Positions 1-64,000 of a stretch of DNA of 64,000 bases are shown here, piece by piece. Source of the DNA: Xenorhabdus bovienii SS-2004 (GTDB lineage: Bacteria; Pseudomonadota; Gammaproteobacteria; Enterobacterales; Enterobacteriaceae). Both the position numbers and the translations under genes were made by a program. Numbering within the stretch: position 1 is the first letter of the stretch; each line of letters opens with the position of its first letter. The notes under the pieces are model-generated. The model was not told the DNA's origin. It did no database searches and saw only the letters and a list, made by a program, of their open reading frames with translations. The stretch spans positions 2,046,001-2,110,000 of the forward strand of contig NC_013892.1 in assembly GCF_000027225.1 (NCBI RefSeq), written 5' to 3'.

Positions 1-474
1 TCATTTATCAGTCATCGCGCCCTGCAGCGGGCAGATGACCACGGAGAGAAAATTGGAAGTACCACCAGCGAACATGATATCCGATGGGAACCCCTGACCT
101 CACAGGACATTGTTAATGAGCGTGTGGAGCAGGTTAAAAATGTGCTGACGGCAGAGGTTGACGCTGAACCGCCCGCCAGCTTTATGCGTTTGCCAAAATT
201 ACAACGGTGGCGCAATACCCAATGGCTGAAATGGGTGAAATCCCAGCCCTGTGCGGCCTGTCAACGTCCTGCCGATGATCCCCACCACATTATCGGTCAT
301 GGGCAGGGCGGGATGGGTACTAAGGCGCATGATTTGTTTTGTCTGCCACTTTGCCGGGAATGTCATGACGACCTGCATCGGGACAGGCTGGCATGGGAAG
401 AAAAACACGGTAGCCAGGTGGATTTATTATTTCGTTTTTTGGACAGATCGCTGGGAATAGGGGCAATCAAATAA
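1..474 (+). CDS. DUF968 (HNH-like) prophage protein, 5' end cut by window edge
   Basis: The reading frame is already open at base 1 and ends at TAA 472-474, so only the C-terminal ~157 residues are visible. The tail carries a paired-Cys/His pattern (CAACQRPADDPHHIIGH, then CLPLCRECHDDLH) typical of the DUF968 family, small HNH/zinc-finger-like proteins found next to antitermination genes in lambdoid prophages. The stop overlaps the ATG of the following Q-like gene by one base, the usual translational coupling in phage middle-gene blocks. Its function is not established; a DNA-binding or nuclease role is inferred from the Cys/His ligands. The missing N-terminus prevents judging whether the gene is intact. 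Confidence 0.75.
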   Translation, partial: SFISHRALQRADDHGEKIGSTTSEHDIRWEPLTSQDIVNERVEQVKNVLTAEVDAEPPASFMRLPKLQRWRNTQWLKWVKSQPCAACQRPADDPHHIIGHGQGGMGTKAHDLFCLPLCRECHDDLHRDRLAWEEKHGSQVDLLFRFLDRSLGIGAIK

Positions 475-1188
475 TGACTAAATGGTATTCGCATGACTTG
501 CAATACGTACGCACGCAGATTATCCCCGCATTGTTTGATATTGCCGGTGAAACCAAGGGGCAATTGGCGGCATTTGAAGACTCTCCACTGACATGTACAG
601 ATCACTATAATTGCGATACATAAGGTTTCCTAAATACAATTGAATTAGCGCAATAAAGCCCGTATTAGGGTGGGAAATCACTGGGTCGTACAGGATACCG
701 ATCCGGTTTTTTGTCTTGAAACCCGCATGAGAAAACAGCCCAAACCGCCTATTAACCCGATAACATACAGGGGGAGCTCGTGGCGGCGGGCAGTACTGGC
801 CATGGATAAACCCAAACTGGCATGGGTACTGTACTGTTATGCACATTCCCTGGATTATCGCTATCAGGTTGAAATATGCGAATATCTCTGGGGAGGCTTT
901 CTGGCAGGGCAAACAAACCGTCGGTTATCAATCAAAGTCAGCACGAGATTGAAAGGATTGGTATGGTTGGCCGTTCAGCAACGTGCCAAGGGGTGTCGTT
1001 CAGAGAATTTCTTATCTTATACCAGATCAGAATTGGCCAGCTTGACTGGGGTGAGTTTATACAATTGGAAAAATAATTATGCGGCACATTGGATAGCCTT
1101 GGTGGAGTTATGCGAAAACATGGATAGAGAAGCACTCCAAGATATCATCAGATTAAGAATTAAACAAAAATCAGACCATGATCTATAA
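474..1188 (+). pseudogene. Phage Q-type antitermination gene, disrupted
   Basis: A frame starting ATG 474 (MTKWYSHDLQYVR...) stops at TAA 621-623 after 49 residues. A second frame from about 725 to TGA 1186-1188 carries the rest of a Q-like antiterminator, with a conserved block around SSWRRAVLAMDKPKLAW, a helical middle and a basic C-terminus. Between them, at 610-651, lies DNA matching a Tad2-like gene further on in inverted orientation, which supplies the stop and shifts the frame. Intact Q proteins of this type are about 200-230 residues and let RNA polymerase read through late-gene terminators. This one should be dead unless the downstream frame, which has an ATG at 670, makes a truncated product. 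The placement after a DUF968 gene supports the prophage assignment. Confidence 0.6.
610..651. repeat. 42-bp inverted copy of a segment of the Tad2-like gene
   Basis: Bases 610-651 are the reverse complement of about 1633-1674, with one mismatch seen by eye. In the forward copy this DNA encodes IIQLYLGNLMYRN of the Tad2-like gene. The inverted copy sits inside the Q gene and breaks it. No IS ends flank it, so it looks like an illegitimate-recombination scar or the remains of another family member. Confidence 0.7.
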
Positions 1189-1262
1189 AACTTGCAAAAG
1201 TGTCCGAAATCAGCCATATTTTAATTAATTCTGATATTTTGCCAGAATTGTAAGTAATAAAT

Positions 1263-1292
1263 TAACCCACTTAATAGGTGGGTTTTTTACTG
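1263..1292 (+). terminator. Rho-independent terminator after the Q relic
   Basis: AACCCACTT and its partner AGGTGGGTT form a stem around a short AT loop, followed by a run of six T. The remaining bases to 1523 are AT-rich; the only other signal I see is AGTGAGGGA about 8 bases before the next ATG, a likely ribosome binding site. Confidence 0.75.
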
Positions 1293-1819
1293 CCCTGTAT
1301 TCAATAAAGGGTATTTGTAATCAGCAGCAAACTTCAAATTGACAGCTCCCTGAATCACGTACTCGACTAATAGACAGATTTTATAATGCGCAACCCTATT
1401 TAAATGCGTATTAATTTTGCTATACGGTATTCAATTGATATAAAAACCCACCTTAAGTAATATTGACTGGCAATTTAGCAGTAGGATGAAATGACCTTTA
1501 ACGAATAATAAAGTGAGGGATTTATGTCTGAAATTAATAAGCCAGAGAAAACGAGTGCTAATCAAAATTGCTTTATCAACCCTGATCAATACAAAAATCA
1601 CGATGTAGTTGCACCCGTTGGTTCATATCCTTGGGCGATAATTCAATTGTATTTAGGAAACCTTATGTATCGCAATGATTGGGATTACCCCAATGAATAC
1701 ATAGGACTTGTTCCTGAATCAGGGGAAGGTGATAATCTTCCTTATGTTATTAAGAAGCGTATACACAATAATTTTGAACAGTGGCAGCCCGCACAAGAAG
1801 ATATGATGGCTTGTGATTG

Positions 1820-2601
1820 GGTCATGTATTAAATGATTAGATTAGGTATTAAAAATAATGTTCACGTTCAATAAAGGTTCCTATCACTTTATCGTGCATT
1901 TCTTCCGATTTTGAATACCCAATGGTTTTTCTATTCAGCCTTTTGATTCGGGTACGATGCGTTAAATTCGTTCTCTCTATACGCTGAGTAAACGCCTTTC
2001 CAGTCAAGTGCTCTTCCTCGGGAAGTGGGTCATAAACAACATAGTCATCCGTGCAGTAAAACCGAATAGTAAAGGAAGATAAGAGGGTAAGCAGCTTGTC
2101 TAACGTTTTTCGACTGCGATCGCCAAAAACATGAGCCACTATTCGCTTCAGGCGGGGTTCCCAAGCATACCAAAGCCAGCGTTGGTTTTTCTTATTGCCG
2201 ACAAACGACCATTGCTCGTCGATTTCACAGACAATCTGGATGCCACATTCCGCAAGGGGAAGTGTCGTTACGTTTCGGGGTCTGAGGTTTTTAATGTTTT
2301 CATGACGGTGGCGGTGGCGACTTTCAGGATCCGAGCGGTGTCACGAATTCCCCCGTTATTCATCGCGATATCGATAATCTGTTCTTTAACGCCGGGTTTG
2401 CAGGCCTGATAGGTATACGCCAACTGAAAGACCTTACAGCAGCTATAACAGCGATAACGAGGATGTCCGCCATTTCCTTTCCCATGTCCTTTGACCTGTT
2501 CTGATTTGTGGCAATAACGGCAATAGACATCAACTTTGGCCATACTTCATCCTTAAAAAGCCGGAAGCATATCACAGCAACTAACCATTTAATACATGAC
2601 C
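1820..2601 (-). mobile_element. IS1-family element, copy A (782 bp)
   Basis: Terminal inverted repeats GGTCATGTATTAAATG and CATTTAATACATGACC bound the element. It is flanked by a perfect 8-bp duplication, TGTGATTG, at 1812-1819 and 2602-2609. Size, repeat architecture and two-frame transposase fit IS1, although the sequence differs clearly from E. coli IS1. Near-identical copies lie at 4317-5098 and 49005-49786, and a solo end lies at 35289-35346. Confidence 0.93.
1849..2543 (-). CDS. insAB: IS1 transposase InsAB' (frameshift product), copy A
   Basis: InsA occupies 2543-2268 (91 residues). It has a zinc-finger start with CRYCHKSEQ and CYSCCKVF Cys pairs and a helix-turn-helix-like middle. 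The catalytic frame lies at -1 and runs on to 1849, ending ...HDKVIGTFIEREHYF. No full-length single frame exists. A short A5 run near the end of InsA (ATTAAAAACC) is the likely -1 slip site, as in IS1, where InsA alone represses and the fused InsAB' transposes. The catalytic part shows CEIDEQWSF, matching the first DDE-type aspartate region of InsB. One residue (Ile for Val in InsA) separates this copy from copies B and C. Confidence 0.9.
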
Positions 2602-3119
2602 TGTGATTGGGTAAAAATGGACTTCATGTTGTCTTTTGATCTTTTTATAGGAACCGCGAATGCAACATTACAAGGATCAGAAGGTCATGTTGCTTGGGGA
2701 TATGTAAAAGATGGGTACAAATGGGATGAGCAGGAGTGGTCGAAATCTTTTGGTGATTTGAAAGTCATTCAAAATAAAACAGGCATTGTGGAAACCACAT
2801 CATTTTATTGGCATGTAAATAGAGAGCATAGCGATGGAGTGATTCTTTGGCTCGCGTATTCTGATACTAGTCAAGAAAGTTTCCATAACTTGATAAATTT
2901 CTTTCAAACTAAAGAACTCCATATAACGGTTGATGGTATGACTTATAATCTAGGTAAAAGCTTAGATATTACAACTAAACCAGAATACGGACATGTAATC
3001 GACAATACATATAAAAATAATGATGCAAAAAAATTGGGTGCCATATTGAAACATACAGGTGTAACCAAGCGTCTTTATGTCAATTGGATATAATTATAAT
3101 TTGTATCTTGAATTCCAAG

Positions 3120-3146
3120 GCCTCGCACTCGCGGGGCTTTTTATTG
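3120..3146 (+). terminator. Terminator after the interrupted Tad2-like gene
   Basis: GCCTCGC and GCGGGGC pair around an ACTC loop and are followed by TTTTTATT. It lies 27 bases after the stop at 3093 and insulates the acetyltransferase gene that follows. Confidence 0.75.
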
Positions 3147-3239
3147 CAAAAAAAACAGATAAGAATTGCCATTCCCTTTGGTTGTAGTTACATGTGTAGT
3201 ATCCTAGTGTTATTGATATGTAGCCATTTGGAGTGTGGT

Positions 3240-3680
3240 ATGTTAATTGCGTTAGTTGATATAAATAAGGACAATTATGAAGCTGTCTGCGATCTATCTG
3301 TAACTGATGAACAGCTAGAATATATTGCTGAAAATGTGTTTTCTCTCGCTCAATCCAAGTTTTTTCCATCATATGAAACTCGCGCGATTTATTTGGATGG
3401 TACACCTGTTGGTTTTTTTATGTGGGTACCTTCTGATACCGGACAAAAAACAACTATTTGGCGTTTTATGGTAGATAAAAGCCATCAAAATAAAGGTATT
3501 GGGCGCAAAGCGTTATCACTAGCTATTGAGGAAATCAGACGGACAGAGCAATTGGAAGAAATAGAAATCTGTTATGACCCAAATAATCTTGTTGCGAAAA
3601 ATTTTTATGCCAGTTTCGGCTTTATTGAAGTTGGTATAGATGAAGAAGTTAAAGAAATGTTGGCGGTTATAAGGGTATAG
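3240..3680 (+). CDS. GNAT N-acetyltransferase (diamine/spermidine acetyltransferase-like)
   Basis: This 146-residue protein has the GNAT fold markers. A beta4-like strand TTIWRFMVDKSHQNKGIGRKAL carries the Q-x-x-G-I-G acetyl-CoA pyrophosphate loop (residues ~81-92), and NLVAKNFYASFGFIEVG matches the C-terminal N-x-x-A-x-x-F-Y-x-x-x-G-F motif. The order and the acidic N-terminus recall BltD/PaiA-type diamine or spermidine acetyltransferases, so the substrate may be a polyamine; that is inference. The longer frame from 3084 was rejected because ATG 3240 has a TTGGAG ribosome site and the GNAT fold begins there. It sits alone between two terminator-like structures. Confidence 0.75.
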   Translation: MLIALVDINKDNYEAVCDLSVTDEQLEYIAENVFSLAQSKFFPSYETRAIYLDGTPVGFFMWVPSDTGQKTTIWRFMVDKSHQNKGIGRKALSLAIEEIRRTEQLEEIEICYDPNNLVAKNFYASFGFIEVGIDEEVKEMLAVIRV

Positions 3681-3739
3681 TCACAAGTTCCACTCACCGG
3701 AAATACCGGATAATTGATCAGGGTCGGACAGTACATTAT

Positions 3740-3780
3740 ATCACCATAAAATCAATATCTTATATTGTTTTTATGGTGAT
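3740..3780. terminator. Long near-perfect hairpin downstream of the GNAT gene
   Basis: ATCACCATAAAA (3740-3751) pairs with TTTTATGGTGAT (3769-3780), and the stem continues with CAATAT/ATATTG around a 3-base CTT loop, with only one T-T mismatch. It lies 59 bases after the GNAT stop. With the T-rich inner arm it could act as a terminator in either direction, or it may be the core of a small palindromic repeat. Confidence 0.55.
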
Positions 3781-3931
3781 GTGAGCAGCACCTCGATCGG
3801 GGTTAGAGAACACCCCTGCATGCTAGATAAATCAATGTGTTAATCTGATTTTCAGCGAAAAAGAGATCACCTCCATGAAAGATGAATTTGAATGGTTTCA
3901 TAACCCTCTGGTAATACGGGAAGGTTCAAAT

Positions 3932-4144
3932 TCACTCGTTATTGTTTCGATACTTTTTACGCAGTCTGATTCCAAGGTTGACAAGGTAAATAGCCAGCAA
4001 GCTTTCAATTGAGTTATACAGCCAGTCCACTTCAATATCAGATGTCATCCACTTTAAAATTGAAACTGCGAGTAAAAATATCCCACCAAAAATAAGTATT
4101 AGAGGTGTTTTATCTCCGAATGGTAATTTTTCGAATTGTGACAT
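3932..4144 (-). CDS. Small two-helix inner-membrane protein, unknown
   Basis: This frame encodes 70 residues. Two hydrophobic segments are visible: residues ~13-33 (TPLILIFGGIFLLAVSILKW) and ~42-58 (LYNSIESLLAIYLVNLGIRL). A strongly basic tail follows (RLRKKYRNNNE), suggesting a cytoplasmic C-terminus. AAGGACT upstream of the ATG is a reasonable ribosome site. I do not recognise the family and no neighbour explains it; IS1 copy B lies about 170 bases downstream of its stop. Confidence 0.5.
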   Translation of the reverse strand: MSQFEKLPFGDKTPLILIFGGIFLLAVSILKWMTSDIEVDWLYNSIESLLAIYLVNLGIRLRKKYRNNNE

Positions 4145-4316
4145 ATCAAGTCCTTATAATATTTACCGATGGTTGTCTGATGTAAGTTTCACATATTCGG
4201 TTATTCTGAACAACTGGATCCTATCGCTATAAGAGTTTCGGTAGCGCGAGACAGTCCGGCTGAACTAAATCAGCCAAATCTATATATTGATTAATGGCTG
4301 GTATGGCACAAATTCA

Positions 4317-5098
4317 GGTCATGTATTAAATGATTAGATTAGGTATTAAAAATAATGTTCACGTTCAATAAAGGTTCCTATCACTTTATCGTGCATTTCT
4401 TCCGATTTTGAATACCCAATGGTTTTTCTATTCAGCCTTTTGATTCGGGTACGATGCGTTAAATTCGTTCTCTCTATACGCTGAGTAAACGCCTTTCCAG
4501 TCAAGTGCTCTTCCTCGGGAAGTGGGTCATAAACAACATAGTCATCCGTGCAGTAAAACCGAATAGTAAAGGAAGATAAGAGGGTAAGCAGCTTGTCTAA
4601 CGTTTTTCGACTGCGATCGCCAAAAACATGAGCCACTATTCGCTTCAGGCGGGGTTCCCAAGCATACCAAAGCCAGCGTTGGTTTTTCTTATTGCCGACA
4701 AACGACCATTGCTCGTCGATTTCACAGACAATCTGGATGCCACATTCCGCAAGGGGAAGTGTCGTTACGTTTCGGGGTCTGAGGTTTTTAATGTTTTCAT
4801 GACGGTGGCGGTGGCGACTTTCAGGATCCGAGCGGTGTCACGAATTCCCCCGTTATTCATCGCGATATCGACAATCTGTTCTTTAACGCCGGGTTTGCAG
4901 GCCTGATAGGTATACGCCAACTGAAAGACCTTACAGCAGCTATAACAGCGATAACGAGGATGTCCGCCATTTCCTTTCCCATGTCCTTTGACCTGTTCTG
5001 ATTTGTGGCAATAACGGCAATAGACATCAACTTTGGCCATACTTCATCCTTAAAAAGCCGGAAGCATATCACAGCAACTAACCATTTAATACATGACC
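4317..5098 (-). mobile_element. IS1-family element, copy B (782 bp)
   Basis: It has the same ends and length as copy A. No direct target duplication is visible: the left flank ends CAAATTCA and the right flank starts GAATTTAA. Its insertion therefore seems to have been followed by a deletion or inter-element recombination. It truncates a hemopexin-like gene on its right side. Confidence 0.92.
4346..5040 (-). CDS. insAB: IS1 transposase InsAB' (frameshift product), copy B
   Basis: InsA is 5040-4765 and the -1 catalytic frame runs to 4346. The protein is identical to copy C and differs from copy A by a single InsA residue. All motifs described for copy A (two Cys-x-x-Cys pairs, the A5 slip site, CEIDEQW) are present, so the element appears functional. 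Confidence 0.9.
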
Positions 5099-5299
5099 GA
5101 ATTTAACATATTGCGAGCCTTTAAAAAAATATAAATAACCATTTAAATTAATCACATCATCAATATTTATTTGAAACTCGATAGGAAGATCAGGCCAATC
5201 GTTACTGATAGGTTGAGGGTAGGCTATGTCTGCGCTTTTTAATATTTCATTATATCTGGTATTATCTGCATTAAGGAGTAAATAGACATTTGAGTTCAT
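5099..5299 (-). pseudogene. Hemopexin-repeat protein fragment truncated by IS1
   Basis: From ATG 5299 (GAAGGA ribosome site 9 bases upstream) the frame encodes about 67 residues and then enters the IS end. IDDVINLNGYLYFFKGSQYVKF matches one blade of a hemopexin-like repeat, where an aspartate and a Y-x-F-x-G-x-x-Y core are conserved. Photorhabdus carries secreted hemopexin-like proteins (photopexins), so this may be the 5' end of such a gene. A full protein would need several blades, so the rest has been lost. The DNA beyond the IS does not continue the repeat in any frame I tried. No signal peptide is visible. Confidence 0.55.
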
Positions 5300-5473
5300 T
5301 AATATATATCCTTCATAATTTTTAAATTTGCTATTGATTTTGCGTATTTATTAAATCCACTGTTCATAGGTAAAATACATTAATAATGATATTAAAATTA
5401 TTTTGCGAAATAGAAAGATTTACTCTGTGAAAATTAATATAAAAGATAGATTGTGGCAATTCTATATATTAAT

Positions 5474-5789
5474 ATACCCGTAATCATTGAAGGTGCTTGA
5501 TTTTATCCGAAATGGAGATCATTATCCTCGCTATGAAAATATTTATTACATCAGAACAAAAAATCAAACTTGAGCGTCTTCACGACACAACTCGCGATGG
5601 TCAAGTACGAGACAGAATAAAAGCTATCCTTCTGGCTTCTGAAGGGTGGAGTTCTGTGATGATCGTCAAGGCATAGCGACTCCATCAGACCACCGTTGAC
5701 CGCCATATCGGTGATTACCTCAATCAAGGGAAACTTCAATCTGATAATGGGGGTCTGATAGTTTACGTTCTCGAGAACAAACGGCACTG
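5474..5789 (+). pseudogene. 5' fragment of an IS630-family element
   Basis: The left end resembles that of the intact IS630 at 58506 (ATACCCGT...TTGAAG.TGCTTGATTT). The transposase starts at ATG 5533 and reads MKIFITSEQKIKLERLHDTTRDG, clearly homologous to the intact copy. An in-frame TAG at 5674-5676 interrupts the helix-turn-helix domain. Homology stops near 5789, where GGCACTGTTGCAAA, an IS26-like end sequence, begins just before the IS6 element. A 3' fragment of the same family lies at 36518-36610. Confidence 0.8.
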
Positions 5790-5803
5790 TTGCAAATAAA
5801 GTT

Positions 5804-6612
5804 GGTTCTGTCGTATTAAGCCGTGTCCGGGTATCATGCTGTTTTTTTGTTGAGTGATTCACCGATGTTCCTTATCCGAAAAGCCTTCCGGTGCCTGCAT
5901 TATCCCACCGATGTTATCGCTCAGTGTGTTCGCTGGTATCTGGCCTATGCGCTGAGCCTGCGTGACCTGGAGGGAATGCTAGCTGAGCGGGGGATAACCG
6001 TCGATCATTCCACGCTATCCCGCTGGGTTCATCATCTGATCCCGTTGAGGGTCAAACGCTATCGACGGAGCAAGCCTGCTGTTGGGCGTCGGTGGCGAAT
6101 GGACGAAACCTCTATCAAAATCAAAGGGAAATGGAGTTACCTTTACCGTGCTGCGGATTCAGACGGCGATACGGTTTATTTTTTGTTGACAGCCCATCGA
6201 GATAAGGAGGCCGCCTTGCGTTTCTTTAAAAAGGCGATGCGTCAGCATGGACAACCTGACGTGGTGACGATGGATAAAAGTGGCGCCAATAAAGCCGCAG
6301 TGGACGAGTTAAATCAGGGAAAACCTAAGGATAACGACATCATTATCCGGCAAAACAAATACCTTAATAATCTGATTGAACAGGATCACCGCAACATCAA
6401 ACGGCGAACACGTCCTATGCTGGGATTCAAGAATTTCAGACGGGCCCAGACCGTGTTGGCCGGGATTGAATGGGTCTGTATGTTGCGCAAAGGACAATAC
6501 CGACAAAAAGAAGGGTGTCCGATTTCACCCGCGGCATTTTTCTATCAATTAGCTGAGTAAAAATCAATCACCTCATCTTCACTCGTACTTTCTTTGTTAA
6601 TGCGACAGAACC
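5804..6612 (+). mobile_element. IS6-family insertion sequence (809 bp)
   Basis: The ends are GGTTCTGTCGTATTAA on the left and, reading inward from the right, GGTTCTGTCGCATTAA, differing at one base. A single transposase fills the element. The flanks ATAAAGTT and GTTAAATC are not a clear duplication, which is common for IS6 elements after cointegrate formation. Relics of the same family lie at 33820-33940 and 47819-47990. Confidence 0.88.
5865..6560 (+). CDS. IS6-family DDE transposase
   Basis: The 231-residue protein begins MFLIRKAFRCLHYPTDV. An N-terminal helix-turn-helix (LSLRDLEGMLAERGITVDHSTLSRW) is followed by the DDE catalytic residues: Asp in RWRMDETSIKIKGKW, Asp in VVTMDKSGAN and Glu in NNLIEQDHRNIKRR. 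Length and motifs match IS6/IS26 transposases and no frameshift is seen. ATG 5865 was chosen over an earlier in-frame start at 5823, which lies almost in the terminal repeat. Confidence 0.93.
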   Translation: MFLIRKAFRCLHYPTDVIAQCVRWYLAYALSLRDLEGMLAERGITVDHSTLSRWVHHLIPLRVKRYRRSKPAVGRRWRMDETSIKIKGKWSYLYRAADSDGDTVYFLLTAHRDKEAALRFFKKAMRQHGQPDVVTMDKSGANKAAVDELNQGKPKDNDIIIRQNKYLNNLIEQDHRNIKRRTRPMLGFKNFRRAQTVLAGIEWVCMLRKGQYRQKEGCPISPAAFFYQLAE

Positions 6613-6634
6613 GTTAAATCCGTTATGCTACTGA

Positions 6635-7363
6635 CTATTTTCTTTTGACTCGTTGGCTAACAAACGTATCAAATTCGCTGTCTGAATCTGAACGCTGAAG
6701 TCTTGATACTCGTTGGCTAACAAACGTATCAAATTCGCTGTCTGAATCTGAACGCTGAAGTCTTGATACTCGTTGACTAGCAAACTCATCAAATTCACTA
6801 TCTGGATTTGAAGATTTAGGTTTGTACCACCTATACAAACCATAGGAGGGATCATGCATCAACTGTCTCTCCCTCTCCTCGAAATAATAGTGACCACCTA
6901 TATCTGTCTTATCAATAAAATGACGGTTTATATTGGGTATTGAATGAAATTGCATCGTTGGATAAACTCGTGTGCCTCCTAATGAGCCTTTAACTGGCAT
7001 ATTGATATAATTAGCTAATTTTTGAGCAAGATTATTTGCTCCAGAGTAGCAAGCTATTATTCTGACACATTGGATATTTTTCCCTCTATTTTTTATATCA
7101 GTCAATAATGCATTGATTGTTTGGCAAAAAACACGCGGATTCATTCCAAAACTATTCACATATGCTCCCGCAAATAATATTGGACTGCCCACTGGAGAGC
7201 TGTGTCCTATAATATTGAGCCGATCTCCCGGTTTATGTTTTGGTGTATCTAAAAAATAATGAAATCGCTTCTCCTGATGAAAAATCACCTCAACCGTTTT
7301 CTGCAGCAGCACATCACTAGGCATTGCTATAATATTGGAAATTGTGTGCCGATATTCTCCCAT
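6635..7363 (-). CDS. Putative clan CD (caspase-like) cysteine peptidase-type protein with C-terminal 20-residue repeats; candidate T6SS cargo
   Basis: This 242-residue protein starts at ATG 7363, which has a GGGGGAG ribosome site; a longer frame to 7480 lacks one. The domain at ~35-150 has RLNIIGHSSP, a hydrophobic strand ending in a candidate catalytic His, and VRIIACYSG, a strand ending Ala-Cys. These match the two blocks that define clan CD peptidases (caspase, gingipain, C80), although His is followed by Ser rather than Gly. The tail consists of three copies of a 20-residue unit such as SDSDSEFDTFVSQRVSRLQR. It is the first gene after clpV, on the same strand. A homologue at 34593-35126 flanks the other end of the T6SS locus. 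An effector role is inferred from position only; no immunity gene is evident. Confidence 0.55.
   Translation of the reverse strand: MGEYRHTISNIIAMPSDVLLQKTVEVIFHQEKRFHYFLDTPKHKPGDRLNIIGHSSPVGSPILFAGAYVNSFGMNPRVFCQTINALLTDIKNRGKNIQCVRIIACYSGANNLAQKLANYINMPVKGSLGGTRVYPTMQFHSIPNINRHFIDKTDIGGHYYFEERERQLMHDPSYGLYRWYKPKSSNPDSEFDEFASQRVSRLQRSDSDSEFDTFVSQRVSRLQRSDSDSEFDTFVSQRVKRK
6651..6815. repeat. 60-bp tandem repeat inside the caspase-like gene
   Basis: Two units, 6651-6710 and 6711-6770, are identical to the eye over 60 bases. A third from 6771 to about 6815 has diverged. The period is exactly 20 codons, so copy number can change without shifting the frame. The identical units point to a recent duplication by slippage or recombination. 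Confidence 0.9.
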
Positions 7364-7603
7364 AACTCCCCCTACATTAAATTCAGCTTTTAATATATGT
7401 GACAGACACAATCTGCAAATGCAACGATACGCCAGAAATAGTTCATGCCAACCCAATGTATTCCGGCAGGCTGGCTTCACCTGAAAAACCGACTTGTTGC
7501 AAATAATCAGAATGAATAATTTTACTCAGAGATGGATGACGTGATTAGGGCGATGACCTTAAAACATCAACAACCCCTAATAAATATTCTCTTAATCACA
7601 AGT

Positions 7604-10237
7604 TCATTCCATGAACTGGAACTGAAACTCACCTTGTCCGAGAGAGACTTGTAATTGATGATATTGCTGACCATTCGCGTTAGCAGAGAGCAAGAGCTGG
7701 CTGATCTGCGGCAGCAAGGAGTTGGTCAGGATAGCATCTACCATACGGCCACCTGATTCGATTTCTGTACATCGGCCAACGATATATTTAATCATGGGTT
7801 CATCAAATGTAGCTACAATGTCATGGTTTTCCAGTAAACGTTTTTTGATCCTTGCCAATTGCAGGTGAACAATACTTGTCATCACATTATCACTCAATGG
7901 ATAGTAAGGAATGACAATCAAACGTCCGAGTAAGGCAGCAGGAAATACGTGCAGTAAGGGTTTTCGCAATGCGGTACTCAGTTTTTCTGGATCTGGAAGA
8001 GGAGCCTGTTGTAAACACAGCGAACTCACCAAATCAGCCCCAATATTGGATGTCAGGATAATAATGGTATTGCGAAAATCAATGTGGCGGCCTTCACCAT
8101 CTTCCATCCAACCCTTGTCAAAGACTTGAAAAAAAATCTCATGGACATCAGAGTGGGCTTTTTCAATTTCATCCAGTAAGACCACACTGTAGGGACGCCG
8201 GCGCACGGCTTCGGTCAATACTCCCCCTTCACCATAACCCACATACCCCGGTGGTGCCCCTTTTAAGGTGGATACCGTATGGGCTTCCTGAAATTCACTC
8301 ATATTAATGGTGATAAGATTCTGTTCGCCACCATATAGCGTTTCCGCCAATGCCAGCGCGGTTTCGGTCTTACCGACACCGGAAGGGCCACATAACATAA
8401 ACACCCCCACCGGTTTATTGGGATCATCCAATTTTGCCCGTGAAGTTCGTACCCGTTTTGCGATCAACTCTAAAGCATGGTACTGCCCGATAATACGTTG
8501 GTTGAGTGTATCCACCAAATGCAATACCGCATTAATTTCGTCTTTTACCATGCGGCCAAGAGGAACCCCCGTCCAGTCTGAGACAACGGCGGAAACAACA
8601 TTGCTGTCTACCGAAGCAAAGATAAGGGGGATCTCTCCTTGTAACGTTTTTAATTGTTGTTGCAATGCTATTAGCTCTTCATGCAGGGCATTGGGATCAT
8701 TATGCTGTTGTTGATGAAAGGAGGGGGCATAAAGTTGAGTTTGCAGATGAATAATTCTATTAATCAAGGAGAGTTCTTGCTGCCAGCGGTTTTCCAATTG
8801 AATAAGTTGTTCTTCCAATAGGGATAGCGCATTGAGGATGGTATTTGACCGTTGCTGATCGCCTATCCCCATTTTTGCTTCTCGTTCAACAATTTCTAGC
8901 TCAATCTTCAAGGCATCGATTTTATGTCGGCAATTTTCCAACTGTGGTGGTTCAGCGTTTTGGCTAATGGCAACTCTGGCGCATGCCGTATCTAATAGAG
9001 CTACAGCCTTATCGGGTAGCTGACGAGCGGGAATATAGCGATGGGAAAGCCGTATGGCAGCTTCAACGGCCTCATCCAGTAGGAGAACACGGTGATGTTT
9101 TTCCAGCGTCCAGACCAGACTGCGTAGCATCAAAAGTGCCTTGGCTTCATCGGGTTCATGAATTTGGACGACCTGAAAACGCCGGGTGAGGGCCGGATCT
9201 TTTTCAATATATTTCTTGTATTCAGACCAGGTGGTTGCTCCAAGCGTTCGTAACTGACCACGTGCCAGTACGGGCTTAAGTAAATTGGCCGCATCCCCCG
9301 TTCCCTGTTGCCCGCCTGCACCGATTAATGTATGGATTTCATCAATGAATAAAATGATCGGAAGGGGGCTGGATTGCACTTCGTCAATCACTCTGCGCAA
9401 GCGGGATTCGAATTCGCCCTTGATTCCCGCCCCGGCTTGTAACATCCCAATATCCAATAACCAAAGTTGCACATTTTGCAGTGGTGGAGGTACCTCATTT
9501 GCGGCGATCCGCAATGCCAGCCCTTCAATGATGGCGGTTTTTCCTACCCCAGCTTCACCGGTCAGTAAGGGGTTATTTTGGCGGCGGCGCATCAAGATAT
9601 CGACAATCTGGCGTATTTCTTCATCGCGTCCTGATACGGGATCAATATCACCATGGCGAGCCAGATCAGTGAGATTTTGCCCATATTGCCGCAGGGCACT
9701 GTCAGAGGATTGTGGTTTTGTCGGTTGGGAATGATGAGAGGGTGGTTCATTCTCCGGTTCTTCACTGCTATTACCGCAGATGGCGTTGAAATTATCTATT
9801 AACGTATCTGCATTGACTTGTTCAAACTGTCGGGAAATGGCTTTCAGGGTATTGTACAGATTGAAAGTCTTTAACATACCAATCAGCCAGTGCGCGGTAC
9901 GGATCTTGTCAACACCAAATTTTAATGATCCATATACCCAGGCACGCTCTACGGCACTATCAATATGTTCGGAAAGATCAGAAATCGCACTGGCTCCACG
10001 TGGCAGGCGATCCAGTGCTGTAATAATATCTTTTGCCAGCTTGGCTTCATCTAATGCAAAGTAACGGATAACCGATTGTAAATCACAGTCTTGTTGCTGC
10101 ATAAGCTGGTGCAGCCAATGGACTAACTCGACATAAGGATTACTGCGTAGTTTGCAGAAAGTTGTCGCATTTTCCAGTGAGGTGAAGAGTACACGATTGA
10201 GTTTACCAAAGAGTACAGAACGGCTGATTTCTGGCAT
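7604..10237 (-). CDS. tssH: T6SS sheath-disassembly ATPase ClpV/TssH
   Basis: This 877-residue AAA+ unfoldase recycles contracted TssB/TssC sheaths in the cytoplasm. The N-domain (~1-160) binds TssC. The first ATPase module has Walker A GEAGVGKT near 227 and Walker [15 protein letters not shown]; a long coiled-coil middle region follows. The second module has [12 protein letters not shown] near 610 and [11 protein letters not shown]. Length and motifs match ClpV rather than ClpB, whose N-domain differs. It is the last core gene of the operon, 43 bases after tssG. It looks intact. Confidence 0.96.
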
Positions 10238-10280
10238 AAATATACCCGCAGCAATATTGGTGTTGAAGGAGGAATAGGTT

Positions 10281-11363
10281 TTAATGCGTCTTGCAGGATT
10301 TAGGGTTGTAGATTAAGTCATCATAATGGCTTGATTTGTTAACCTTACCCAGCCAGCTATTGAGTCCCAATTTCCCCGTTTCTGACAGGCGCATTTCGGT
10401 GATGTCTGATTTATCAAGTATCAGCCTAATATCCCAGCCGTACTCGATACCTAAGTATTGATAAACCCACTCACGCACTTGTTGAGATTTCGTCTGTTCA
10501 GGCAGAAACATGTCGTACTCTGCCTGAGTTAATGGCCCTAGTTCAATACGGAATTTATGTTGAATATCATGTATTGCAATGCCCAAAATGGCGGACTTAC
10601 CTAAACAGGGCACATGACGTCCTGCTGCCAGTCGCGCCTGATCTTGCGTTTCAATCTGCAACCATTGTGGAATATTTTGGATAATTTTTACGGGAACCTT
10701 GAAATAAAAAAGCATTATTTTTTTCAACCCTTCCGCATTATGCCTCTGGCGGGAAAGATGGCCGGACAACGCGTAATGGGCATGATTGTTAATAGAGTTA
10801 CGGGTAATGTGATTGTGATTGACCGGGTTGGAATTCTGCTGGGCTGACAATCCCATCCCTATCAGGCAAGCCATATAATGACAAAACTTCTGGTTGTCAG
10901 GTCTATCTAATGATGAGGTAGGTTGTGCATTGGCCCAGGCTCGATAGAACAGGAGTATCAGCCGATGGTGAAATAGATTGGTAAAGGCACCCAAAGTGGG
11001 ATCTTGATAATTATATTCCCGTGAATAGGTATATTCAGTCAGGTGCAGAGGTAATGGGCCATTGGGACCAAATAATCCGAAGCTGTAAATAAGTACTTCG
11101 TAGAGTTTTGAATTTTTTAACTGATGGACTGTGGAAATTGTGGAAGGTGCGAATGCCATTGACGCTTTTTGTCCCAAGCGCAAAGGTTCATAGCGTGGTA
11201 ATGGGGCTGTCCCTAATCGGTAATACCCTCCCGCTTGGGCATCAATGCGACGTAGGGTCTGGAACAGATCAAATTGCCAGGGGGCTTGGGTGAGTTGTTG
11301 CCAAAAATACTCTGGCAAGCGGCATACACGATGAATGGCCGTAATATCTGTTTTCATATTCAA
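10281..11363 (-). CDS. tssG: T6SS baseplate subunit TssG
   Basis: The 360-residue protein belongs to the TssG (ImpH/VasB) family, which forms a baseplate wedge with TssE, TssF and TssK. It contains the family's typical N-terminal stretch [15 protein letters not shown] and the early motif [17 protein letters not shown]; the latter is a strong TssG signature. It starts 51 bases after the tssF stop. Nothing suggests damage. Confidence 0.94.
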
Positions 11364-11414
11364 TTCCCATCTTCTCGCACATTGTTACTTTGTGGGCTTG
11401 TCCCCACACATCAC

Positions 11415-13289
11415 TTATATTAACTTCTTGCTGCCCATGCGGGCAGGCCAGAAGCCAACTTGTCCACGTTGCTGGCTATACAGTGTCATTTCAGTAAAGG
11501 CGTTTATGGTGACCAAACGCGAGAATAATTTTTCCAGCACACTGCCTAAAAGCCACGGGCTGGCGCCGGCAAACTCCTGCTCATCGACTTCGAGTTTAAT
11601 GCTGACACCACGGGCAAAGACGATAAGGCCAGTATCGGGCACTCTACGATAGACTTCTTTTAATGAGCAGTGTCGTATGCCATTAATCTGGCGTACGACT
11701 GCTGGCTCAGCAAGGTCGGCATAGAGACTTAATAGCTGTCGTAGCGTCTGGGTGCCTTCTTCTTGGTTTTGATCCATAAAATTCATGTAATTAATTTGAA
11801 GCTGGCTGATTAATTTCCATGATACAGCCCCTTCAGCCAGAGCAGGGCGAGGGATGGTCGGCCTTTTAATAAACTCAATTTTACTGATCGGGATGGAGTC
11901 CAGCATGGCAAAGCTATTGATATCTTTTTGCCGCAACATTGCGGGTAGATCTCGGTTAGTACACATCACATCGGCACTCAGATACCTTAATGTATCAGGC
12001 CACGGAGAGTGATGTTCATCCACAATAGAGATAAATGTTTCTGTGCCGATATAGCTCGTGCGGGTGCCATAATGATGGGCGTGTTCAGACAATATGCGTG
12101 GCTCCCGGCGCAGTGAAAAATAGGCACCGTAATTATCAGGATCATCGCTATTAGTTGACCAAAAAGGACGAAATATACGCTCTTGCTTATGTTGTGCATC
12201 GATACCGAGTAAACGTTGCACGGAAAAAATTTCGTAATCTAATGGACGGGTGTTATCCACGACCAGATGATATTCATTGGTACTTTCATCAACCGTCAAT
12301 CGCTCGGTCATTTTGGGAAATAAATTGATCACAGGTGTACAGTTCAATGCCAGATAGGAAATATCGATCAGGCTTTCCAAACGGCTATCGGTTTTGTTTA
12401 AGAGCAGAATAAGTTCGAATTCAACGTCTTCCTTGGTCTCCTTGAGCAAAGGTTGCATACCACAAATACTGAAAAATCGAAAACGTGCCGGAAAGGCAAA
12501 ATATTCTTGAACCTGGCGATATCCACTGAAATTACGGGGATCATTGGGTAAGAGGGCTTGCTCATCATCAAAACCTTCATGATGTGGAGCAATGTCAGGC
12601 AATGTCAGGTATTGTGGGGAGGCTCCCTGAGTTTGGCATACCATCCCAACCGAGTGCTCCATTATCAGTTCCAGCAGTTTTTGGGATTGAATATCTGGCC
12701 CTGAAAGAAAAAAGGTCAGTTTATTAAGATCCAAATCGTGGAGAAAGAGCTTTCCCTTACAGGCAAGGCGGATACGTAATGCACTGACTGCACCATAGTG
12801 ATGAAGGTTTAAACCCACCAGAGGAAAATTGGCGGGGATCTTGCCAAGCTCAACTTTTTGTAGTTTCAGCGGTTGTAAGATGACATCCTGAGTCGTGGAA
12901 TATTGCAAGGTAATGCCATCGTTCTCCAGAGACTGGCAGCGCATAATCGAGCCGTGTGGCACCAGAAAACCGTGGCTGATATCTCCCTTACTCATGTCTG
13001 GTTGGAGTTCTGTAATGGCCATGGAAGGGGTGGGAGCCAGATAATTGGGATAGAGCATTTCCAGTAAATGCTGGGAAAAATGCTGAAATTCGGCATCCAT
13101 TTTTAACTGGATGCGGGAAGTCAAGAAAGCAAACCCTTCTATCAGGCGTTCAACATAGGGATCGGCGATATCAATGCCATGCATGCCTAATCGATTGGCA
13201 ATTTTGGGGTAGCGTTCCGCAAACTCTTTACCCATTTCACGTAAGTACACCAACTCTCGGTTATAGTATTCCAATAGTTTGCTATCCAT
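11415..13289 (-). CDS. tssF: T6SS baseplate subunit TssF
   Basis: TssF (ImpG/VasA family), 624 residues, is the main baseplate wedge protein and has two copies per wedge. The start MDSKLLEYYNRELVYLREMGKEFAERYPKIA is characteristic, followed by DPYVERLIEGFAFLTSRIQLKMDAEF. It sits between tssE (19 bases) and tssG (51 bases), the usual order. It appears full length. Confidence 0.96.
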   Translation of the reverse strand: MDSKLLEYYNRELVYLREMGKEFAERYPKIANRLGMHGIDIADPYVERLIEGFAFLTSRIQLKMDAEFQHFSQHLLEMLYPNYLAPTPSMAITELQPDMSKGDISHGFLVPHGSIMRCQSLENDGITLQYSTTQDVILQPLKLQKVELGKIPANFPLVGLNLHHYGAVSALRIRLACKGKLFLHDLDLNKLTFFLSGPDIQSQKLLELIMEHSVGMVCQTQGASPQYLTLPDIAPHHEGFDDEQALLPNDPRNFSGYRQVQEYFAFPARFRFFSICGMQPLLKETKEDVEFELILLLNKTDSRLESLIDISYLALNCTPVINLFPKMTERLTVDESTNEYHLVVDNTRPLDYEIFSVQRLLGIDAQHKQERIFRPFWSTNSDDPDNYGAYFSLRREPRILSEHAHHYGTRTSYIGTETFISIVDEHHSPWPDTLRYLSADVMCTNRDLPAMLRQKDINSFAMLDSIPISKIEFIKRPTIPRPALAEGAVSWKLISQLQINYMNFMDQNQEEGTQTLRQLLSLYADLAEPAVVRQINGIRHCSLKEVYRRVPDTGLIVFARGVSIKLEVDEQEFAGASPWLLGSVLEKLFSRLVTINAFTEMTLYSQQRGQVGFWPARMGSKKLI

Positions 13290-13308
13290 GATTCTCCTCT
13301 CAGGTTTT

Positions 13309-13863
13309 TTATCCGGCTTCTTTCATGGTGAAATAACCGTGTTCTAGATCGAGGTTACTGCGAAACAAAAATTCTATTGGCCAGGGGATACACCACAAAA
13401 ATCCTTTTATTTCGATGGACAATGTATTGTATAGAGACAGTGAACGAATATCGGAAATGCAATTAACTTGCAGTTCATTGGGAATAATACGGGGTTCAAA
13501 AATATGGATCGCTTTAATGATTTTATTTTGGATATCACTCCATTCAATATCGGATATATTTTTACCCGCCAGTGGTGCTATGCCAAAGTTATAAGCAGAG
13601 CGCTGTATTTCAGGGAAACAAGAAAAATCTTGATTAGGTTCTTTATTAATGCTGTTGAGTAACCATTGTAAATCCCGCAGGACATTTTGCCGAAAGGTTC
13701 TGTGTGATAATAAATAATTGTTCATGTTTTCTTTTTTCTTATCAGGTTCATTGTCAGTAAGCCTGTCAAGCAAAGAAGACTGCATCCTATCTCTGGCAGT
13801 TATGCGTGCAGGAGGTTTTCGAAAATGATAACCGCCATGTAATAAAGTAATATTATCTTTCAT
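13309..13863 (-). CDS. tssE: T6SS baseplate subunit TssE (gp25-like)
   Basis: The 184-residue protein has the gp25/GPW lysozyme-like fold of TssE, which caps the sheath start in the baseplate. The family-type start LLDRLTDNE is near residue 30, then LRDLQWLLNS and a C-terminal FLFRSNLDLEHGYF. Family members run ~130-180 residues; the extra N-terminus (GGYHFRKPPARITARD) is modest. It is placed directly before tssF. Confidence 0.88.
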   Translation of the reverse strand: MKDNITLLHGGYHFRKPPARITARDRMQSSLLDRLTDNEPDKKKENMNNYLLSHRTFRQNVLRDLQWLLNSINKEPNQDFSCFPEIQRSAYNFGIAPLAGKNISDIEWSDIQNKIIKAIHIFEPRIIPNELQVNCISDIRSLSLYNTLSIEIKGFLWCIPWPIEFLFRSNLDLEHGYFTMKEAG

Positions 13864-13922
13864 TATTATTTATCTACTCATTAATTATCGGTTATCTATT
13901 AAATGTTGTTATTGTGCGGGTG

Positions 13923-15476
13923 TTATTTTTTATCTTTGTTCTTTAATTTATCTTGTGAGTGTTTATATCGGATAATTTCTGACTCATAGGCTTGCCGAAA
14001 CTGTTCACCAAATATAGTGTGATCCTGTTCAATTTTTTCCATATTTTTCTGATAATGTTTGGTGAAATAGTCCCATAAAGCAGCTTTATACGTTGATGAT
14101 AATGCCAAACGAGGCAGTCTGCCGGCAGCTTGTGCTTTTTGTTTAACCACTAAGGGATCAAATCGTTGTAACATCTCTGCCGTAATAGTGCGTAAACCGG
14201 CAATCATACCCAATTGATGTGCTTGTAACTCGATTAAAATATCTCGTGTTGCCTGTTCTGCTGACATAAATCCTGGCATATGTTCGCCAATCATTTGGAT
14301 CAGCACCGCTTGACCCGAAGGAAAAAGTGCAAAGGGATTGTTGCCATCCACCAGAATCTGGGCAACTCCGGTATCAGTCTCATATTTCAACTGTGTGCGT
14401 GACGCATTTAACGCTATAATGCCTTGTGATAACTGGCTAAGTAATTTCCCCAGTTTATACAGGGTATGCCCATCAAATTGCAGGTTTTGGAGATGATTAA
14501 GCCCCATACCCTCCAATAAAGCGGCTAAGAGTTGACCCTCTAATTTAACACCTTCTTCGGCCTGATCGGGTTGATGGGGATTAGGCGGATATGTCACTGG
14601 GTCGATATCCAAGTGTTCATTGTTATGACGGTGGAAAGGGGGATCACTGGCACCATATTGAGGGTCAGAAGAGCCTGTATTAGCCTGTGCGACCAAAGGT
14701 TCAGCATTCTCCATTACCCAATTTAGCGGCTCATCATGCAAAATCCCCCGCCGATGTTTATCGGAAAATAGAATCAGGGGATCAATTTCTGGTTTATCGC
14801 GCTGATTGCCCTGCTGCAATAAGGTACTGGGCGTACTGTCATTGAGAATATTTTCCTGCTGGCTATCCGTGTTTGCATTAAACATCGTGATTGGATCCGT
14901 GGCACGGTGTTGCAAGGAATCCAGATCAATTATTGTTTCCATCTGTTCGAGAGGGTTTATTGGATTACGTTCCTGATGCCGCTGAGGTTTTATGAGTGGA
15001 TTATTGTCATTGAGTGTCTTAGCAACTTGTTGGGGAGTCTGAGGCATGCTTTCATCGGGCGTAAACGTGTTCTCCAATCCATCCCAAATTTCACTGGGAA
15101 TATCTTTGCGAATTGTTGTCAATGGTGGCGTGTTCACACTATTCGTATTATTCGAACCTTGGTTAATATTAATGACTTGGATTTGGTAATCACCGATATT
15201 TAACGTATCACCATCGCGTATTTCAATCCTCCGGTCGGGAGCGATGGGGATGGTATTTAACAAAATATCAGAGGCAGCCCCCCGATTGGTCATACGACAT
15301 TCTCCATCGATGGAAACAGATACAGTGGCCTGTAAACGAGCTATAGCCTGCCCTTCATCGGGCAAAATCCAGTTATTATCTGGGGAGCGGCCAATTGTGC
15401 CACCGGGTGGCATAAAATCATAACTCAGTTGTTGCGGCTGGCTTGTACCAATATTTTTAACAATGGTGAATCGCAT
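13923..15476 (-). CDS. tagH: T6SS-associated FHA-domain protein (TagH/Fha type)
   Basis: Of 517 residues, the first ~100 form a forkhead-associated phosphothreonine-binding domain: GGTIGRSPDNNWILPDEG, then CRMTNRG and IRDGDTLNIGDYQI. A long low-complexity, Asn/Gln/Pro-rich linker follows (~110-320). The C-terminal ~190 residues match the TagH C-terminal domain found in T6SS FHA proteins. In other systems Fha proteins promote assembly, often downstream of a PpkA kinase. No PpkA/PppA pair is visible here, so phospho-control, if any, is encoded elsewhere. Confidence 0.9.
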   Translation of the reverse strand: MRFTIVKNIGTSQPQQLSYDFMPPGGTIGRSPDNNWILPDEGQAIARLQATVSVSIDGECRMTNRGAASDILLNTIPIAPDRRIEIRDGDTLNIGDYQIQVININQGSNNTNSVNTPPLTTIRKDIPSEIWDGLENTFTPDESMPQTPQQVAKTLNDNNPLIKPQRHQERNPINPLEQMETIIDLDSLQHRATDPITMFNANTDSQQENILNDSTPSTLLQQGNQRDKPEIDPLILFSDKHRRGILHDEPLNWVMENAEPLVAQANTGSSDPQYGASDPPFHRHNNEHLDIDPVTYPPNPHQPDQAEEGVKLEGQLLAALLEGMGLNHLQNLQFDGHTLYKLGKLLSQLSQGIIALNASRTQLKYETDTGVAQILVDGNNPFALFPSGQAVLIQMIGEHMPGFMSAEQATRDILIELQAHQLGMIAGLRTITAEMLQRFDPLVVKQKAQAAGRLPRLALSSTYKAALWDYFTKHYQKNMEKIEQDHTIFGEQFRQAYESEIIRYKHSQDKLKNKDKK

Positions 15477-15503
15477 AATGATAGATGCCTATTATTGGTG
15501 GGA

Positions 15504-15529
15504 AATAACCTCCCCTAAGGGAGGTTATT
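15504..15529 (-). terminator. Stem-loop immediately after hcp
   Basis: AATAACCTCCC and GGGAGGTTATT form a perfect 11-bp stem around a 4-base loop, followed on the minus strand by TTTCCC. Placed 38 bases after the hcp stop inside a continuous operon, it probably attenuates transcription or protects hcp mRNA 3' ends, allowing Hcp to be made in excess. Confidence 0.65.
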
Positions 15530-15567
15530 GGCCGTATTATATGAGAAAATAAAATAAATAATGAATA

Positions 15568-16071
15568 TTATTCGATGACATTTTTTTCAAGATCCCAGGT
15601 CCAGGTGGTTTCAGCCTGTTTTTTACCTTCATAATCTGCTGGCGTGTAATTGAATTGGAATTTTTTCATTTTTAGGCCAACCGTGATGACATTATCGGAA
15701 GGCTGTCCACTGCCGATTTCAGAAATATAAGTATTGGTAAGTTCATATTTAGCCCATATTGCCGGTTCATTATCGCCAATGAAGCGAAGTATATGAATTT
15801 TTGTTGTCTTAATATGTTTACCCGTGACAGCATATTTTTCTAAGGCGCTTATTGCTTTGTCATAATTAATATGAAGCATGAAATGGCTTAAAATACCTTT
15901 ACCTGAACCCCAGCTTCCTATATCGGTTAAGCCATTAGCAGGGTTAATTATGGCACGACTAATAAATTGGACACCGATCCATTTTTCATAACCTTTAGTT
16001 TGCGATTCACCCTCAATGCCCTCGAATTGAACGAAAGAATGAGTATTATACATGGAATTGAAATCAGACAT
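15568..16071 (-). CDS. hcp: T6SS tube protein Hcp (TssD)
   Basis: Hcp hexamers stack into the expelled inner tube. The 167-residue protein has the Hcp family fold signatures [11 protein letters not shown] near the start, IGVQFIS and a C-terminal TWTWDLE. It stands slightly apart from its neighbours: 165 bases from tssC and 91 from the FHA gene. The upstream gap is AT-rich and could hold its own promoter, and a strong stem-loop follows the gene. Confidence 0.93.
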
Positions 16072-16236
16072 AATTACACCTCAAATTATATTTATTATAA
16101 CAACAATGAATAATGAATAATGTTGAATGCAGAACAACAGTTTTAATTTATGTGGTAACAGTGATGTGTTGATGGGAAATTAAAGATGAAAGACAATAAG
16201 ATTATGGTTGATAATGTTACTCCTAATATTAGAGAA

Positions 16237-17739
16237 CTAAGTGCTTTTTAATGAAGGTAATCTTGATACCAGACGTAAAGAAACGGTTAATCCTTCTAAT
16301 TGATAATGTGGGCGTAGGAAAAATTTAGCGTGATAATATCCTGGGTTACTTGGGATTTCTTCTACTTGTACTTCTGCGGCAGCCAAGGGTTTTCGTGCTT
16401 TGGTTCCTGCAGAAGAGTTGGTCGGATCACCGTCAACATAATTGATTATCCAGTTATTAAGCCAGTTCTCCATATCATTACGTTCCTGAAATGTACCGAT
16501 TTTATCGCGGACAATACATTTTAAATAGTGAGCGAAACGACAGCAGGCGAATAAATAAGGTAGGCGAGCTGAAAGATTTGCATTAGCGGTGGCGTCGTGG
16601 TCGTAATATTCAGACGGTTTCTGCAATGATTGTGCCCCAATAAAGGCGGCCATATCGGTATTTTTACGATGCAAGAGTGGAATAAAACCATTTTTAGCCA
16701 ATTCAGCCTCACGGCGATCACTAATGGCGATTTCGGTGGGGCATTTGATATCAACCCCGCCATCATCGGTTGGGAAAGTATAGCAAGGCAAATTTTCTAC
16801 AGTACCACCGGATTCTACGCCATGGATAGAAGTACACCAGCCATATAATTTAAATGAGCGGTTGATATTAACAGCCATAGCATAAGCTGCATTGGCCCAG
16901 GTATAGTTACTGTGGGTAGGGCCTTCGGTATCCTCCTCAAAATTAAAATTATCGACAGGATTTGTTTTATTACCATAGGGCAGACGGGAGAGAAAACGGG
17001 GTAAAGTTAATCCCAGATAACGAACATCTTCCGATTCACGCAAACTATGCCAAGGGGCATATTCGGTATTTTGGAAAACTTTGGTGAGATCCCGTGGATT
17101 AGATAACTCTTGCCAGCATTCCATTTGCATCACACTTGGTGAGGCGCCCGAAAGAAATGGACAATGCGCGGCGGCACTAATCTGAGCCATCTCCCGTAAG
17201 AGTTCAACATCGGGTGCGGTGTGATCGAAATAATAATCTCCGATAAGGCAACCATAAGGCTCACCGCCAAACTGGCCATATTCCGCTTCATAGATTTTTT
17301 TAAAGACAGGGCTTTGATCCCAGCTCACACCTTTGAAACGTTTTAGCGTACTGCCCAACTCTTTTTTGGAAATACACATAACACGGATTTTTAACATTTC
17401 ATCGGTTTCCGTGTTATTGACGAGATAATGCAACCCTCGCCAAGCCCCTTCCAACGCTTGGAACTCATCATGATGCAAAATATGATTAATTTGCTGTGAT
17501 AGTTTTTTATCGATCTCAGTAATCAGGGCTTGAATGGTTCGGTAGGTATCACCGGAGATTGTGACCGTATTTTCCAGCGCCTGTTGTGCCAATGTAGTCA
17601 CAGCACTTTCCACAGCGCTTCGTGCCTGGTCGCTTTGTGGACGAAATTCTTTATTCAGCAATACACTCAGTTCATCAGGGGTATATTCTTTTGAGAGCTG
17701 CTCTTGCTGAAATTCAGTTTCTTGTTCAGTCGTACTCAT
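16237..17739 (-). CDS. tssC: T6SS sheath large subunit TssC
   Basis: TssC, with TssB, forms the contractile sheath around the Hcp tube. The 500-residue protein contains family stretches such as LEGAWRGLHYLVNNTETD, GEPYGCLIGDYYFDHTAPDVELL and the C-terminal FFLRPHYQLEGLTVSLRLVSRLPS. It follows tssB by only 3 bases, the usual tight pairing that keeps the subunits in register. It is intact. Confidence 0.97.
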   Translation of the reverse strand: MSTTEQETEFQQEQLSKEYTPDELSVLLNKEFRPQSDQARSAVESAVTTLAQQALENTVTISGDTYRTIQALITEIDKKLSQQINHILHHDEFQALEGAWRGLHYLVNNTETDEMLKIRVMCISKKELGSTLKRFKGVSWDQSPVFKKIYEAEYGQFGGEPYGCLIGDYYFDHTAPDVELLREMAQISAAAHCPFLSGASPSVMQMECWQELSNPRDLTKVFQNTEYAPWHSLRESEDVRYLGLTLPRFLSRLPYGNKTNPVDNFNFEEDTEGPTHSNYTWANAAYAMAVNINRSFKLYGWCTSIHGVESGGTVENLPCYTFPTDDGGVDIKCPTEIAISDRREAELAKNGFIPLLHRKNTDMAAFIGAQSLQKPSEYYDHDATANANLSARLPYLFACCRFAHYLKCIVRDKIGTFQERNDMENWLNNWIINYVDGDPTNSSAGTKARKPLAAAEVQVEEIPSNPGYYHAKFFLRPHYQLEGLTVSLRLVSRLPSLKST

Positions 17740-17742
17740 GAA

Positions 17743-18294
17743 TTACTCCTTATTTTCAGCCTCTTCTGTGTCGGTGATACTCTCAGTATCAGCAACACCT
17801 TCGGTGGGTTTTGGTGCATCGGCCAGTGATTTCAGCAGAGCAGGATTTTGCAGGATATCGGCGATCAATTGTTCTGCGCCGCTTTTGCCATCCATATAGG
17901 ATAATAGGTTTGCCAGTTGGGTTCGCGCCTCCAGTAACTTAGCTAGGGGTTCCACTTTTTTAGCAATCACATCAGGCTGAAAATCTTCCATTTTTTCAAA
18001 AATTAATTCGACATTCAGTTTCCCATCATGGGTTAGTGTATTGTCCACCTGGAAAGCAACACGGGGCTGTGTTGATTTCATGCGTTCATCAAAATTATCA
18101 AGATCAATTTCCATGAATTTGCGGTCATTCACTTCCGGTAGAGCCTCTAATGTTTTTCCTGTTAAGTCGCTCATCACCCCCATAACAAACGGCAATTGAA
18201 TTTTTTGTTCTGAACCATAAAGCTCGACATCATATTCAATCTGTACGCGCGGAGGACGATTTAGAGCAATAAACTTTTGTCCACTGGATTTCAT
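17743..18294 (-). CDS. tssB: T6SS sheath small subunit TssB
   Basis: The 183-residue protein starts with the family pattern RPPRVQIEYDVELYGSEQKIQLPFVMGVMSDLTG. A middle DFQPDVIAKKVEPLAKLLEAR helix and a terminal acidic tail (TDTEEAENKE) follow. It pairs with TssC, 3 bases downstream. A MITE-like repeat lies in the 190-base gap separating it from tssA. Confidence 0.96.
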   Translation of the reverse strand: MKSSGQKFIALNRPPRVQIEYDVELYGSEQKIQLPFVMGVMSDLTGKTLEALPEVNDRKFMEIDLDNFDERMKSTQPRVAFQVDNTLTHDGKLNVELIFEKMEDFQPDVIAKKVEPLAKLLEARTQLANLLSYMDGKSGAEQLIADILQNPALLKSLADAPKPTEGVADTESITDTEEAENKE

Positions 18295-18341
18295 GACAAA
18301 TTCTCCATTACTGGCTAATAATTAGCTAATTTAATCGGATA

Positions 18342-18444
18342 TATAGCAGTCGCCTTTCAAGATGCGTGATATCTCCCCGCGTAGCGGGGAGATATAAACA
18401 CTTACATGGGTTTGCAAGCGGCAACTTGAAGTTGGATGGATATA
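18342..18444. repeat. MITE-like intergenic repeat 1 (~103 bp) between tssA and tssB
   Basis: It begins TATAGCAGTCGCCTTTCAAG and ends CAACTTGAAGTTGGATGGATATA, so TATA lies at both ends with partly inverted arms; an inner palindrome CTCCCCGCGTAGCGGGGAG lies between. A second copy is at 19592-19690. The ends resemble the intact IS630 ends (ATAC... with TTGAAGATGC), so a non-autonomous derivative is plausible. Confidence 0.7.
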
Positions 18445-18484
18445 AAACGACACATGGCTTGATAGATTGTTGAAAAAACGACGA

Positions 18485-19540
18485 TTAATTCGAGTCAAAA
18501 TTGTCTGAGCGACCAAAAATGATTTCGAGCTGGTTGAGTCCATCTGGGGCAAGATCATAAATAATGTCAACGAAATCACGATCAATCAACCGCTGAATAC
18601 GGGCAATCATATGTGGGGCAGGGTGACTGGGTTCATTGACGACAAAATAGTTTTTAGCCTTTTCTAGTAACATGCGTGCTTCATCACGGTTGCTGGCTTC
18701 AATGGTATGCCAAGAAGCAGATACCGCATGGGTTGAATATGTAGATGCAGGCGTTCTCTGTTCCGAACATGTTGTTGAGTCAAAAATATTTTTGGGATCT
18801 GTCTCCTTATCGCGATGCCTTGTTTTTGAAAGGGAAGGGCAAAATTCAATCACTTTATTTAATTGTTTTAATAACCAAGACAATTCAGAAACATAACTTT
18901 CTGAGAATGCCTGACGAATAATGTCGAGTATTGCAATGAGGTGATCCCGAATACGGATCACGGCCAAAACTTCAGGGCTACTGGCCTGCTGCTTTAACTC
19001 CTCCTGTAATCGGGTTCGCCCGCCAGTATAGCCGCTGATTTCGTTTATCGTGCCATCCAATAATGAGCAAACCTCCAGCAATGACAACTCCTTTGACGTG
19101 TTCCGCAACAGAGTGGAATATTGCGCTTGCAACGAAAGAGGAGAATCGTCCTCAATAGCGGCAAGTATGTTGAGGCGAAATTGGGGATCATATTCCCCCT
19201 CAAACGCTAATTTCGGCCAAACTTCATCCCAATAACGTTCCAGTGTCTGCTGGAGCAGATTAAGGCCGTCTGCGTAGCCACATAATCCCCGCATTTGCAA
19301 CCATGATTGTATCAGTGCCATGATGATGCGCAGATCTTTGGTCCGCCTCAGTAGGCTAATGGCTTGTTTTTCGGCCTGTATCCAGTCAGGTGTCTCCGCT
19401 GGAATAGTGATATCACCAAACTGCTGTTCCGTTTTTCCAAGCAAGGATTGCTCTAATGCCATAAATTCAGGATCGTATTCCAGATTTTCCCCACAAGGAG
19501 ATTCGATGCTGACGGGTTCGAGTAAGGTTTCGATGTTCAT
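18485..19540 (-). CDS. tssA: T6SS assembly protein TssA (ImpA family)
   Basis: The 351-residue protein has the ImpA N-terminal domain: a start like LLEPVSIESPCGENLEYDPEF, then ETPDWIQAEKQA and DLRIIMALIQSWLQMRGLCGYADGL. TssA caps and coordinates sheath and tube polymerisation. The C-terminal part ending near RLIDRDFVDIIYDLAPDGLNQLE is of the short TssA type. Both flanking intergenic gaps contain related MITE-like repeats. Confidence 0.93.
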   Translation of the reverse strand: MNIETLLEPVSIESPCGENLEYDPEFMALEQSLLGKTEQQFGDITIPAETPDWIQAEKQAISLLRRTKDLRIIMALIQSWLQMRGLCGYADGLNLLQQTLERYWDEVWPKLAFEGEYDPQFRLNILAAIEDDSPLSLQAQYSTLLRNTSKELSLLEVCSLLDGTINEISGYTGGRTRLQEELKQQASSPEVLAVIRIRDHLIAILDIIRQAFSESYVSELSWLLKQLNKVIEFCPSLSKTRHRDKETDPKNIFDSTTCSEQRTPASTYSTHAVSASWHTIEASNRDEARMLLEKAKNYFVVNEPSHPAPHMIARIQRLIDRDFVDIIYDLAPDGLNQLEIIFGRSDNFDSN

Positions 19541-19591
19541 AATAGGGTTTACTTTTTCTGATAGTTGAAAATGAAAATATTGATGGTTGAA

Positions 19592-19690
19592 TATAGCCGT
19601 CGCCTTTCAAGATGCGTCTTATATCTCCCGCACAGAGGTATAAACACTCACATGGGTTTGCAAGCGGCAACGTGAAGTTGGATGGGTATA
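19592..19690. repeat. MITE-like intergenic repeat 2 (~99 bp) between tssM and tssA
   Basis: It shares most of its sequence with repeat 1: TATAGCCGTCGCCTTTCAAG at one end, CGTGAAGTTGGATGGGTATA at the other, and CATGGGTTTGCAAGCGGCAA inside. The central palindrome has decayed. Both copies have the same orientation and occupy the only two long gaps in the tssM-tssC stretch. Confidence 0.72.
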
Positions 19691-19702
19691 GGCCATCTAT
19701 TT

Positions 19703-22700
19703 TTATGAATTAATCAGCTTGGGACAGACGAAAATGGGAAGTTGAAACGGGCTGAGAATACTGTTTGGAATAAATTCCAATGAGACATGATGGCCTCTGA
19801 TATTAAATGTCACACGCTGGCTTGTATGATTATTTGTGGCGGGTTTTCCTGCCGCGAATTGTTCATGGTCAATTAAGCGATTTAATGCCCACGGGCCGGA
19901 AGTGATGAGACTCGCTGTTGTCCCATCATCTAAATTTAATTGGATACGAGCCTGATTGGAGCCGTTTGGGCCAGGCCAATTGAGTGACTGCGAAACTTGT
20001 GGGCCGTGGCTATATTGCAATTGCTGACCATCAACATCCAGTATCATACTCAATATCTCTTTATCCATATTTACGGTGCGGACGATGACCCGAAATGAAG
20101 GGATACGCGAGCCGTCGCTGAATAAAGTATCTCGAATGATCTGGGCTTGTTGGAATGGCAGGAGTAACTTGTGACTTTCCGGTAATGCTTTTGCTTTGCT
20201 ATCCGTTCCCAGTATAAGGCGCCAGTTTTCGTGAGATGTATCGACTTTTCCCACCAGATTTTTTTGGAAAAAGCTATCCATGATCCCCGTTTGTGGCGCA
20301 AACATCCGAGCCATATCATCCGGTCTGATATCATCAAGTGCCCACGGCGTCAGCGGATAGCGGTTGGCAATCGCTTGATGACAAAAGCCTTGGACTTCTG
20401 TATTCAGCTGCTTATTGAGATTCTTTACGTTACTGGCTTGTGTATCACTGTTAGCCCCCATTGCCAACGAGGAAATGATGCCCTTGAATGGGATCGGCAA
20501 CCGCTCCGCCGTGGCTTGGAGTTGGGTGATAATTTCATCCGATGGCGCGGGTATGCCTATATTGGTAGCATTTTGTACTGAATCCAGATATTCGTGTAAT
20601 TTGGCAAGTTGACTGAGAACATGATCAAAAGGAATTTGCTTATTTTTACCGTCTGGATTGTTTGCCAATGCAGTAATTTGGGCAAAATGTTTTCTCAATT
20701 CTTGTTCCGGGGTGGGGAGGTTATCTCCTGACATGAATGGATTAGGTACGACTTTTGTCAATGAATCTGCTTTACGGCTGACCAACTCACCGATTTTTTT
20801 ATCAAAATGGTTATCGCTTAACCTTTCATCCAGATTGACATTCTTACTGATATTAATGAGCAGATTGCGCATGGGAGAAGCATTTGAAGCCAGAAACTGG
20901 GCTATATTAGAACGCTGCTCCAGGCTGTCAATATTGTTTAGACGGATGTCGAACAGAAATTTATCCCATTGTTCAAGATAATCATGGAGATAAAATTGTC
21001 GTACTAAGAGGGTAAGCTCTCTTGGGGTTGATATTTCTGCATACTGGCCCAGTATCCATGCATTTTGACTGTATAACTTATCGATGAGGGTAGTGAGATT
21101 GTTACCTATCCCCATTTGATACCCCGCCGGAGTAAACATCCCCGCTATATTAAGGGTAATCGGTGTACCGTTGATGCGTGAGAAAACCAATCCGGCTTCT
21201 GGGCCAGCAAGCGTTGTTAAGCCGACTGGCGATAAATTGGGGTTATCCGATAGTTCCTGTTTTAAATGGATATAAACGAGTTGTGCTAGTGGGATCTTGC
21301 TAAGTAAAATCTGTTTTTGTTTTATCAGTGGGTTATCACAAACATAAGGGAAAGTAACGATCTGATATTCCAATAATTGGCGCAGATGCCCCTCAATTTG
21401 GTGTAATTGTGTCGGTGAAATAGTGGGGGGTAAATGAGCCTGCAAATATTGCATCACCCAACGATGTAAGAACTTACCGTCATAATGTTGGGGCTGACAT
21501 AACATTTGATACGCTTTCAACGTATTGTAAGTGTTATATATATTATCGCTGTTGGTTTGGTGCAATTGAGACGTTATTAACCGTGCGACTTGCGGTAGCA
21601 ATAAGGTTTGTAATGTTTTCGTGTACAGAGTCAAACTGGCATCATTGATCTGTTCACCATGATACAAGCCCATTTGGTATGACCAAGGGGGAGCATCAGG
21701 AGAAAAATATTTACTTTTTCCCAAATCCGCCACTTTATTCAAAATAGGCAGTAAGGCATAAATATCGATGTCGTTGCTGATCTTTTTTAATGCTGCACTT
21801 TGGCTCAGAATAGGGAAAATTTTATTTTGAACTTCTGTCAGGTAATTTTTATTGTTGCCATAACTGCTAAAAAACAAGGTGATGATTAACCCCATGATCG
21901 CAGCCAGAATAATATACCCCAGCCCTTTTAATAGACGGTTTCTGTACACCCACCAACGATTTTGACCGGCAAGCCCCGCTTCCTGAAAGAGCGTTTCCAG
22001 CAGAGTTTTCAGAAAATATCCTTGATGAATAGGCTCTTCCTGTACGCTGCTAGTGAAATAAAGCCCACGTGGTGAATAAGGAATATCAAACCCTGATTTA
22101 GCGAATGCAATTTCAAGATGCTGAGCAATTAAGGGTTGCAGTGCGGCAAATTCTTGCGGAAACAGGTAACTTTCAGCACATTGCTGAAGATCATTCAGGT
22201 GCAATAAAATATGGGATAGCTCTGCATTTAATCGTGTCTGCAACAACCCATATTGCTGTGCAAAAATGTCCTTCAGATCCCAGCCTGTTTTGTTCCACGG
22301 GAAATTGAATCCCCAGATTTGATCGCGCTGTGTTTTGTCAAAATGGGCAAAATAAGCCCCAAATCCTTTCAGTAAATCAATCTTGGTAATGATGACATAG
22401 ATTGGAAATTGGATCTTGAACTGAGCCTGTAATTCTGACAATCGCCTGCGTAATAAATAAGCGTGTTGATCACGTACTTTCTTTGAGGGGTTTAATAAAT
22501 CCGCTACGCTAATGGTAAGAATGACGCCATTTAGGGGCTGGCGTGTGCGATATTTTTTCAGCAAATTGACAAAACATTTCCATTCACGGGCATCTTGTTC
22601 GTGCCGTGTATCCTGAGTGGTATATCGTCCGGGTGTATCCAGTAAGACAGCCTGATTGGTGAACCACCAGTGACAATTATCGGTTTCTTTTATCTCGTTT

Positions 22701-23218
22701 GAGGAAAGCGTTTCGAAATGATCGGATAATGGAAAGTGCAAACCAGAATTTGCCAGAAGGGTTGTTTTCCCTGAATTGGGGGGGCCAATCAGGACATACC
22801 AAGGTAACTGATACCGATATCGACGATCGAAAAAAGGTTTCCATTTTGGCTTATATTGGATCTCTGAACCATAAAAATAGGCATTTTTCAGTAGTCGTAA
22901 GGCATCAGAAAAGTGTTCTGATAAAGGGGAATATTGTGAATTTCGTACTTGTTCACCCTCGTCATTGCCTCTGTTTAATGGGGCAGAAAGTTTTTTATTC
23001 AGCCAAACCTGATATAAGTGAGACGCTAACTGGATAAAGAGCCAGACAAAATATAATATGGCAATGATAATTATTCGTACCGTACTTGATCCAAGAGGTA
23101 TGGTATTACCGATAGAAGTCATGGGACCAATAAACCAGATAATGGAAGAGATGGCGGTGATGCCGAGGAAACTCCACATTAATCGGCTGGTAAAAATAGC
23201 AACAATGGCGCTCAACAT
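19703..23218 (-). CDS. tssM: T6SS inner-membrane core protein TssM (IcmF)
   Basis: TssM spans the inner membrane and periplasm and links TssL to TssJ. The 1171-residue protein has two N-terminal membrane segments (~10-32 and ~48-68) and a cytoplasmic GTPase-like domain with Walker A GPPNSGKTTLL near 145. A third membrane segment near 435-455 (LGYIILAAIMGLIITLFFSS) leads into a large periplasmic region ending in the DUF1215/IcmF C-terminal domain. It follows tssL by 12 bases and is full length. Confidence 0.96.
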   Translation of the reverse strand: MLSAIVAIFTSRLMWSFLGITAISSIIWFIGPMTSIGNTIPLGSSTVRIIIIAILYFVWLFIQLASHLYQVWLNKKLSAPLNRGNDEGEQVRNSQYSPLSEHFSDALRLLKNAYFYGSEIQYKPKWKPFFDRRYRYQLPWYVLIGPPNSGKTTLLANSGLHFPLSDHFETLSSNEIKETDNCHWWFTNQAVLLDTPGRYTTQDTRHEQDAREWKCFVNLLKKYRTRQPLNGVILTISVADLLNPSKKVRDQHAYLLRRRLSELQAQFKIQFPIYVIITKIDLLKGFGAYFAHFDKTQRDQIWGFNFPWNKTGWDLKDIFAQQYGLLQTRLNAELSHILLHLNDLQQCAESYLFPQEFAALQPLIAQHLEIAFAKSGFDIPYSPRGLYFTSSVQEEPIHQGYFLKTLLETLFQEAGLAGQNRWWVYRNRLLKGLGYIILAAIMGLIITLFFSSYGNNKNYLTEVQNKIFPILSQSAALKKISNDIDIYALLPILNKVADLGKSKYFSPDAPPWSYQMGLYHGEQINDASLTLYTKTLQTLLLPQVARLITSQLHQTNSDNIYNTYNTLKAYQMLCQPQHYDGKFLHRWVMQYLQAHLPPTISPTQLHQIEGHLRQLLEYQIVTFPYVCDNPLIKQKQILLSKIPLAQLVYIHLKQELSDNPNLSPVGLTTLAGPEAGLVFSRINGTPITLNIAGMFTPAGYQMGIGNNLTTLIDKLYSQNAWILGQYAEISTPRELTLLVRQFYLHDYLEQWDKFLFDIRLNNIDSLEQRSNIAQFLASNASPMRNLLINISKNVNLDERLSDNHFDKKIGELVSRKADSLTKVVPNPFMSGDNLPTPEQELRKHFAQITALANNPDGKNKQIPFDHVLSQLAKLHEYLDSVQNATNIGIPAPSDEIITQLQATAERLPIPFKGIISSLAMGANSDTQASNVKNLNKQLNTEVQGFCHQAIANRYPLTPWALDDIRPDDMARMFAPQTGIMDSFFQKNLVGKVDTSHENWRLILGTDSKAKALPESHKLLLPFQQAQIIRDTLFSDGSRIPSFRVIVRTVNMDKEILSMILDVDGQQLQYSHGPQVSQSLNWPGPNGSNQARIQLNLDDGTTASLITSGPWALNRLIDHEQFAAGKPATNNHTSQRVTFNIRGHHVSLEFIPNSILSPFQLPIFVCPKLINS

Positions 23219-23230
23219 ATTTCCGTATTC

Positions 23231-24442
23231 TCACGTTGTCTGATGTGTAGGGGAAATTAACAGAACGATTTCAACCCGTCTGTTTTTAGCTCGATGACTG
23301 GGCGTATCGTTTGGAAATAGGGGATCACTTTCTCCTCTTCCTTCTGTTCTTACCCGTTCAGGGTGATCCAGATATTTTTCGAATTCCCTTTTTACTGATT
23401 TGGCTCTGGCGAGTGATAAGGCATAATTGGATGAGAAGCCGGAGCTATTAATGGGAACATCATCGGTATAACCAATAACTAAAATTTCCCCCTTGATGTT
23501 GTTTATTGTCTCAGCAATATGTTTGATGACGGGAAGTTCATTGTTTTTAATTTGAGTGGAACCCGTATTGAACAAACCATCGCCTCTTAATGTGACGATA
23601 CTTCTATCCGCTAAATTCGTTACATTTAATAATCCCGCAGCACTTTCACGTCTGAGCATATCCTGTAAATTTAAGACCGGCGGCAGGAAAGAAGAAACGT
23701 GATCATCAACGGACATATTGGGCAAATTGACTTGATATATTTTCGTCAATATTGGGCTGGTTATATTATCCAACTGCCAATTCAGTCCGATATACAGAAT
23801 ACATGCAATAAGACAGGTCATAGCGATAAAGGACCAAACAGGGAAGGAAGATTGGCAGGGGCTATTTGGCGCGACGATTTTTTGCAATGCTGGTGATAAT
23901 TCAGGCGGATAATTGCCACGAACGGAATAAATTAACTGGAACAGGCGCTGTTTCAAGGTTTCCAACTGGGTTCGCCCATTATCCATGACACGATAACGCC
24001 CTTCAAACCCAAGCTGGAGACAAAAGTTAATGAGTTCTAACAACAACAGATTTTTTTGGGGACTTTGGGATAACGTCGCTAATAACTGGAAAAGTTTTTC
24101 CCCTCCCCACGTTTCGTTGTGAAACGTGACCAGCAATCCACTGCCGGACCAGACACTGCGAACGCCCCACGGAGTCAGTGCTGCCGCTTCATCCAATGTG
24201 GTGCACAGACAGTAACGTGCACCGATAATGACTTCATAAGGCAATTTGGCATATTGGCATTTCAGTTCAAAGTGGCGAATTTCATCGATCAGTTTTCGCC
24301 GTAGAACGGTTGGATCCGGGGACTCGGTATCATGGCGGATCTGAGGAATGCTATTTAATAGAGGGTTAGCGGCAGTGACTAATGGATTATCCCAAATGTC
24401 GCCAGAAAGCTCCGTATGCCTGTTGGGAGTGTTTGGAGTCAT
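23231..24442 (-). CDS. tssL: T6SS membrane protein TssL with OmpA-like peptidoglycan-binding tail
   Basis: From ATG 24442 (MTPNTPNRHTELSGD) the protein has about 403 residues. A DotU domain comes first (RHDTESPDPTVLRRKLIDEIRHFE...), then one membrane anchor (VWSFIAMTCLIACILYIGLNW). The periplasmic OmpA/MotB-like domain follows, with ILVIGYTDDVP and NYALSLARAKSV, which anchors the complex to peptidoglycan. The frame stays open further upstream into the tssK end, but ATG 24442 is preceded by AGAGG and avoids that overlap. Confidence 0.93.
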   Translation of the reverse strand: MTPNTPNRHTELSGDIWDNPLVTAANPLLNSIPQIRHDTESPDPTVLRRKLIDEIRHFELKCQYAKLPYEVIIGARYCLCTTLDEAAALTPWGVRSVWSGSGLLVTFHNETWGGEKLFQLLATLSQSPQKNLLLLELINFCLQLGFEGRYRVMDNGRTQLETLKQRLFQLIYSVRGNYPPELSPALQKIVAPNSPCQSSFPVWSFIAMTCLIACILYIGLNWQLDNITSPILTKIYQVNLPNMSVDDHVSSFLPPVLNLQDMLRRESAAGLLNVTNLADRSIVTLRGDGLFNTGSTQIKNNELPVIKHIAETINNIKGEILVIGYTDDVPINSSGFSSNYALSLARAKSVKREFEKYLDHPERVRTEGRGESDPLFPNDTPSHRAKNRRVEIVLLISPTHQTT

Positions 24443-24485
24443 AGGCGTAGTGACCTCTGTTCTTTTGATTCTGATTGTTGAGGCG

Positions 24486-25829
24486 TCAACTTTTGGACTG
24501 ATTTCTAACAGCCCAAAATTCCATGTGCAGACCCGGAAATTCACCTGCCAGATGTAACGCAAAACCACCGGATTTTGCCATCTGGCTCCAGAGTTCACCC
24601 TCTTTTTCTAACTCAAAATAGAGGCAACCGGAATGCCAGGGAATTTGTCTGGGAACGGATGGCATTGCACTGATCGGGATACCGGGTAACTGTAACTGAA
24701 CCAGTTCACGTATGCGGCCAACAGGGGCAATTTTCATCTGTGCCGGAAAACGGGAGATGAGTGTTTCTTTCGGCGTATCGGCATAAACGGCCAATACAAA
24801 GCTGAATGTATTTAGCATATTGGCGTCAGTTAAGGTCGCCACATTCAGCCCATGAGAATACTCAGTCAAAGGCAACTGGAGAGCGTGTTCTTCCAGAATA
24901 ATGGATAACCCTTGGCGTAATAAAAACATGAGGTGGTTGAAACAGACTTGCAAATTGTCATGGTCATAAATCGGAAGTTTATCTTCTGGTATTCGTGATT
25001 GGGAAAAACTTGCCAGTTCGGTGGCAAATTGCAGCCATTCACTGAATAACCGTTCTGGATGCAGTAAGGGAATATTCCGGGTATGGCTCACTTGGCCGCT
25101 ATAACGATTGACTAATGACAAGAAAAGAAAATACATGATTTCCGAACTATTTTGTTGCCCCAATTGTAACAAACACTGGCTTGTCTGTTGGCGGCGTTGC
25201 TCCAGTAATCCCTGTAAATCATTAATAAAACTGACAAGTTGTGGATGTGCATGGCAGTTGAGTAAGGGCGGAATGAAGCGTGAATCAAGGAGCAATTTAT
25301 TATCACGGGTTCTACTGATAACATGCACAATACTGAGTGACGTCCATTCCGGAGTCAGATCTGATTCCAACATCAGCCGCAGGCGCATTCTGCCAAATTG
25401 CACGGTGGTACTTCCGACTGACATGGCATTAAAATCATTGACCTCGGCGTCAACGCTGACAAAACGTGCCATAGAGTCTTTTCTTTCCTGAAAAATGATC
25501 TCTTCCCTTCCTCCGCGAAAGATCGGCAGTGCCAATACGACATTTTCTCCAGTTTGATTTTCTGCAAGTTGTAATGGAACAGGGGCGTGCGCCTCGGTAA
25601 AATTAAAGGGTGTCCCGTCAGGAAAAATTCCACTGGCTGATGCAACCATGACCTTGCCCTGTTCGAGTAATGATTGATCTAACTTTAACGTTAAAAAGCC
25701 CCAGTAATATGGCCTTTGAGCCATACCCCAATCGCGGACATAAGTCTCCAGATAGTTTTCGGCCTGTTGAAAGTGGTGAGGGCGTAAGAACATGCCTTCT
25801 GTCCAGATAACTTTTTCTGATCTGCTCAT
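24486..25829 (-). CDS. tssK: T6SS baseplate-membrane adaptor TssK
   Basis: TssK trimers connect the baseplate to TssL/TssM. From ATG 25829 (AAGGA ribosome site 6 bases upstream) the protein starts MSRSEKVIWTEGMFLRPHHFQQ, the highly conserved TssK N-terminus. It has about 447 residues and is full length. A longer frame beginning at 25865 would overlap tssJ and was rejected. Confidence 0.96.
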   Translation of the reverse strand: MSRSEKVIWTEGMFLRPHHFQQAENYLETYVRDWGMAQRPYYWGFLTLKLDQSLLEQGKVMVASASGIFPDGTPFNFTEAHAPVPLQLAENQTGENVVLALPIFRGGREEIIFQERKDSMARFVSVDAEVNDFNAMSVGSTTVQFGRMRLRLMLESDLTPEWTSLSIVHVISRTRDNKLLLDSRFIPPLLNCHAHPQLVSFINDLQGLLEQRRQQTSQCLLQLGQQNSSEIMYFLFLSLVNRYSGQVSHTRNIPLLHPERLFSEWLQFATELASFSQSRIPEDKLPIYDHDNLQVCFNHLMFLLRQGLSIILEEHALQLPLTEYSHGLNVATLTDANMLNTFSFVLAVYADTPKETLISRFPAQMKIAPVGRIRELVQLQLPGIPISAMPSVPRQIPWHSGCLYFELEKEGELWSQMAKSGGFALHLAGEFPGLHMEFWAVRNQSKS

Positions 25830-25855
25830 ATAGTTCCTTCTCTTACGGCATAACG

Positions 25856-26485
25856 TTAATTGCATTTATCGATGAAATTTAGGCCATTGGCGGTGACTTG
25901 AATGCATATATCTAATGTGTCTGGCGGTGATGTCCAAAATTTATAGAAAGCGGGAGGCTCAGGAATGGGAACCGGTAATGCGATACGCCATTTTTTCCCA
26001 TCCAATTGCTTATATTCAGCAAAAATGCCGATAGAATTGGCTTCTGGTATGTTTTTTTCCAACAAGAAATATTTGTGCTGAAAAGGCAGTAAAAAAAGTT
26101 GCTCAGAATTAATCAATTTATTACCCAGTACAGCCTGAGCATGACCTTGCAGTGAAAAAAAATCAGCAGACATAAACTCTGAAGTCGATTTCAACAAAAT
26201 AACGTGTATTTTCAGCGGAGCTGAGTCATTCACATTATTTGTGGCACGAAAAATCAATTGATAAGGGGGCGATTTTTTCTGCTCGGATGATGAACACCCT
26301 GTTAATACGAAGATGTTAAATATTATTAAATTAAATACGAGTACGTGAAGAAACAGTATTACCATCATTGCACACTTGAAATTTAATCGACATCTGTTCG
26401 CGAATTTATGCCCAATTATCTCGCGGGAGAATGTCTTATCACTGCAAGGTGGAGTTGTGTGGCTGGCATTTTTTATATTGACCAT
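25856..26485 (-). CDS. tssJ: T6SS outer-membrane lipoprotein TssJ
   Basis: TssJ anchors the membrane complex in the outer membrane. The 209-residue frame has a hydrophobic stretch ending in a lipobox (NIFVLTGCSSSEQ), so Cys near residue 64 should be lipidated after signal peptidase II cleavage. The mature part has TssJ-type beta-sandwich features (VHVILLKS, FFLLEKNIPEANSIGIFAEY). ATG 26485 has a strong GGGGGAA ribosome site, which leaves an unusual ~39-residue N-terminal extension before the signal sequence. A start at Met40 (26368) would give a normal signal peptide and cannot be excluded. Confidence 0.87.
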   Translation of the reverse strand: MVNIKNASHTTPPCSDKTFSREIIGHKFANRCRLNFKCAMMVILFLHVLVFNLIIFNIFVLTGCSSSEQKKSPPYQLIFRATNNVNDSAPLKIHVILLKSTSEFMSADFFSLQGHAQAVLGNKLINSEQLFLLPFQHKYFLLEKNIPEANSIGIFAEYKQLDGKKWRIALPVPIPEPPAFYKFWTSPPDTLDICIQVTANGLNFIDKCN

Positions 26486-26519
26486 GAATTTCCCCCATCT
26501 TTACAAGATGCAGGGGAGA

Positions 26520-26921
26520 TCATGCCCCTGAAATATCGACCTTTGTCTGGCTGGGGACGGCACGTGATCCTACCGAATTGGTTGAATTCTGTAGGGTAGG
26601 GCTTGATAGCCGGGTTGCCGGTGATCCCTTAATCAAGACGCTATTGGCTCCAAGCGTATGGCGGGAGGGTCCCATCACCGTCCCGGACGCAACGCCCAAA
26701 TCCACCCCCAGATTATCTCCATTCGTCATGGCAATCATTGTCGCCATGTTATGGGCTGGACTTCCCATAAAGAGAATATTGACCGTGCTGGCACAAATGC
26801 CATTCGTACCTTGTGCAATATTGAGATACACCATCGGTATTGGGGCACCTAGAGGGCATGGGGTTAGGCAGATATCTGGGATGGCCAGATCTATGCCACC
26901 GCCTTGGGTATTAGCAAACAT
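26520..26921 (-). CDS. DUF4150 PAAR-like spike-tip protein
   Basis: The 133-residue protein matches DUF4150: MFANTQGGGIDLAIPDICLTPCP at the start, then the GSPAHNM and IKGSPATRL turns seen in PAAR-like proteins, which sharpen the VgrG spike and carry effectors. It ends without an added toxin domain, so any effector must be a separate protein. It lies with DUF3540, pentapeptide and DUF2169 genes, the usual companions of this spike type. Confidence 0.9.
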   Translation of the reverse strand: MFANTQGGGIDLAIPDICLTPCPLGAPIPMVYLNIAQGTNGICASTVNILFMGSPAHNMATMIAMTNGDNLGVDLGVASGTVMGPSRHTLGANSVLIKGSPATRLSSPTLQNSTNSVGSRAVPSQTKVDISGA

Positions 26922-26941
26922 AATGTTTCCTTTTTATTCTT

Positions 26942-27604
26942 TCATCCAATGTGGACCTGTTCAGCATCTATTTTGGTGATTGCTTTTGCGGTTATCACGG
27001 TATTTTGGGCATGTAGTCGCATGTAGTTTTCTGCCTGCATATCTAATTGCCCTGCATGCACTTGTTCTGTTTGCGTAGTATGGCGAAAAAGACGATGGCT
27101 CAGCTGAGTTACAGTTTGCCAAACGGATTCAAATTGATTGCCTATTATCTTCGAGACGGAGACCCAGGCAGACAAGGATCCACCACTGTATTGCATTTCA
27201 TTAATATGGCAATTTCCATTTTCGGCGGTGATATTTAACCCGTTACTGCTCAGGTTCAAATTCCCCTGAGCCATAATGGATAAATCGCCTGATACCTTGA
27301 TTACAGCCGGATCTTGTTGCTCTGCCCGTTCTAATATCGCCAGTATCCAGAGTTGTTCATCGGCTTCTACAAGTAGCACCCTGTCACCCATTGCAGGAGC
27401 CAATAGGCAACTGGAGGCTTGTCGACAATGCCACCCATAATTTTGATTTTTAACCATTAATTTGCCGTCCTGAAAGATATTGACGACTTGGCCGACAATT
27501 TGTTGCGATGGGAATGGACTGGATTGTTTCGTCTGTGGTTGTTCTGTATATCGTTGTTCCGTAACAAGAGTCGATGAAGAAAGCGCGTAAGAAGATTTCA
27601 CCAT
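26942..27604 (-). CDS. DUF3540 T6SS-associated protein
   Basis: The 220-residue protein belongs to DUF3540: QIVGQVVNIFQDGKLMVKN near the start (an OB-like segment resembling the VgrG gp5 base), WILAILERAE, and a C-terminal beta-repeat region (LDMQAENYMRLHAQNTVITAKAITKIDAEQ) like a VgrG needle. This arrangement suggests it joins the spike or adaptor complex with DUF4150. The gap to the next gene is 20 bases. The biochemical role is not established. Confidence 0.85.
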   Translation of the reverse strand: MVKSSYALSSSTLVTEQRYTEQPQTKQSSPFPSQQIVGQVVNIFQDGKLMVKNQNYGWHCRQASSCLLAPAMGDRVLLVEADEQLWILAILERAEQQDPAVIKVSGDLSIMAQGNLNLSSNGLNITAENGNCHINEMQYSGGSLSAWVSVSKIIGNQFESVWQTVTQLSHRLFRHTTQTEQVHAGQLDMQAENYMRLHAQNTVITAKAITKIDAEQVHIG

Positions 27605-27618
27605 ATTGATTCTCCAGC

Positions 27619-28692
27619 TTAAATCTTACGTTGACGTTGTTGTGTACTCCACTCTTCAGCAGCAAACAGTTCAGGATCATTTTCCAATATGCCCTGACGG
27701 TCAGAGAATAATGCTCCAACTTGTTGAGTACGATGAAAAAGCGTTCTCATAAAATGTGCTGCCCGAAAGTCGCTGTTATTCATGTTGGCATAAGAGAGAT
27801 CAGCATAGGTCATATCACAATTCACAAATTGTGCGTTGACAGCCCGTACTTTTTGCATGATGGCTTGTTGTAGCTGACTTTGCCGAAAATCGGTTCGCTC
27901 AAGGCAAGCGCCAATAAAAATAGCTCCATTAAACAGACTGTTATGGCAGCATGCACGCGTTAAATCGGCATTGATGAATAACGCTTGGGTTGCATTGACA
28001 TTCGAAAGCTGGGCGTCTTGCAGAGAGCTTCCCTTAAAATTGCAATGGGTCAAATTGGATTGATTAAAATTCACTGCATCAAGTTGATTATCTGTAAATT
28101 GACAGGCCTGAAATTGCAATTTTCGATAATCTTGATCACGGTGGTCACATTCAAAAAAAAGGGTTTTCATGAACTGACTGGCATAAAAATCCGTTTTTCT
28201 TAAGTCCTGACGAAAAAAGGTGACCAGAAAAAAGTGACTATTGCGTAATATTGCGTAATGCAATACTGAGTTGATAAAGGTGGCGCGATCAAATTCATTT
28301 TCAATAAAATCAGCATATTGCAATTGGCAGGATGAAAACTGGGTACTGTTTTGTTTTGTGACTTTAAACTGTGTTTTTTTTAAGACGCATTGGTCGAACA
28401 CACTGGCGCTCAGTGTGGCCTTATTGAACACAGCACGTATCATATTACACTGTTCAAACAAGGTCTTTTCACACCTGACGGAATTGAAAACCGTTTCTTC
28501 AAACAAGCATTCAGTAAAGACTGACTCTTCAAGAATGGCATGGGAGAAGTTGGCATTTGAAAAGTCTACAGCCCAGAACCTGCCTCCTGATAAGTTTTGT
28601 CCAACCAGCGAGATCCCCTGCAAATTGACTTGTTCAATGACGTCTCGCTGTTTGATCTTAGCTATAATCTCATTAACTGTCAGCATACTCAT
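27619..28692 (-). CDS. Pentapeptide-repeat protein of the T6SS spike module
   Basis: Nearly all 357 residues follow the A(D/N)LxX pentapeptide pattern (for example FWAVDFSNANFSHAILEESVF, then ADLSYANMNNSDF). This predicts a long right-handed quadrilateral beta-helix. Its start overlaps the end of the DUF2169 gene by 4 bases, so the two are probably co-translated. In T6SS loci such proteins are linked to DUF2169 adaptors, and a structural or chaperone role at the spike is likely; a toxin role is possible but unsupported. Confidence 0.85.
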   Translation of the reverse strand: MSMLTVNEIIAKIKQRDVIEQVNLQGISLVGQNLSGGRFWAVDFSNANFSHAILEESVFTECLFEETVFNSVRCEKTLFEQCNMIRAVFNKATLSASVFDQCVLKKTQFKVTKQNSTQFSSCQLQYADFIENEFDRATFINSVLHYAILRNSHFFLVTFFRQDLRKTDFYASQFMKTLFFECDHRDQDYRKLQFQACQFTDNQLDAVNFNQSNLTHCNFKGSSLQDAQLSNVNATQALFINADLTRACCHNSLFNGAIFIGACLERTDFRQSQLQQAIMQKVRAVNAQFVNCDMTYADLSYANMNNSDFRAAHFMRTLFHRTQQVGALFSDRQGILENDPELFAAEEWSTQQRQRKI

Positions 28693-31283
28693 ATCACGTC
28701 CTGATCACGTTTGGGTAAGGTTTTGAGACGTTGTGTATAGGCATGATGAATCAAGGTGGAGTCGTCTATGATGGACTGGGACATATCAGCGCGGAACAGA
28801 TTAGCTTCGCGTAAGTCAGTGCTACAAAAAGTACATTTCTGCATAAAAGCGCCGATCAGGTTGGCATTATTCAACAATGCATTCTTAAAATTCGTTCTGA
28901 TAAATATACTTTGGGTGGTATTTAAATACTGCATATCAGCCAATTGGCAGTTGGCTTCGCTAAAATCACTGTTATTCAGTGTGGCAGAGTGGAAAGAGGC
29001 TTGAACTAAAGGTGTCTGGCGTAAATTACATTCCGTTAATGTGGCATAACTGAAATCAGCATGATTAAGCACACTTTTCATGGTAAATACGCAGTTTAGC
29101 AGTTTGGCTGATCGAAACCGGATTGCCACTGCTTCGGTTTCTATCCATGAACAACTGTCGAGTACAGCGTGATCAAAAATGGCGTTCTCCAGCAGGCAAT
29201 TGATAAAGGAAACTTTATTTAAGCTGGCATAGCTAAATTTTAGAGCAGGTAGCATCATCTCAATAAAAATGCAGCCTTGCCATTGCGAGTGTTGGAAACG
29301 ACAGTGTTTGATGAAGGTTCTTTGTAAAAACAGATCCGTGAAGATAGCATGATTAAATCGGCAATGGTTGAGCAATGTTTCCTGCAATTGTGTTTCTTTA
29401 AAACTTGCCGCTGAAAAATCGCTTTGTTCACATTTTGCCTGTGCCAGACTGGCATTATCCAGTTTTGCACCATATAGGGAAGCATGGCATATCTCGGCTC
29501 TGGCTAACATGGCTTCACTGAAATCTGCGCCATCCAATTGGCTGTTATTGAAACAGACACTTTCCAGCAAACTACCGGAAAAATTGGCTCCTTGTAGATC
29601 CATTCCTGATAAGTCTGCTCCGGTAAAATCCATTGCACGGAAATCGCCCCCTTCCCGCATAATACGCTGGACTTGCTTGCGAATAATTTGTGACAGATCC
29701 CCGGTCAAGCGCAGGGCTGGCGGTTGTGTCTGTGCAGAGGCCAGATACATTTTATGCAGGGATTGTTCAATCTGTGTCAGTTTTTTATCGTTAAGTTCTA
29801 TTGATTTTGGCTCAACTTGTTTTTGACTTTCTTGCTGTTGGTACAAGATATCCCGTATTTGGTGGAAGTTTTGTGGCCCTCTGGGGGTGTTTTGCATCGC
29901 TACCTGCTCCACCTTAACACCTTGCTCTTGAGCGATTGTGCGAATTTTTTCCCGTTGCTGCTCGGCTGCAATATATTTTTGGGCAGCTTCTTGCTCTATT
30001 TTGTCTACAAATTCAGGTAATTCATCCGCTTTGGGATTAGCGGGTTGTTCAATACAGGGAGTTATTAGTGTGCTGATATCTTTTCCATATTTCGCCATGC
30101 GCTCCTTGTGTTGTTCACGCAGGCGTTTCTCGCGATTTTGCAAATTCTCCCTCAAAGGACTGCCATGCTCCGATTGCTCTGTATCTATCCACGGGCCAAT
30201 AATGCTTTCAGGGATCAGGTCTTTTTCTCGCAGGGCATATAATGCGCCTTTTTCTTTCTCTGTACGCTGGTTAAGTACTTGAAGATAGTCATTTTCTGAG
30301 TGTGCTTCGCTATTGAGTTCTATTGCGGAGAGCATGTGTAAAACATCAGTCGCATCATCTTCATTAACGCGTGTGTAACCATGCCAAATCAGGATCATCT
30401 GTTCCCGATGAGGGAAAAACCACACCGTCGTATTGCGCATGGCAATCTCTTCGAAAATATCTTCGTCAGCACGCAGCCGTTTGATGAAACAACGCGCCTG
30501 CCACGGTGGCAGCTTGCCTTCTTGCATAGGTTTTTCAGGATGCATATTCCAAATACGCCATGCTGCGTTTTCTGGTAGTGCCTGATAGTGTTCCCACCAT
30601 TGATCAGGGGGAGCAGCATTAAACAATCGCCAGTCGATATCACGGGAAAAACCAGGGAATTCATTTTCCAGCCACTCTTTGTCATATTTTTTCCCTATAC
30701 GGGTGAAACGGCGCGGCCACCCAAATTCGAGGGGACAAAAACTCGCAGGATTAGGGGTATCCTGCGGTGACAAAAGTTGTCTGTTTTGGTCTTCTACATT
30801 AGGTAATCGATGAGTTTCGAGGCCATTTTCCTGTAGTTCTGGCGTAAAGCCGATCCCATATGGATTTTCTTCATAATTTTTTCCCCCGAAAGCACGGCTC
30901 CAATCCAACCGCATCTGTTCAAATGCCTGCGGCGTGGATGGCTTATCGCCAATCCAATGACGATCGCCAGAGACAATAAGTGTCTTATCCAATTGCTCTA
31001 TCTGGATACGTGCAGAACACGTGGTTTTATCAGGCTGGTGATGAGTATAGGCATAGCCCGTTGCAAGAAATTCAGCGGAAGATTTAGGGATGGCGAGATC
31101 GACAACGCTATTAGTGGTTTTCAGTTCAGCCTCTGCAAGTTGCCAAAGTTCAGGCTCAGGCCGCAGGCGAGGGGAGGCACCCATATCAGTTAAAGCCATA
31201 ATGGAGACACCAAGATAGTGATGTTGCCGCCAGTAATAAGGACGATGTAGCAGACTTAAGCGCAGAGGTTTGATAATTTTCAT
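28689..31283 (-). CDS. DUF2169 adaptor fused to pentapeptide repeats
   Basis: Residues ~1-330 match DUF2169 (start MKIIKPLRLSLLHRPYYWRQ; motif RLDWSRAFGGKNYEENPYGIGF), a T6SS adaptor domain needed to load PAAR-like effectors. A charged, Gln/Glu-rich linker with coiled-coil character follows (~370-540). Residues ~560-850 are pentapeptide repeats (DFTGADLSGMDLQGANFSGS). The 864-residue fusion lies between vgrG and the second pentapeptide gene. No degradation is seen. Confidence 0.88.
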   Translation of the reverse strand: MKIIKPLRLSLLHRPYYWRQHHYLGVSIMALTDMGASPRLRPEPELWQLAEAELKTTNSVVDLAIPKSSAEFLATGYAYTHHQPDKTTCSARIQIEQLDKTLIVSGDRHWIGDKPSTPQAFEQMRLDWSRAFGGKNYEENPYGIGFTPELQENGLETHRLPNVEDQNRQLLSPQDTPNPASFCPLEFGWPRRFTRIGKKYDKEWLENEFPGFSRDIDWRLFNAAPPDQWWEHYQALPENAAWRIWNMHPEKPMQEGKLPPWQARCFIKRLRADEDIFEEIAMRNTTVWFFPHREQMILIWHGYTRVNEDDATDVLHMLSAIELNSEAHSENDYLQVLNQRTEKEKGALYALREKDLIPESIIGPWIDTEQSEHGSPLRENLQNREKRLREQHKERMAKYGKDISTLITPCIEQPANPKADELPEFVDKIEQEAAQKYIAAEQQREKIRTIAQEQGVKVEQVAMQNTPRGPQNFHQIRDILYQQQESQKQVEPKSIELNDKKLTQIEQSLHKMYLASAQTQPPALRLTGDLSQIIRKQVQRIMREGGDFRAMDFTGADLSGMDLQGANFSGSLLESVCFNNSQLDGADFSEAMLARAEICHASLYGAKLDNASLAQAKCEQSDFSAASFKETQLQETLLNHCRFNHAIFTDLFLQRTFIKHCRFQHSQWQGCIFIEMMLPALKFSYASLNKVSFINCLLENAIFDHAVLDSCSWIETEAVAIRFRSAKLLNCVFTMKSVLNHADFSYATLTECNLRQTPLVQASFHSATLNNSDFSEANCQLADMQYLNTTQSIFIRTNFKNALLNNANLIGAFMQKCTFCSTDLREANLFRADMSQSIIDDSTLIHHAYTQRLKTLPKRDQDVI

Positions 31284-31317
31284 TGAAAGCCCCGAATAAA
31301 TCTTTTTAATTGAGCTA

Positions 31318-33234
31318 TTAACCCAATAGAATGAGTCCCGCCGTTATGGAAATCTTTGCTGCACCGTTAATATCTATTGTGGTACTCGATGCCAAGGACA
31401 ACTTGCTTGCTTTAATTTCGGCGTTTCCTGTCACTGACTCTTTCTTATTCCCCGTAATATTCAGGTTGTAATTTCCACTGATGTTGTTAGCAAAATTGCG
31501 TCCAACCTCTAACTGATAAGAGCTGCTGATTTTTTCTGATTTATCACCCGTGATATCTGCTTTATATCCGTCAGTAATTTTATATTGAATACCACCACTG
31601 GTGACTTCGACTTCCTTGCCATTGGTCACGGTAGTTTGTTGTTTGTTTTTGATCTTTGTGATAGATGCCCCATCAATGGAAACGGTTTGATCGTGTTCCA
31701 CTGAGACTGTCATGTCTTTCTCGGCATGTATTTCGAAGGATTCTTTTCCTTGAGCATCATCAATCAACAAATAACTGGCATTATCTTTTCCGCCCTCTAA
31801 ACTCCGTGACATTATCCCCATTTTGGTGGCTTCTGCGGGTAATTCCCAGGGAGGCATATTGTTTTGGTTGAAACTGCGCCCCACAACCAATGGTTCGTCT
31901 GGGTTGTTATTAATGAAATTGACGATAACTTCTTCCCCCACTCTTGGCACCTGAATTACCCCAAACTTTGATCCCGCCCAATTGTTGGATACCCGTATCC
32001 AACAGGAACTTTTATCGTCTTTTATATCGCTTCTGTCCCAGTGAAACTTGAGTTTGACTCTGCCATGTTCATCAGTCCAAATGGTTTTGCCGCTTGCCCC
32101 GACAACGGTAGCTCGTTCAGTACCTGCTATGGGCCATGATGTTGTGCGAGGAGCACGCCAGTTGACTTTAGCGGGGATGGCGGTGAACTCAGTGATAATT
32201 TTATTTATGTTGTCGGCATCAACCTCATTGTCTCCCAGAATATAGGGATTTTCATGAAACTCATAATTGGCACTGACAATAAGATAGTCGCCGTTGTCTC
32301 CATCCCGCAGGGCTTTTGATAATGTGAAGGTGTAGCCTGGCGCAATGCCGGATTCTACGCTTTTCGCTTTTATATACAGATCCTGCGCGGTATAGGATTG
32401 TTGTAGTACTCGGACATAAAATTGTCCTTGCGCATTTTCGGTATAATTCCCTGGCCACTCAAACAGCTCTGTTTTTGGCACTGTCGGATCTGGATTCTGC
32501 TGAGTTTCTTTTAGCTGTGCATTTGGCTTAAGGAAGTTATAGTCACTCATGGTATAGAGCTTGGGATTGATTGAATAACTTACAATCCAGTCGTATAGAT
32601 AATATTTGTCTTTGTTTTTCGGTGAAAAATGGCTTGGATAATATTCAATAGAAGCCTGCTCTGGTAAGGCTGAATGGGATTGGGGGGAATCAGCCAATAT
32701 AAGCGTGTGATCATTCTTATCGTGTTGGAAATAGTAATAAATTCCTTCACGTTCCATTAACCGACTTAAAAAATCGAAATCAGTTTCTTTATATTGGGTG
32801 CAATATTCTAATGGCTGGTATTTCGCATTGAGTTCATTTTTAAACTTTATTTTATATTTATTAAGAACGTCTGAAATAATTTCAGGCACCGTCTTTTTCT
32901 GCCAGATTCTGAAATCTTTGTTTAAAGTGAGAATGAACAACTCAGGCTGGATAATCACCTTATATAAATAGTAGTAATGGTCATAATAATCACAAATAGT
33001 GGCTTCACGGATAATTCCACTTAAAAAGCGGGGTTTTTCTGAAATATTTGTAGAATTTTTTATCTCTATTGACAGGGGTTTGTTTCGTAACTCTTTGATG
33101 TCAAGATCCTTCTTTTCACTGAAAAGCTCCACTTCAAAACTATAAATAGTTGATAATTTTTCCCTTCCTTTCAATGACTTAAATATCAGGGATTCATCGC
33201 CTAATGAGGAGTGAGCTATAATGATCCTTTCCAT
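31318..33234 (-). CDS. vgrG: T6SS spike protein VgrG (TssI)
   Basis: The 638-residue protein has the gp27-like base (~1-370; YCTQYKETDFDFLSRLMEREGIYYYF is diagnostic), the gp5-OB domain with GRVKLKFHWDRSD, and PRVGEEVIVNFINNNPDEPLVVGRSFN. A beta-helical needle of repeats ends NGAAKISITAGLILLG. There is no C-terminal effector extension, so this is a structural VgrG. An AAGGAG ribosome site precedes ATG 33234. It is the first gene of the T6SS operon, so the main promoter should lie in 33235-33600. Confidence 0.96.
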   Translation of the reverse strand: MERIIIAHSSLGDESLIFKSLKGREKLSTIYSFEVELFSEKKDLDIKELRNKPLSIEIKNSTNISEKPRFLSGIIREATICDYYDHYYYLYKVIIQPELFILTLNKDFRIWQKKTVPEIISDVLNKYKIKFKNELNAKYQPLEYCTQYKETDFDFLSRLMEREGIYYYFQHDKNDHTLILADSPQSHSALPEQASIEYYPSHFSPKNKDKYYLYDWIVSYSINPKLYTMSDYNFLKPNAQLKETQQNPDPTVPKTELFEWPGNYTENAQGQFYVRVLQQSYTAQDLYIKAKSVESGIAPGYTFTLSKALRDGDNGDYLIVSANYEFHENPYILGDNEVDADNINKIITEFTAIPAKVNWRAPRTTSWPIAGTERATVVGASGKTIWTDEHGRVKLKFHWDRSDIKDDKSSCWIRVSNNWAGSKFGVIQVPRVGEEVIVNFINNNPDEPLVVGRSFNQNNMPPWELPAEATKMGIMSRSLEGGKDNASYLLIDDAQGKESFEIHAEKDMTVSVEHDQTVSIDGASITKIKNKQQTTVTNGKEVEVTSGGIQYKITDGYKADITGDKSEKISSSYQLEVGRNFANNISGNYNLNITGNKKESVTGNAEIKASKLSLASSTTIDINGAAKISITAGLILLG

Positions 33235-33819
33235 TGAAATCTCCTTGTGAGACCAAAGCTACCGCATGAGCCTTTAGGTTAAGGTCCAGAAAACAAATCA
33301 AAATACTTTGTCTACTGATTGTTACGATTAACCCAGACAGCCATTATTTTGATTGCAAGAAGGTATTAATCTATATGCAATATTTCATATAAAAAACTAT
33401 TTTGCAATAAAATTACATCGGATGTTTATTTTTAGTTATTGGCAATGTGATTGTGTGAATAAGGGAGGAAGGTTGTAAAACAGGTGGCCACTAGCGTAGT
33501 AATGAAGACAATTTTTTGATTTAAAAATGTTTTTCAATTGAAAAGGACAAGAGGATTTTGGTACTAGTTAATTATTCTTAACCGTTAGGTGGGATTATAT
33601 AAAATAAGTTGGCGACGATAAAATTATTCATTGTGATTTTATCGTCGCCAGATATAAATTTAAAAACAATAGGTTGCTGTGTTAAAACACTAAAATAAGA
33701 CTATTATTAATAATAAAATAATTATTAATAATAAAACAATTATTTCAGTGCCGCCAATGCGCTGTCATAGTCAGGTTTGCGTTTTTTCCGTAAAACCCTA
33801 CCCCACCACGGGGAGCTCG
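33235..33819. other. AT-rich region upstream of vgrG, with a perfect inverted repeat
   Basis: This stretch must hold the start of T6SS transcription, but I can assign no convincing -35/-10 or sigma-54 site by eye. GGCGACGATAAAAT (33611-33624) and ATTTTATCGTCGCC (33636-33649) form a perfect 14-bp stem around an 11-base loop. At about 33748-33795 the minus strand reads RKKRKPDYDSALAALK followed by a stop, apparently the tail of a lost gene. Confidence 0.6.
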
Positions 33820-33940
33820 CCTTGCTGAATACCGATAAATCAAAGGAAAAGACCATCAAAATCCGCCAGAATAAGTACCTCAATAACCGCATTGAGCAAG
33901 ATCATTGAAACATTAAACGTCAGATACGGCCGATGTTAGG
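33820..33940 (+). pseudogene. IS6-family transposase relic
   Basis: The plus strand reads TIKIRQNKYLNNRIEQDH, a stop, then NIKRQIRPMLG, matching the catalytic Glu region of the intact IS6 transposase (RQNKYLNNLIEQDHRNIKRR). The stop and missing flanks show it is dead. Confidence 0.8.
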
Positions 33941-34100
33941 CTGATTTACTGGAGATAGTGGATCAGCTGTATCAACGGGGTTAGGTGCTGTTGATAAGTC
34001 AGTTACCGATAGAAAAATGGCATCAAATGAATGCTCGTTCTCATCCGGTCAAGAATACCTTCCAAGGTCAAACGGTGTTCAGGTTTGTCATAAACCCATC

Positions 34101-34220
34101 CGCAGTGTTGCATCAATGCAGTTAGCTTAATTCCAATGGAGATTTGTTAACATAGCTTGCGGCATGATGGTGAGGTCTGGTTGTTTTTTGGCGAAAGTAA
34201 TCAATCTTATATCTTGATTA
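34101..34220 (-). pseudogene. IS5-family transposase 5' relic
   Basis: Read on the minus strand, this matches the start of the IS5-like relic at 41415-41779: ACTTTCGCCAAAAAACAACC precedes an MPQAMLTNLHWN-like start, against MPRTMLTDLQWN in the other copy. A stop follows within 13 codons. Between 34221 and 34592 I see only AT-rich DNA, a doubtful 71-residue minus frame and a GAAAGGAGAG ribosome site. Confidence 0.65.
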
Positions 34221-34592
34221 TCAGGCAAATAGTATTAAATCAAGAAGAGTTATCTCTCATCTGACATTAGCACAGAATGTCTTACGCCATTCCCCGCTAA
34301 TATTATTTGAAATTGTACTTAATAAAACACTCAAATACCTCGCCAGAATCTACCAAAGTATGGTTTTGATTTATTAGCGCTGATTTCTGGGGATCCCTCA
34401 GCGCCCGATGCGTTTTTTTTGTTTTCTGGGGGAACGCATGTCTACACCAGTCACAGGATCTTTGATGGGCAAAAAACAACCATTTTATTTTTGTTATTAT
34501 AATGTTTAAAGACATCACTCTTTAAAACTGGTAATTTTGTACTTTGGGGATATCAGTATTACAAAATATATACCGTCAGAAAGGAGAGTGTT

Positions 34593-35126
34593 ATGGGATG
34601 GTATCGACATTATTTTAACGATATTTATAAATTACCCTTACAGGACGCGGTAAAAGATAGCGTGAAGCTTGTGGTCAGTAATGATAAACAATATCATTAT
34701 TTTTTGGATATACCGAAATACCAGCCAGGCCCCAGACTTAATATTTTTGGACATGGAGACCCCAACAGAGCTTCTTTTCAAGGACACTCTGTAGAACATC
34801 CTTTATCTGGTACTGAAATTGCCGGGTTTCCTTGCCGAGAGAAATTACCTGATGCACACCCTTTATCACCAAGCGATCTGGCAGAAAGTATCAAACCACT
34901 CATTTTACTCTATCACATCCGAAGTATTCGGTTGGTTGCGTGCTATACCGGAAGAACAGGCTTTGCTAGGGATTTATCTCAATTTACGGGGTTACCTGTT
35001 AAGGCTCCAATACACCATGTTGATGTGATGGAATTTGTTACTACAGGTTGTTACTGGATAATAAAACGACAAGAAGAGTCAGAGGAAGCGGAACGAAATT
35101 TCCGTTGGTTTGGGTCTCACCAATAA
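34593..35126 (+). CDS. Putative clan CD (caspase-like) cysteine peptidase-type protein, homologue of 6635-7363
   Basis: The 177-residue protein begins MGWYRHYFNDIYKLP after a strong AAGGAGAG ribosome site. It aligns with the protein at 6635-7363: YHYFLDIPKYQPGPRLNIFGHGDP against FHYFLDTPKHKPGDRLNIIGHSSP, and IRLVACYTGRTGFARDLSQF against VRIIACYSGANNLAQKLANY. The His-Gly pair after one hydrophobic strand and Ala-Cys after another are the two catalytic blocks of clan CD peptidases. It lacks the C-terminal repeats. It stands upstream of vgrG, divergently transcribed. No signal peptide is present, as expected for T6SS cargo; that role is inferred. Activity and fold are not shown by sequence alone. 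Confidence 0.5.
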   Translation: MGWYRHYFNDIYKLPLQDAVKDSVKLVVSNDKQYHYFLDIPKYQPGPRLNIFGHGDPNRASFQGHSVEHPLSGTEIAGFPCREKLPDAHPLSPSDLAESIKPLILLYHIRSIRLVACYTGRTGFARDLSQFTGLPVKAPIHHVDVMEFVTTGCYWIIKRQEESEEAERNFRWFGSHQ

Positions 35127-35194
35127 CCACTGTAGTGTATACGGACTGAGCCATCGAACGAGAACACCCTGTTTAGATCACGGATAACAAATTC

Positions 35195-35221
35195 AAGGCT
35201 GCGCTCCGGCGTGGCCTTTTT
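35195..35221 (+). terminator. Probable terminator after the upstream caspase-like gene
   Basis: AAGGC...GCCTT with an inner GCGC/GCGT pairing and a run of five T follows 68 bases after the stop at 35126. The stem is interrupted, so strength is uncertain. Confidence 0.5.
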
Positions 35222-35288
35222 CATATCTGGCTGCCAACTGTCGTGTAAGTGTTGGGTGGATTGCTGGGTTACCTATGTAGCGCGGCGA

Positions 35289-35346
35289 CCTTCATCCTTA
35301 AAAAGCCGGAAGCATATTACAGTAACTAACTATTGAATACATGACC
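35289..35346 (-). mobile_element. Solo IS1 end (relic, ~58 bp)
   Basis: The sequence CTTCATCCTTAAAAAGCCGG through AATACATGACC matches the insA-side end of the three full IS1 copies with a few substitutions. The rest of the element is absent. The sequence after it to 35722 is AT-rich and contains the thioesterase's upstream region; I see nothing else there. Confidence 0.8.
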
Positions 35347-35722
35347 GATTTTTAAATCAGAAATGAGGTGCGGAATGACGGATACATTAATCACTTACAT
35401 TGTTAACAATATAATCTCAATCAATTAAATACAATGTTCATAATAAAAATTAATAATAGGCTATTTTAATATGTACAAATGAATAAAAAAGGAATCCATT
35501 GATTTTTATTTCAATGTGCTAATATCAAATGGTTCTAATTTTTAAGAATTAATTATTGTTTTCACTTGTTATAACTCGTTATTTTTAACTGATAAACACA
35601 TTGTTGTTTAAATGTTGGGATAATACCCAAGGGCGGTAGCATACCGTAAACAAAAAGCAGAAGTTAACAAAATAGTTAATTTCAATACGTAACTTTATAG
35701 CAAACGATAACGGAGCCAGATT

Positions 35723-36508
35723 GTGATGGAAAAATCTCCTTCATGTTTTATTAAACTTAATATTGTTTCTAATCCTGATATACGAATATTTTGTTTCCCT
35801 TATGCCGGAGGAAGCAGTGCAACTTTTGTTCCCTTTGCCAAAAAAATCAAATCAAACGCTGAGTTTTTAGTCATACAACCCCCCGGTAAAGGTAGCAGGA
35901 TCAGAGAAAAACCTCATGATGACATGAGTCGCCTTGTTGAAGACATATATATCAATATCAAAAGCTTACTTGATAAACCTTATCTGTTTTTTGGTCACAG
36001 TTTAGGTAGCCGAGTCGCTTTTGAGCTAATAAGAAAAATTGACGCCGCATCATTACCTCTCCCCCTCGAATTTATTGCCTCAGGCAGTAAAGGGCCTCAG
36101 GTTCCTGCTATCAGAGAACCATTAAGTGGGTTACCGGATAAAGATTTTATCAATGGATTACAGACGTTTGGCCGGGTTGATAAACAAGTCATCGACAATG
36201 CCGAATTATTATCTCTGATTTTACCCGCAATAAAGGCAGATTTTAAAATTTCGGAAGAATATCATTATATTGGAACAGGAACTTTATCCTGTCCTTTAAC
36301 CGTGTTTGGTGGAAAAAATGATGCCATAGTTACAGAGCAAGAACTCTATTCTTGGTTAGATTTATTTGAAAAAGAGAAAAAGGTCATCATTTTTGAAGGT
36401 ACTCACTTTTTTATTGATGATAATAATGAACCTGTTATTGATGCAGTTCAAAATATTATCAAATCAAAAAAATTACAACAATATCAACGATATCCACCAA
36501 CGATATAA
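35723..36508 (+). CDS. Type II thioesterase (NRPS/PKS editing, GrsT-like)
   Basis: The 261-residue alpha/beta hydrolase has the type II thioesterase signature: IRIFCFPYAGGSSATFVPFA near the start, the nucleophile motif FFGHSLGSRVAFEL (Ser ~96), FGGKNDAIV with the acid, and GTHFFI with the catalytic His. Such enzymes remove misprimed acyl groups from carrier proteins of NRPS/PKS lines. No synthetase is visible in the window, so it acts in trans or is a stranded remnant. The start is ambiguous: GTG 35723 lies 7 bases after CGGAG, ATG 35726 ten. Confidence 0.88.
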   Translation: MMEKSPSCFIKLNIVSNPDIRIFCFPYAGGSSATFVPFAKKIKSNAEFLVIQPPGKGSRIREKPHDDMSRLVEDIYINIKSLLDKPYLFFGHSLGSRVAFELIRKIDAASLPLPLEFIASGSKGPQVPAIREPLSGLPDKDFINGLQTFGRVDKQVIDNAELLSLILPAIKADFKISEEYHYIGTGTLSCPLTVFGGKNDAIVTEQELYSWLDLFEKEKKVIIFEGTHFFIDDNNEPVIDAVQNIIKSKKLQQYQRYPPTI

Positions 36509-36517
36509 CCGTATCGA

Positions 36518-36610
36518 GCCACCTTGCCAGAAAAAGTACAGGAACTGACTACCCGCTGGCGGATAATTTTCAGACTTTAAGTCCTGCATTTTCAAGTTAA
36601 TTGCGTATAT
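36518..36610 (+). pseudogene. 3' fragment of an IS630-family element
   Basis: CACCTTGCCAGAAAAAG through TTCAAGTTAATTGCGTATAT matches the transposase tail and right end of the intact IS630 at 58506-59610. It abuts the thioesterase end closely. A 5' fragment of the same family in the same orientation lies at 5474-5789, so the two could be halves of one element. Confidence 0.8.
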
Positions 36611-36953
36611 AACTCTTACCTATACATAACAAGTTCACTTTGGTTTATAATTGACCAAATTGCTTCATTTTAACGCATTAAATCCGCTTTTTAATCACCT
36701 TAGTTATTAATTTAGTGAATATTCCGCCCAATCTGGTATTAATTTTTTAGTTAGTGTGATCAATCGTTGAGAAGATACCATCACAGTATATTAATCTCCC
36801 TCGTTTCACGATTATCCTGATTATCCTGATTAAATAAACAATATCACAACCCGTGCGATACATTAAGTTACAAATATGTTAACAATAGTACAATTGCCTA
36901 AATATATTTTTATCTGAATGTATTACCCAGTAAGAGTTAACAGAGGTACCTCT
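36611..36953 (+). promoter_or_regulatory. AT-rich upstream region of dtpB
   Basis: No gene is visible. A short direct repeat of GATTATCCT lies near 36811-36830. AGAGG seven bases before ATG 36954 is the ribosome site. In enterics, tripeptide-permease genes are under OmpR control, but I cannot identify an OmpR box by eye. Confidence 0.35.
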
Positions 36954-38420
36954 ATGAGTAAAACCGCATCCGTCGGTTTATGGGATCAACCAAAACCCTT
37001 TTTCATGATCTTTTTTGTTGAGCTATGGGAACGATTTGGTTTCTACGGCGTTCAAGGCATTTTGGCCATTTATTTCGTTCAACAACTGGGTTTTTCAGAA
37101 GAACAATCATTTATTACCTTTGGTGCGTTCACCGCTCTGGTGTATGGCCTGATTTCTGTCGGTGGTTATGTTGGTGACCACATACTTGGAACTAAACGAA
37201 CCATCGTTCTGGGTGCGATTGTCATGGCAATCGGCTATTACATGATCGGCTTGTCTATCATGAAACCGGAACTGATTTTTTATGCATTAGGCACCGTTGC
37301 GGTCGGTAATGGTCTTTTCAAGGCCAATCCCGCCAGCCTGTTGGCTAAATGTTATCAACCACAAGACCCTCGTCTGGATGGGGCATTTACTCTGTTTTAT
37401 ATGTCCATTAATCTCGGCTCTCTGTTTTCCCTTTCCCTTGCCCCGGTGATTGCTGAGAAATATGGTTATACCGTTACTTACAATATCTGCGGTATTGGCC
37501 TGATTATCGCCCTGTTGGTATATATCGCCTGCCGTCGTATGGTACATAATATCGGCTCTGCACCTGATCATCATCCTGTTAAGCCCATCGGCCTGATTGC
37601 CGTTCTGATAGGCTCTGTGGTCATGGTGGGTGTCTGTGCATGGTTACTGCACAATATCAAGGTTGCCAATATCGCCTTGTTCGCGATTACCACCATCGTC
37701 GTACTGATTTTCTTCTGGCAGGCATTCAAGCAGAACAGAGTCGGCCGTAATAAAATGTTCGTGGCGTTTATTCTGATGCTTCAGGCTGTGGTGTTTTTCA
37801 TCCTGTATAACCAGATGCCAATGTCCCTCAACTTCTTCGCCATTAACAACGTTCATCATCAGATCCTTGGTTTTGATGTCAATCCCGTCAGCTTTCAAGC
37901 ATTTAACCCATTCTGGATTATTATCGTCAGCCCAATACTAGCGGTGGTTTACACTAAGCTGGGAGCGAAAGGTAAAGACTTCTCCATGCCGGCAAAATTC
38001 ACTTTCGGCATGTTCCTGTGTTCTCTGGGTTTCCTGACCGCCGCCGCCTCCGGTTTGTTTGCTGACGCCCAAGGCATTACTTCACCGTGGTTTATCGTGC
38101 TGGTTTATCTGTTCCAGAGCGTAGGCGAATTGATGATCAGCGCTCTGGGGCTGGCAATGGTGGCTGCATTTGTTCCCAGTTATCTGACCGGCTTCATTCT
38201 GGGAATGTGGTTCCTGTCACAAGCGGTGGCATCAATGTTGGCGAGTCATGTGGCGGCACTCACTGCGACACCCGTAGGCGTAACTGATCCTCTGCAAACT
38301 CTGCCAATTTATATGAGTGTGTTCGGTAAAATCGGTGTTGCCACTCTGATTGTCGCCATTATCATGACCTTTATGGTTCCGTGGTTGAACCGTATCATGA
38401 GAGAAGAAGTGAAAGCTTAA
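36954..38420 (+). CDS. dtpB: Di/tripeptide:proton symporter DtpB
   Basis: This 488-residue POT/PTR-family transporter imports di- and tripeptides with protons across the inner membrane. The N-terminus [27 protein letters not shown] carries the E-x-x-E-R-F proton-coupling motif. [17 protein letters not shown], the [12 protein letters not shown] signature and about 14 hydrophobic helices follow. Recalled E. coli DtpB stretches such as [17 protein letters not shown] match better than DtpA. ATG 36954 (MSKTASVG) is preferred over the earlier in-frame 36918 because of its ribosome site and family start. Confidence 0.93.
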
Positions 38421-38444
38421 TCTGTCAGGTTTTGATTGAAAAAA

Positions 38445-38481
38445 TCCTCCACTCGATTTTATTCAGAGAACGAGTGGAGGA
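38445..38481 (-). terminator. Terminator between convergent dtpB and uhpC
   Basis: TCCTCCACTCG and CGAGTGGAGGA pair perfectly over 11 bp. On the minus strand a T-run follows, so it best serves uhpC; on the plus strand no T-run follows, though the stem may still stop dtpB transcripts. Confidence 0.85.
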
Positions 38482-38501
38482 CGCTCTCATACTTTTTACG
38501 A

Positions 38502-39830
38502 TTAACTTTGTGCCCTTTGTTTAGGAAACTGTGCTTGCAGGAAAGGCAGCAATAATAAACCGATCATGACGGCGCAGATGGAAATGGCCATAAATAACCC
38601 TGACCAGTGATAGTTTTCCAGGATAATAGCGAAAGGATAGCCTGCAATGGCCGCGCCTGTATAAGCAAAAAGCCCCACAAAACCCGTCGCAGCACCGGCA
38701 GAATCTTTATGTGAACACTCTGCGGCAGCCATACCGATCAGCAATTGTGGGCCAAACACAAAAAATCCAATTGCAAAAAAGCCAAGCGATTGAAAAACCA
38801 ACCCCGTAACAGGCATCAACCATAAAGCCGCTACTGACAAGAAAATACCCATCGAGAATATCAGATTCATCGGGCCACGATTGCCGCCAAAGAGTTTATC
38901 TGACCCCCAGCCTGCGACCAGCGATCCCATAAATCCCCCAACTTCAAAGAGCGATAATACGGCGTTTGCACTCACTAAATCATAATGATGATACTCAGTC
39001 AGATACAGGTTTCCCCAGTCATTGATGACGGTGCGAACGATGTATACCAGCACGTAACTAAAGGAAAGCAGCCAGATATATTTGTTGCGGAAAACGTAGG
39101 TTCTCAGGATTTCTCTGGTCGTCAGGCCTTTGCCTTGATTTTCCTGAGCCTTTTCCAACCGATCATTGCGAAACTGACCGATGGTCGGCAGCCCCATCGT
39201 GGCCGGCTTATCACGTAATCGCCAACATAAAAGTATACCTGCCAGGATCCCAATACAGCCCGGCACGATAAATCCTTCTCGCCAGCTAAAATGCAAGGTT
39301 AAGAAACTGACGATCAATGCAATCAACGCACTTCCCACATGGTGTGAAGTATTCCAAACCGACCACCAGAAGCCACGTTCTGAGCGAGAATACCAAGTCG
39401 TGAGTAACTTAGCGCATGAGGGAGAACCCCATCCCTGAAACCAGGCATTTAATATCCAAAGAAAGGTAAACATGACAATGGAGCTGGACAGCCCAAACAA
39501 GATATTGATGATCCCCGTGGCAATCAGTCCTATTCCCATAAAATAGCGTGGGTTGGAGCGATCAGAAATAATGCCGGAAAAAAATTTCGAACAGCCATAA
39601 GTGATATAAAACAACGTCCCGATGAGTCCAATCTCACTTTTATCAAGACCAAGATCGGTGATCATGGCAGGCATCGCATAGTTGAAGCTTTTGCGGGTAA
39701 AATAAAATAGCGCATAGCCCACATATAGATTCAATATAATATGTAAGCGCCAGTAACGGTATTGATCCCGGATTTCTGCATCGGACAGATTGCCGTGAGA
39801 TATGGGTTTAGATTGAGAAAAACCTGTCAT
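38502..39830 (-). CDS. uhpC: Hexose-phosphate sensor/transporter-like protein UhpC
   Basis: The 442-residue MFS protein belongs to the organophosphate:phosphate antiporter family. Its start is LSDAEIRDQYRYWRLHIILNLYVGYALFYFTRKSFNYAMPAM. In E. coli UhpC senses external glucose-6-phosphate and signals through the kinase UhpB. ATG 39830 was chosen because AAGAAGTGG lies just upstream; a GTG at 39836 is also in frame. It lies 9 bases after uhpB. No uhpT transporter follows: the next gene is convergent dtpB. Confidence 0.9.
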   Translation of the reverse strand: MTGFSQSKPISHGNLSDAEIRDQYRYWRLHIILNLYVGYALFYFTRKSFNYAMPAMITDLGLDKSEIGLIGTLFYITYGCSKFFSGIISDRSNPRYFMGIGLIATGIINILFGLSSSIVMFTFLWILNAWFQGWGSPSCAKLLTTWYSRSERGFWWSVWNTSHHVGSALIALIVSFLTLHFSWREGFIVPGCIGILAGILLCWRLRDKPATMGLPTIGQFRNDRLEKAQENQGKGLTTREILRTYVFRNKYIWLLSFSYVLVYIVRTVINDWGNLYLTEYHHYDLVSANAVLSLFEVGGFMGSLVAGWGSDKLFGGNRGPMNLIFSMGIFLSVAALWLMPVTGLVFQSLGFFAIGFFVFGPQLLIGMAAAECSHKDSAGAATGFVGLFAYTGAAIAGYPFAIILENYHWSGLFMAISICAVMIGLLLLPFLQAQFPKQRAQS

Positions 39831-39839
39831 GACCACTTC

Positions 39840-41366
39840 TTAAAGTTTGGGCAAAATGATCGATAAATCCGTACCAGCGCTTGTCGAGTCATTCTGTCGT
39901 TTTCCGCTATGAATGGAGAATTGTCCACCGAGTGCCTGTACACGTTCCCGCATACCCCGTAAACCAAATCCTTTCATGTTATCTTCAGCCTTACAGCCAA
40001 TACCGTTGTCTTTAATCAATAAACGGATCATTGCCCTGACAGAAAAATGCAACTCAATGCGATCCGCTTGAGAATATTTTAATGCATTATTCAGGGCTTC
40101 CTGACAGATACGATATAACGTGACTTTTGTTGTGTCACTCAATTGCTCAATGACCTCGGCAGAATTAGCTTCCCAATGGATTTCCACTGATATGCTGCAG
40201 TTTTCAAATTCCATATCCCGCAGCAATTGTTCGATCGCCTCTTTCAGACCAAGATCATCAAGGATTTTGGGACGCAGGCAACTGAGTAACCTTTTGGTGG
40301 TATCATAAACATTAAGGGATAATGATTCGATAGTTTTGGCACAATTCGAGCCAATAGGTGTCACTTCGACCCGCTGAATGATATTAGCCTGCGTCCGGAT
40401 AGCAGTAATGTTCTGGCCAATTTCATCATGCAGTTCTCGCGCAATATCGCGCCGTACCGATTCCTCCGCTTTAACTAATTGGCCTGCAAGACTACGGTTA
40501 CGATAGAGTTCGCGCTTTAACTGTGTATTAAGATCACGCTGACGCTGAACCGCCATGCCAAGCATTATCCCTGTGATGGTTTGTGCCAAGAGCGATAACA
40601 GTAAGTCGGTGATTTCCATATTCGAAACACCACTACGCGCAGCAATCAATACGATGCTGTTCAGTAATGTCCCCAGTAAGGCACCCTGCCAGCCATAACG
40701 AAAGGCCAACAAAATAATGGGGATAGCCAGACAGAACGGTGCAAAGTAGCGTAATTCATTGGGAAAACCAATTTGTAACAGAATGTTCAGTACAAATAGC
40801 AGGGCATACAGCATAACGTGATGAAGGCGAAACTGGATTTGACGCGACACGACGTTGGCTGTCAGAGGCAACCAGATACTTTGGAACAGATAATGCCAGA
40901 CTAAATAGCATGTAGGCACCAGCATGGCACCACCGGTTAAGCTGACCAAAAACACGATGATCAAAGATGGATTATGGTTACTCACTGCCACGACATTAAT
41001 GAGGCCGGTTGCTGTGATCACCATTGCCATGACAGCGAGCCGCTGCCATTGACTGCCACGATAATAACGGCTGGCAACCCAGACAATAGGGAGGCTGGCT
41101 ATGCTGGCAGTCAGTACGGTAAGCCATTGAGGCTGCCCCATCAACAGTGCCAGACAGATAGTCAGCAACCATTCTGCACCATAAACGGTTGGCCAATAAT
41201 GTTTTGGCGTATGTAATACAATGCCAAGGCGCAGGGCAAAAGGAAAAAACAAAATGGCCAGTTCTGAATCATTAACAAAATAGTAGGCGATCACCCATAA
41301 GCAGAACCAACAACATGAGAACAATAGCCAGCCACAAAATGAATTGATCAGATATCGATTAATCAT
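39840..41366 (-). CDS. uhpB: Sensor histidine kinase UhpB
   Basis: The protein has about 508 residues. The N-terminal ~280 residues are membrane helices (MASE1-like). A HisKA_3 dimerisation domain follows with the phospho-acceptor His in RRDIARELHDEIGQNI, and a HATPase with EALNNALKYSQA and DNGIGCKAEDNMKGFGLRGMRER. UhpB phosphorylates UhpA in E. coli. The position where uhpA should be, just upstream, is occupied by an IS5 relic, so the cognate regulator is missing or encoded elsewhere. ATG 41366 (MINRYLINSF) is preferred over 41390. Confidence 0.9.
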   Translation of the reverse strand: MINRYLINSFCGWLLFSCCWFCLWVIAYYFVNDSELAILFFPFALRLGIVLHTPKHYWPTVYGAEWLLTICLALLMGQPQWLTVLTASIASLPIVWVASRYYRGSQWQRLAVMAMVITATGLINVVAVSNHNPSLIIVFLVSLTGGAMLVPTCYLVWHYLFQSIWLPLTANVVSRQIQFRLHHVMLYALLFVLNILLQIGFPNELRYFAPFCLAIPIILLAFRYGWQGALLGTLLNSIVLIAARSGVSNMEITDLLLSLLAQTITGIMLGMAVQRQRDLNTQLKRELYRNRSLAGQLVKAEESVRRDIARELHDEIGQNITAIRTQANIIQRVEVTPIGSNCAKTIESLSLNVYDTTKRLLSCLRPKILDDLGLKEAIEQLLRDMEFENCSISVEIHWEANSAEVIEQLSDTTKVTLYRICQEALNNALKYSQADRIELHFSVRAMIRLLIKDNGIGCKAEDNMKGFGLRGMRERVQALGGQFSIHSGKRQNDSTSAGTDLSIILPKL

Positions 41367-41414
41367 AAAGAAAAATTCCCCAGATAACACGCCAAATCCC
41401 CGCCATTACTTGCT

Positions 41415-41779
41415 AGGGCGTGTTGATGTTTTGTGGGGGATTATTAGACAGCATGATGATTTGGTATAATCACTTTCGCCAAAAAACAACCAAACCTGAC
41501 CATCATGCCGCGAACTATGTTAACAGACCTCCAATGGAATAAGCTATCTGCGTTAATGCAACTGGCCGTCGATAATTACGGCTTGCCTGTTCATTTTGAA
41601 TGATCCGGGGGACAAGTGCATGACATTGTTCATGCTGAAAGTTTAGTCGAACAATCGTCCCCTCCGGACTTTGTGATAGCGGACAAAGGGTACGATAGTC
41701 AGGCTTTCAGAAATCATATTAAACAACAAGGTGCAACGCCGATGATTCCCTACCGAAAAAAAGAGCTGAATAGTCGTTT
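41415..41779 (+). pseudogene. IS5-family element relic with internal deletion
   Basis: The start MPRTMLTDLQWNKLSALMQL (from ATG ~41503) is followed by a stop. The later part, DFVIADKGYDSQAFRNHIKQQGATPMIPYRKK, carries the second catalytic Asp region of IS5/ISL2-type DDE transposases. The middle is deleted and the end is missing. It lies exactly between uhpB and an unrelated kinase, where a uhpA gene would be expected. Confidence 0.85.
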
Positions 41780-43030
41780 TTATTTTTCTAAATTACGCTG
41801 TTCATCTTGTAGCGGAACTTGAATTTCAATTTCTGTGCCGCCTTTTTTGCGTTTTTTGATCTTCATTTGCCCTGAAATGAGAGTGACCCGTTCCCGCATA
41901 ATAGCGAGACCAAACTGAGCCTTAATCTGTTCTTGATGGATGCCGTGGCCATTATCACTGATAACCGTAATAATCTTTTTGCCTATCGGGTAGATGCGAA
42001 TACTGATCCAACTCGCGTCAGCATGTTTATAACAGTTATTCAAAGCCTCACGGATAATTTGCGCCAAATGACGGCGGTGCCCGATGGGAATAATCTGGTG
42101 AGTGAGCCGATAATGAAATTCAATCTGGAATCCCAGCCGATGATTGAATTCTTTTATCAGGGATTGCAGGGATTCATACAGATCATAATGATTTTTTTCT
42201 GCCCGCAGTGTGGCCAGCATTTCCCTTAATTGCTGACTGGCTAAAGTTATCTCCTCTTTTATGATCCGCAAGGCGATTAAGGCCTGTCGGGAGAATTTAT
42301 CGTGGCGCACATGCAGGCTGTTAATCTGAATTTTCAGAAACAGAAATGATTGTGCCACTGTGTCATGTAATTCTCTGGAAATATTTTCCCGTTCATTGAT
42401 AAGACCCTGCTGAATTTGCTGATGCACAGTATTTCTCAGGGACAGGTGTCTTGCCAGCGCATCAGTAACAGACTGGATCAGATCCCGTTCATAAGAAGAC
42501 AGAATCTGAGTTTGATTAATCTTGATTTGAATCATGCCGTGAAAAGTATGCCGGTCATATAAATCCCATTTTTGTATCCGTGGAAGATTGGCGTCAAAGG
42601 GGCTACGGAGATATTCAAAATGATATTTACGCGGTGGATGATAAAGCGTGATCCTGACTTCGCCAAAGGGAATGAATTGGTTAAGCCTGAAAAATACCCT
42701 ATGAAAATTATCAGAGAGTGAAGTATTAAGATTAAGTTGAGAATGGATGGAGATAAGAAAACGCAGGTATTGCTTATCCCGTTTCAAGGCAGTGATCTTT
42801 CTTTGTTTTATTTTACAAAATGATGCCATCTGGAGTGAAATCATATCGGCTTTATACAGCAAGCTTAAAAGGCACAGGATACTCAGGATATCAAAGATGG
42901 CCCACAGCTTTCCGGGCAAGGTAAGCGGGGTATTCAACCCAAGAAATAGCAGCACAGACAAATTGATGGTAATAGCTGTGCCACATAACCAGCCTGTTGC
43001 TGCTATTGGACTGTCAGAGAAAGTTTTCAT
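41780..43030 (-). CDS. Orphan NarX/NarL-type sensor histidine kinase
   Basis: Of 416 residues, two or three membrane helices occupy ~8-65. A GAF-like sensing region follows, then HisKA_3 with the phospho-acceptor His in NISRELHDTVAQSFLFLKIQ, and a HATPase with REALNNCYKHADA and ISDNGHGI...FGLAIMRERV. The signal is unknown; no nitrate-binding P-box like that of NarX is visible. No response regulator adjoins it on either side. The stop sits right at the IS5 relic, so a downstream regulator gene may have been removed by the IS. Confidence 0.8.
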   Translation of the reverse strand: MKTFSDSPIAATGWLCGTAITINLSVLLFLGLNTPLTLPGKLWAIFDILSILCLLSLLYKADMISLQMASFCKIKQRKITALKRDKQYLRFLISIHSQLNLNTSLSDNFHRVFFRLNQFIPFGEVRITLYHPPRKYHFEYLRSPFDANLPRIQKWDLYDRHTFHGMIQIKINQTQILSSYERDLIQSVTDALARHLSLRNTVHQQIQQGLINERENISRELHDTVAQSFLFLKIQINSLHVRHDKFSRQALIALRIIKEEITLASQQLREMLATLRAEKNHYDLYESLQSLIKEFNHRLGFQIEFHYRLTHQIIPIGHRRHLAQIIREALNNCYKHADASWISIRIYPIGKKIITVISDNGHGIHQEQIKAQFGLAIMRERVTLISGQMKIKKRKKGGTEIEIQVPLQDEQRNLEK

Positions 43031-43096
43031 CAGTTAAACAATCCTTCCGTTTTCCTGATCCAAACCTTAGCTCAATTAATTAAAATAGGTTAATTA

Positions 43097-43279
43097 TCAC
43101 TTAACTTTCATTCCCGCTGTTGTCATTAAGACACGAAATAGCGCAGAGACGGCGTAAAGTGTCAGCACACTGCCAAGCCAGATGGTGACCAGCCAACCGA
43201 GCCGTTTCCAGAGGGAAGGGCGGGGAGGATCGGACTCAGTGATAACCTTGTTCATGGGTGATTTTTCCTCGGAAGACAT
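43097..43279 (-). CDS. DUF2474 small membrane subunit of CIO-type bd oxidase
   Basis: The 60-residue protein has one membrane helix (WLVTIWLGSVLTLYAVSALFRVLM) after a PPRPSLWKRLGW motif typical of DUF2474. These peptides accompany cyanide-insensitive bd-type oxidases, much as CydX accompanies CydAB. It overlaps the cydB-like gene end by 44 bases, which indicates translational coupling; an internal Met at 43255 would shorten the overlap to 20. Confidence 0.85.
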   Translation of the reverse strand: MSSEEKSPMNKVITESDPPRPSLWKRLGWLVTIWLGSVLTLYAVSALFRVLMTTAGMKVK

Positions 43280-44243
43280 AATAACTCCAAAAGGTGTAGA
43301 CCAGTATGATTGGGATGATGAACAGGGCGCCGACCAGCATAAAGCCCAGTGATTGCGGTGGGGCGGCTGCTTCTTGATAATTAATCATCGGCGGGATGAC
43401 ATTTGGCCAGATACTGATCCCTAATCCACTGAATCCCATAAATATCAGCAATAATGCCGCCAGAAATGGGGTGTAATGGCTGGTGTTCCCATTGGCTTGT
43501 AGCAGCTTCCAGCTTGACCCTATAACGAGCAGCGGTACGGGTATGAAGAACAACAGATTAGGCAGGCTGAACCAGCGTTCGGCAATAGCCTGATGTGCAA
43601 TGGGAGTCCAGAGGCTGATAATACTGATGACGGCCAGCATCAGCAGCGTCAGCGGGCGCAGAATGCGATACATCTGCTGTTGCAGATGGCCTTCGGTTTT
43701 CATCACCAGCCAGCCACATCCCAGCAACGCATAAGCGACAACCAGACCAAAACCGCAGAATAAGGGGAATGGGGCAAGCCAATCGAAAGCCCCTCCAATG
43801 TAGGTGCGGTTCTCGACCGGAAAACCTTCAATCACCGCGCCAACCACCATTCCTTGCGTAAAAGTGGCGATGATTGAACCAGAAATAAACGCCTTATCCC
43901 AGATTGGCTGGTGTTCTGGTGTGGCTTTAAAACGGAACTCAAAAGCGACACCCCGGAATATCAGCCCTAAGAGCATGATAGTCAGGGGGATTGCCAGTGC
44001 ATCCAAGATCACCGCATAAGCCAAAGGAAAAGCACCGAACAGCGCGGCGCCGCCCAGCACCAGCCAAGTTTCATTGCCATCCCAGACCGGCGCAACGGAA
44101 TTCATCATTAAATCACGGTCTGACTGCCCCTTCATCATGGGATATAAAATGCCGATGCCGAGGTCAAAACCGTCCATCACGATGTACATCATGGTACTGA
44201 ATATAATGATCAGAAACCAAATCAGGGGAAGATCAATGCCCAT
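43236..44243 (-). CDS. cioB: Cytochrome bd-type quinol oxidase subunit II (CioB/CydB-like)
   Basis: The 335-residue subunit begins MGIDLPLIWFLIIIFSTMMYIVMDGFDLGIGILYP, the conserved subunit II start. It has about eight membrane helices, plus DRDLMMNSVAPVWDGNETWLVLGGAALFGAFPLAYA. With subunit I it reduces oxygen to water using quinol, without pumping protons. Its start overlaps the subunit I gene by 11 bases. DUF2474 downstream marks the CIO branch. Confidence 0.93.
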   Translation of the reverse strand: MGIDLPLIWFLIIIFSTMMYIVMDGFDLGIGILYPMMKGQSDRDLMMNSVAPVWDGNETWLVLGGAALFGAFPLAYAVILDALAIPLTIMLLGLIFRGVAFEFRFKATPEHQPIWDKAFISGSIIATFTQGMVVGAVIEGFPVENRTYIGGAFDWLAPFPLFCGFGLVVAYALLGCGWLVMKTEGHLQQQMYRILRPLTLLMLAVISIISLWTPIAHQAIAERWFSLPNLLFFIPVPLLVIGSSWKLLQANGNTSHYTPFLAALLLIFMGFSGLGISIWPNVIPPMINYQEAAAPPQSLGFMLVGALFIIPIILVYTFWSYYVFRGKITHEQGYH

Positions 44244-45570
44244 TTGCTAACTCCTTGTTGGGGCCTTTGCGAATCAGTTTCATCATATAGGCGTAACCGA
44301 CACCAAAGACGGCAGCATAAACGACGAAGAAAATAAGCAGGCTGATGCTCATGTGGATCTCGCCATGTGCCGATACCGCATCTTTGGTACGCATTAAGCC
44401 ATATACAACCCACGGCTGGCGGCCAATCTCCGTGGTAAACCAACCGGCCAGAATGGCGATAAGACCCGAAGGTGCCATCAGGAATATAAACCGGAGAAAT
44501 GTTCTGTTTTCATATAACCGTTTTTTATAGCGCAGTAATAATCCCCAAACGCCCGCCACAATCATTAATATGCCCAGCCCGACCATGACACGAAATGACC
44601 AGAACACCATAAAGACATTGGGGCGATCTTCGGGGGCAAATTCTTTCAATGCCGGAACCTGTTTATCCGTACTGTGTGTCAGGATCAGGCTGGCAAGATA
44701 AGGAATTTTGACGGCATAGCGGGTTTCTTCTGCTTCCTGATTCGGAATGCCGAAGAGGATCAGCGGAGTGGCTTCGCCGGGACGATTTTCCCAATGCCCC
44801 TCCATCGCGGCAACTTTGGCTGGCTGATATTTCAGGGTATTCAAGCCATGAAAATCACCAATGATGGCCTGTAACGGGGCGATGATCAGAATCAGCCACA
44901 TTGCCATTGACAGCATTTTCTTCATGGCGGAGGAATCATTGCCTTTCAGCAGGTGCCACGCAGCGGAAGCTGCAATGAAGAACGCTGATGCGAGAAACGC
45001 CGCAGTTCCCATGTGCAATAGACGATAAGGAAAGGAGGGGTTGAAAATCACGGCAAACCAGTCAACAGGAACGATTTGATTATTGATGATTTCATGGCCC
45101 TGCGGTGTCTGCATCCAACTGTTGGAGGCTAAGATCCAGAATGTGGAAATAATCGTACCAAGGGCAACCATGCAAGTAGCGAAAAAATGCAACTTTTCGC
45201 CAACCCGGCTCCAGCCGAACAGCATGACGCCAAGAAATCCGGCTTCAAGGAAAAACGCGGTCAACACTTCATAGACTAGCAACGGACCCGTAATACTGCC
45301 GGCAAAGTCGGAGAAAAAACTCCAGTTAGTACCGAATTGATAGGCCATCACTAAACCAGAAACTACTCCCATACCGAAATTAACTGCAAAAATTTTCGAC
45401 CAGAAGTGGTATAACGTTTTGTAGTCTGTATTGCGTGTCTTTAGCCATAGCCCTTCCAATAAGGCTAGAAAACTGGCCAGACCTATCGTAATGGCAGGAA
45501 AAATAATGTGAAAAGAAATCGTGAAGGCAAACTGTATCCTTGCGAGTTCAAGGGCACTTAACCCAAACAT
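44233..45570 (-). CDS. cioA: Cytochrome bd-type quinol oxidase subunit I (CioA-like)
   Basis: The 445-residue protein starts MFGLSALELARIQFAFTISFHIIFPA, with the heme-ligand His in SFHIIFP. The second His lies in LLHMGTAAFLAS, and GRQPWVVYGLMRT belongs to the quinol/heme region. The Q-loop is short, as in cyanide-insensitive oxidases and unlike E. coli CydA (~520 residues). This would give aerobic respiration in the presence of cyanide, NO or low oxygen. It is divergent from a MocR regulator, with 138 bases between the starts. Confidence 0.92.
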   Translation of the reverse strand: MFGLSALELARIQFAFTISFHIIFPAITIGLASFLALLEGLWLKTRNTDYKTLYHFWSKIFAVNFGMGVVSGLVMAYQFGTNWSFFSDFAGSITGPLLVYEVLTAFFLEAGFLGVMLFGWSRVGEKLHFFATCMVALGTIISTFWILASNSWMQTPQGHEIINNQIVPVDWFAVIFNPSFPYRLLHMGTAAFLASAFFIAASAAWHLLKGNDSSAMKKMLSMAMWLILIIAPLQAIIGDFHGLNTLKYQPAKVAAMEGHWENRPGEATPLILFGIPNQEAEETRYAVKIPYLASLILTHSTDKQVPALKEFAPEDRPNVFMVFWSFRVMVGLGILMIVAGVWGLLLRYKKRLYENRTFLRFIFLMAPSGLIAILAGWFTTEIGRQPWVVYGLMRTKDAVSAHGEIHMSISLLIFFVVYAAVFGVGYAYMMKLIRKGPNKELANGH

Positions 45571-45708
45571 AGTGACCTCTTATTTTAGTTGAATCATATG
45601 GGGCGATGAAGTTAGAAGGTGCGGATAAGTAAAACACAGGAATATAGGGTATAATAGTGACAATTATCTGTTTATTACCTATAACAGCTTTACCTAAGGT
45701 CAGGCTAT

Positions 45709-47130
45709 ATGACACGTTACGAACAGTTGGCTGGTGCGATCCGCCAGCAAATAGAGGATGATATTTGGCAGGTGGGCGACAAATTGCCATCACTGAGGGA
45801 ATCAGTGAAATCATCAGGATTAAGCTTAATGACGGTGCTACAAGCCTATCAATTGCTGGAAAGTCAGGGTTGGATCGTGGCTCGTCCGCAATCGGGCTAT
45901 TATGTGGCCACCCGGTTAACGCAATTTGCGGCAGCGAAAGGCGGAAAAGGCCTGCATTTAAGCGAAAGTGTGGAGATCAGCGCCTCTATTTTTGATGTGT
46001 TGCAGGCGTGCAAAGATCCCAAAATCGTGCCTTTTGGCTCGGCATTTCCTGATCCTTCCTTACTGAATGAGCCAAAGTTATCCAAAATACTGGCCTCAGT
46101 TGCCCGTCGCTTTGTCCCTCACAGCTCTTTGGAGAACTTGCCGCCCGGCAATGAGAAGTTGCGGCGTAATATCTCCCGTCGTTATGCCGCACACGGAATT
46201 CATGTTCCTCCTGAGGAGATAGTGATCACTGCGGGGGCAATGGAATCATTAAGTTTTAGCTTACAATCCGTGACCTCACCGGGAGATTGGGTAGTGATTG
46301 AATCGCCCGCTTTTTATGGTGCGTTGCAGGCCATAGAACGCCTGCGCCTGAAAGCTATCGCGATTAAAACCGATCCGCGGACAGGTATTGATTTGGATGC
46401 ACTGGAAGAGATCGTGCAGAAATACCCGATAAAAGCCTGCTGGTTGATGTCTCGTTTCCAAAATCCATTGTGCAACACGATGCCATCCGAAAATAAACAG
46501 CGGCTGGTGGAGATTCTGAATAGTAGTCATATTGCTCTGATTGAAGATGATGTTTATGGCGAACTGTATTTCGATCAAGAACCGCCGATGCCAATCAAAG
46601 CATGGGATAAAGAAAATAATTTCATGCACTGTTCATCATTTTCAAAATGCCTTGCTCCCGGATATCGTGTGGGCTGGGTTGCAGCAGGAAAGCACGCAGG
46701 AAAAATTCAGCAATTGCAGATGATGAGCACGGTTTCAGCCAGCGCACCAACACAATTGGCGGTTGCGGAATATCTGGCTCACGGGGGATATGATAATCAT
46801 CTGCGACGGTTGCGGCGTCAGTTGGAACAGCGGCAAAGCCAGGTTTTACGGGCTATCAGCGAATATTTTCCTGATTCGGTGAAAGTGAACAGTGCACGTG
46901 GCGGTTATTTCCTGTGGCTGGAGTTTGAACCGCCTTTCAATGCTAACCGGCTGTATCAATTGGCGCTGACTAAAGGGATCAGTATCGCTCCGGGCAGCAT
47001 GTTCTCTACTAGTGCTCAGTTTGATCACGCCTTTCGCCTGAATACGTCATTTGTATGGAATGACGTACAGGCTTCAGCAATGAAAACTTTAGCAGGCTTG
47101 TGTCATACGCTACTAAGGGAATGCGGGTAA
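45709..47130 (+). CDS. MocR-type (GntR-aminotransferase) transcriptional regulator
   Basis: Of 473 residues, the N-terminal ~75 form a GntR winged helix (AIRQQIEDDIWQVGDKLPSLRESVKSSGLSLMTVLQAYQLLESQGWI). The rest is a fold-type I aminotransferase domain with a PLP-binding Lys in CSSFSKCLAPGYRVGW. MocR proteins sense amino-acid-like ligands through PLP chemistry. The divergent arrangement with the bd oxidase operon makes the shared 138-base region a likely operator, but the link is inferred. The closest enteric analogue I can suggest is YdcR. Confidence 0.9.
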   Translation: MTRYEQLAGAIRQQIEDDIWQVGDKLPSLRESVKSSGLSLMTVLQAYQLLESQGWIVARPQSGYYVATRLTQFAAAKGGKGLHLSESVEISASIFDVLQACKDPKIVPFGSAFPDPSLLNEPKLSKILASVARRFVPHSSLENLPPGNEKLRRNISRRYAAHGIHVPPEEIVITAGAMESLSFSLQSVTSPGDWVVIESPAFYGALQAIERLRLKAIAIKTDPRTGIDLDALEEIVQKYPIKACWLMSRFQNPLCNTMPSENKQRLVEILNSSHIALIEDDVYGELYFDQEPPMPIKAWDKENNFMHCSSFSKCLAPGYRVGWVAAGKHAGKIQQLQMMSTVSASAPTQLAVAEYLAHGGYDNHLRRLRRQLEQRQSQVLRAISEYFPDSVKVNSARGGYFLWLEFEPPFNANRLYQLALTKGISIAPGSMFSTSAQFDHAFRLNTSFVWNDVQASAMKTLAGLCHTLLRECG

Positions 47131-47245
47131 TCAATCACATTTATGTTGTCGTAAGCAGAATTATTTGCGAATGTTGGTGTTGACAATTCGACGTTAACCG
47201 TCTTTCGGGAGTATACACAGGGCTTAAGAGTGGTTAGGAGGTGGC

Positions 47246-47815
47246 ATGAAAATGAAATATTTCGATTATGCAACGTTACCGAGAACGCAATGGTCAGGCG
47301 GGACAGGTGAAACAAGGGATATTGTCTGCTGGCCGGTTTCTGATGATTTCGCCTGGCGAGCCTGTTTCACGTCAATTTATGAAAGTGAGGTATTAGGGCA
47401 ATTTCCTGATATTGAACGCTCCATTGTCTTATTGAAGGGAAAGGGGATCAGATTGACCAGTCCGGGTTTTCTTGAGCACGAACTGGTGAAAAAAATGACA
47501 CCCTTCCATTTTTCTGGTGATATTCACGGGCATGCTGAATTGTTGGATGGCTCTGTCCAGTGTTTTAATATCATGACGCGTCGCTCTTGCTGGGCTTCCG
47601 AAATTTCGGTGATATCCCATGAACATCTTTTACCGACATCGCACAGTGGTGTCCTTTATGTCTTAAAAGGTCGTTGGGAAATGACGGGCGCCAACTGTGT
47701 TCAGCTTGCTTTTGGTCAAGGGGCTTGGTGGTTGCCGGATATACGGGAAGGTACAATTAAGCCACTGGTGACGGATAGCCAGTTGTTGTGGGTTGATTTA
47801 CGCCCGATTGGGTGA
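47246..47815 (+). CDS. HutD/Ves-family cupin protein
   Basis: The 189-residue protein shows HutD/Ves features: TQWSGGTGETRDIVCWPVSDDFAWRACFTSI, FPDIERSIVLLKGKGIRL, and PFHFSGD near the metal-like pocket. Ves and HutD are small bicupins linked to cold-induced expression and histidine use, but their chemistry is not settled. AGGAGG five bases before ATG 47246 fixes the start. No hut genes are nearby. Confidence 0.88.
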   Translation: MKMKYFDYATLPRTQWSGGTGETRDIVCWPVSDDFAWRACFTSIYESEVLGQFPDIERSIVLLKGKGIRLTSPGFLEHELVKKMTPFHFSGDIHGHAELLDGSVQCFNIMTRRSCWASEISVISHEHLLPTSHSGVLYVLKGRWEMTGANCVQLAFGQGAWWLPDIREGTIKPLVTDSQLLWVDLRPIG

Positions 47816-47818
47816 TTG

Positions 47819-47990
47819 TGGCTCTGTCGCATTAACGTAGACAGGTTAGCAAAAGTTGTGTTGATGGTTTTTTAGGCAGTCAACAGATAATACTGCTCTG
47901 CCGGTGACAATCCGTTGCCGGCTGGATGATGACGATCCACGGTGCGCTTATGCTGGCGAAAGGCCTTATCCAGCAACGGTATCCAATCAA
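47819..47990 (-). pseudogene. IS6-family relic
   Basis: GGCTCTGTCGCATTAAC at the left edge is an IS6 terminal repeat. On the minus strand PLLDKAFRQHKRTVDRHH matches the region before the first catalytic Asp of IS6 transposases, then homology fades to ...YYLLTA and a stop. From 47991 to 48221 I see only degraded coding scraps and a GGACGG/CCGTCC hairpin near 48169-48190. Confidence 0.65.
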
Positions 47991-48221
47991 TCATCATCCT
48001 CACAGTCGCTATTCAGGATGTATTACCTGGCATTGCAGTTAGAGGCGGGTATGGGTGAGATAGAAGAGCGAGCCAAGATCATGAGAGCAGAAAACACATT
48101 GCCACCGCAGAGCAAATGATACTGGGTTTGCAGGAGTGTGTTAGGACGCAGTGTCGGTGAGCTATGAGAGGACGGCAGGAATGCTCCGTCCTACTCAGTT
48201 TTATTAGTATATTCAATTTGG

Positions 48222-48407
48222 CTAATTTGCCGGTGGAATATAGGGGGGAACTGGAATTACGGGTTGTGGTGGAACAAAGGGCATTATGCAATGCTCCCCT
48301 GTAGGTGTTTGAAAGCATACAGGGTCACTGGGAGAATGAGCATAAGTCTGCATTGAAGCTAAAAGAGTAGCGCTTGCCAGTAGGCAAGAAAGAATATATT
48401 TTTTCAT
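48222..48407 (-). CDS. Small secreted proline-rich peptide
   Basis: The 61-residue product starts MKKYILSCLLASATLLASMQTYA, a standard Sec signal peptide with likely cleavage after TYA. The mature ~38 residues have two Cys (CFQTPTGEHC) that could form a disulfide loop, and a Pro-rich tail ending PVPPYIPPAN. GGAGAG lies close before this ATG; the frame extends upstream but without a better start. I do not recognise the family. Confidence 0.55.
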   Translation of the reverse strand: MKKYILSCLLASATLLASMQTYAHSPSDPVCFQTPTGEHCIMPFVPPQPVIPVPPYIPPAN

Positions 48408-48673
48408 ATTACTCTCCACGTGTAACGTCATTATAAAAAGATTAATAAGCCTAATAATATTAGCTCCTTCTAACAATAAGCCAGCGATGCTCAACAATTA
48501 GTCAACACCTGAAACTAAAGTCAATATTTCTTTACCCATTCCCTTGAGTGGTTAAAGGAATACCCCATACCATCAGTTAACGCTGGTGGCATTTTTGTAT
48601 TTCTACTCCGGTATCTGCCAATTTAAAAATTACCTTCTTCAAAGCTCCGCAAAATACCGCCTCACAATTTCCC

Positions 48674-48860
48674 CTCCAATCTCTATCGAAGCCGCCACTG
48701 CCGGCGGCGGGGTAATATTGGAAAGCACACCGAACCAGAAAACGAAAATATGGTACTGTTATAACCATGAAATACAGAATTCAATGCGGCATTCTCAGGC
48801 AGCATAATAAAATTAAGAAATAATCTGGCATTTTCATAATTTTTCGATTTTTTGAGAACT
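48674..48860. repeat. Relic of the 3' end of the LysE-PotD gene region
   Basis: Bases 48674-48747 match 52833-52906, and 48749-48860 match about 53129-53240, in direct orientation. The intervening 220 bases are deleted. The second block encodes part of the PotD-like domain on the minus strand (around NYENARLFLNFIMQPENAALNS). This shows that a second copy of the operon once existed here. Confidence 0.8.
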
Positions 48861-49004
48861 GGTATGTGTATAGTTATATGCTAAATAGCAATCGCGTTTT
48901 CTTATTTATCTGCGTTTGGTTATTTTAAATGAGTTTTGTCAAATAATACGACTAAATAGGATAATGATGAACGAAAAAATACTTTTAGTTACAGGCTCTA
49001 GTCG

Positions 49005-49786
49005 GGTCATGTATTAAATGGTTAGTTGCTGTGATATGCTTCCGGCTTTTTAAGGATGAAGTATGGCCAAAGTTGATGTCTATTGCCGTTATTGCCACAA
49101 ATCAGAACAGGTCAAAGGACATGGGAAAGGAAATGGCGGACATCCTCGTTATCGCTGTTATAGCTGCTGTAAGGTCTTTCAGTTGGCGTATACCTATCAG
49201 GCCTGCAAACCCGGCGTTAAAGAACAGATTGTCGATATCGCGATGAATAACGGGGGAATTCGTGACACCGCTCGGATCCTGAAAGTCGCCACCGCCACCG
49301 TCATGAAAACATTAAAAACCTCAGACCCCGAAACGTAACGACACTTCCCCTTGCGGAATGTGGCATCCAGATTGTCTGTGAAATCGACGAGCAATGGTCG
49401 TTTGTCGGCAATAAGAAAAACCAACGCTGGCTTTGGTATGCTTGGGAACCCCGCCTGAAGCGAATAGTGGCTCATGTTTTTGGCGATCGCAGTCGAAAAA
49501 CGTTAGACAAGCTGCTTACCCTCTTATCTTCCTTTACTATTCGGTTTTACTGCACGGATGACTATGTTGTTTATGACCCACTTCCCGAGGAAGAGCACTT
49601 GACTGGAAAGGCGTTTACTCAGCGTATAGAGAGAACGAATTTAACGCATCGTACCCGAATCAAAAGGCTGAATAGAAAAACCATTGGGTATTCAAAATCG
49701 GAAGAAATGCACGATAAAGTGATAGGAACCTTTATTGAACGTGAACATTATTTTTAATACCTAATCTAATCATTTAATACATGACC
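49005..49786 (+). mobile_element. IS1-family element, copy C (782 bp)
   Basis: Ends are identical to copies A and B, in the opposite orientation. A perfect 8-bp target duplication, TCTAGTCG, lies at 48997-49004 and 49787-49794. The exact duplication and intact host frame on both sides indicate a very recent insertion. Confidence 0.95.
49063..49757 (+). CDS. insAB: IS1 transposase InsAB' (frameshift product), copy C
   Basis: InsA is 49063-49338. The catalytic frame is -1 and open from 49266 to 49757, joined near the A5 run at 49314-49318. The deduced fusion passes through LPLAECGIQIVCEIDEQWSFVGNK into MAHVFGDRSRK. The protein is identical to copy B. Confidence 0.9.
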
Positions 49787-50637
49787 TCTAGTCGAGGTAT
49801 TGGAGCGGCTACCGCTATACTGGCAGCAAATAAAGGATATTCTATATGTTTAAATTATTTAAACGATGAAAAGTCTGCGTTTAAAGTCCGTGATGAGATT
49901 CTAAATCTGGGTGCCAAATGTATCACTGTACGTGCTGACGTTTCCAATGAGCATCAAGTAAAAAAAATGTTCGACGACATTGATACTCAGTTAGGAAGTA
50001 TTACTCACCTTGTCAATAATGTTGGGATCTTAAAACAAAAAATGCCCTTAATTGATATGGATGGGGAACGATTTCAACAAGTACTATTGACCAATGTAAT
50101 GAGTCATTTTTATTGCTCTTCTGAGGCGATTAAGCGTATGTCGATTTCTAGAGGAGGCTCTGGAGGTTCAATTGTTAACGTTTCATCAGGTGCATCGAAA
50201 AGTGGCTCACCTTTCGAATACATTGATTATGCTGCGTCGAAAGGTGCAGTTGATACCTTTACTACAGGATTATCTAAAGAAGTCGCCGCTGACGGCATAC
50301 GAGTCAACTGCGTTCGTCCGGGAGGCATTTACACCGATATCCATGCTGATGGAGGCGAACCTTCTAGAGTTGATCGTATTGCCAAGAATTTCCCGATGCA
50401 AAGAGGTGGAACGCCTGAAGAGGTTGCAAATGCGATTCTTTGGCTACTTAGTGACGAAGCTTCATTCGTGACTGGAAGCTTTACAGACTTATGCGGTGGT
50501 TTATAAATTGGAAACTAACTTAGCAGCTCTCCAGAATGAAATTAACAGTGAGCAGATGTGTTCAAGGTGAAGGGTTAGATACCACAGAGATATCAGATTT
50601 TAACTGGGTCATTGCCCCTATAGACGGGGCTAGAAAG

Positions 50638-50875
50638 TTTAGTTTTTTTCATATAATTACCCTAGAATGTTAATGACTGTAACAGTGATCTGTTCGGGTT
50701 AAATGATGAATCGAGCAATACCTTCTTGATGCCCGCTTTAAACTGCTACATTATCAGTTGCAGCGTGATGAGTTTCATCCAAGTTCATTTGATGATAAAG
50801 ATCAAGTTTTTTTAATGAATCCTCTGTTCCTTGACCAGTAATTTGTCCTAGACGATTGGTAATATCTTGTAAAGA
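50638..50875. repeat. Relic of the GFA/HDO gene junction
   Basis: Bases 50638-~50712 match 55893-55965, covering the GFA start codon and the end of the diiron-protein gene; the remainder to 50875 matches about 56058-56225 inside that gene, with about 90 bases deleted between. Several substitutions are seen. Nothing here could be expressed as a whole protein. Bases 50507-50637 hold only a GCCCC/GGGGC hairpin. Confidence 0.85.
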
Positions 50876-50956
50876 TTAATATGGAAATCATTACTCCGGT
50901 AACATATTTTCTAATTTAGCAATTAATCTGTGATTGATCCTTGAGGAGATAGAATA

Positions 50957-51775
50957 ATGGTTGCTACACATGATGATATTCAGACCCGTTATGCCAATAT
51001 TTCAGTTCTCGATACTGGTGGAAGTGGGCTGCCAGTGCTCCTGATACATGGTAATTCAAGCTGTAAAGAAATTTTTCGTCATCAAATTGAATATTTAAAA
51101 GGGGACTATCGGGTTCTGGCATTGGATTTACCCGGCCACGGTAAATCTTCTGACGCCAGCGATCCGCGTGAAGCATACTCAATGCCCGGTTATGCCCGCA
51201 CCATCATGGAAGTACTGGATAAGATGGACATTGATAAAGTCGTAGTCTTTGGCTGGTCACTCGGGGGGCATATTGGGTTGGAAATGCTGGCACTGAATCC
51301 TAAAATGATCGGGCTGATGATTTGTGGCACGCCGCCAGTGGCCGTTGGGAAAGAGAATATAGCCCGTGGTTTTTGTCAGAGCAAACAGATGAGACTGACC
51401 GGTAAAGCGGAATTTACTGACGAGGATGTCAGAAACTTTGCCTGTGAGACAAACGGCGTCAATGCACCTCATGAACCGTTTATGATAGAAGCCGTGGCAA
51501 GAACAGACGGGTTAGCTCGGCAATATATGTTTGAAGCTTTTATTTCCCCTCAGGCGACAGATCAGAAATTATTGGCTGAAACCAGTGAAGTTCCTTTGGC
51601 TATCGTCAATGGTGTCGGTGATCCTTTCATTAATCACGATTATATTAATGGATTAAATTATAGAAACCTTTGGCAAGGCCAGGTGTTTAACTTGGCCGGC
51701 GTTGATCATGCGCCATTCTGGGAAGCACCAGATATTTTTAACCCGATTCTGGCTGAATTTTTAAAAGATCTTTAA
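50957..51775 (+). CDS. Alpha/beta-hydrolase, copy 1
   Basis: The 272-residue protein has the alpha/beta-hydrolase triad: Ser in VFGWSLGGHIGLE (~99), Asp in VNGVGDPFINHDYI and His in GVDHAPFWE. LLIHGNSSCKEIF supplies the oxyanion HG motif and LDLPGHGKS the usual strand-4 turn. No signal peptide is present. GGAGATAGA is the ribosome site. The substrate is unknown. It differs from copy 2 at one residue (Ala for Ser in FNLAGVDH). Its position beside the peptide-modification operon hints at a linked role. Confidence 0.88.
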   Translation: MVATHDDIQTRYANISVLDTGGSGLPVLLIHGNSSCKEIFRHQIEYLKGDYRVLALDLPGHGKSSDASDPREAYSMPGYARTIMEVLDKMDIDKVVVFGWSLGGHIGLEMLALNPKMIGLMICGTPPVAVGKENIARGFCQSKQMRLTGKAEFTDEDVRNFACETNGVNAPHEPFMIEAVARTDGLARQYMFEAFISPQATDQKLLAETSEVPLAIVNGVGDPFINHDYINGLNYRNLWQGQVFNLAGVDHAPFWEAPDIFNPILAEFLKDL

Positions 51776-51792
51776 TAGCCTGATGAGAGCCA

Positions 51793-51831
51793 GAGCGGGA
51801 ATTTTTTGTTTTATTTAAAGAAATTCCCGCT
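51793..51831 (+). terminator. Terminator of hydrolase copy 1
   Basis: AGCGGGAATTT and AAATTCCCGCT pair over 11 bp around a T-rich loop, 18 bases after the stop. The same structure follows copy 2. Confidence 0.75.
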
Positions 51832-51896
51832 ATTACAGGTATGTTGTTTTTTATTTAAAGGGTGATGCTGTTTCTAAATATTATTTTATTTAATCA

Positions 51897-52704
51897 CATT
51901 TAACGCCATTGGGTTAAAAAGCGCCATTTGTGCCGCGCCATCAGGGTCTTTGAGTGATAGAGCGTCTTCCCGAAAATACCCAATGCAGCTTGTTTTCCAC
52001 CGACCAGTGCCTTCTTATTGCCTTGGCGGCAATTTCCGCATCTAACGGGAGAGAGCTGACATACCAGCGTGAATCACGGCAGGAAGGTTGACCTTTCACA
52101 CTTCGTTTACTGACGATTTCAATCACACTTTGTATTGAAGGCCACTGTTGCTGAAGTTGCTCAGGTAATGCAGCACGGATTTGCATGACATGACGGAATT
52201 CTTTCCGTCCATGACTGCTATTTTTCTCTGTAAATTCAGCCCGTTCATCGTGGTCATAAGGTGCAGCAAAATGCGGTTTAACAAACTCATAGAATTTTTT
52301 TTGATTGCCTTTGAGGCCAACAATAAAATCCCCGCCTCGTTGGTTAATCAACCCAAGGGTTTCTTTCTGACAATGTAGGGCATCCATGGTGACAAGTGCA
52401 CCATCAAGAGCAAGTCATTTAATCAATTGCCTGGCAACCTAGCCTTCCTTACCTTTGCTTTCGGCGGCACAATGGCCGAGGGCAACACCCGATTCAACAT
52501 CATAAGCACTGACCACATGCAAGGCTTCAAACACTCTTTAAGCCATTCGATTTGTAACTCACCAAATTCTTGAATCGATTTCCAACCAGAAGCCCCACAT
52601 AACACAGCAGAAAAGGCTAAGAAAATCACATCCATTAGCTCATGTTTTTTATTGATGTCAGAACGTGGGTCATCTATCTTCCTGATAAAGTTAAAAATAC
52701 TCAT
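51897..52704 (-). pseudogene. ISAs1-family (H-repeat type) transposase relic, copy 1
   Basis: Starting MSIFNFIRKIDDPRSDINKKHELMDVIFL, it continues with GWKSIQEFGELQIEWLK. A frame break near 52420 leads into DALHCQKETLGLINQRGGDFIVGLKGNQ and RRHWSVENKLHWV. These are family signatures of H-repeat/YhhI-like proteins. Frameshifts and a small deletion near 51974 kill it. The following bases, 52717-52977, include a relic reading SIEAVAAGGGVILESTPNQK on the plus strand, also present at 48674. Confidence 0.85.
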
Positions 52705-52977
52705 TATTAAGATCACTGTTTATGGAATAATGTGATCTTACTGTTTTAATAATAGAAATGCTTATAAAAAGTCACGCCCTGATTTTTATTTAACATAAAT
52801 AACCCCATCAAAATGTGAGATCTCGCCCTGCTTCCAATCTCCATCGAAGCCGTCGCTGCCGGCGGCGGGGTAATATTGGAAAGCACACCGAACCAGAAAA
52901 CGAAAAAATGTGCCGCTAATGGCAAGACGTCCGGTTTAATTAATATGGGTGACACTGTCACGGAAACAACAATAAAC

Positions 52978-54579
52978 TTATTTTAAAAGCTGTTGCCAGA
53001 TATTAAGATACTTTTTTTGAACAAAAGGTGGGCACATGATCGAATGATCTGAATTTTTTAATACATGTTCAGGAATTTTAAGTTCAAGTGCATTTTTCAT
53101 CCATGAGGGTAAAAATTTATCAGCCCCTTCTATGGTACTGTCATAGCCATGAAATGCAGAATTCAATGCGGCATTCTCAGGTTGCATAATAAAATTAAGA
53201 AATAATCTGGCATTTTCATAATTTTTCGATCTTTTAAGAATGACAAGATTATCACTGAATATTAATACACCTTCACGCGGAAAGCCAAACTGAATATGAG
53301 AGTTAATTCTACGTTGACGCAACGCTGCACCATTCCAGTCAATACCTGCTTTAAATTTTCCCGAAGCCATCATATTGACACTACCATATTCCATTGCGGC
53401 CCAATGTTTTTTTGCTTCAAGTAAGGTCTTCTTAACTTTTTCAAGTAATTTAGGATTTGAGTCACATATTTTACCCCCATGATAGCGAATGGCCGCATAA
53501 ATAAGATCATTCATGTCTGAACCCACATTAATAGTACCAAATAATGATGTTGGCGGTTCTAAAACAACCTTCCATGTATTAATATCACCATCGTGAACAT
53601 CTGTATGGACGACAGTGCCAACAACGCCCCAAGACCAAGGAATACCATAAGTCCGTTGCGGATCAGCAGGAGATGAGCGCCATCGGGGGGTAATATTTTT
53701 GAAATTTGTCATTGACTGAACATTAATAGGTTGCAGAAGTCCGGCGTTTATCCAGTGAAGCAAAAAATTATCCGCTACAACAGCAAGGTCAGCATTAATT
53801 TTTCCAAGCTGAATGCTTTCTAATGCTTCTTCATTTGATTTGTATTCTAATAGAGTAATGCTGATATTATGCTCTTTTTTGAATTTTTGGAGCATCTCTG
53901 GACTTGTATAACTTTGCCAATTGTACAAAACCAGTGAACTTTCAGCCTTTGCTATTCCTGAATAAGTTAACGAGAATGAAAATAGTATCAGAATTACGGA
54001 TGATATCCGCAGAAAAATGGCAGTAAATCTACGTAAGTATTTATAGGAATGAATTAAGCTTCCGATAGATATCCATAATGTACCTATTGGTACTAAGATT
54101 AACAAAAAAATACCAAGCATAGGAAAAAAAGTATTCATAGATTTAAAAGTGCTTATCGGAATAAAAGTACTTACGAATAATAAGGCTTTTGGATTCAAAA
54201 ATGTGGCTACCATAACATCAAGGAAATTTGTACTTTTATGGGCGGAAATATTTATTAAATTCATCTGATTATCTGTAAAATAATCTATTTTTAAGCTATA
54301 CATCCATAATTTAAAAGCTAGCCACAATATATAAATCGCGGACAATAGCTTCACAAACTGGTATATCCAAGACAACGTCTGTGTCAGAGATAGCAAAAAA
54401 AATCCCCAAATTGCAATAGCCACTGTATATCCTATGGCTTCGGCAATAACGAGAATAAGAGATTTACTTAACCCTTGCTGTAACCCAGCTGATAAAAGTA
54501 AAGTATTTGTTGGCCCAGGAACGATTAAAACCAATGCGATAGAAAAGGCCATAATAAACCATTCATTGAATGTCACCAT
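52978..54579 (-). CDS. LysE/RhtB exporter fused to a PotD-like polyamine-binding domain
   Basis: One uninterrupted 533-residue frame holds two unrelated families. Residues 1-~205 are a LysE/RhtB amino-acid exporter (FSIALVLIVPGPTNTLLLSAG; about six membrane helices). The last helix (FLRISSVILILFSFSLTYSGIAKAESS) reads like a signal peptide with an AKA cleavage site. From ~213 on it is a periplasmic spermidine/putrescine-type binding protein (LVLYNWQSYTSPEMLQKFKKEHNI, YGIPWSWGVVGTVVHTD, FIMQPENAALNS). It may be cleaved to release the binding domain or kept as a tethered exporter accessory. It is the last gene of the operon, 36 bases after the synthetase-like gene. I know of no described protein with this arrangement. 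Confidence 0.85.
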   Translation of the reverse strand: MVTFNEWFIMAFSIALVLIVPGPTNTLLLSAGLQQGLSKSLILVIAEAIGYTVAIAIWGFFLLSLTQTLSWIYQFVKLLSAIYILWLAFKLWMYSLKIDYFTDNQMNLINISAHKSTNFLDVMVATFLNPKALLFVSTFIPISTFKSMNTFFPMLGIFLLILVPIGTLWISIGSLIHSYKYLRRFTAIFLRISSVILILFSFSLTYSGIAKAESSLVLYNWQSYTSPEMLQKFKKEHNISITLLEYKSNEEALESIQLGKINADLAVVADNFLLHWINAGLLQPINVQSMTNFKNITPRWRSSPADPQRTYGIPWSWGVVGTVVHTDVHDGDINTWKVVLEPPTSLFGTINVGSDMNDLIYAAIRYHGGKICDSNPKLLEKVKKTLLEAKKHWAAMEYGSVNMMASGKFKAGIDWNGAALRQRRINSHIQFGFPREGVLIFSDNLVILKRSKNYENARLFLNFIMQPENAALNSAFHGYDSTIEGADKFLPSWMKNALELKIPEHVLKNSDHSIMCPPFVQKKYLNIWQQLLK

Positions 54580-54615
54580 ATAATGATTTCCGATAAATAT
54601 TTCGTTATTTGAAAA

Positions 54616-55503
54616 TTAAAAAGGAGAAAACGGACGCGAAGTTGCAAATGCAGATATTTGTTTTTCTCCTAATGCAACTTGACATAATCTTTCTATACCA
54701 ATAGCAAATCCAGCGCTGGAAGGAGATACCAATTTATTTCTCATCATGGTACACATCACCTCATCTTCAGACCCAAACATGTTACGTTTCCGAGCCTGAG
54801 TTTCAAAACGCTCTACATCATCTTCGTCAGTATAACCATGAACAATTTCGATCCCATCAATCAAAATTTCGAAACGCTCGACGATTCCTTTTGTTCCTGT
54901 TCTTTTCTTTGCTCGTATCTCGGTGAGCAAAGGAAAATCCGTTACGATAATACAGCATTGTTGTGATAGAGGTTCAATATTCTCAATAATATAGCGATCA
55001 ATTAGATTTAGCGGGGGAGTTTTTTTGTCACAATACATTTCTCGTAAACAATCAATAAATATTTCGGGAGCGGAACAATCTTCAAAAAAGTCAACTAAAA
55101 ACCGTTGCTTAAGATGATCAGAAAACGATAATACACTTATTTTCCCTTGATAAAATATTTCTATTATTGATTGTGCAAGTTGAAGCATTTCATCAAGAGT
55201 AGAATCTTTTTTATATAAATCAAGCATTGTAAATTCTGGTAGGTGTGTATCATCCACTGTATCAGGCCGGAAACTAGGACCTATTTCATAGATACGATCA
55301 TAGAATTGAAGATTGTAGCGTAAGGCAAAAGCCGAAGACTCTCTTAGCCAACCTCCATTATGTAGCGAGAGTCGTGGACGAGAGTCATCACCAGAATAAC
55401 GGCGCATAACGGGAGTCATAATTTCAATAAATTTCTGAGAATCAAGAAAAGTGCGTATGCGGCGAATCATCGCCGCTTTATATAATATTGGAGAATTCAA
55501 CAT
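54616..55503 (-). CDS. Stand-alone class II aminoacyl-tRNA-synthetase-like protein (EpmA-like)
   Basis: The 295-residue protein consists of a class II catalytic core with no anticodon-binding OB domain. Motif 2 appears as EIGPSFRPDTVDDTHLPEFTMLDLY and motif 3 as GFAIGIERLCQVALG. The DDTHLPEFTML stretch is closest to Lys/Asp/Asn-type enzymes and to EpmA (PoxA/GenX), which attaches beta-lysine to a lysine of elongation factor P. A role in adenylating an amino acid and joining it to the operon's Lys-containing repeat peptide is my inference. The true EpmA of the host is expected elsewhere. It ends 36 bases before the next gene. Confidence 0.85.
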   Translation of the reverse strand: MLNSPILYKAAMIRRIRTFLDSQKFIEIMTPVMRRYSGDDSRPRLSLHNGGWLRESSAFALRYNLQFYDRIYEIGPSFRPDTVDDTHLPEFTMLDLYKKDSTLDEMLQLAQSIIEIFYQGKISVLSFSDHLKQRFLVDFFEDCSAPEIFIDCLREMYCDKKTPPLNLIDRYIIENIEPLSQQCCIIVTDFPLLTEIRAKKRTGTKGIVERFEILIDGIEIVHGYTDEDDVERFETQARKRNMFGSEDEVMCTMMRNKLVSPSSAGFAIGIERLCQVALGEKQISAFATSRPFSPF

Positions 55504-55518
55504 TTGCTTTTCTCTCTA

Positions 55519-55905
55519 TTAGGATTGAGTATCGATTTTCCACCAACGGGGGCGTGACGATATAAATGAATGTGAAACTGGGCGAAGGTTTTTTTTGTTT
55601 TTACTATCAAAATTACCTAATAGCAGTCCGACTGTTGGGCCATCGTCTATTGCTCCTAGAGAACTTCCACATTGTGAGCAAAAAGCACGACTAGAATAGT
55701 CGGAAGAACGAAATACAGAGGGAACGCCACCCGGCCCATTCCAGTGGACTGCGGCTTTCGGAAATTCAATCCAACATAGAGTCAATGCCCCAGAATGTTG
55801 CTGGCACATAGAGCAAGAACATGTATGAGGATTACCAGCCTCACCTGTCGCTATAAATCGGATATGACCACAAAGACACCCACCAGAAAATTCAATTTTT
55901 TTCAT
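55519..55905 (-). CDS. GFA-family zinc-binding protein
   Basis: The 128-residue protein shows the GFA/CENP-V zinc fold: GGCLCGHIRF, CSCSMCQQHSGAL and FCSQCGSSLG supply seven Cys in the family pattern. The family includes glutathione-dependent formaldehyde-activating enzyme and many uncharacterised members. In this operon it might handle a small aldehyde released by oxidative cleavage, or bind the peptide; both are inference. Spacing is 17 bases from the upstream gene and 15 to the next. Confidence 0.9.
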   Translation of the reverse strand: MKKIEFSGGCLCGHIRFIATGEAGNPHTCSCSMCQQHSGALTLCWIEFPKAAVHWNGPGGVPSVFRSSDYSSRAFCSQCGSSLGAIDDGPTVGLLLGNFDSKNKKNLRPVSHSFISSRPRWWKIDTQS

Positions 55906-55922
55906 ATAATTACCCTAAAATG

Positions 55923-56774
55923 TTAATGACTGTAACAGTGATCTGTTCGGGTTAAATGATGAATCTCAACCCACTGATCAACAAAAGGAGTAAGCATTTG
56001 AAGGAAGCCATCCACAATCTGGGGTTGCTGAAAATGGAATAGATCTGCATCCCTGATGAATCTAGCAATACCTTCTTGATGCCCGCGTTCAACTGCTACA
56101 TTATCAGTTGCAGCGCTATGAGTTTCATCCAAGTGCATTCGATAATAAAAATCAAGTTTTTTTAATGAATTTCCTGTTCCTCGACCAGTAATTTGTCCTA
56201 GACGATTGGTAATATCTTGTAAAAGTAGAGTTTCCGCGATAGCAATAGCTTCGGTTGCATAATACATGCCCAGTACCGTTGAAGGGCAATGAGACCACGT
56301 AAGTATGTCGATTAAAGAAATAAGAGCACGTGTTGAAGAAGTCCGTGGCATCCAGCCATTCACTCTAAAATTTACGTCCGCAATGAGTGCTCCGCTAAAA
56401 ACAACATAGTGGGCAGGTAACTTTCCTCGTTCTCCACCTTCTTCCAAAAAGTTTCGTGTTAATTCTTGAGCAAACTCAGGACAAAAACCACGAATATTAT
56501 CGGCTGCTCTTAATAACATAGTGGAATTGTAACGAGCAAATACAGAAAGCTCACCAATATATAATTTTGCTTCTTCCTGACTAAGATTTGATGGGTTTAT
56601 GAGATCTTTAATTTGATTATAAATAATTGTAATCATAGGATCTAAATGTTTATCAATTAGCTCATTTCCATCAATTTTTGCTTTTCCTTCACTAATAATA
56701 CTATTAATTAAATTTGCAGTAGAAATATTTTTATTCAGATAATCATCCACTAATGCTGGGAAATTTCTATACAT
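55923..56774 (-). CDS. Heme-oxygenase-like diiron (HDO-type) protein
   Basis: The 283-residue protein is all-helical, with FYYRMHLDETHSAATDN providing an H-x-D-x-x-H ligand set and upstream helices offering Glu (YIGELSVFARYN, YYATEAIAIAETLL). This resembles HDO-fold oxygenases/oxidases (CADD, BesC, SznF type), which use a labile diiron centre for C-C cleavage, N-oxidation or desaturation. Its substrate may be the repeat peptide or a free amino acid. AAGGA precedes ATG 56774. A partial relic of this gene lies at 50.7-50.9 kb. Confidence 0.75.
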   Translation of the reverse strand: MYRNFPALVDDYLNKNISTANLINSIISEGKAKIDGNELIDKHLDPMITIIYNQIKDLINPSNLSQEEAKLYIGELSVFARYNSTMLLRAADNIRGFCPEFAQELTRNFLEEGGERGKLPAHYVVFSGALIADVNFRVNGWMPRTSSTRALISLIDILTWSHCPSTVLGMYYATEAIAIAETLLLQDITNRLGQITGRGTGNSLKKLDFYYRMHLDETHSAATDNVAVERGHQEGIARFIRDADLFHFQQPQIVDGFLQMLTPFVDQWVEIHHLTRTDHCYSH

Positions 56775-56791
56775 TTTTTATTCCTTATTAA

Positions 56792-58063
56792 TTAATGACA
56801 GAATAAACCACCTGTGCCTATTAATATTTTCAGTGAGGTATAAACATCTTCAGAATGTATTGTAATGGGTTGTCGAGTATTAAGTGTATCCAAAAGCTTT
56901 AAAGTCTCAGAACTGGCAGGTAATATTACACTTTTTGTTGCAATAAATACGCGAATTTCATCAGAAGAACAATTTAATCCATGCTCGTAACTAACAATAA
57001 ATGGAGCCTGTAATGATACTTGAGAATCAGGATTAATGATTAAATCATTTTGATGTTCGGGTTCCTTTAATGGATCTGCACTTATAGTCGTAGGTAGTTC
57101 CCATCCTCCGTTACTACGAAGTCGATGCCAGTAATAGTGTAAGTATTTCGGTAGATCTTGTTGGAACCATTTATTTATTGTTTCTGTTAAAAGAGTTGAG
57201 AGTGGTTCTATATCAAATTGATTATTATCAAATTTAATTAATTCTGACATGCCTTCTTGATCAAAGGGAAGCGATTGTTCACTGAGAGCAGGAAGTATTT
57301 TTAATGCCATAAAACGCGACAATGGATAAGTATAAAATGGCAGTGCAATTGATACCGAAAATTCTTCTTGACGACCGACATGATAAACTGATGCTGGTAA
57401 ATACAAGGCATCACCCGGCTTAAGTATATAAAGCGTTCCTTTTTCTATTAATTTATCATATAGTTCTGAATCTGAGAACGTGGGTTCGCGTGAGCCAGTT
57501 ATTTCCAAATAAAGTTCTCTTGACCAACAATAAAAATACTTAATACCCGGTCCTAAATGACACAAAAATGCATGTTCAAAACCTTCGTGTATACCAAAAG
57601 CAGTACCAGAATAATTGCCACAAAAAGTTGCTTGTTCTATTCCACCAATAGGAATACCTTTATAAGCAAAGAAAGATTGCGCAAATAAGCCGAAATCAGC
57701 TGCTAGCTTTGGACAAGATTGCTCAAGGTTATTAATCACTAAACTGAAACGCTCTTTTCCACTTAATCGTTGCATGAAATGTGTCAACGTTTCATCCGAT
57801 AATATGGTTTCAGATGATAATTTTTCGACAAGATCATCACGACGTTTTTCACCATCATAGATACGCAAGCGGCAATCAGTTTTTAGTAAATTAGATTTAC
57901 TGCATAAATTATAAAATGCATCTTTAACAGTTTCATGATTGGAAAACCCCTCATTTAAAGGAAGAACTGACTGGAAAAGAAAAGGTGTCTTTCCATAATT
58001 TGTTTTTTGATCAAATCCTTCCCAAACTTCTTTGTGAAAATCAATTGTCATATTTTTATCCAT
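56792..58063 (-). CDS. JmjC/cupin-type Fe(II)/2-oxoglutarate oxygenase-like protein
   Basis: From ATG 58063 the protein has about 423 residues. A double-stranded beta-helix core shows GIHEGFEHAFLCHLGPG with an H-x-E-type ligand pair, then LKPGDALYLPASVYHVGRQEE with the distal His. This is the metal triad arrangement of cupin_8/JmjC hydroxylases such as YcfD (RoxA), which hydroxylates an Arg in ribosomal protein L16. The repeat peptide upstream has an Arg in every unit, making it an attractive target; that is inference. Starts at 58063 and 58051 are both possible. The frame also runs upstream through the intergenic hairpin. Confidence 0.75.
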   Translation of the reverse strand: MDKNMTIDFHKEVWEGFDQKTNYGKTPFLFQSVLPLNEGFSNHETVKDAFYNLCSKSNLLKTDCRLRIYDGEKRRDDLVEKLSSETILSDETLTHFMQRLSGKERFSLVINNLEQSCPKLAADFGLFAQSFFAYKGIPIGGIEQATFCGNYSGTAFGIHEGFEHAFLCHLGPGIKYFYCWSRELYLEITGSREPTFSDSELYDKLIEKGTLYILKPGDALYLPASVYHVGRQEEFSVSIALPFYTYPLSRFMALKILPALSEQSLPFDQEGMSELIKFDNNQFDIEPLSTLLTETINKWFQQDLPKYLHYYWHRLRSNGGWELPTTISADPLKEPEHQNDLIINPDSQVSLQAPFIVSYEHGLNCSSDEIRVFIATKSVILPASSETLKLLDTLNTRQPITIHSEDVYTSLKILIGTGGLFCH

Positions 58064-58093
58064 TTCGTTTGTGAATGTTTTGAATATAGACAA

Positions 58094-58114
58094 TAAGCCA
58101 GCTATAAGCTGGCT
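58094..58114 (-). promoter_or_regulatory. Hairpin between precursor-peptide gene and oxygenase gene
   Basis: AAGCCAGCT and AGCTGGCTT form a perfect 9-bp stem with a 3-base loop, 20 bases after the peptide stop, and are not followed by a long T run. A partial terminator at this point would let the peptide be made in excess over its enzymes, as in many RiPP operons. Confidence 0.65.
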
Positions 58115-58133
58115 TACATAACTAATTATTGAT

Positions 58134-58292
58134 TTAGTCAATAATAGCATCAGGACGAACACCTGTTTTCAAAGCGTCGGGACGAACACCTGTTTTTAGA
58201 GCGTCAGAACGAACACCTGTTTTCAAAGCATCGGGGCGAACACCGGATTTTAAGGCATCAGGACGAACACCGGATTTTATAGAACTATTCAT
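58134..58292 (-). CDS. Repeat precursor peptide, 5 x K[S/T]GVR[P/S]DA[L/I]
   Basis: GGAGG five bases before ATG 58292 opens a 52-residue frame: a five-residue start MNSSI, then KSGVRPDAL twice, KTGVRSDAL, KTGVRPDAL and KTGVRPDAI, ending ID. Codons for the same residue vary between units (CGT/CGC, CCT/CCC, GAT/GAC, TTA/TTG/CTA), so the peptide rather than the DNA has been conserved. It is first in a six-gene minus-strand operon with two oxygenase-type enzymes, a synthetase-like protein and a transporter. This fits a multi-core RiPP precursor with almost no leader, although another repeat-peptide function is possible. The frame is short enough that automated annotation may skip it. Confidence 0.8.
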   Translation of the reverse strand: MNSSIKSGVRPDALKSGVRPDALKTGVRSDALKTGVRPDALKTGVRPDAIID

Positions 58293-58505
58293 ATAGCCTC
58301 CATAATATAGAGTTGTTGTGTTTTATTAATTAAATGATTTTAATATTACGAGATAATCCTCGCAAAACATAATTTGGCATCATATTTACAATAAATCAAC
58401 TTACGATTAATTTATTTCACCTACAAATTTATATGACATTCAGTAAATAATCACTGAGTTAAATGAAAGAAATTTTTATTTTAATTTTTTAATATATTGA
58501 TATAT
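58293..58505 (-). promoter_or_regulatory. Upstream region of the repeat-peptide operon
   Basis: This AT-rich interval must contain the operon promoter unless it lies within or beyond IS630. I cannot choose a -35/-10 pair with confidence. An imperfect palindrome CGAGGATTATCTCG lies near 58350-58363, about 60 bases before the start codon. Confidence 0.4.
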
Positions 58506-59610
58506 ATACCCGTCGTCATTGAAGATGCTTGATTTTTCATTTGTATCAGATCATGATTGCGCCCATGAAAATTAATCTAACAGATGCCCAAAAAGACGCC
58601 CTCGAATTGATGCATGATACGACTCGCGATGGACGAGTACGTGACCGCATCAAGGCCGTGCTTTTGGCCTCAGAAGGCTGGACTGCCCAGATGATTGCTC
58701 AGGCTTTGCGGATCCATGAAAGTACGGTGAGCCGCCATCTGAAAGATTACTTCTCTGAGGAAAAACTCGCCCCTGAAAATGGGGGCTCTGAAAGCCGTTT
58801 GTCTGCCGAACAAACAACAGAATTAGTTGAGTATCTGATGGCAAATTTGATGCACACTACCGCACAAATTGTGGCCTATGTTCGGGCACGATGGCAGGTG
58901 ACTTTCACTGTCGCAGGAATGACGAAATGGCTTCACCGTCAAGGTTTCAGCTACAAGAAGCCAATGGGTGCTCCGCATAAATTTGATGCGGATAAACAGC
59001 AACAGTTTATTGAAACCTACAACGCGCTGAAAGAAGAATGTGGCCAGAATGCGCCTATTTTATTTATTGATGCGGTTCACCCGACCCTGTCCACAAAATT
59101 AAGTTATGGCTGGATGAAGAGCGGGCGGAAGCACGTCAAAGTGGTTGAAACCACAGGCAGTCGTACTCGACTCAACATCATGGGTGCCCTTAATTTACAA
59201 CGGATTGAAGAGACTATTGTTCGTGAATATCCGACGATTAACGCGAAAAATGTCGTCCTTTTTTTCGGCTCAATCCGGGAAACCTATCCACTTTCGCAAA
59301 AAATCCACATTATTCTGGATGGTGCGGGTTATCACCGTTCCGGAGTCGTCCAATTTTTTGCCGAGGTTTTGAATATTGAGTTGCACTACCTGCCGCCTTA
59401 CAGCCCTAATCTCAACCCGATTGAGCGATTATGGAAGTATGTGAATGAGCAGGTACGAAACAATGTCTATTTTCCGGATACCAAAACATTCCGTGAAACG
59501 CTGCGCCACTTTTTTCATGTCACATTGCCAGAAAAAGCGAAAGAACTCACCACTCGGTTGACTGATAACTTCCAGATTTTAAAACCCGCATCTTCAAGTT
59601 AATTGCGTAT
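58506..59610 (+). mobile_element. Intact IS630-family element
   Basis: The left end reads ATACCCGTCGTCATTGAAG and the right end, inward, ATACGCAATTAACTTGAAG; both continue ATGC. TA lies at both outer edges, the expected IS630 target. It sits just upstream of the repeat-peptide operon, so it may have altered that promoter. Confidence 0.85.
58565..59602 (+). CDS. IS630-family DDE transposase
   Basis: The 345-residue protein from ATG 58565 has an N-terminal helix-turn-helix (MIAQALRIHESTVSRHLKDYF). The catalytic triad is Asp in ILFIDAVHPT, Asp in IILDGAGYHRS and Glu in YSPNLNPIERLWKYV. No stops interrupt it. An in-frame start at 58529 lies inside the terminal region and was not used. Confidence 0.93.
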   Translation: MKINLTDAQKDALELMHDTTRDGRVRDRIKAVLLASEGWTAQMIAQALRIHESTVSRHLKDYFSEEKLAPENGGSESRLSAEQTTELVEYLMANLMHTTAQIVAYVRARWQVTFTVAGMTKWLHRQGFSYKKPMGAPHKFDADKQQQFIETYNALKEECGQNAPILFIDAVHPTLSTKLSYGWMKSGRKHVKVVETTGSRTRLNIMGALNLQRIEETIVREYPTINAKNVVLFFGSIRETYPLSQKIHIILDGAGYHRSGVVQFFAEVLNIELHYLPPYSPNLNPIERLWKYVNEQVRNNVYFPDTKTFRETLRHFFHVTLPEKAKELTTRLTDNFQILKPASSS

Positions 59611-60106
59611 ATGCTGAATAATATTATTTTAATCATTAGATATTCAAATAAGTCAAAAGATAATTTTTGTTGATAAAAATTATCAAAGGATATTTTAAGC
59701 TTTTAAATATCCTTTTTAGTTGTAAATCCATATTTAAGTTGATTGTAAAAACTCAATCAGAACATTATGTTTATTTTTAATTAAATTATTTTATTTTATT
59801 TTATTTTATTTTATTTTATTTTGCAATTTTAATAAATATTTTAATTTTTCATGATAAGTTAATTTCCTAATATATTATTTTATTTACTAGATTATAACAG
59901 TGATTTTCATGAAAAATTAAGATTTAGGGCAGTTAAAGTATTAAAGCTGGCATGGTATAGTTTATTATCCGATGTAATCAAGTAATCAAGATTTTTAAGC
60001 CAATGAATGGGAATAAAATTGCCTCTTTCATGTATCGCTACTGTCAGTGGGGGAGTTTTTAGAGCCCCCATTAAAAACCATTTTTAATGATATAAATAAA
60101 TTATAT
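59611..60106. other. AT-rich spacer with ATTTT microsatellite
   Basis: No gene is visible. A TTATT/ATTTT run of about seven units lies at 59785-59822. A GGGGGAG...GCCCCC inverted repeat near 60049-60070 may be a weak terminator. The long direct repeat begins at 60107. Confidence 0.7.
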
Positions 60107-60188
60107 ATTAATATGGAAATCATTACTCCGGTAACATATTTTCTAATTTAGCAATTAATCTGTGATTGATCCTTGAGGAGATAGAATA

Positions 60189-61007
60189 ATGGTTGCTACA
60201 CATGATGATATTCAGACCCGTTATGCCAATATTTCAGTTCTCGATACTGGTGGAAGTGGGCTGCCAGTGCTCCTGATACATGGTAATTCAAGCTGTAAAG
60301 AAATTTTTCGTCATCAAATTGAATATTTAAAAGGGGACTATCGGGTTCTGGCATTGGATTTACCCGGCCACGGTAAATCTTCTGACGCCAGCGATCCGCG
60401 TGAAGCATACTCAATGCCCGGTTATGCCCGCACCATCATGGAAGTACTGGATAAGATGGACATTGATAAAGTCGTAGTCTTTGGCTGGTCACTCGGGGGG
60501 CATATTGGGTTGGAAATGCTGGCACTGAATCCTAAAATGATCGGGCTGATGATTTGTGGCACGCCGCCAGTGGCCGTTGGGAAAGAGAATATAGCCCGTG
60601 GTTTTTGTCAGAGCAAGCAGATGAGACTGACCGGTAAAGCGGAATTTACTGACGAGGATGTCAGAAACTTTGCCTGTGAGACAAACGGCGTCAATGCACC
60701 TCATGAACCGTTTATGATAGAAGCCGTGGCAAGAACAGACGGGTTAGCTCGGCAATATATGTTTGAAGCTTTTATTTCCCCTCAGGCGACAGATCAGAAA
60801 TTATTGGCTGAAACCAGTGAAGTTCCTTTGGCTATCGTCAATGGTGTCGGTGATCCTTTCATTAATCACGATTATATTAATGGATTAAATTATAGAAACC
60901 TTTGGCAAGGTCAGGTGTTTAACTTGTCCGGTGTTGATCATGCGCCATTCTGGGAAGCACCAGATATTTTTAACCCGATTCTGGCTGAATTTTTAAAAGA
61001 TCTTTAA
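60189..61007 (+). CDS. Alpha/beta-hydrolase, copy 2
   Basis: The 272-residue protein is identical to copy 1 except Ser for Ala in FNLSGVDH. All catalytic motifs (GWSLGGH, GDPFINHDY, VDHAPFW) are kept, and the ribosome site and upstream region are identical. Having two functional copies bracketing the operon suggests that either the hydrolase dose matters or the duplication is recent. Confidence 0.88.
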   Translation: MVATHDDIQTRYANISVLDTGGSGLPVLLIHGNSSCKEIFRHQIEYLKGDYRVLALDLPGHGKSSDASDPREAYSMPGYARTIMEVLDKMDIDKVVVFGWSLGGHIGLEMLALNPKMIGLMICGTPPVAVGKENIARGFCQSKQMRLTGKAEFTDEDVRNFACETNGVNAPHEPFMIEAVARTDGLARQYMFEAFISPQATDQKLLAETSEVPLAIVNGVGDPFINHDYINGLNYRNLWQGQVFNLSGVDHAPFWEAPDIFNPILAEFLKDL

Positions 61008-61024
61008 TAGCCTGATGAGAGCCA

Positions 61025-61062
61025 GAGCGGGAATTTTTGTTTTATTTAAAGAAATTCCCGCT
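61025..61062 (+). terminator. Terminator of hydrolase copy 2
   Basis: Same AGCGGGAATTT/AAATTCCCGCT stem as after copy 1, with one T fewer in the loop. Confidence 0.75.
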
Positions 61063-61124
61063 ATTACAGGTATGTTGTTTTTTATTTAAAGGGTGATGCT
61101 GTTTCTAAATATTATTTTATTTAA

Positions 61125-61741
61125 TCACATTTAACGCCATTCGGTTAAAAAGCACCATTTGTGCCGCGCCATCAGGGTCTTTGAGTGATAGAGCGTCTTC
61201 CCTAAAAGTGACATCCAATACCCAATGCAGCTTGTTTTCCACCGACCAGTGCCTTCTTATTGTCTTGGCGGCAATTTCCGCATCTAACGGGAGAGAGCTG
61301 ACATACCAGCGTGAATCACGGCAGGAAGGTTGATCTTTCACACTTCGTTTACTGACGACTTCAATCACACTTTGTATTGAAGGCCACTGTTGCTGAAGTT
61401 GCTCAGGTAATGCAGCACGGATTTGCATGACATGACGGAATTCTTTCCGTCCATGACTGCTATTTTTCTCTGTAAATTCAGCCCGTTTATCGTGGTCATA
61501 AGGTGCAGCAAAATGCGGTTTAACAAACTCATAGAATTTTTTTGATTACCTTTGAGGCCAACAATAAAATCCCCGCCTCGTTGGTTAATCAACCCAAGGG
61601 TTTCTTTCTGACAATGTAGGGCATCCATGGTGACAAGTGCACCATCAAGAGCAAGTCATTTAATCAATTGCCTGGCAACCGAGCCTTCCTTACCTTTGCT
61701 TTCGGCGGCACAATGGTCGAGGGCAACACCCGATTCAACAT
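61125..61741 (-). pseudogene. ISAs1-family transposase relic, copy 2
   Basis: The C-terminal part RRHWSVENKLHWVLDVTFREDALSLKDPDGAAQMVLFNRMALNVIK is better preserved than in copy 1. A frameshift near 61545 (one T missing in a T run) separates it from DALHCQKETLGLINQRGGDF, and the N-terminal third is absent. It is therefore inactive. Confidence 0.85.
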
Positions 61742-61745
61742 CATA

Positions 61746-62174
61746 ATGCTACAGCCGTAATCCATATTGTGCCATGATAGGGCTTTTGGAAAATCTAGGT
61801 TTTAGTCCCGCTCTGTCCTGACGATTGACTGAATAGAATAGTCGGTTTCGTGCATGGCATCATTCCCGATAGATTGTGATAGTCCGTTAGTATATCTATA
61901 TCTATATCTATATATATCTAATATCATTTGCACCCTGAATAGTATTGGATTGTTTTTAGTGAGAATAATCTGAATTTTCTCATTTTTATTTGTTTTTTTA
62001 TTTTAATTTTTAATTGCAAATTCCACATTCTATTTGTTTAGTGTATCTTTATTAGTTCAAATTTTGTCAGATTTATTCATTTAGTTTATATGCTATTTTT
62101 TATGGATAAATTTATATTTATTTCTTAAATGCTCAAAAAATACATTCTCAAGGATAATTAATATTGGTCTAATT
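61746..62174. other. Spacer upstream of the inverse autotransporter, with a TATATC microsatellite
   Basis: No gene is visible. A run of TATATC/TATCTA units lies at about 61889-61921. The next ~240 bases are strongly AT-rich, as expected for a surface-protein promoter; AGGATAATT lies upstream of ATG 62175. Confidence 0.6.
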
Positions 62175-64000
62175 ATGGATAAAGAATATAGAAAAAATAG
62201 CATCCTGAAACAAGGCGTTTTTATTCGTCGTGTTGCATGGTTTAATATTGTATTACAATCGTTTTTTCCCATTGCGGGTAGCATGGTGCCAGTTATATCT
62301 GCACGTGCTGATAATGAAATTCAGAGTATACCTTCTGATTTTGACAGCCGATGGCATATTATTCAGAAGAATGAATCGTTGGAATATATTGCCAAAAAAT
62401 ATGATTCGACAGTCAATGAAATAAAAGAAAATAATCTGTATTTTGTTTCTGCTGAGAATGACATGCCATTAACAGTAGGAAGCAAGCTGCTTATTCCGCC
62501 TAAAAATAAATGGCTGAATTCACCGAATCATCAAAATGAATCACAGATCAAGGAAAACCAATTCGCGAATATTGCAACACAGGCTGGGCGGTTTTTACAG
62601 AATAATCCTAATCGCGACTCCGCTGTTGAGCTGGCTCGTTCTGTGGCTACCCGTAAAGTGAATGCCGATATTGAACAATGGTTCAGGCAATTTGGTCATG
62701 CCCGTATTCAGCTAAATACCGATAAGAACTTTTCGTTAAAAGGTTCCCAATTTGATCTGCTTTTCCCTCTGTGGGATCAAAAAGAAAACCTTGTTTTTAA
62801 CCAAACGAGTCTGCACCGGACGGATAACCGGACTCAGGCCAATTTGGGTATTGGCTGGCGTCATTTTGAGCCGGATTATATGTTAGGCAGCAATACTTTC
62901 TTTGATTATGATTTGTCTCGTCGTCATACTCGTGCAGGTTTGGGGGTTGAATATTGGCGCGATTATTTGAAATTGAGCGCAAATAGTTATTTCAGGTTGT
63001 CAGGGTGGAAAGATTCTCCCGATTTTGAAGATTACCAAGAACGGCCAGCCAATGGTTGGGATATTCGCGCCGAAGGTTATTTGCCTCAGTATCCGCAGTT
63101 AGGCGCAAAATTGGCTTATGAACAATATTATGGTGATCAGGTTGCTTTATTTGGTAAAGAAAATCGTCAGAGCCAACCTCATGCATTTACTGCCGGTTTG
63201 ACTTATACCCCTGTACCCCTAATCACCATTGGCGCTGAAAAGAGGCAGGGAAAATCGGGAAAAAATGATGATAGATTAAATTTGCAGATAAATTATCAGT
63301 TCGGGGTACCGTGGCTCCAGCAAATATCCTCTGATGCCGTCTCACGGTTACGATCATTAGCCAATAACCGCTACGGATTGGTTGACCGTAATAACCATAT
63401 CGTTCTGGAATATCAGAAAAAAGAGGTCATCTGGTTTCACTTGGATCAAACAATCAGCGGCTATGCCGGTGAAGAAAAACCGCTGAATATTTCGGTTTCT
63501 GCCAAATATGGCCTTGAACGCATTGATTGGGAACTTGCTGAATTAACGGCCAGTGGTGGCAAGATTGAAAATGACGGCGGTCATTACCGTATTTTGTTGC
63601 CAGATTATCAATACAGTCATGCCGATCCCACCTCTGTGGCTGCGACGGATGATCATAAGGTCAAAAATACCTATTCTGTTTCTGCCGTTGCTATTGATAA
63701 AAAAGGCAATCGTTCTAATTCTGTGCATATGCAGGTTATTGTTTCATCCGCTGCAATCAATACGGCTAATAGCTTATTTTCACCAGAAATAAGTGAATTG
63801 GCGGCAGAGGGGAAAAGTACGCAAAAACTGACATTAACCATCAAAGATAAAATGAATCAACCGGTTGATGTTAATGTCGAGGAAATAACACTTAAGATTG
63901 AATCCAGTCATAAAACCCGCGATTCTCATTCCAGTCAGGTTTCTGATTTCCAACGTATTGCGGTTGGGCAATATGTTGTCACCGTAACGGCAGGTACACG
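62175..64000 (+). CDS. Intimin/invasin-type inverse autotransporter, 3' end beyond window
   Basis: At least 608 residues are visible. An extended signal region (~20-45, ending VPVISARAD) is followed by a LysM-like peptidoglycan-binding module (WHIIQKNESLEYIAKKYDSTVNEIKENN...LTVGSKLLIPP). The inverse-autotransporter beta-barrel comes next (~150-400; IEQWFRQFGHARIQL, FPLWDQKENLVFNQTSLH, LGIGWRHF, NTFFDYDLSRRHTRAGLGVEYW). Ig-like (Big_1) domains then begin near residue 540 (SPEISELAAEGKSTQKLTLTIKDKMNQPV). Such adhesins insert the N-terminal barrel and expose the C-terminal domains to bind host cells. The frame is open to the window edge. Confidence 0.93.
   Translation, partial: MDKEYRKNSILKQGVFIRRVAWFNIVLQSFFPIAGSMVPVISARADNEIQSIPSDFDSRWHIIQKNESLEYIAKKYDSTVNEIKENNLYFVSAENDMPLTVGSKLLIPPKNKWLNSPNHQNESQIKENQFANIATQAGRFLQNNPNRDSAVELARSVATRKVNADIEQWFRQFGHARIQLNTDKNFSLKGSQFDLLFPLWDQKENLVFNQTSLHRTDNRTQANLGIGWRHFEPDYMLGSNTFFDYDLSRRHTRAGLGVEYWRDYLKLSANSYFRLSGWKDSPDFEDYQERPANGWDIRAEGYLPQYPQLGAKLAYEQYYGDQVALFGKENRQSQPHAFTAGLTYTPVPLITIGAEKRQGKSGKNDDRLNLQINYQFGVPWLQQISSDAVSRLRSLANNRYGLVDRNNHIVLEYQKKEVIWFHLDQTISGYAGEEKPLNISVSAKYGLERIDWELAELTASGGKIENDGGHYRILLPDYQYSHADPTSVAATDDHKVKNTYSVSAVAIDKKGNRSNSVHMQVIVSSAAINTANSLFSPEISELAAEGKSTQKLTLTIKDKMNQPVDVNVEEITLKIESSHKTRDSHSSQVSDFQRIAVGQYVVTVTAGT

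Follow-up and report, generated by a model that had tools for sequence, protein, structure and literature searches.

A repeat-peptide operon of Xenorhabdus bovienii encoding a JmjC/cupin protein, a putative diiron oxidase, and an EpmA-like ligase points to a RiPP-like pathway

The six-gene operon and its repeat peptide

The stretch of Xenorhabdus bovienii SS-2004 DNA analyzed here (64,000 nucleotides, referred to as the window) carries six minus-strand ORFs that encode, in this order, a repeat peptide, a JmjC/cupin-type protein, a putative heme-oxygenase-like diiron oxidase (HDO), a GFA (glutathione-dependent formaldehyde-activating family) protein, an EpmA-like ligase, and a LysE–PotD fusion. 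The ORF coordinates and the tight intergenic gaps of 70, 17, 17, 15, and 36 nt confirm the operon that the initial annotation had described, including its gene order. A promoter scan gave 29 hits against a shuffle mean of 28.0, which is no excess. The surroundings of the operon are mobile in character, with transposases and, at positions 50632 to 50873 on the minus strand, a decayed second copy, in two pieces, of the part comprising the start of the GFA gene and the end of the HDO gene.

The peptide gene (58134 to 58292, minus strand) is preceded by GGAGG ahead of its ATG and encodes 52 residues with five nine-residue periods. After a short start, MNSSI, come five units of the form K[S/T]GVR[P/S]DA[L/I]. 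The short start is all that stands ahead of the first unit, leaving no leader peptide of the sort that most, though not all, RiPP precursors possess, and inspection of the 52 residues revealed no evident signal peptide. Homologous repeat peptides were found in loci L001, L002, L009, and L010, on Streptomyces plasmids, and in P0098–P0100; where annotated in the plasmid records, their genes are labeled "hypothetical protein." In a six-frame survey of roughly 1.2 million codons, covering 72 loci in addition to the window, only the peptide genes contain frames with at least two K.G.R[PS] units (22 rows representing 16 distinct loci, some of them in duplicate). The pattern that collected the units itself demanded K, G, and R, so the constancy of these three residues carries no independent weight. 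In all 14 genes whose repeat copies differ from one another, silent codon changes outnumber replacements (14 versus 10 in pairwise comparison for the window, 58 versus 21 for Streptomyces BB1-1-1); the unit pairs in these counts are non-independent, and the streptomycete peptide L017, which is split between two frames, was left out.

Directly 3' of the peptide gene lies a hairpin of 11 pairs with a weak T tail (58093 to 58117, minus strand; z = −4.30). It has counterparts at the same place in L001, L002, L009, and L010, and thus in 5/5 folded loci counting the window. The hairpin may keep peptide levels high relative to the enzymes. A small ORF that comes first in an operon and is followed at once by a hairpin could also be a regulatory leader peptide, whose repeated codons sense an amino acid and whose hairpin is a terminator. 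However, the amino acid sequence is conserved across phyla while synonymous codons vary, the unit number ranges from 4 to 10 among loci, and in Streptomyces the ORF is internal to the cluster, flanked by divergent EpmA-like/TauD genes on one side and the desaturase gene on the other. Rfam gave no match within window positions 49000 to 62000 either, and we consider attenuation highly improbable.

Enzymes and transporter encoded by the operon

The JmjC/cupin-type protein (56792 to 58063, minus strand) starts at an ATG at 58063 or 58051, and the reading frame continues upstream without a stop as far as a GTG at 58162. Its Pfam matches to JmjC_2 (19 against 22 bits) and Cupin_8 (16 against 27.4 bits) are sub-threshold. 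Its metal site reads H159-x-G161...K175...H228, with HxG replacing HxD. The glycine at the Asp position was present in 76/76 members checked, whereas two of two sister proteins retain Asp; H159 and H228 were likewise found in 76/76, and K175 in 75/76 (alignment A2 comprised 61 of 97 listed homologues plus the window). To report the HxD to HxG change in this JmjC/cupin family is a new observation. HxG is the mark of 2-oxoglutarate (2OG) halogenases, and the HxG...H arrangement together with a possible 2OG-binding Lys is as in the 2OG/Fe halogenases of the HxG/A type. Profile alignments favor this HxG reading and say nothing on metal geometry. Glu163, four residues after the first His, was considered as a substitute metal ligand and judged less likely, since the two sister proteins with HxD have Glu there as well.

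The initial annotation had proposed hydroxylation of Arg as by YcfD. The jellyroll motifs of YcfD/RoxA do align with those of the operon protein; however, YcfD has HxD where this family has HxG, a comparison made with 30 YcfD sequences chosen by an HxD-requiring pattern. Because the operon protein lacks the Asp that binds iron in YcfD, YcfD-like hydroxylation is unsupported in detail. YcfD-like proteins themselves occur in 30/30 genomes of the genus (JmjC_2 model). An RRE-like domain at the cupin C terminus was also unsupported, as the comparison of that part with the YcfD C terminus gave a probability of 0.8%. The Pantoea/Klebsiella cupins H15–H19 were rejected as members and treated as a sister family on the basis of L014 and L015 only, two loci that have HxD and an arginase and lack a KxGxRP peptide.

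The HDO (55923 to 56774, minus strand) is a CADD-like protein of the DUF3865 family (35.0 bits against a cut-off of 31.6). Its profile retrieved PDB entry 3b5o at E = 2.3e-11 and otherwise three unrelated chains in a search to E = 5, with no BesC entry among them, so a relation to the BesC subgroup is not supported by this search. HDOs bind their metals through three His and three carboxylates; the candidate ligands Glu111, Glu112, His122, Glu175, Glu181, His214, Glu229, and His232 were each present in 73/73 sequences (alignment A3 comprised 60 of 120 listed homologues, from 162 found, plus the window). The operon gives a genomic context to DUF3865, a name that a single paper mentions in the literature library searched. 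The adjacent GFA protein (55519 to 55905, minus strand; 65.2 bits against 24.3) has complete cysteine motifs, which were found in 13/13 proteins compared.

The ligase (54616 to 55503, minus strand; tRNA-synt_2, 105.5 bits against 25) has the class II core of EpmA and LysRS with motifs 2 and 3, lacks an anticodon domain, and shares 24 to 28% identity with EpmA of the genus. It scores 119.4 bits with the NCBI equivalog TIGR00462 for EpmA, far below the cut-off of 286.9, and is thus EpmA-like rather than EpmA; the genome also encodes a genuine EpmA (436.2 bits) and LysS (NCBIfam). EpmA, the EF-P lysine aminoacylase, acylates a protein Lys. An addition of this type, as the initial annotation had put forward, is possible in that the ATP motifs are kept (the motif 2 Arg and motif 3 G[IM]ERL), but the amino acid pocket is altered, with four residues changed in 12/12 aligned EpmA-like proteins (12 of the 15 loci available), which makes it unlikely that the donor is simply lysine. 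This is an example of a tRNA-synthetase-like enzyme being recruited to the neighborhood of a precursor peptide.

The last gene (52978 to 54579, minus strand) encodes a fusion of a LysE-type transporter with a PotD-like binding domain (LysE, 35.4 bits against 25.6; SBP_bac_8, 61.8 against 27), an arrangement also present in L001 and L002. By Pfam, there is no protease among the six operon proteins.

Co-occurrence of the peptide and the enzymes across phyla

Peptide and enzymes are conserved together in X. bovienii T228 and X. budapestensis. Fourteen plasmid records encode 80% or more of the JmjC/cupin protein, and in 13 of them it is accompanied by a peptide of 4 to 10 KxGxRP units (2 Nostoc and 11 Streptomyces, one peptide being split between two frames). 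Of the 12 plasmid records that encode 80% or more of the HDO, all carry the cupin and the peptide as well. A short encoded candidate precursor lies beside the putative modifying enzymes in these 13 loci and in three Xenorhabdus loci. The exception, plasmid NBC_00445 (L012), carries the cupin without peptide or HDO, and a second inspection of its annotation added no other gene of the system; its cupin is also the only one without K175. An orphan EpmA-like gene is present on a Vibrio plasmid (L072). The system is rare: the cupin was found in 1/369 sampled genomes of the class, and the HDO in 1/398 of the phylum and 1/394 of the order (overlapping samples), each time in the window's own genome. 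Phage records and viral contigs contained no HDO relative, and a phage origin was set aside.

The initial annotation had named in advance a lack of repeat peptides beside the enzyme homologues as a possible refutation of its RiPP-like reading. Co-occurrence held in three phyla, and RiPP-like biosynthesis by the operon is well supported by these comparisons as its likely function. Matching repeat peptides also accompany these enzymes in cyanobacteria and Streptomyces. This points to a family of modified ribosomal peptides that has yet to be described and would be recognizable by a short repeated motif common to Gammaproteobacteria, Cyanobacteria, and Streptomyces. The mobile setting, with its transposases and decayed duplicate, and the plasmid location of homologues would also fit a peptide that is functional by itself, for example in metal binding or as an antimicrobial, with the enzymes as co-mobile passengers or acting elsewhere. 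However, the same gene neighbors recur in three phyla, 13/14 cupin loci have the peptide, and the peptide has no evident signal sequence; we consider this reading very unlikely.

The accessory genes are less constant than the peptide. GFA is encoded in 10/14 and the EpmA-like ligase in 12/14 plasmid cupin loci, and an amidinotransferase is annotated in Streptomyces loci (for L011 the protein has no Pfam match, so the name comes from the record only). As accessory enzymes differ among phyla, the products may differ, whereas the KxGxRP unit is nearly identical in Xenorhabdus, Nostoc, and Streptomyces. Such constancy would suit a peptide that serves as a reusable scaffold and is itself unmodified: the ligase, with its retained motifs and its relation to an enzyme that acylates protein Lys, would load a free amino acid onto the Lys of each unit, the oxidases and accessory enzymes would modify the loaded residue, and the product would be cut off. 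However, no release enzyme was found, the 19-kb region of Nostoc carneum has no annotated EpmA-like gene (the plasmid is also absent among the 40 of 82 matches listed), and the cupin and HDO may equally target the Lys or Arg of the peptide itself. We regard the scaffold role as rather unlikely.

Proposed pathway and comparison with known systems

We favor a RiPP-like pathway in which a leaderless multi-unit peptide is modified by the operon enzymes and the product is exported, and we consider this proposal as a whole probable. What the sequences show directly is a conserved repeat peptide, its linkage to the enzyme genes, the hairpin, and the retained or altered residues of the active sites. 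The repeat peptide is very probably the substrate of the enzymes, and the Lys and Arg residues of its units are their likely targets. Each unit would offer Lys, Gly, and Arg-Pro (KxGxRP), and the JmjC/cupin protein and HDO would oxidize Lys and/or Arg side chains. The HDO step might free formaldehyde from oxidative carbon–carbon cleavage, which GFA would capture; our confidence in this release is limited. The ligase would attach an amino acid using ATP, and that it acylates the peptide Lys rather than a released product is a tentative assignment. Release of a small basic compound or of a short peptide would follow, and the case for its export by LysE–PotD is evenly balanced.

An HxG cupin, an HDO, and GFA together suggest, by analogy, a peptide-borne counterpart of halogenation followed by oxidative cleavage of a Lys or Arg side chain. 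In the β-ethynylserine (Bes) pathway, BesD is an HxG-type 2OG halogenase; it is not known to be annotated as JmjC/cupin_8. The HDO BesC splits 4-Cl-Lys and gives formaldehyde (PMC13108848). The operon resembles this pathway in pairing an HxG-type 2OG enzyme with an HDO. Formaldehyde as a by-product would, by the same analogy, explain the GFA gene. However, the Bes enzymes act on free Lys, and the operon HDO is DUF3865/CADD-like, with a profile that lacks a BesC match in the PDB. In its most specific form, the proposal is a new RiPP class in which an HxG JmjC-type halogenase chlorinates Lys (or Arg) in each KxGxRP unit, the DUF3865 HDO cleaves it with loss of formaldehyde to GFA, and the EpmA-derived ligase then joins a further basic amino acid. 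We consider this version unlikely. If true, it would be a ribosomal-peptide version of Bes chemistry, each peptide giving rise to multiple copies of small amino acids that are halogenated or unsaturated, and would include, to our knowledge, the first JmjC-lineage halogenase. A cupin lineage that has lost the iron-site Asp makes peptide halogenation by JmjC-type enzymes directly testable.

The initial annotation was aware of no RiPP class that combines these enzymes, and searches of the open-access PMC literature likewise found none. The nearest published system is that of the thiovarsolins, whose var cluster combines a repeat precursor with the HDO VarO, for which desaturation of the side chain of Arg has been suggested (PMC6511847). 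Both systems have a repeating precursor, an HDO, and an amidinotransferase (here as annotated in Streptomyces loci), whereas the var cluster depends on YcaO–TfuA for thioamidation, has a sufficient set of seven genes without a JmjC/cupin, GFA, or EpmA-like gene, and carries the core APR within its repeats in place of KxGxRP (PMC6511847). No YcaO–TfuA protein was found among the six operon proteins or annotated in the 14 plasmid neighborhoods. In the biphenomycin cluster, the JmjC enzyme BipG hydroxylates an ornithine of a RiPP precursor, so that here too a JmjC enzyme modifies a basic residue; its partners are an MNIO, a radical SAM enzyme, and an arginase, in contrast to the HDO, GFA, and EpmA-like proteins of the operon (PMC12707348). 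Some bacterial JmjC proteins are noted to occur in RiPP-like contexts (PMC12710340).

Layout of the operon and the repeat peptide

The operon in the 4.23-Mb genome of this Xenorhabdus-group bacterium consists of six minus-strand genes separated by 15 to 70 nt, beginning with the repeat peptide gene (58134–58292) and ending with the LysE-PotD gene (52978–54579). The gene names of the initial annotation agreed overall with Pfam and NCBIfam, but JmjC_2 stayed below cut-off and the ligase fell far below the EpmA equivalog cut-off. An 11-pair hairpin (58093–58117) stands directly 3′ of the peptide gene, and a stable hairpin follows this gene in all five loci folded (the window, X. bovienii T228, X. 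budapestensis, and the two Nostoc loci), with z-scores of −3.0 to −4.3 relative to shuffled sequences. A hairpin separating a precursor gene from its enzyme genes can raise peptide output above enzyme output.

Upstream of the peptide gene, the DNA is similar to X. bovienii upstream DNA for about 200 nt, and a DDE_3 (IS630-like) transposase gene lies at 58529–59602. The operon is flanked on both sides by a direct duplication (50870–52505 and 60102–61746, 97 to 99% identical, spaced by about 9.23 kb) that includes an alpha/beta hydrolase gene. A decayed second operon copy at 50632–50873 retains two pieces of the GFA start and HDO end (81 nt, 95% identical; 170 nt, 92% identical). Elsewhere, a large minus-strand cluster at 6635–33234 looks, from gene names assigned by inspection, like a type VI secretion system and contains a PAAR-like protein.

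The window peptide reads MNSSI, KSGVRPDAL, KSGVRPDAL, KTGVRSDAL, KTGVRPDAL, KTGVRPDAI, and ID, with five nine-residue units between the two ends; X. bovienii T228 and X. budapestensis share this operon, each with a five-unit peptide. Among plasmids, the cupin matched 19 records, and all 14 with a match over at least 80% were examined. The repeat peptide was present in 13 of these (two Nostoc and 11 Streptomyces), with four intact units in Nostoc carneum (LKTGVRPDG), four units in Nostoc commune (LK[A/V]GVRPDA), and four to ten in Streptomyces (e.g., LKAGMRPDA or VKLGMRPG), where the units of Streptomyces sp. F2 are divided over two reading frames. Searching 5.8 billion proteins returned three short repeat peptides, two of them with degenerate units.

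A six-frame scan of about 1.2 million codons, covering the window and 72 further loci, met reading frames with two or more K.G.R[PS] units at the peptide genes only (22 entries for 16 distinct loci, some of them counted twice). The units were collected with K.G.R[PS][DGY], which itself demands K, G, and R, so that the invariance of these residues is no independent result; Pro was present in 84 and Asp in 72 of the 85 units. Fourteen peptide genes differ in codons from unit to unit, and in every one of them silent differences outnumbered replacements (the split F2 gene was left out, and the N. carneum units are identical), which argues that the protein rather than the DNA repeat has been kept. 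The best supported reading of the mechanism is that the repeat peptide would be the substrate and its constant K and R the modified sites.

Neither an account of this repeat-peptide family nor a match to the letters of its motif was met in open-access PMC, to which the survey was confined, and the family was not among the matches listed there for Xenorhabdus ribosomal peptides. DUF3865 was met there only in a Pseudomonas putida design study. Since the open-access literature searched holds no report of it, we call the system a new RiPP-like family. Some bacterial JmjC homologues occur in RiPP-like contexts (PMC12710340, excerpt).

Linkage and distribution of the enzyme genes

The window HDO and its X. 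bovienii T228 counterpart share 97% identity. Among 30 genus genomes, four had an HDO match, near full length in three (including the window's own) and 31 residues long in one; the same three encode the EpmA-like ligase at 78% identity or more, while a further genus genome (G018) holds an EpmA-like remnant with stops. The search of 5.8 billion proteins yielded 97 cupin relatives, with named sources including Xenorhabdus, Pseudomonas, Sinorhizobium, Rhizobium, Streptomyces, Actinoplanes, and Micromonospora, and 162 HDO relatives, 120 of them listed. The HDO matched 16 plasmid records, and all 12 with matches over at least 80% also carried cupin and peptide. Of the system, Streptomyces NBC_00445 has the cupin alone, with no peptide, and NBC_01201 has cupin and peptide without an intact annotated HDO. 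Of the 14 plasmid cupin loci, 10 have GFA and 12 have the EpmA-like gene; in two Streptomyces loci (L013 and F2), the place after the HDO gene where GFA would be expected is occupied by a 126-nt ORF together with an integrase or recombinase gene.

The cupin was confined to the window's own genome among 369 genomes of the class, as was the HDO profile match among 398 genomes from the phylum and 394 from the order (overlapping samples). Given the plasmid locations, nearby transposases, and decayed second copy as well, the system is probably passed on by horizontal transfer and frequently lost. Separately, a Pantoea agglomerans plasmid (L071, 6908–7575) has the tail of an HDO beside a GFA gene, left over from an operon of this type, and a Vibrio lentus plasmid (L072, 7351–8322) carries an orphan EpmA-like gene (37.6%) with two ABC transporter genes nearby.

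Active-site features and candidate chemistry

In the cupin alignment (61 of the 97 homologues and the window) together with the 14 plasmid proteins, H159, G161, E163, H169, and H228 are present in 76 of 76 sequences and K175 in 75, the exception being the peptide-less locus of NBC_00445. In an HHalign profile alignment (probability 53%; E 1.3e-4, a value for this one comparison) against 30 Xenorhabdus YcfD-like sequences picked by a pattern requiring HxD, H159 aligns with the YcfD motif His and G161 with its Asp. Moreover, the two Pantoea and Klebsiella sister proteins (FGIHLDKEHTF/FGIHKDQEHTF) match the window stretch (FGIHEGFEHAF) in place, and the Asp-to-Gly change can therefore be read without gaps. 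Judged by these alignments, the family has lost the iron-binding Asp of the HxD motif. Halogenases that depend on 2OG, SyrB2 and BesD among them, are marked by HxG/HxA. E163, itself invariant, could instead serve as a replacement metal ligand, a weaker alternative because both HxD sister proteins have Glu there as well. The sister loci also encode similar peptides of 57 to 65 aa (L014, 6150–6323, and L015, 6125–6322, from Klebsiella and Pantoea plasmids) with GGGG and a GRDR[R/S]DTGH tail, adjoining an arginase and two JmjC/cupin proteins, and look like a different RiPP-like cluster.

All 13 aligned GFA proteins contain GGCxCG, CxCxxC, and CxxC; GFA is linked to formaldehyde by its family name only. 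The EpmA-like ligase retains motif 2 (FR[P/S]) and motif 3 (G[IM]ERL), but all 12 of 12 sequences differ in the amino-acid pocket from the EpmA and LysS encoded in this genome, whose identities were confirmed: D replaces E in the [M/L]xLY stretch, and H-G-Y-x-D stands in place of N-G-F-x-E. The changed positions correspond to the lysine-binding residues of LysRS (E278, N424, F426, and E428, LysU numbering). The shortening of two acids suggests a pocket that could take a basic side chain that is longer or modified.

The best solved relative of the HDO profile is CADD-like 3b5o (E 2.3e-11). E104, E111, E112, H122, E175, E181, H214, D216, E229, and H232 are present in 73 of 73 sequences and, as candidate ligands, suffice for the HDO set of three His and three carboxylates (PMC13108848, excerpt). 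According to the same review, BesC cleaves 4-chlorolysine at C4–C5 to 4-chloro-allylglycine, ammonia, and formaldehyde. The operon's HDO showed no sequence relationship to BesC when its profile was searched against the PDB to E 5. VarO of thiovarsolins is a suggested dehydrogenase acting on Arg (PMC6511847) and MboA of mangotoxin uses Leu-Ala-Arg (PMC13185094), giving precedent for HDOs in peptide pathways. A tentative and rather doubtful chemistry would have the HxG cupin halogenate, the HDO then cleave with loss of formaldehyde, and a basic amino acid be ligated afterward.

The accessory genes differ among loci. Streptomyces loci add a TauD-type oxygenase, a desaturase, an arginine deiminase family protein, and a nitroreductase by Pfam, as well as genes annotated as an amidinotransferase (no Pfam match in locus L011) and a cation:proton antiporter. 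In Nostoc commune the additions are an ornithine/DAP/arginine-decarboxylase-family protein, an LVIVD-repeat protein, and a 307-aa protein that has no Pfam match, and in Nostoc carneum a glutamine amidotransferase and an AMP-binding reductase. A unit that stays constant alongside a varying set of accessory enzymes, several of which are for basic amino acids, is compatible with core steps on K/R or with a carrier.
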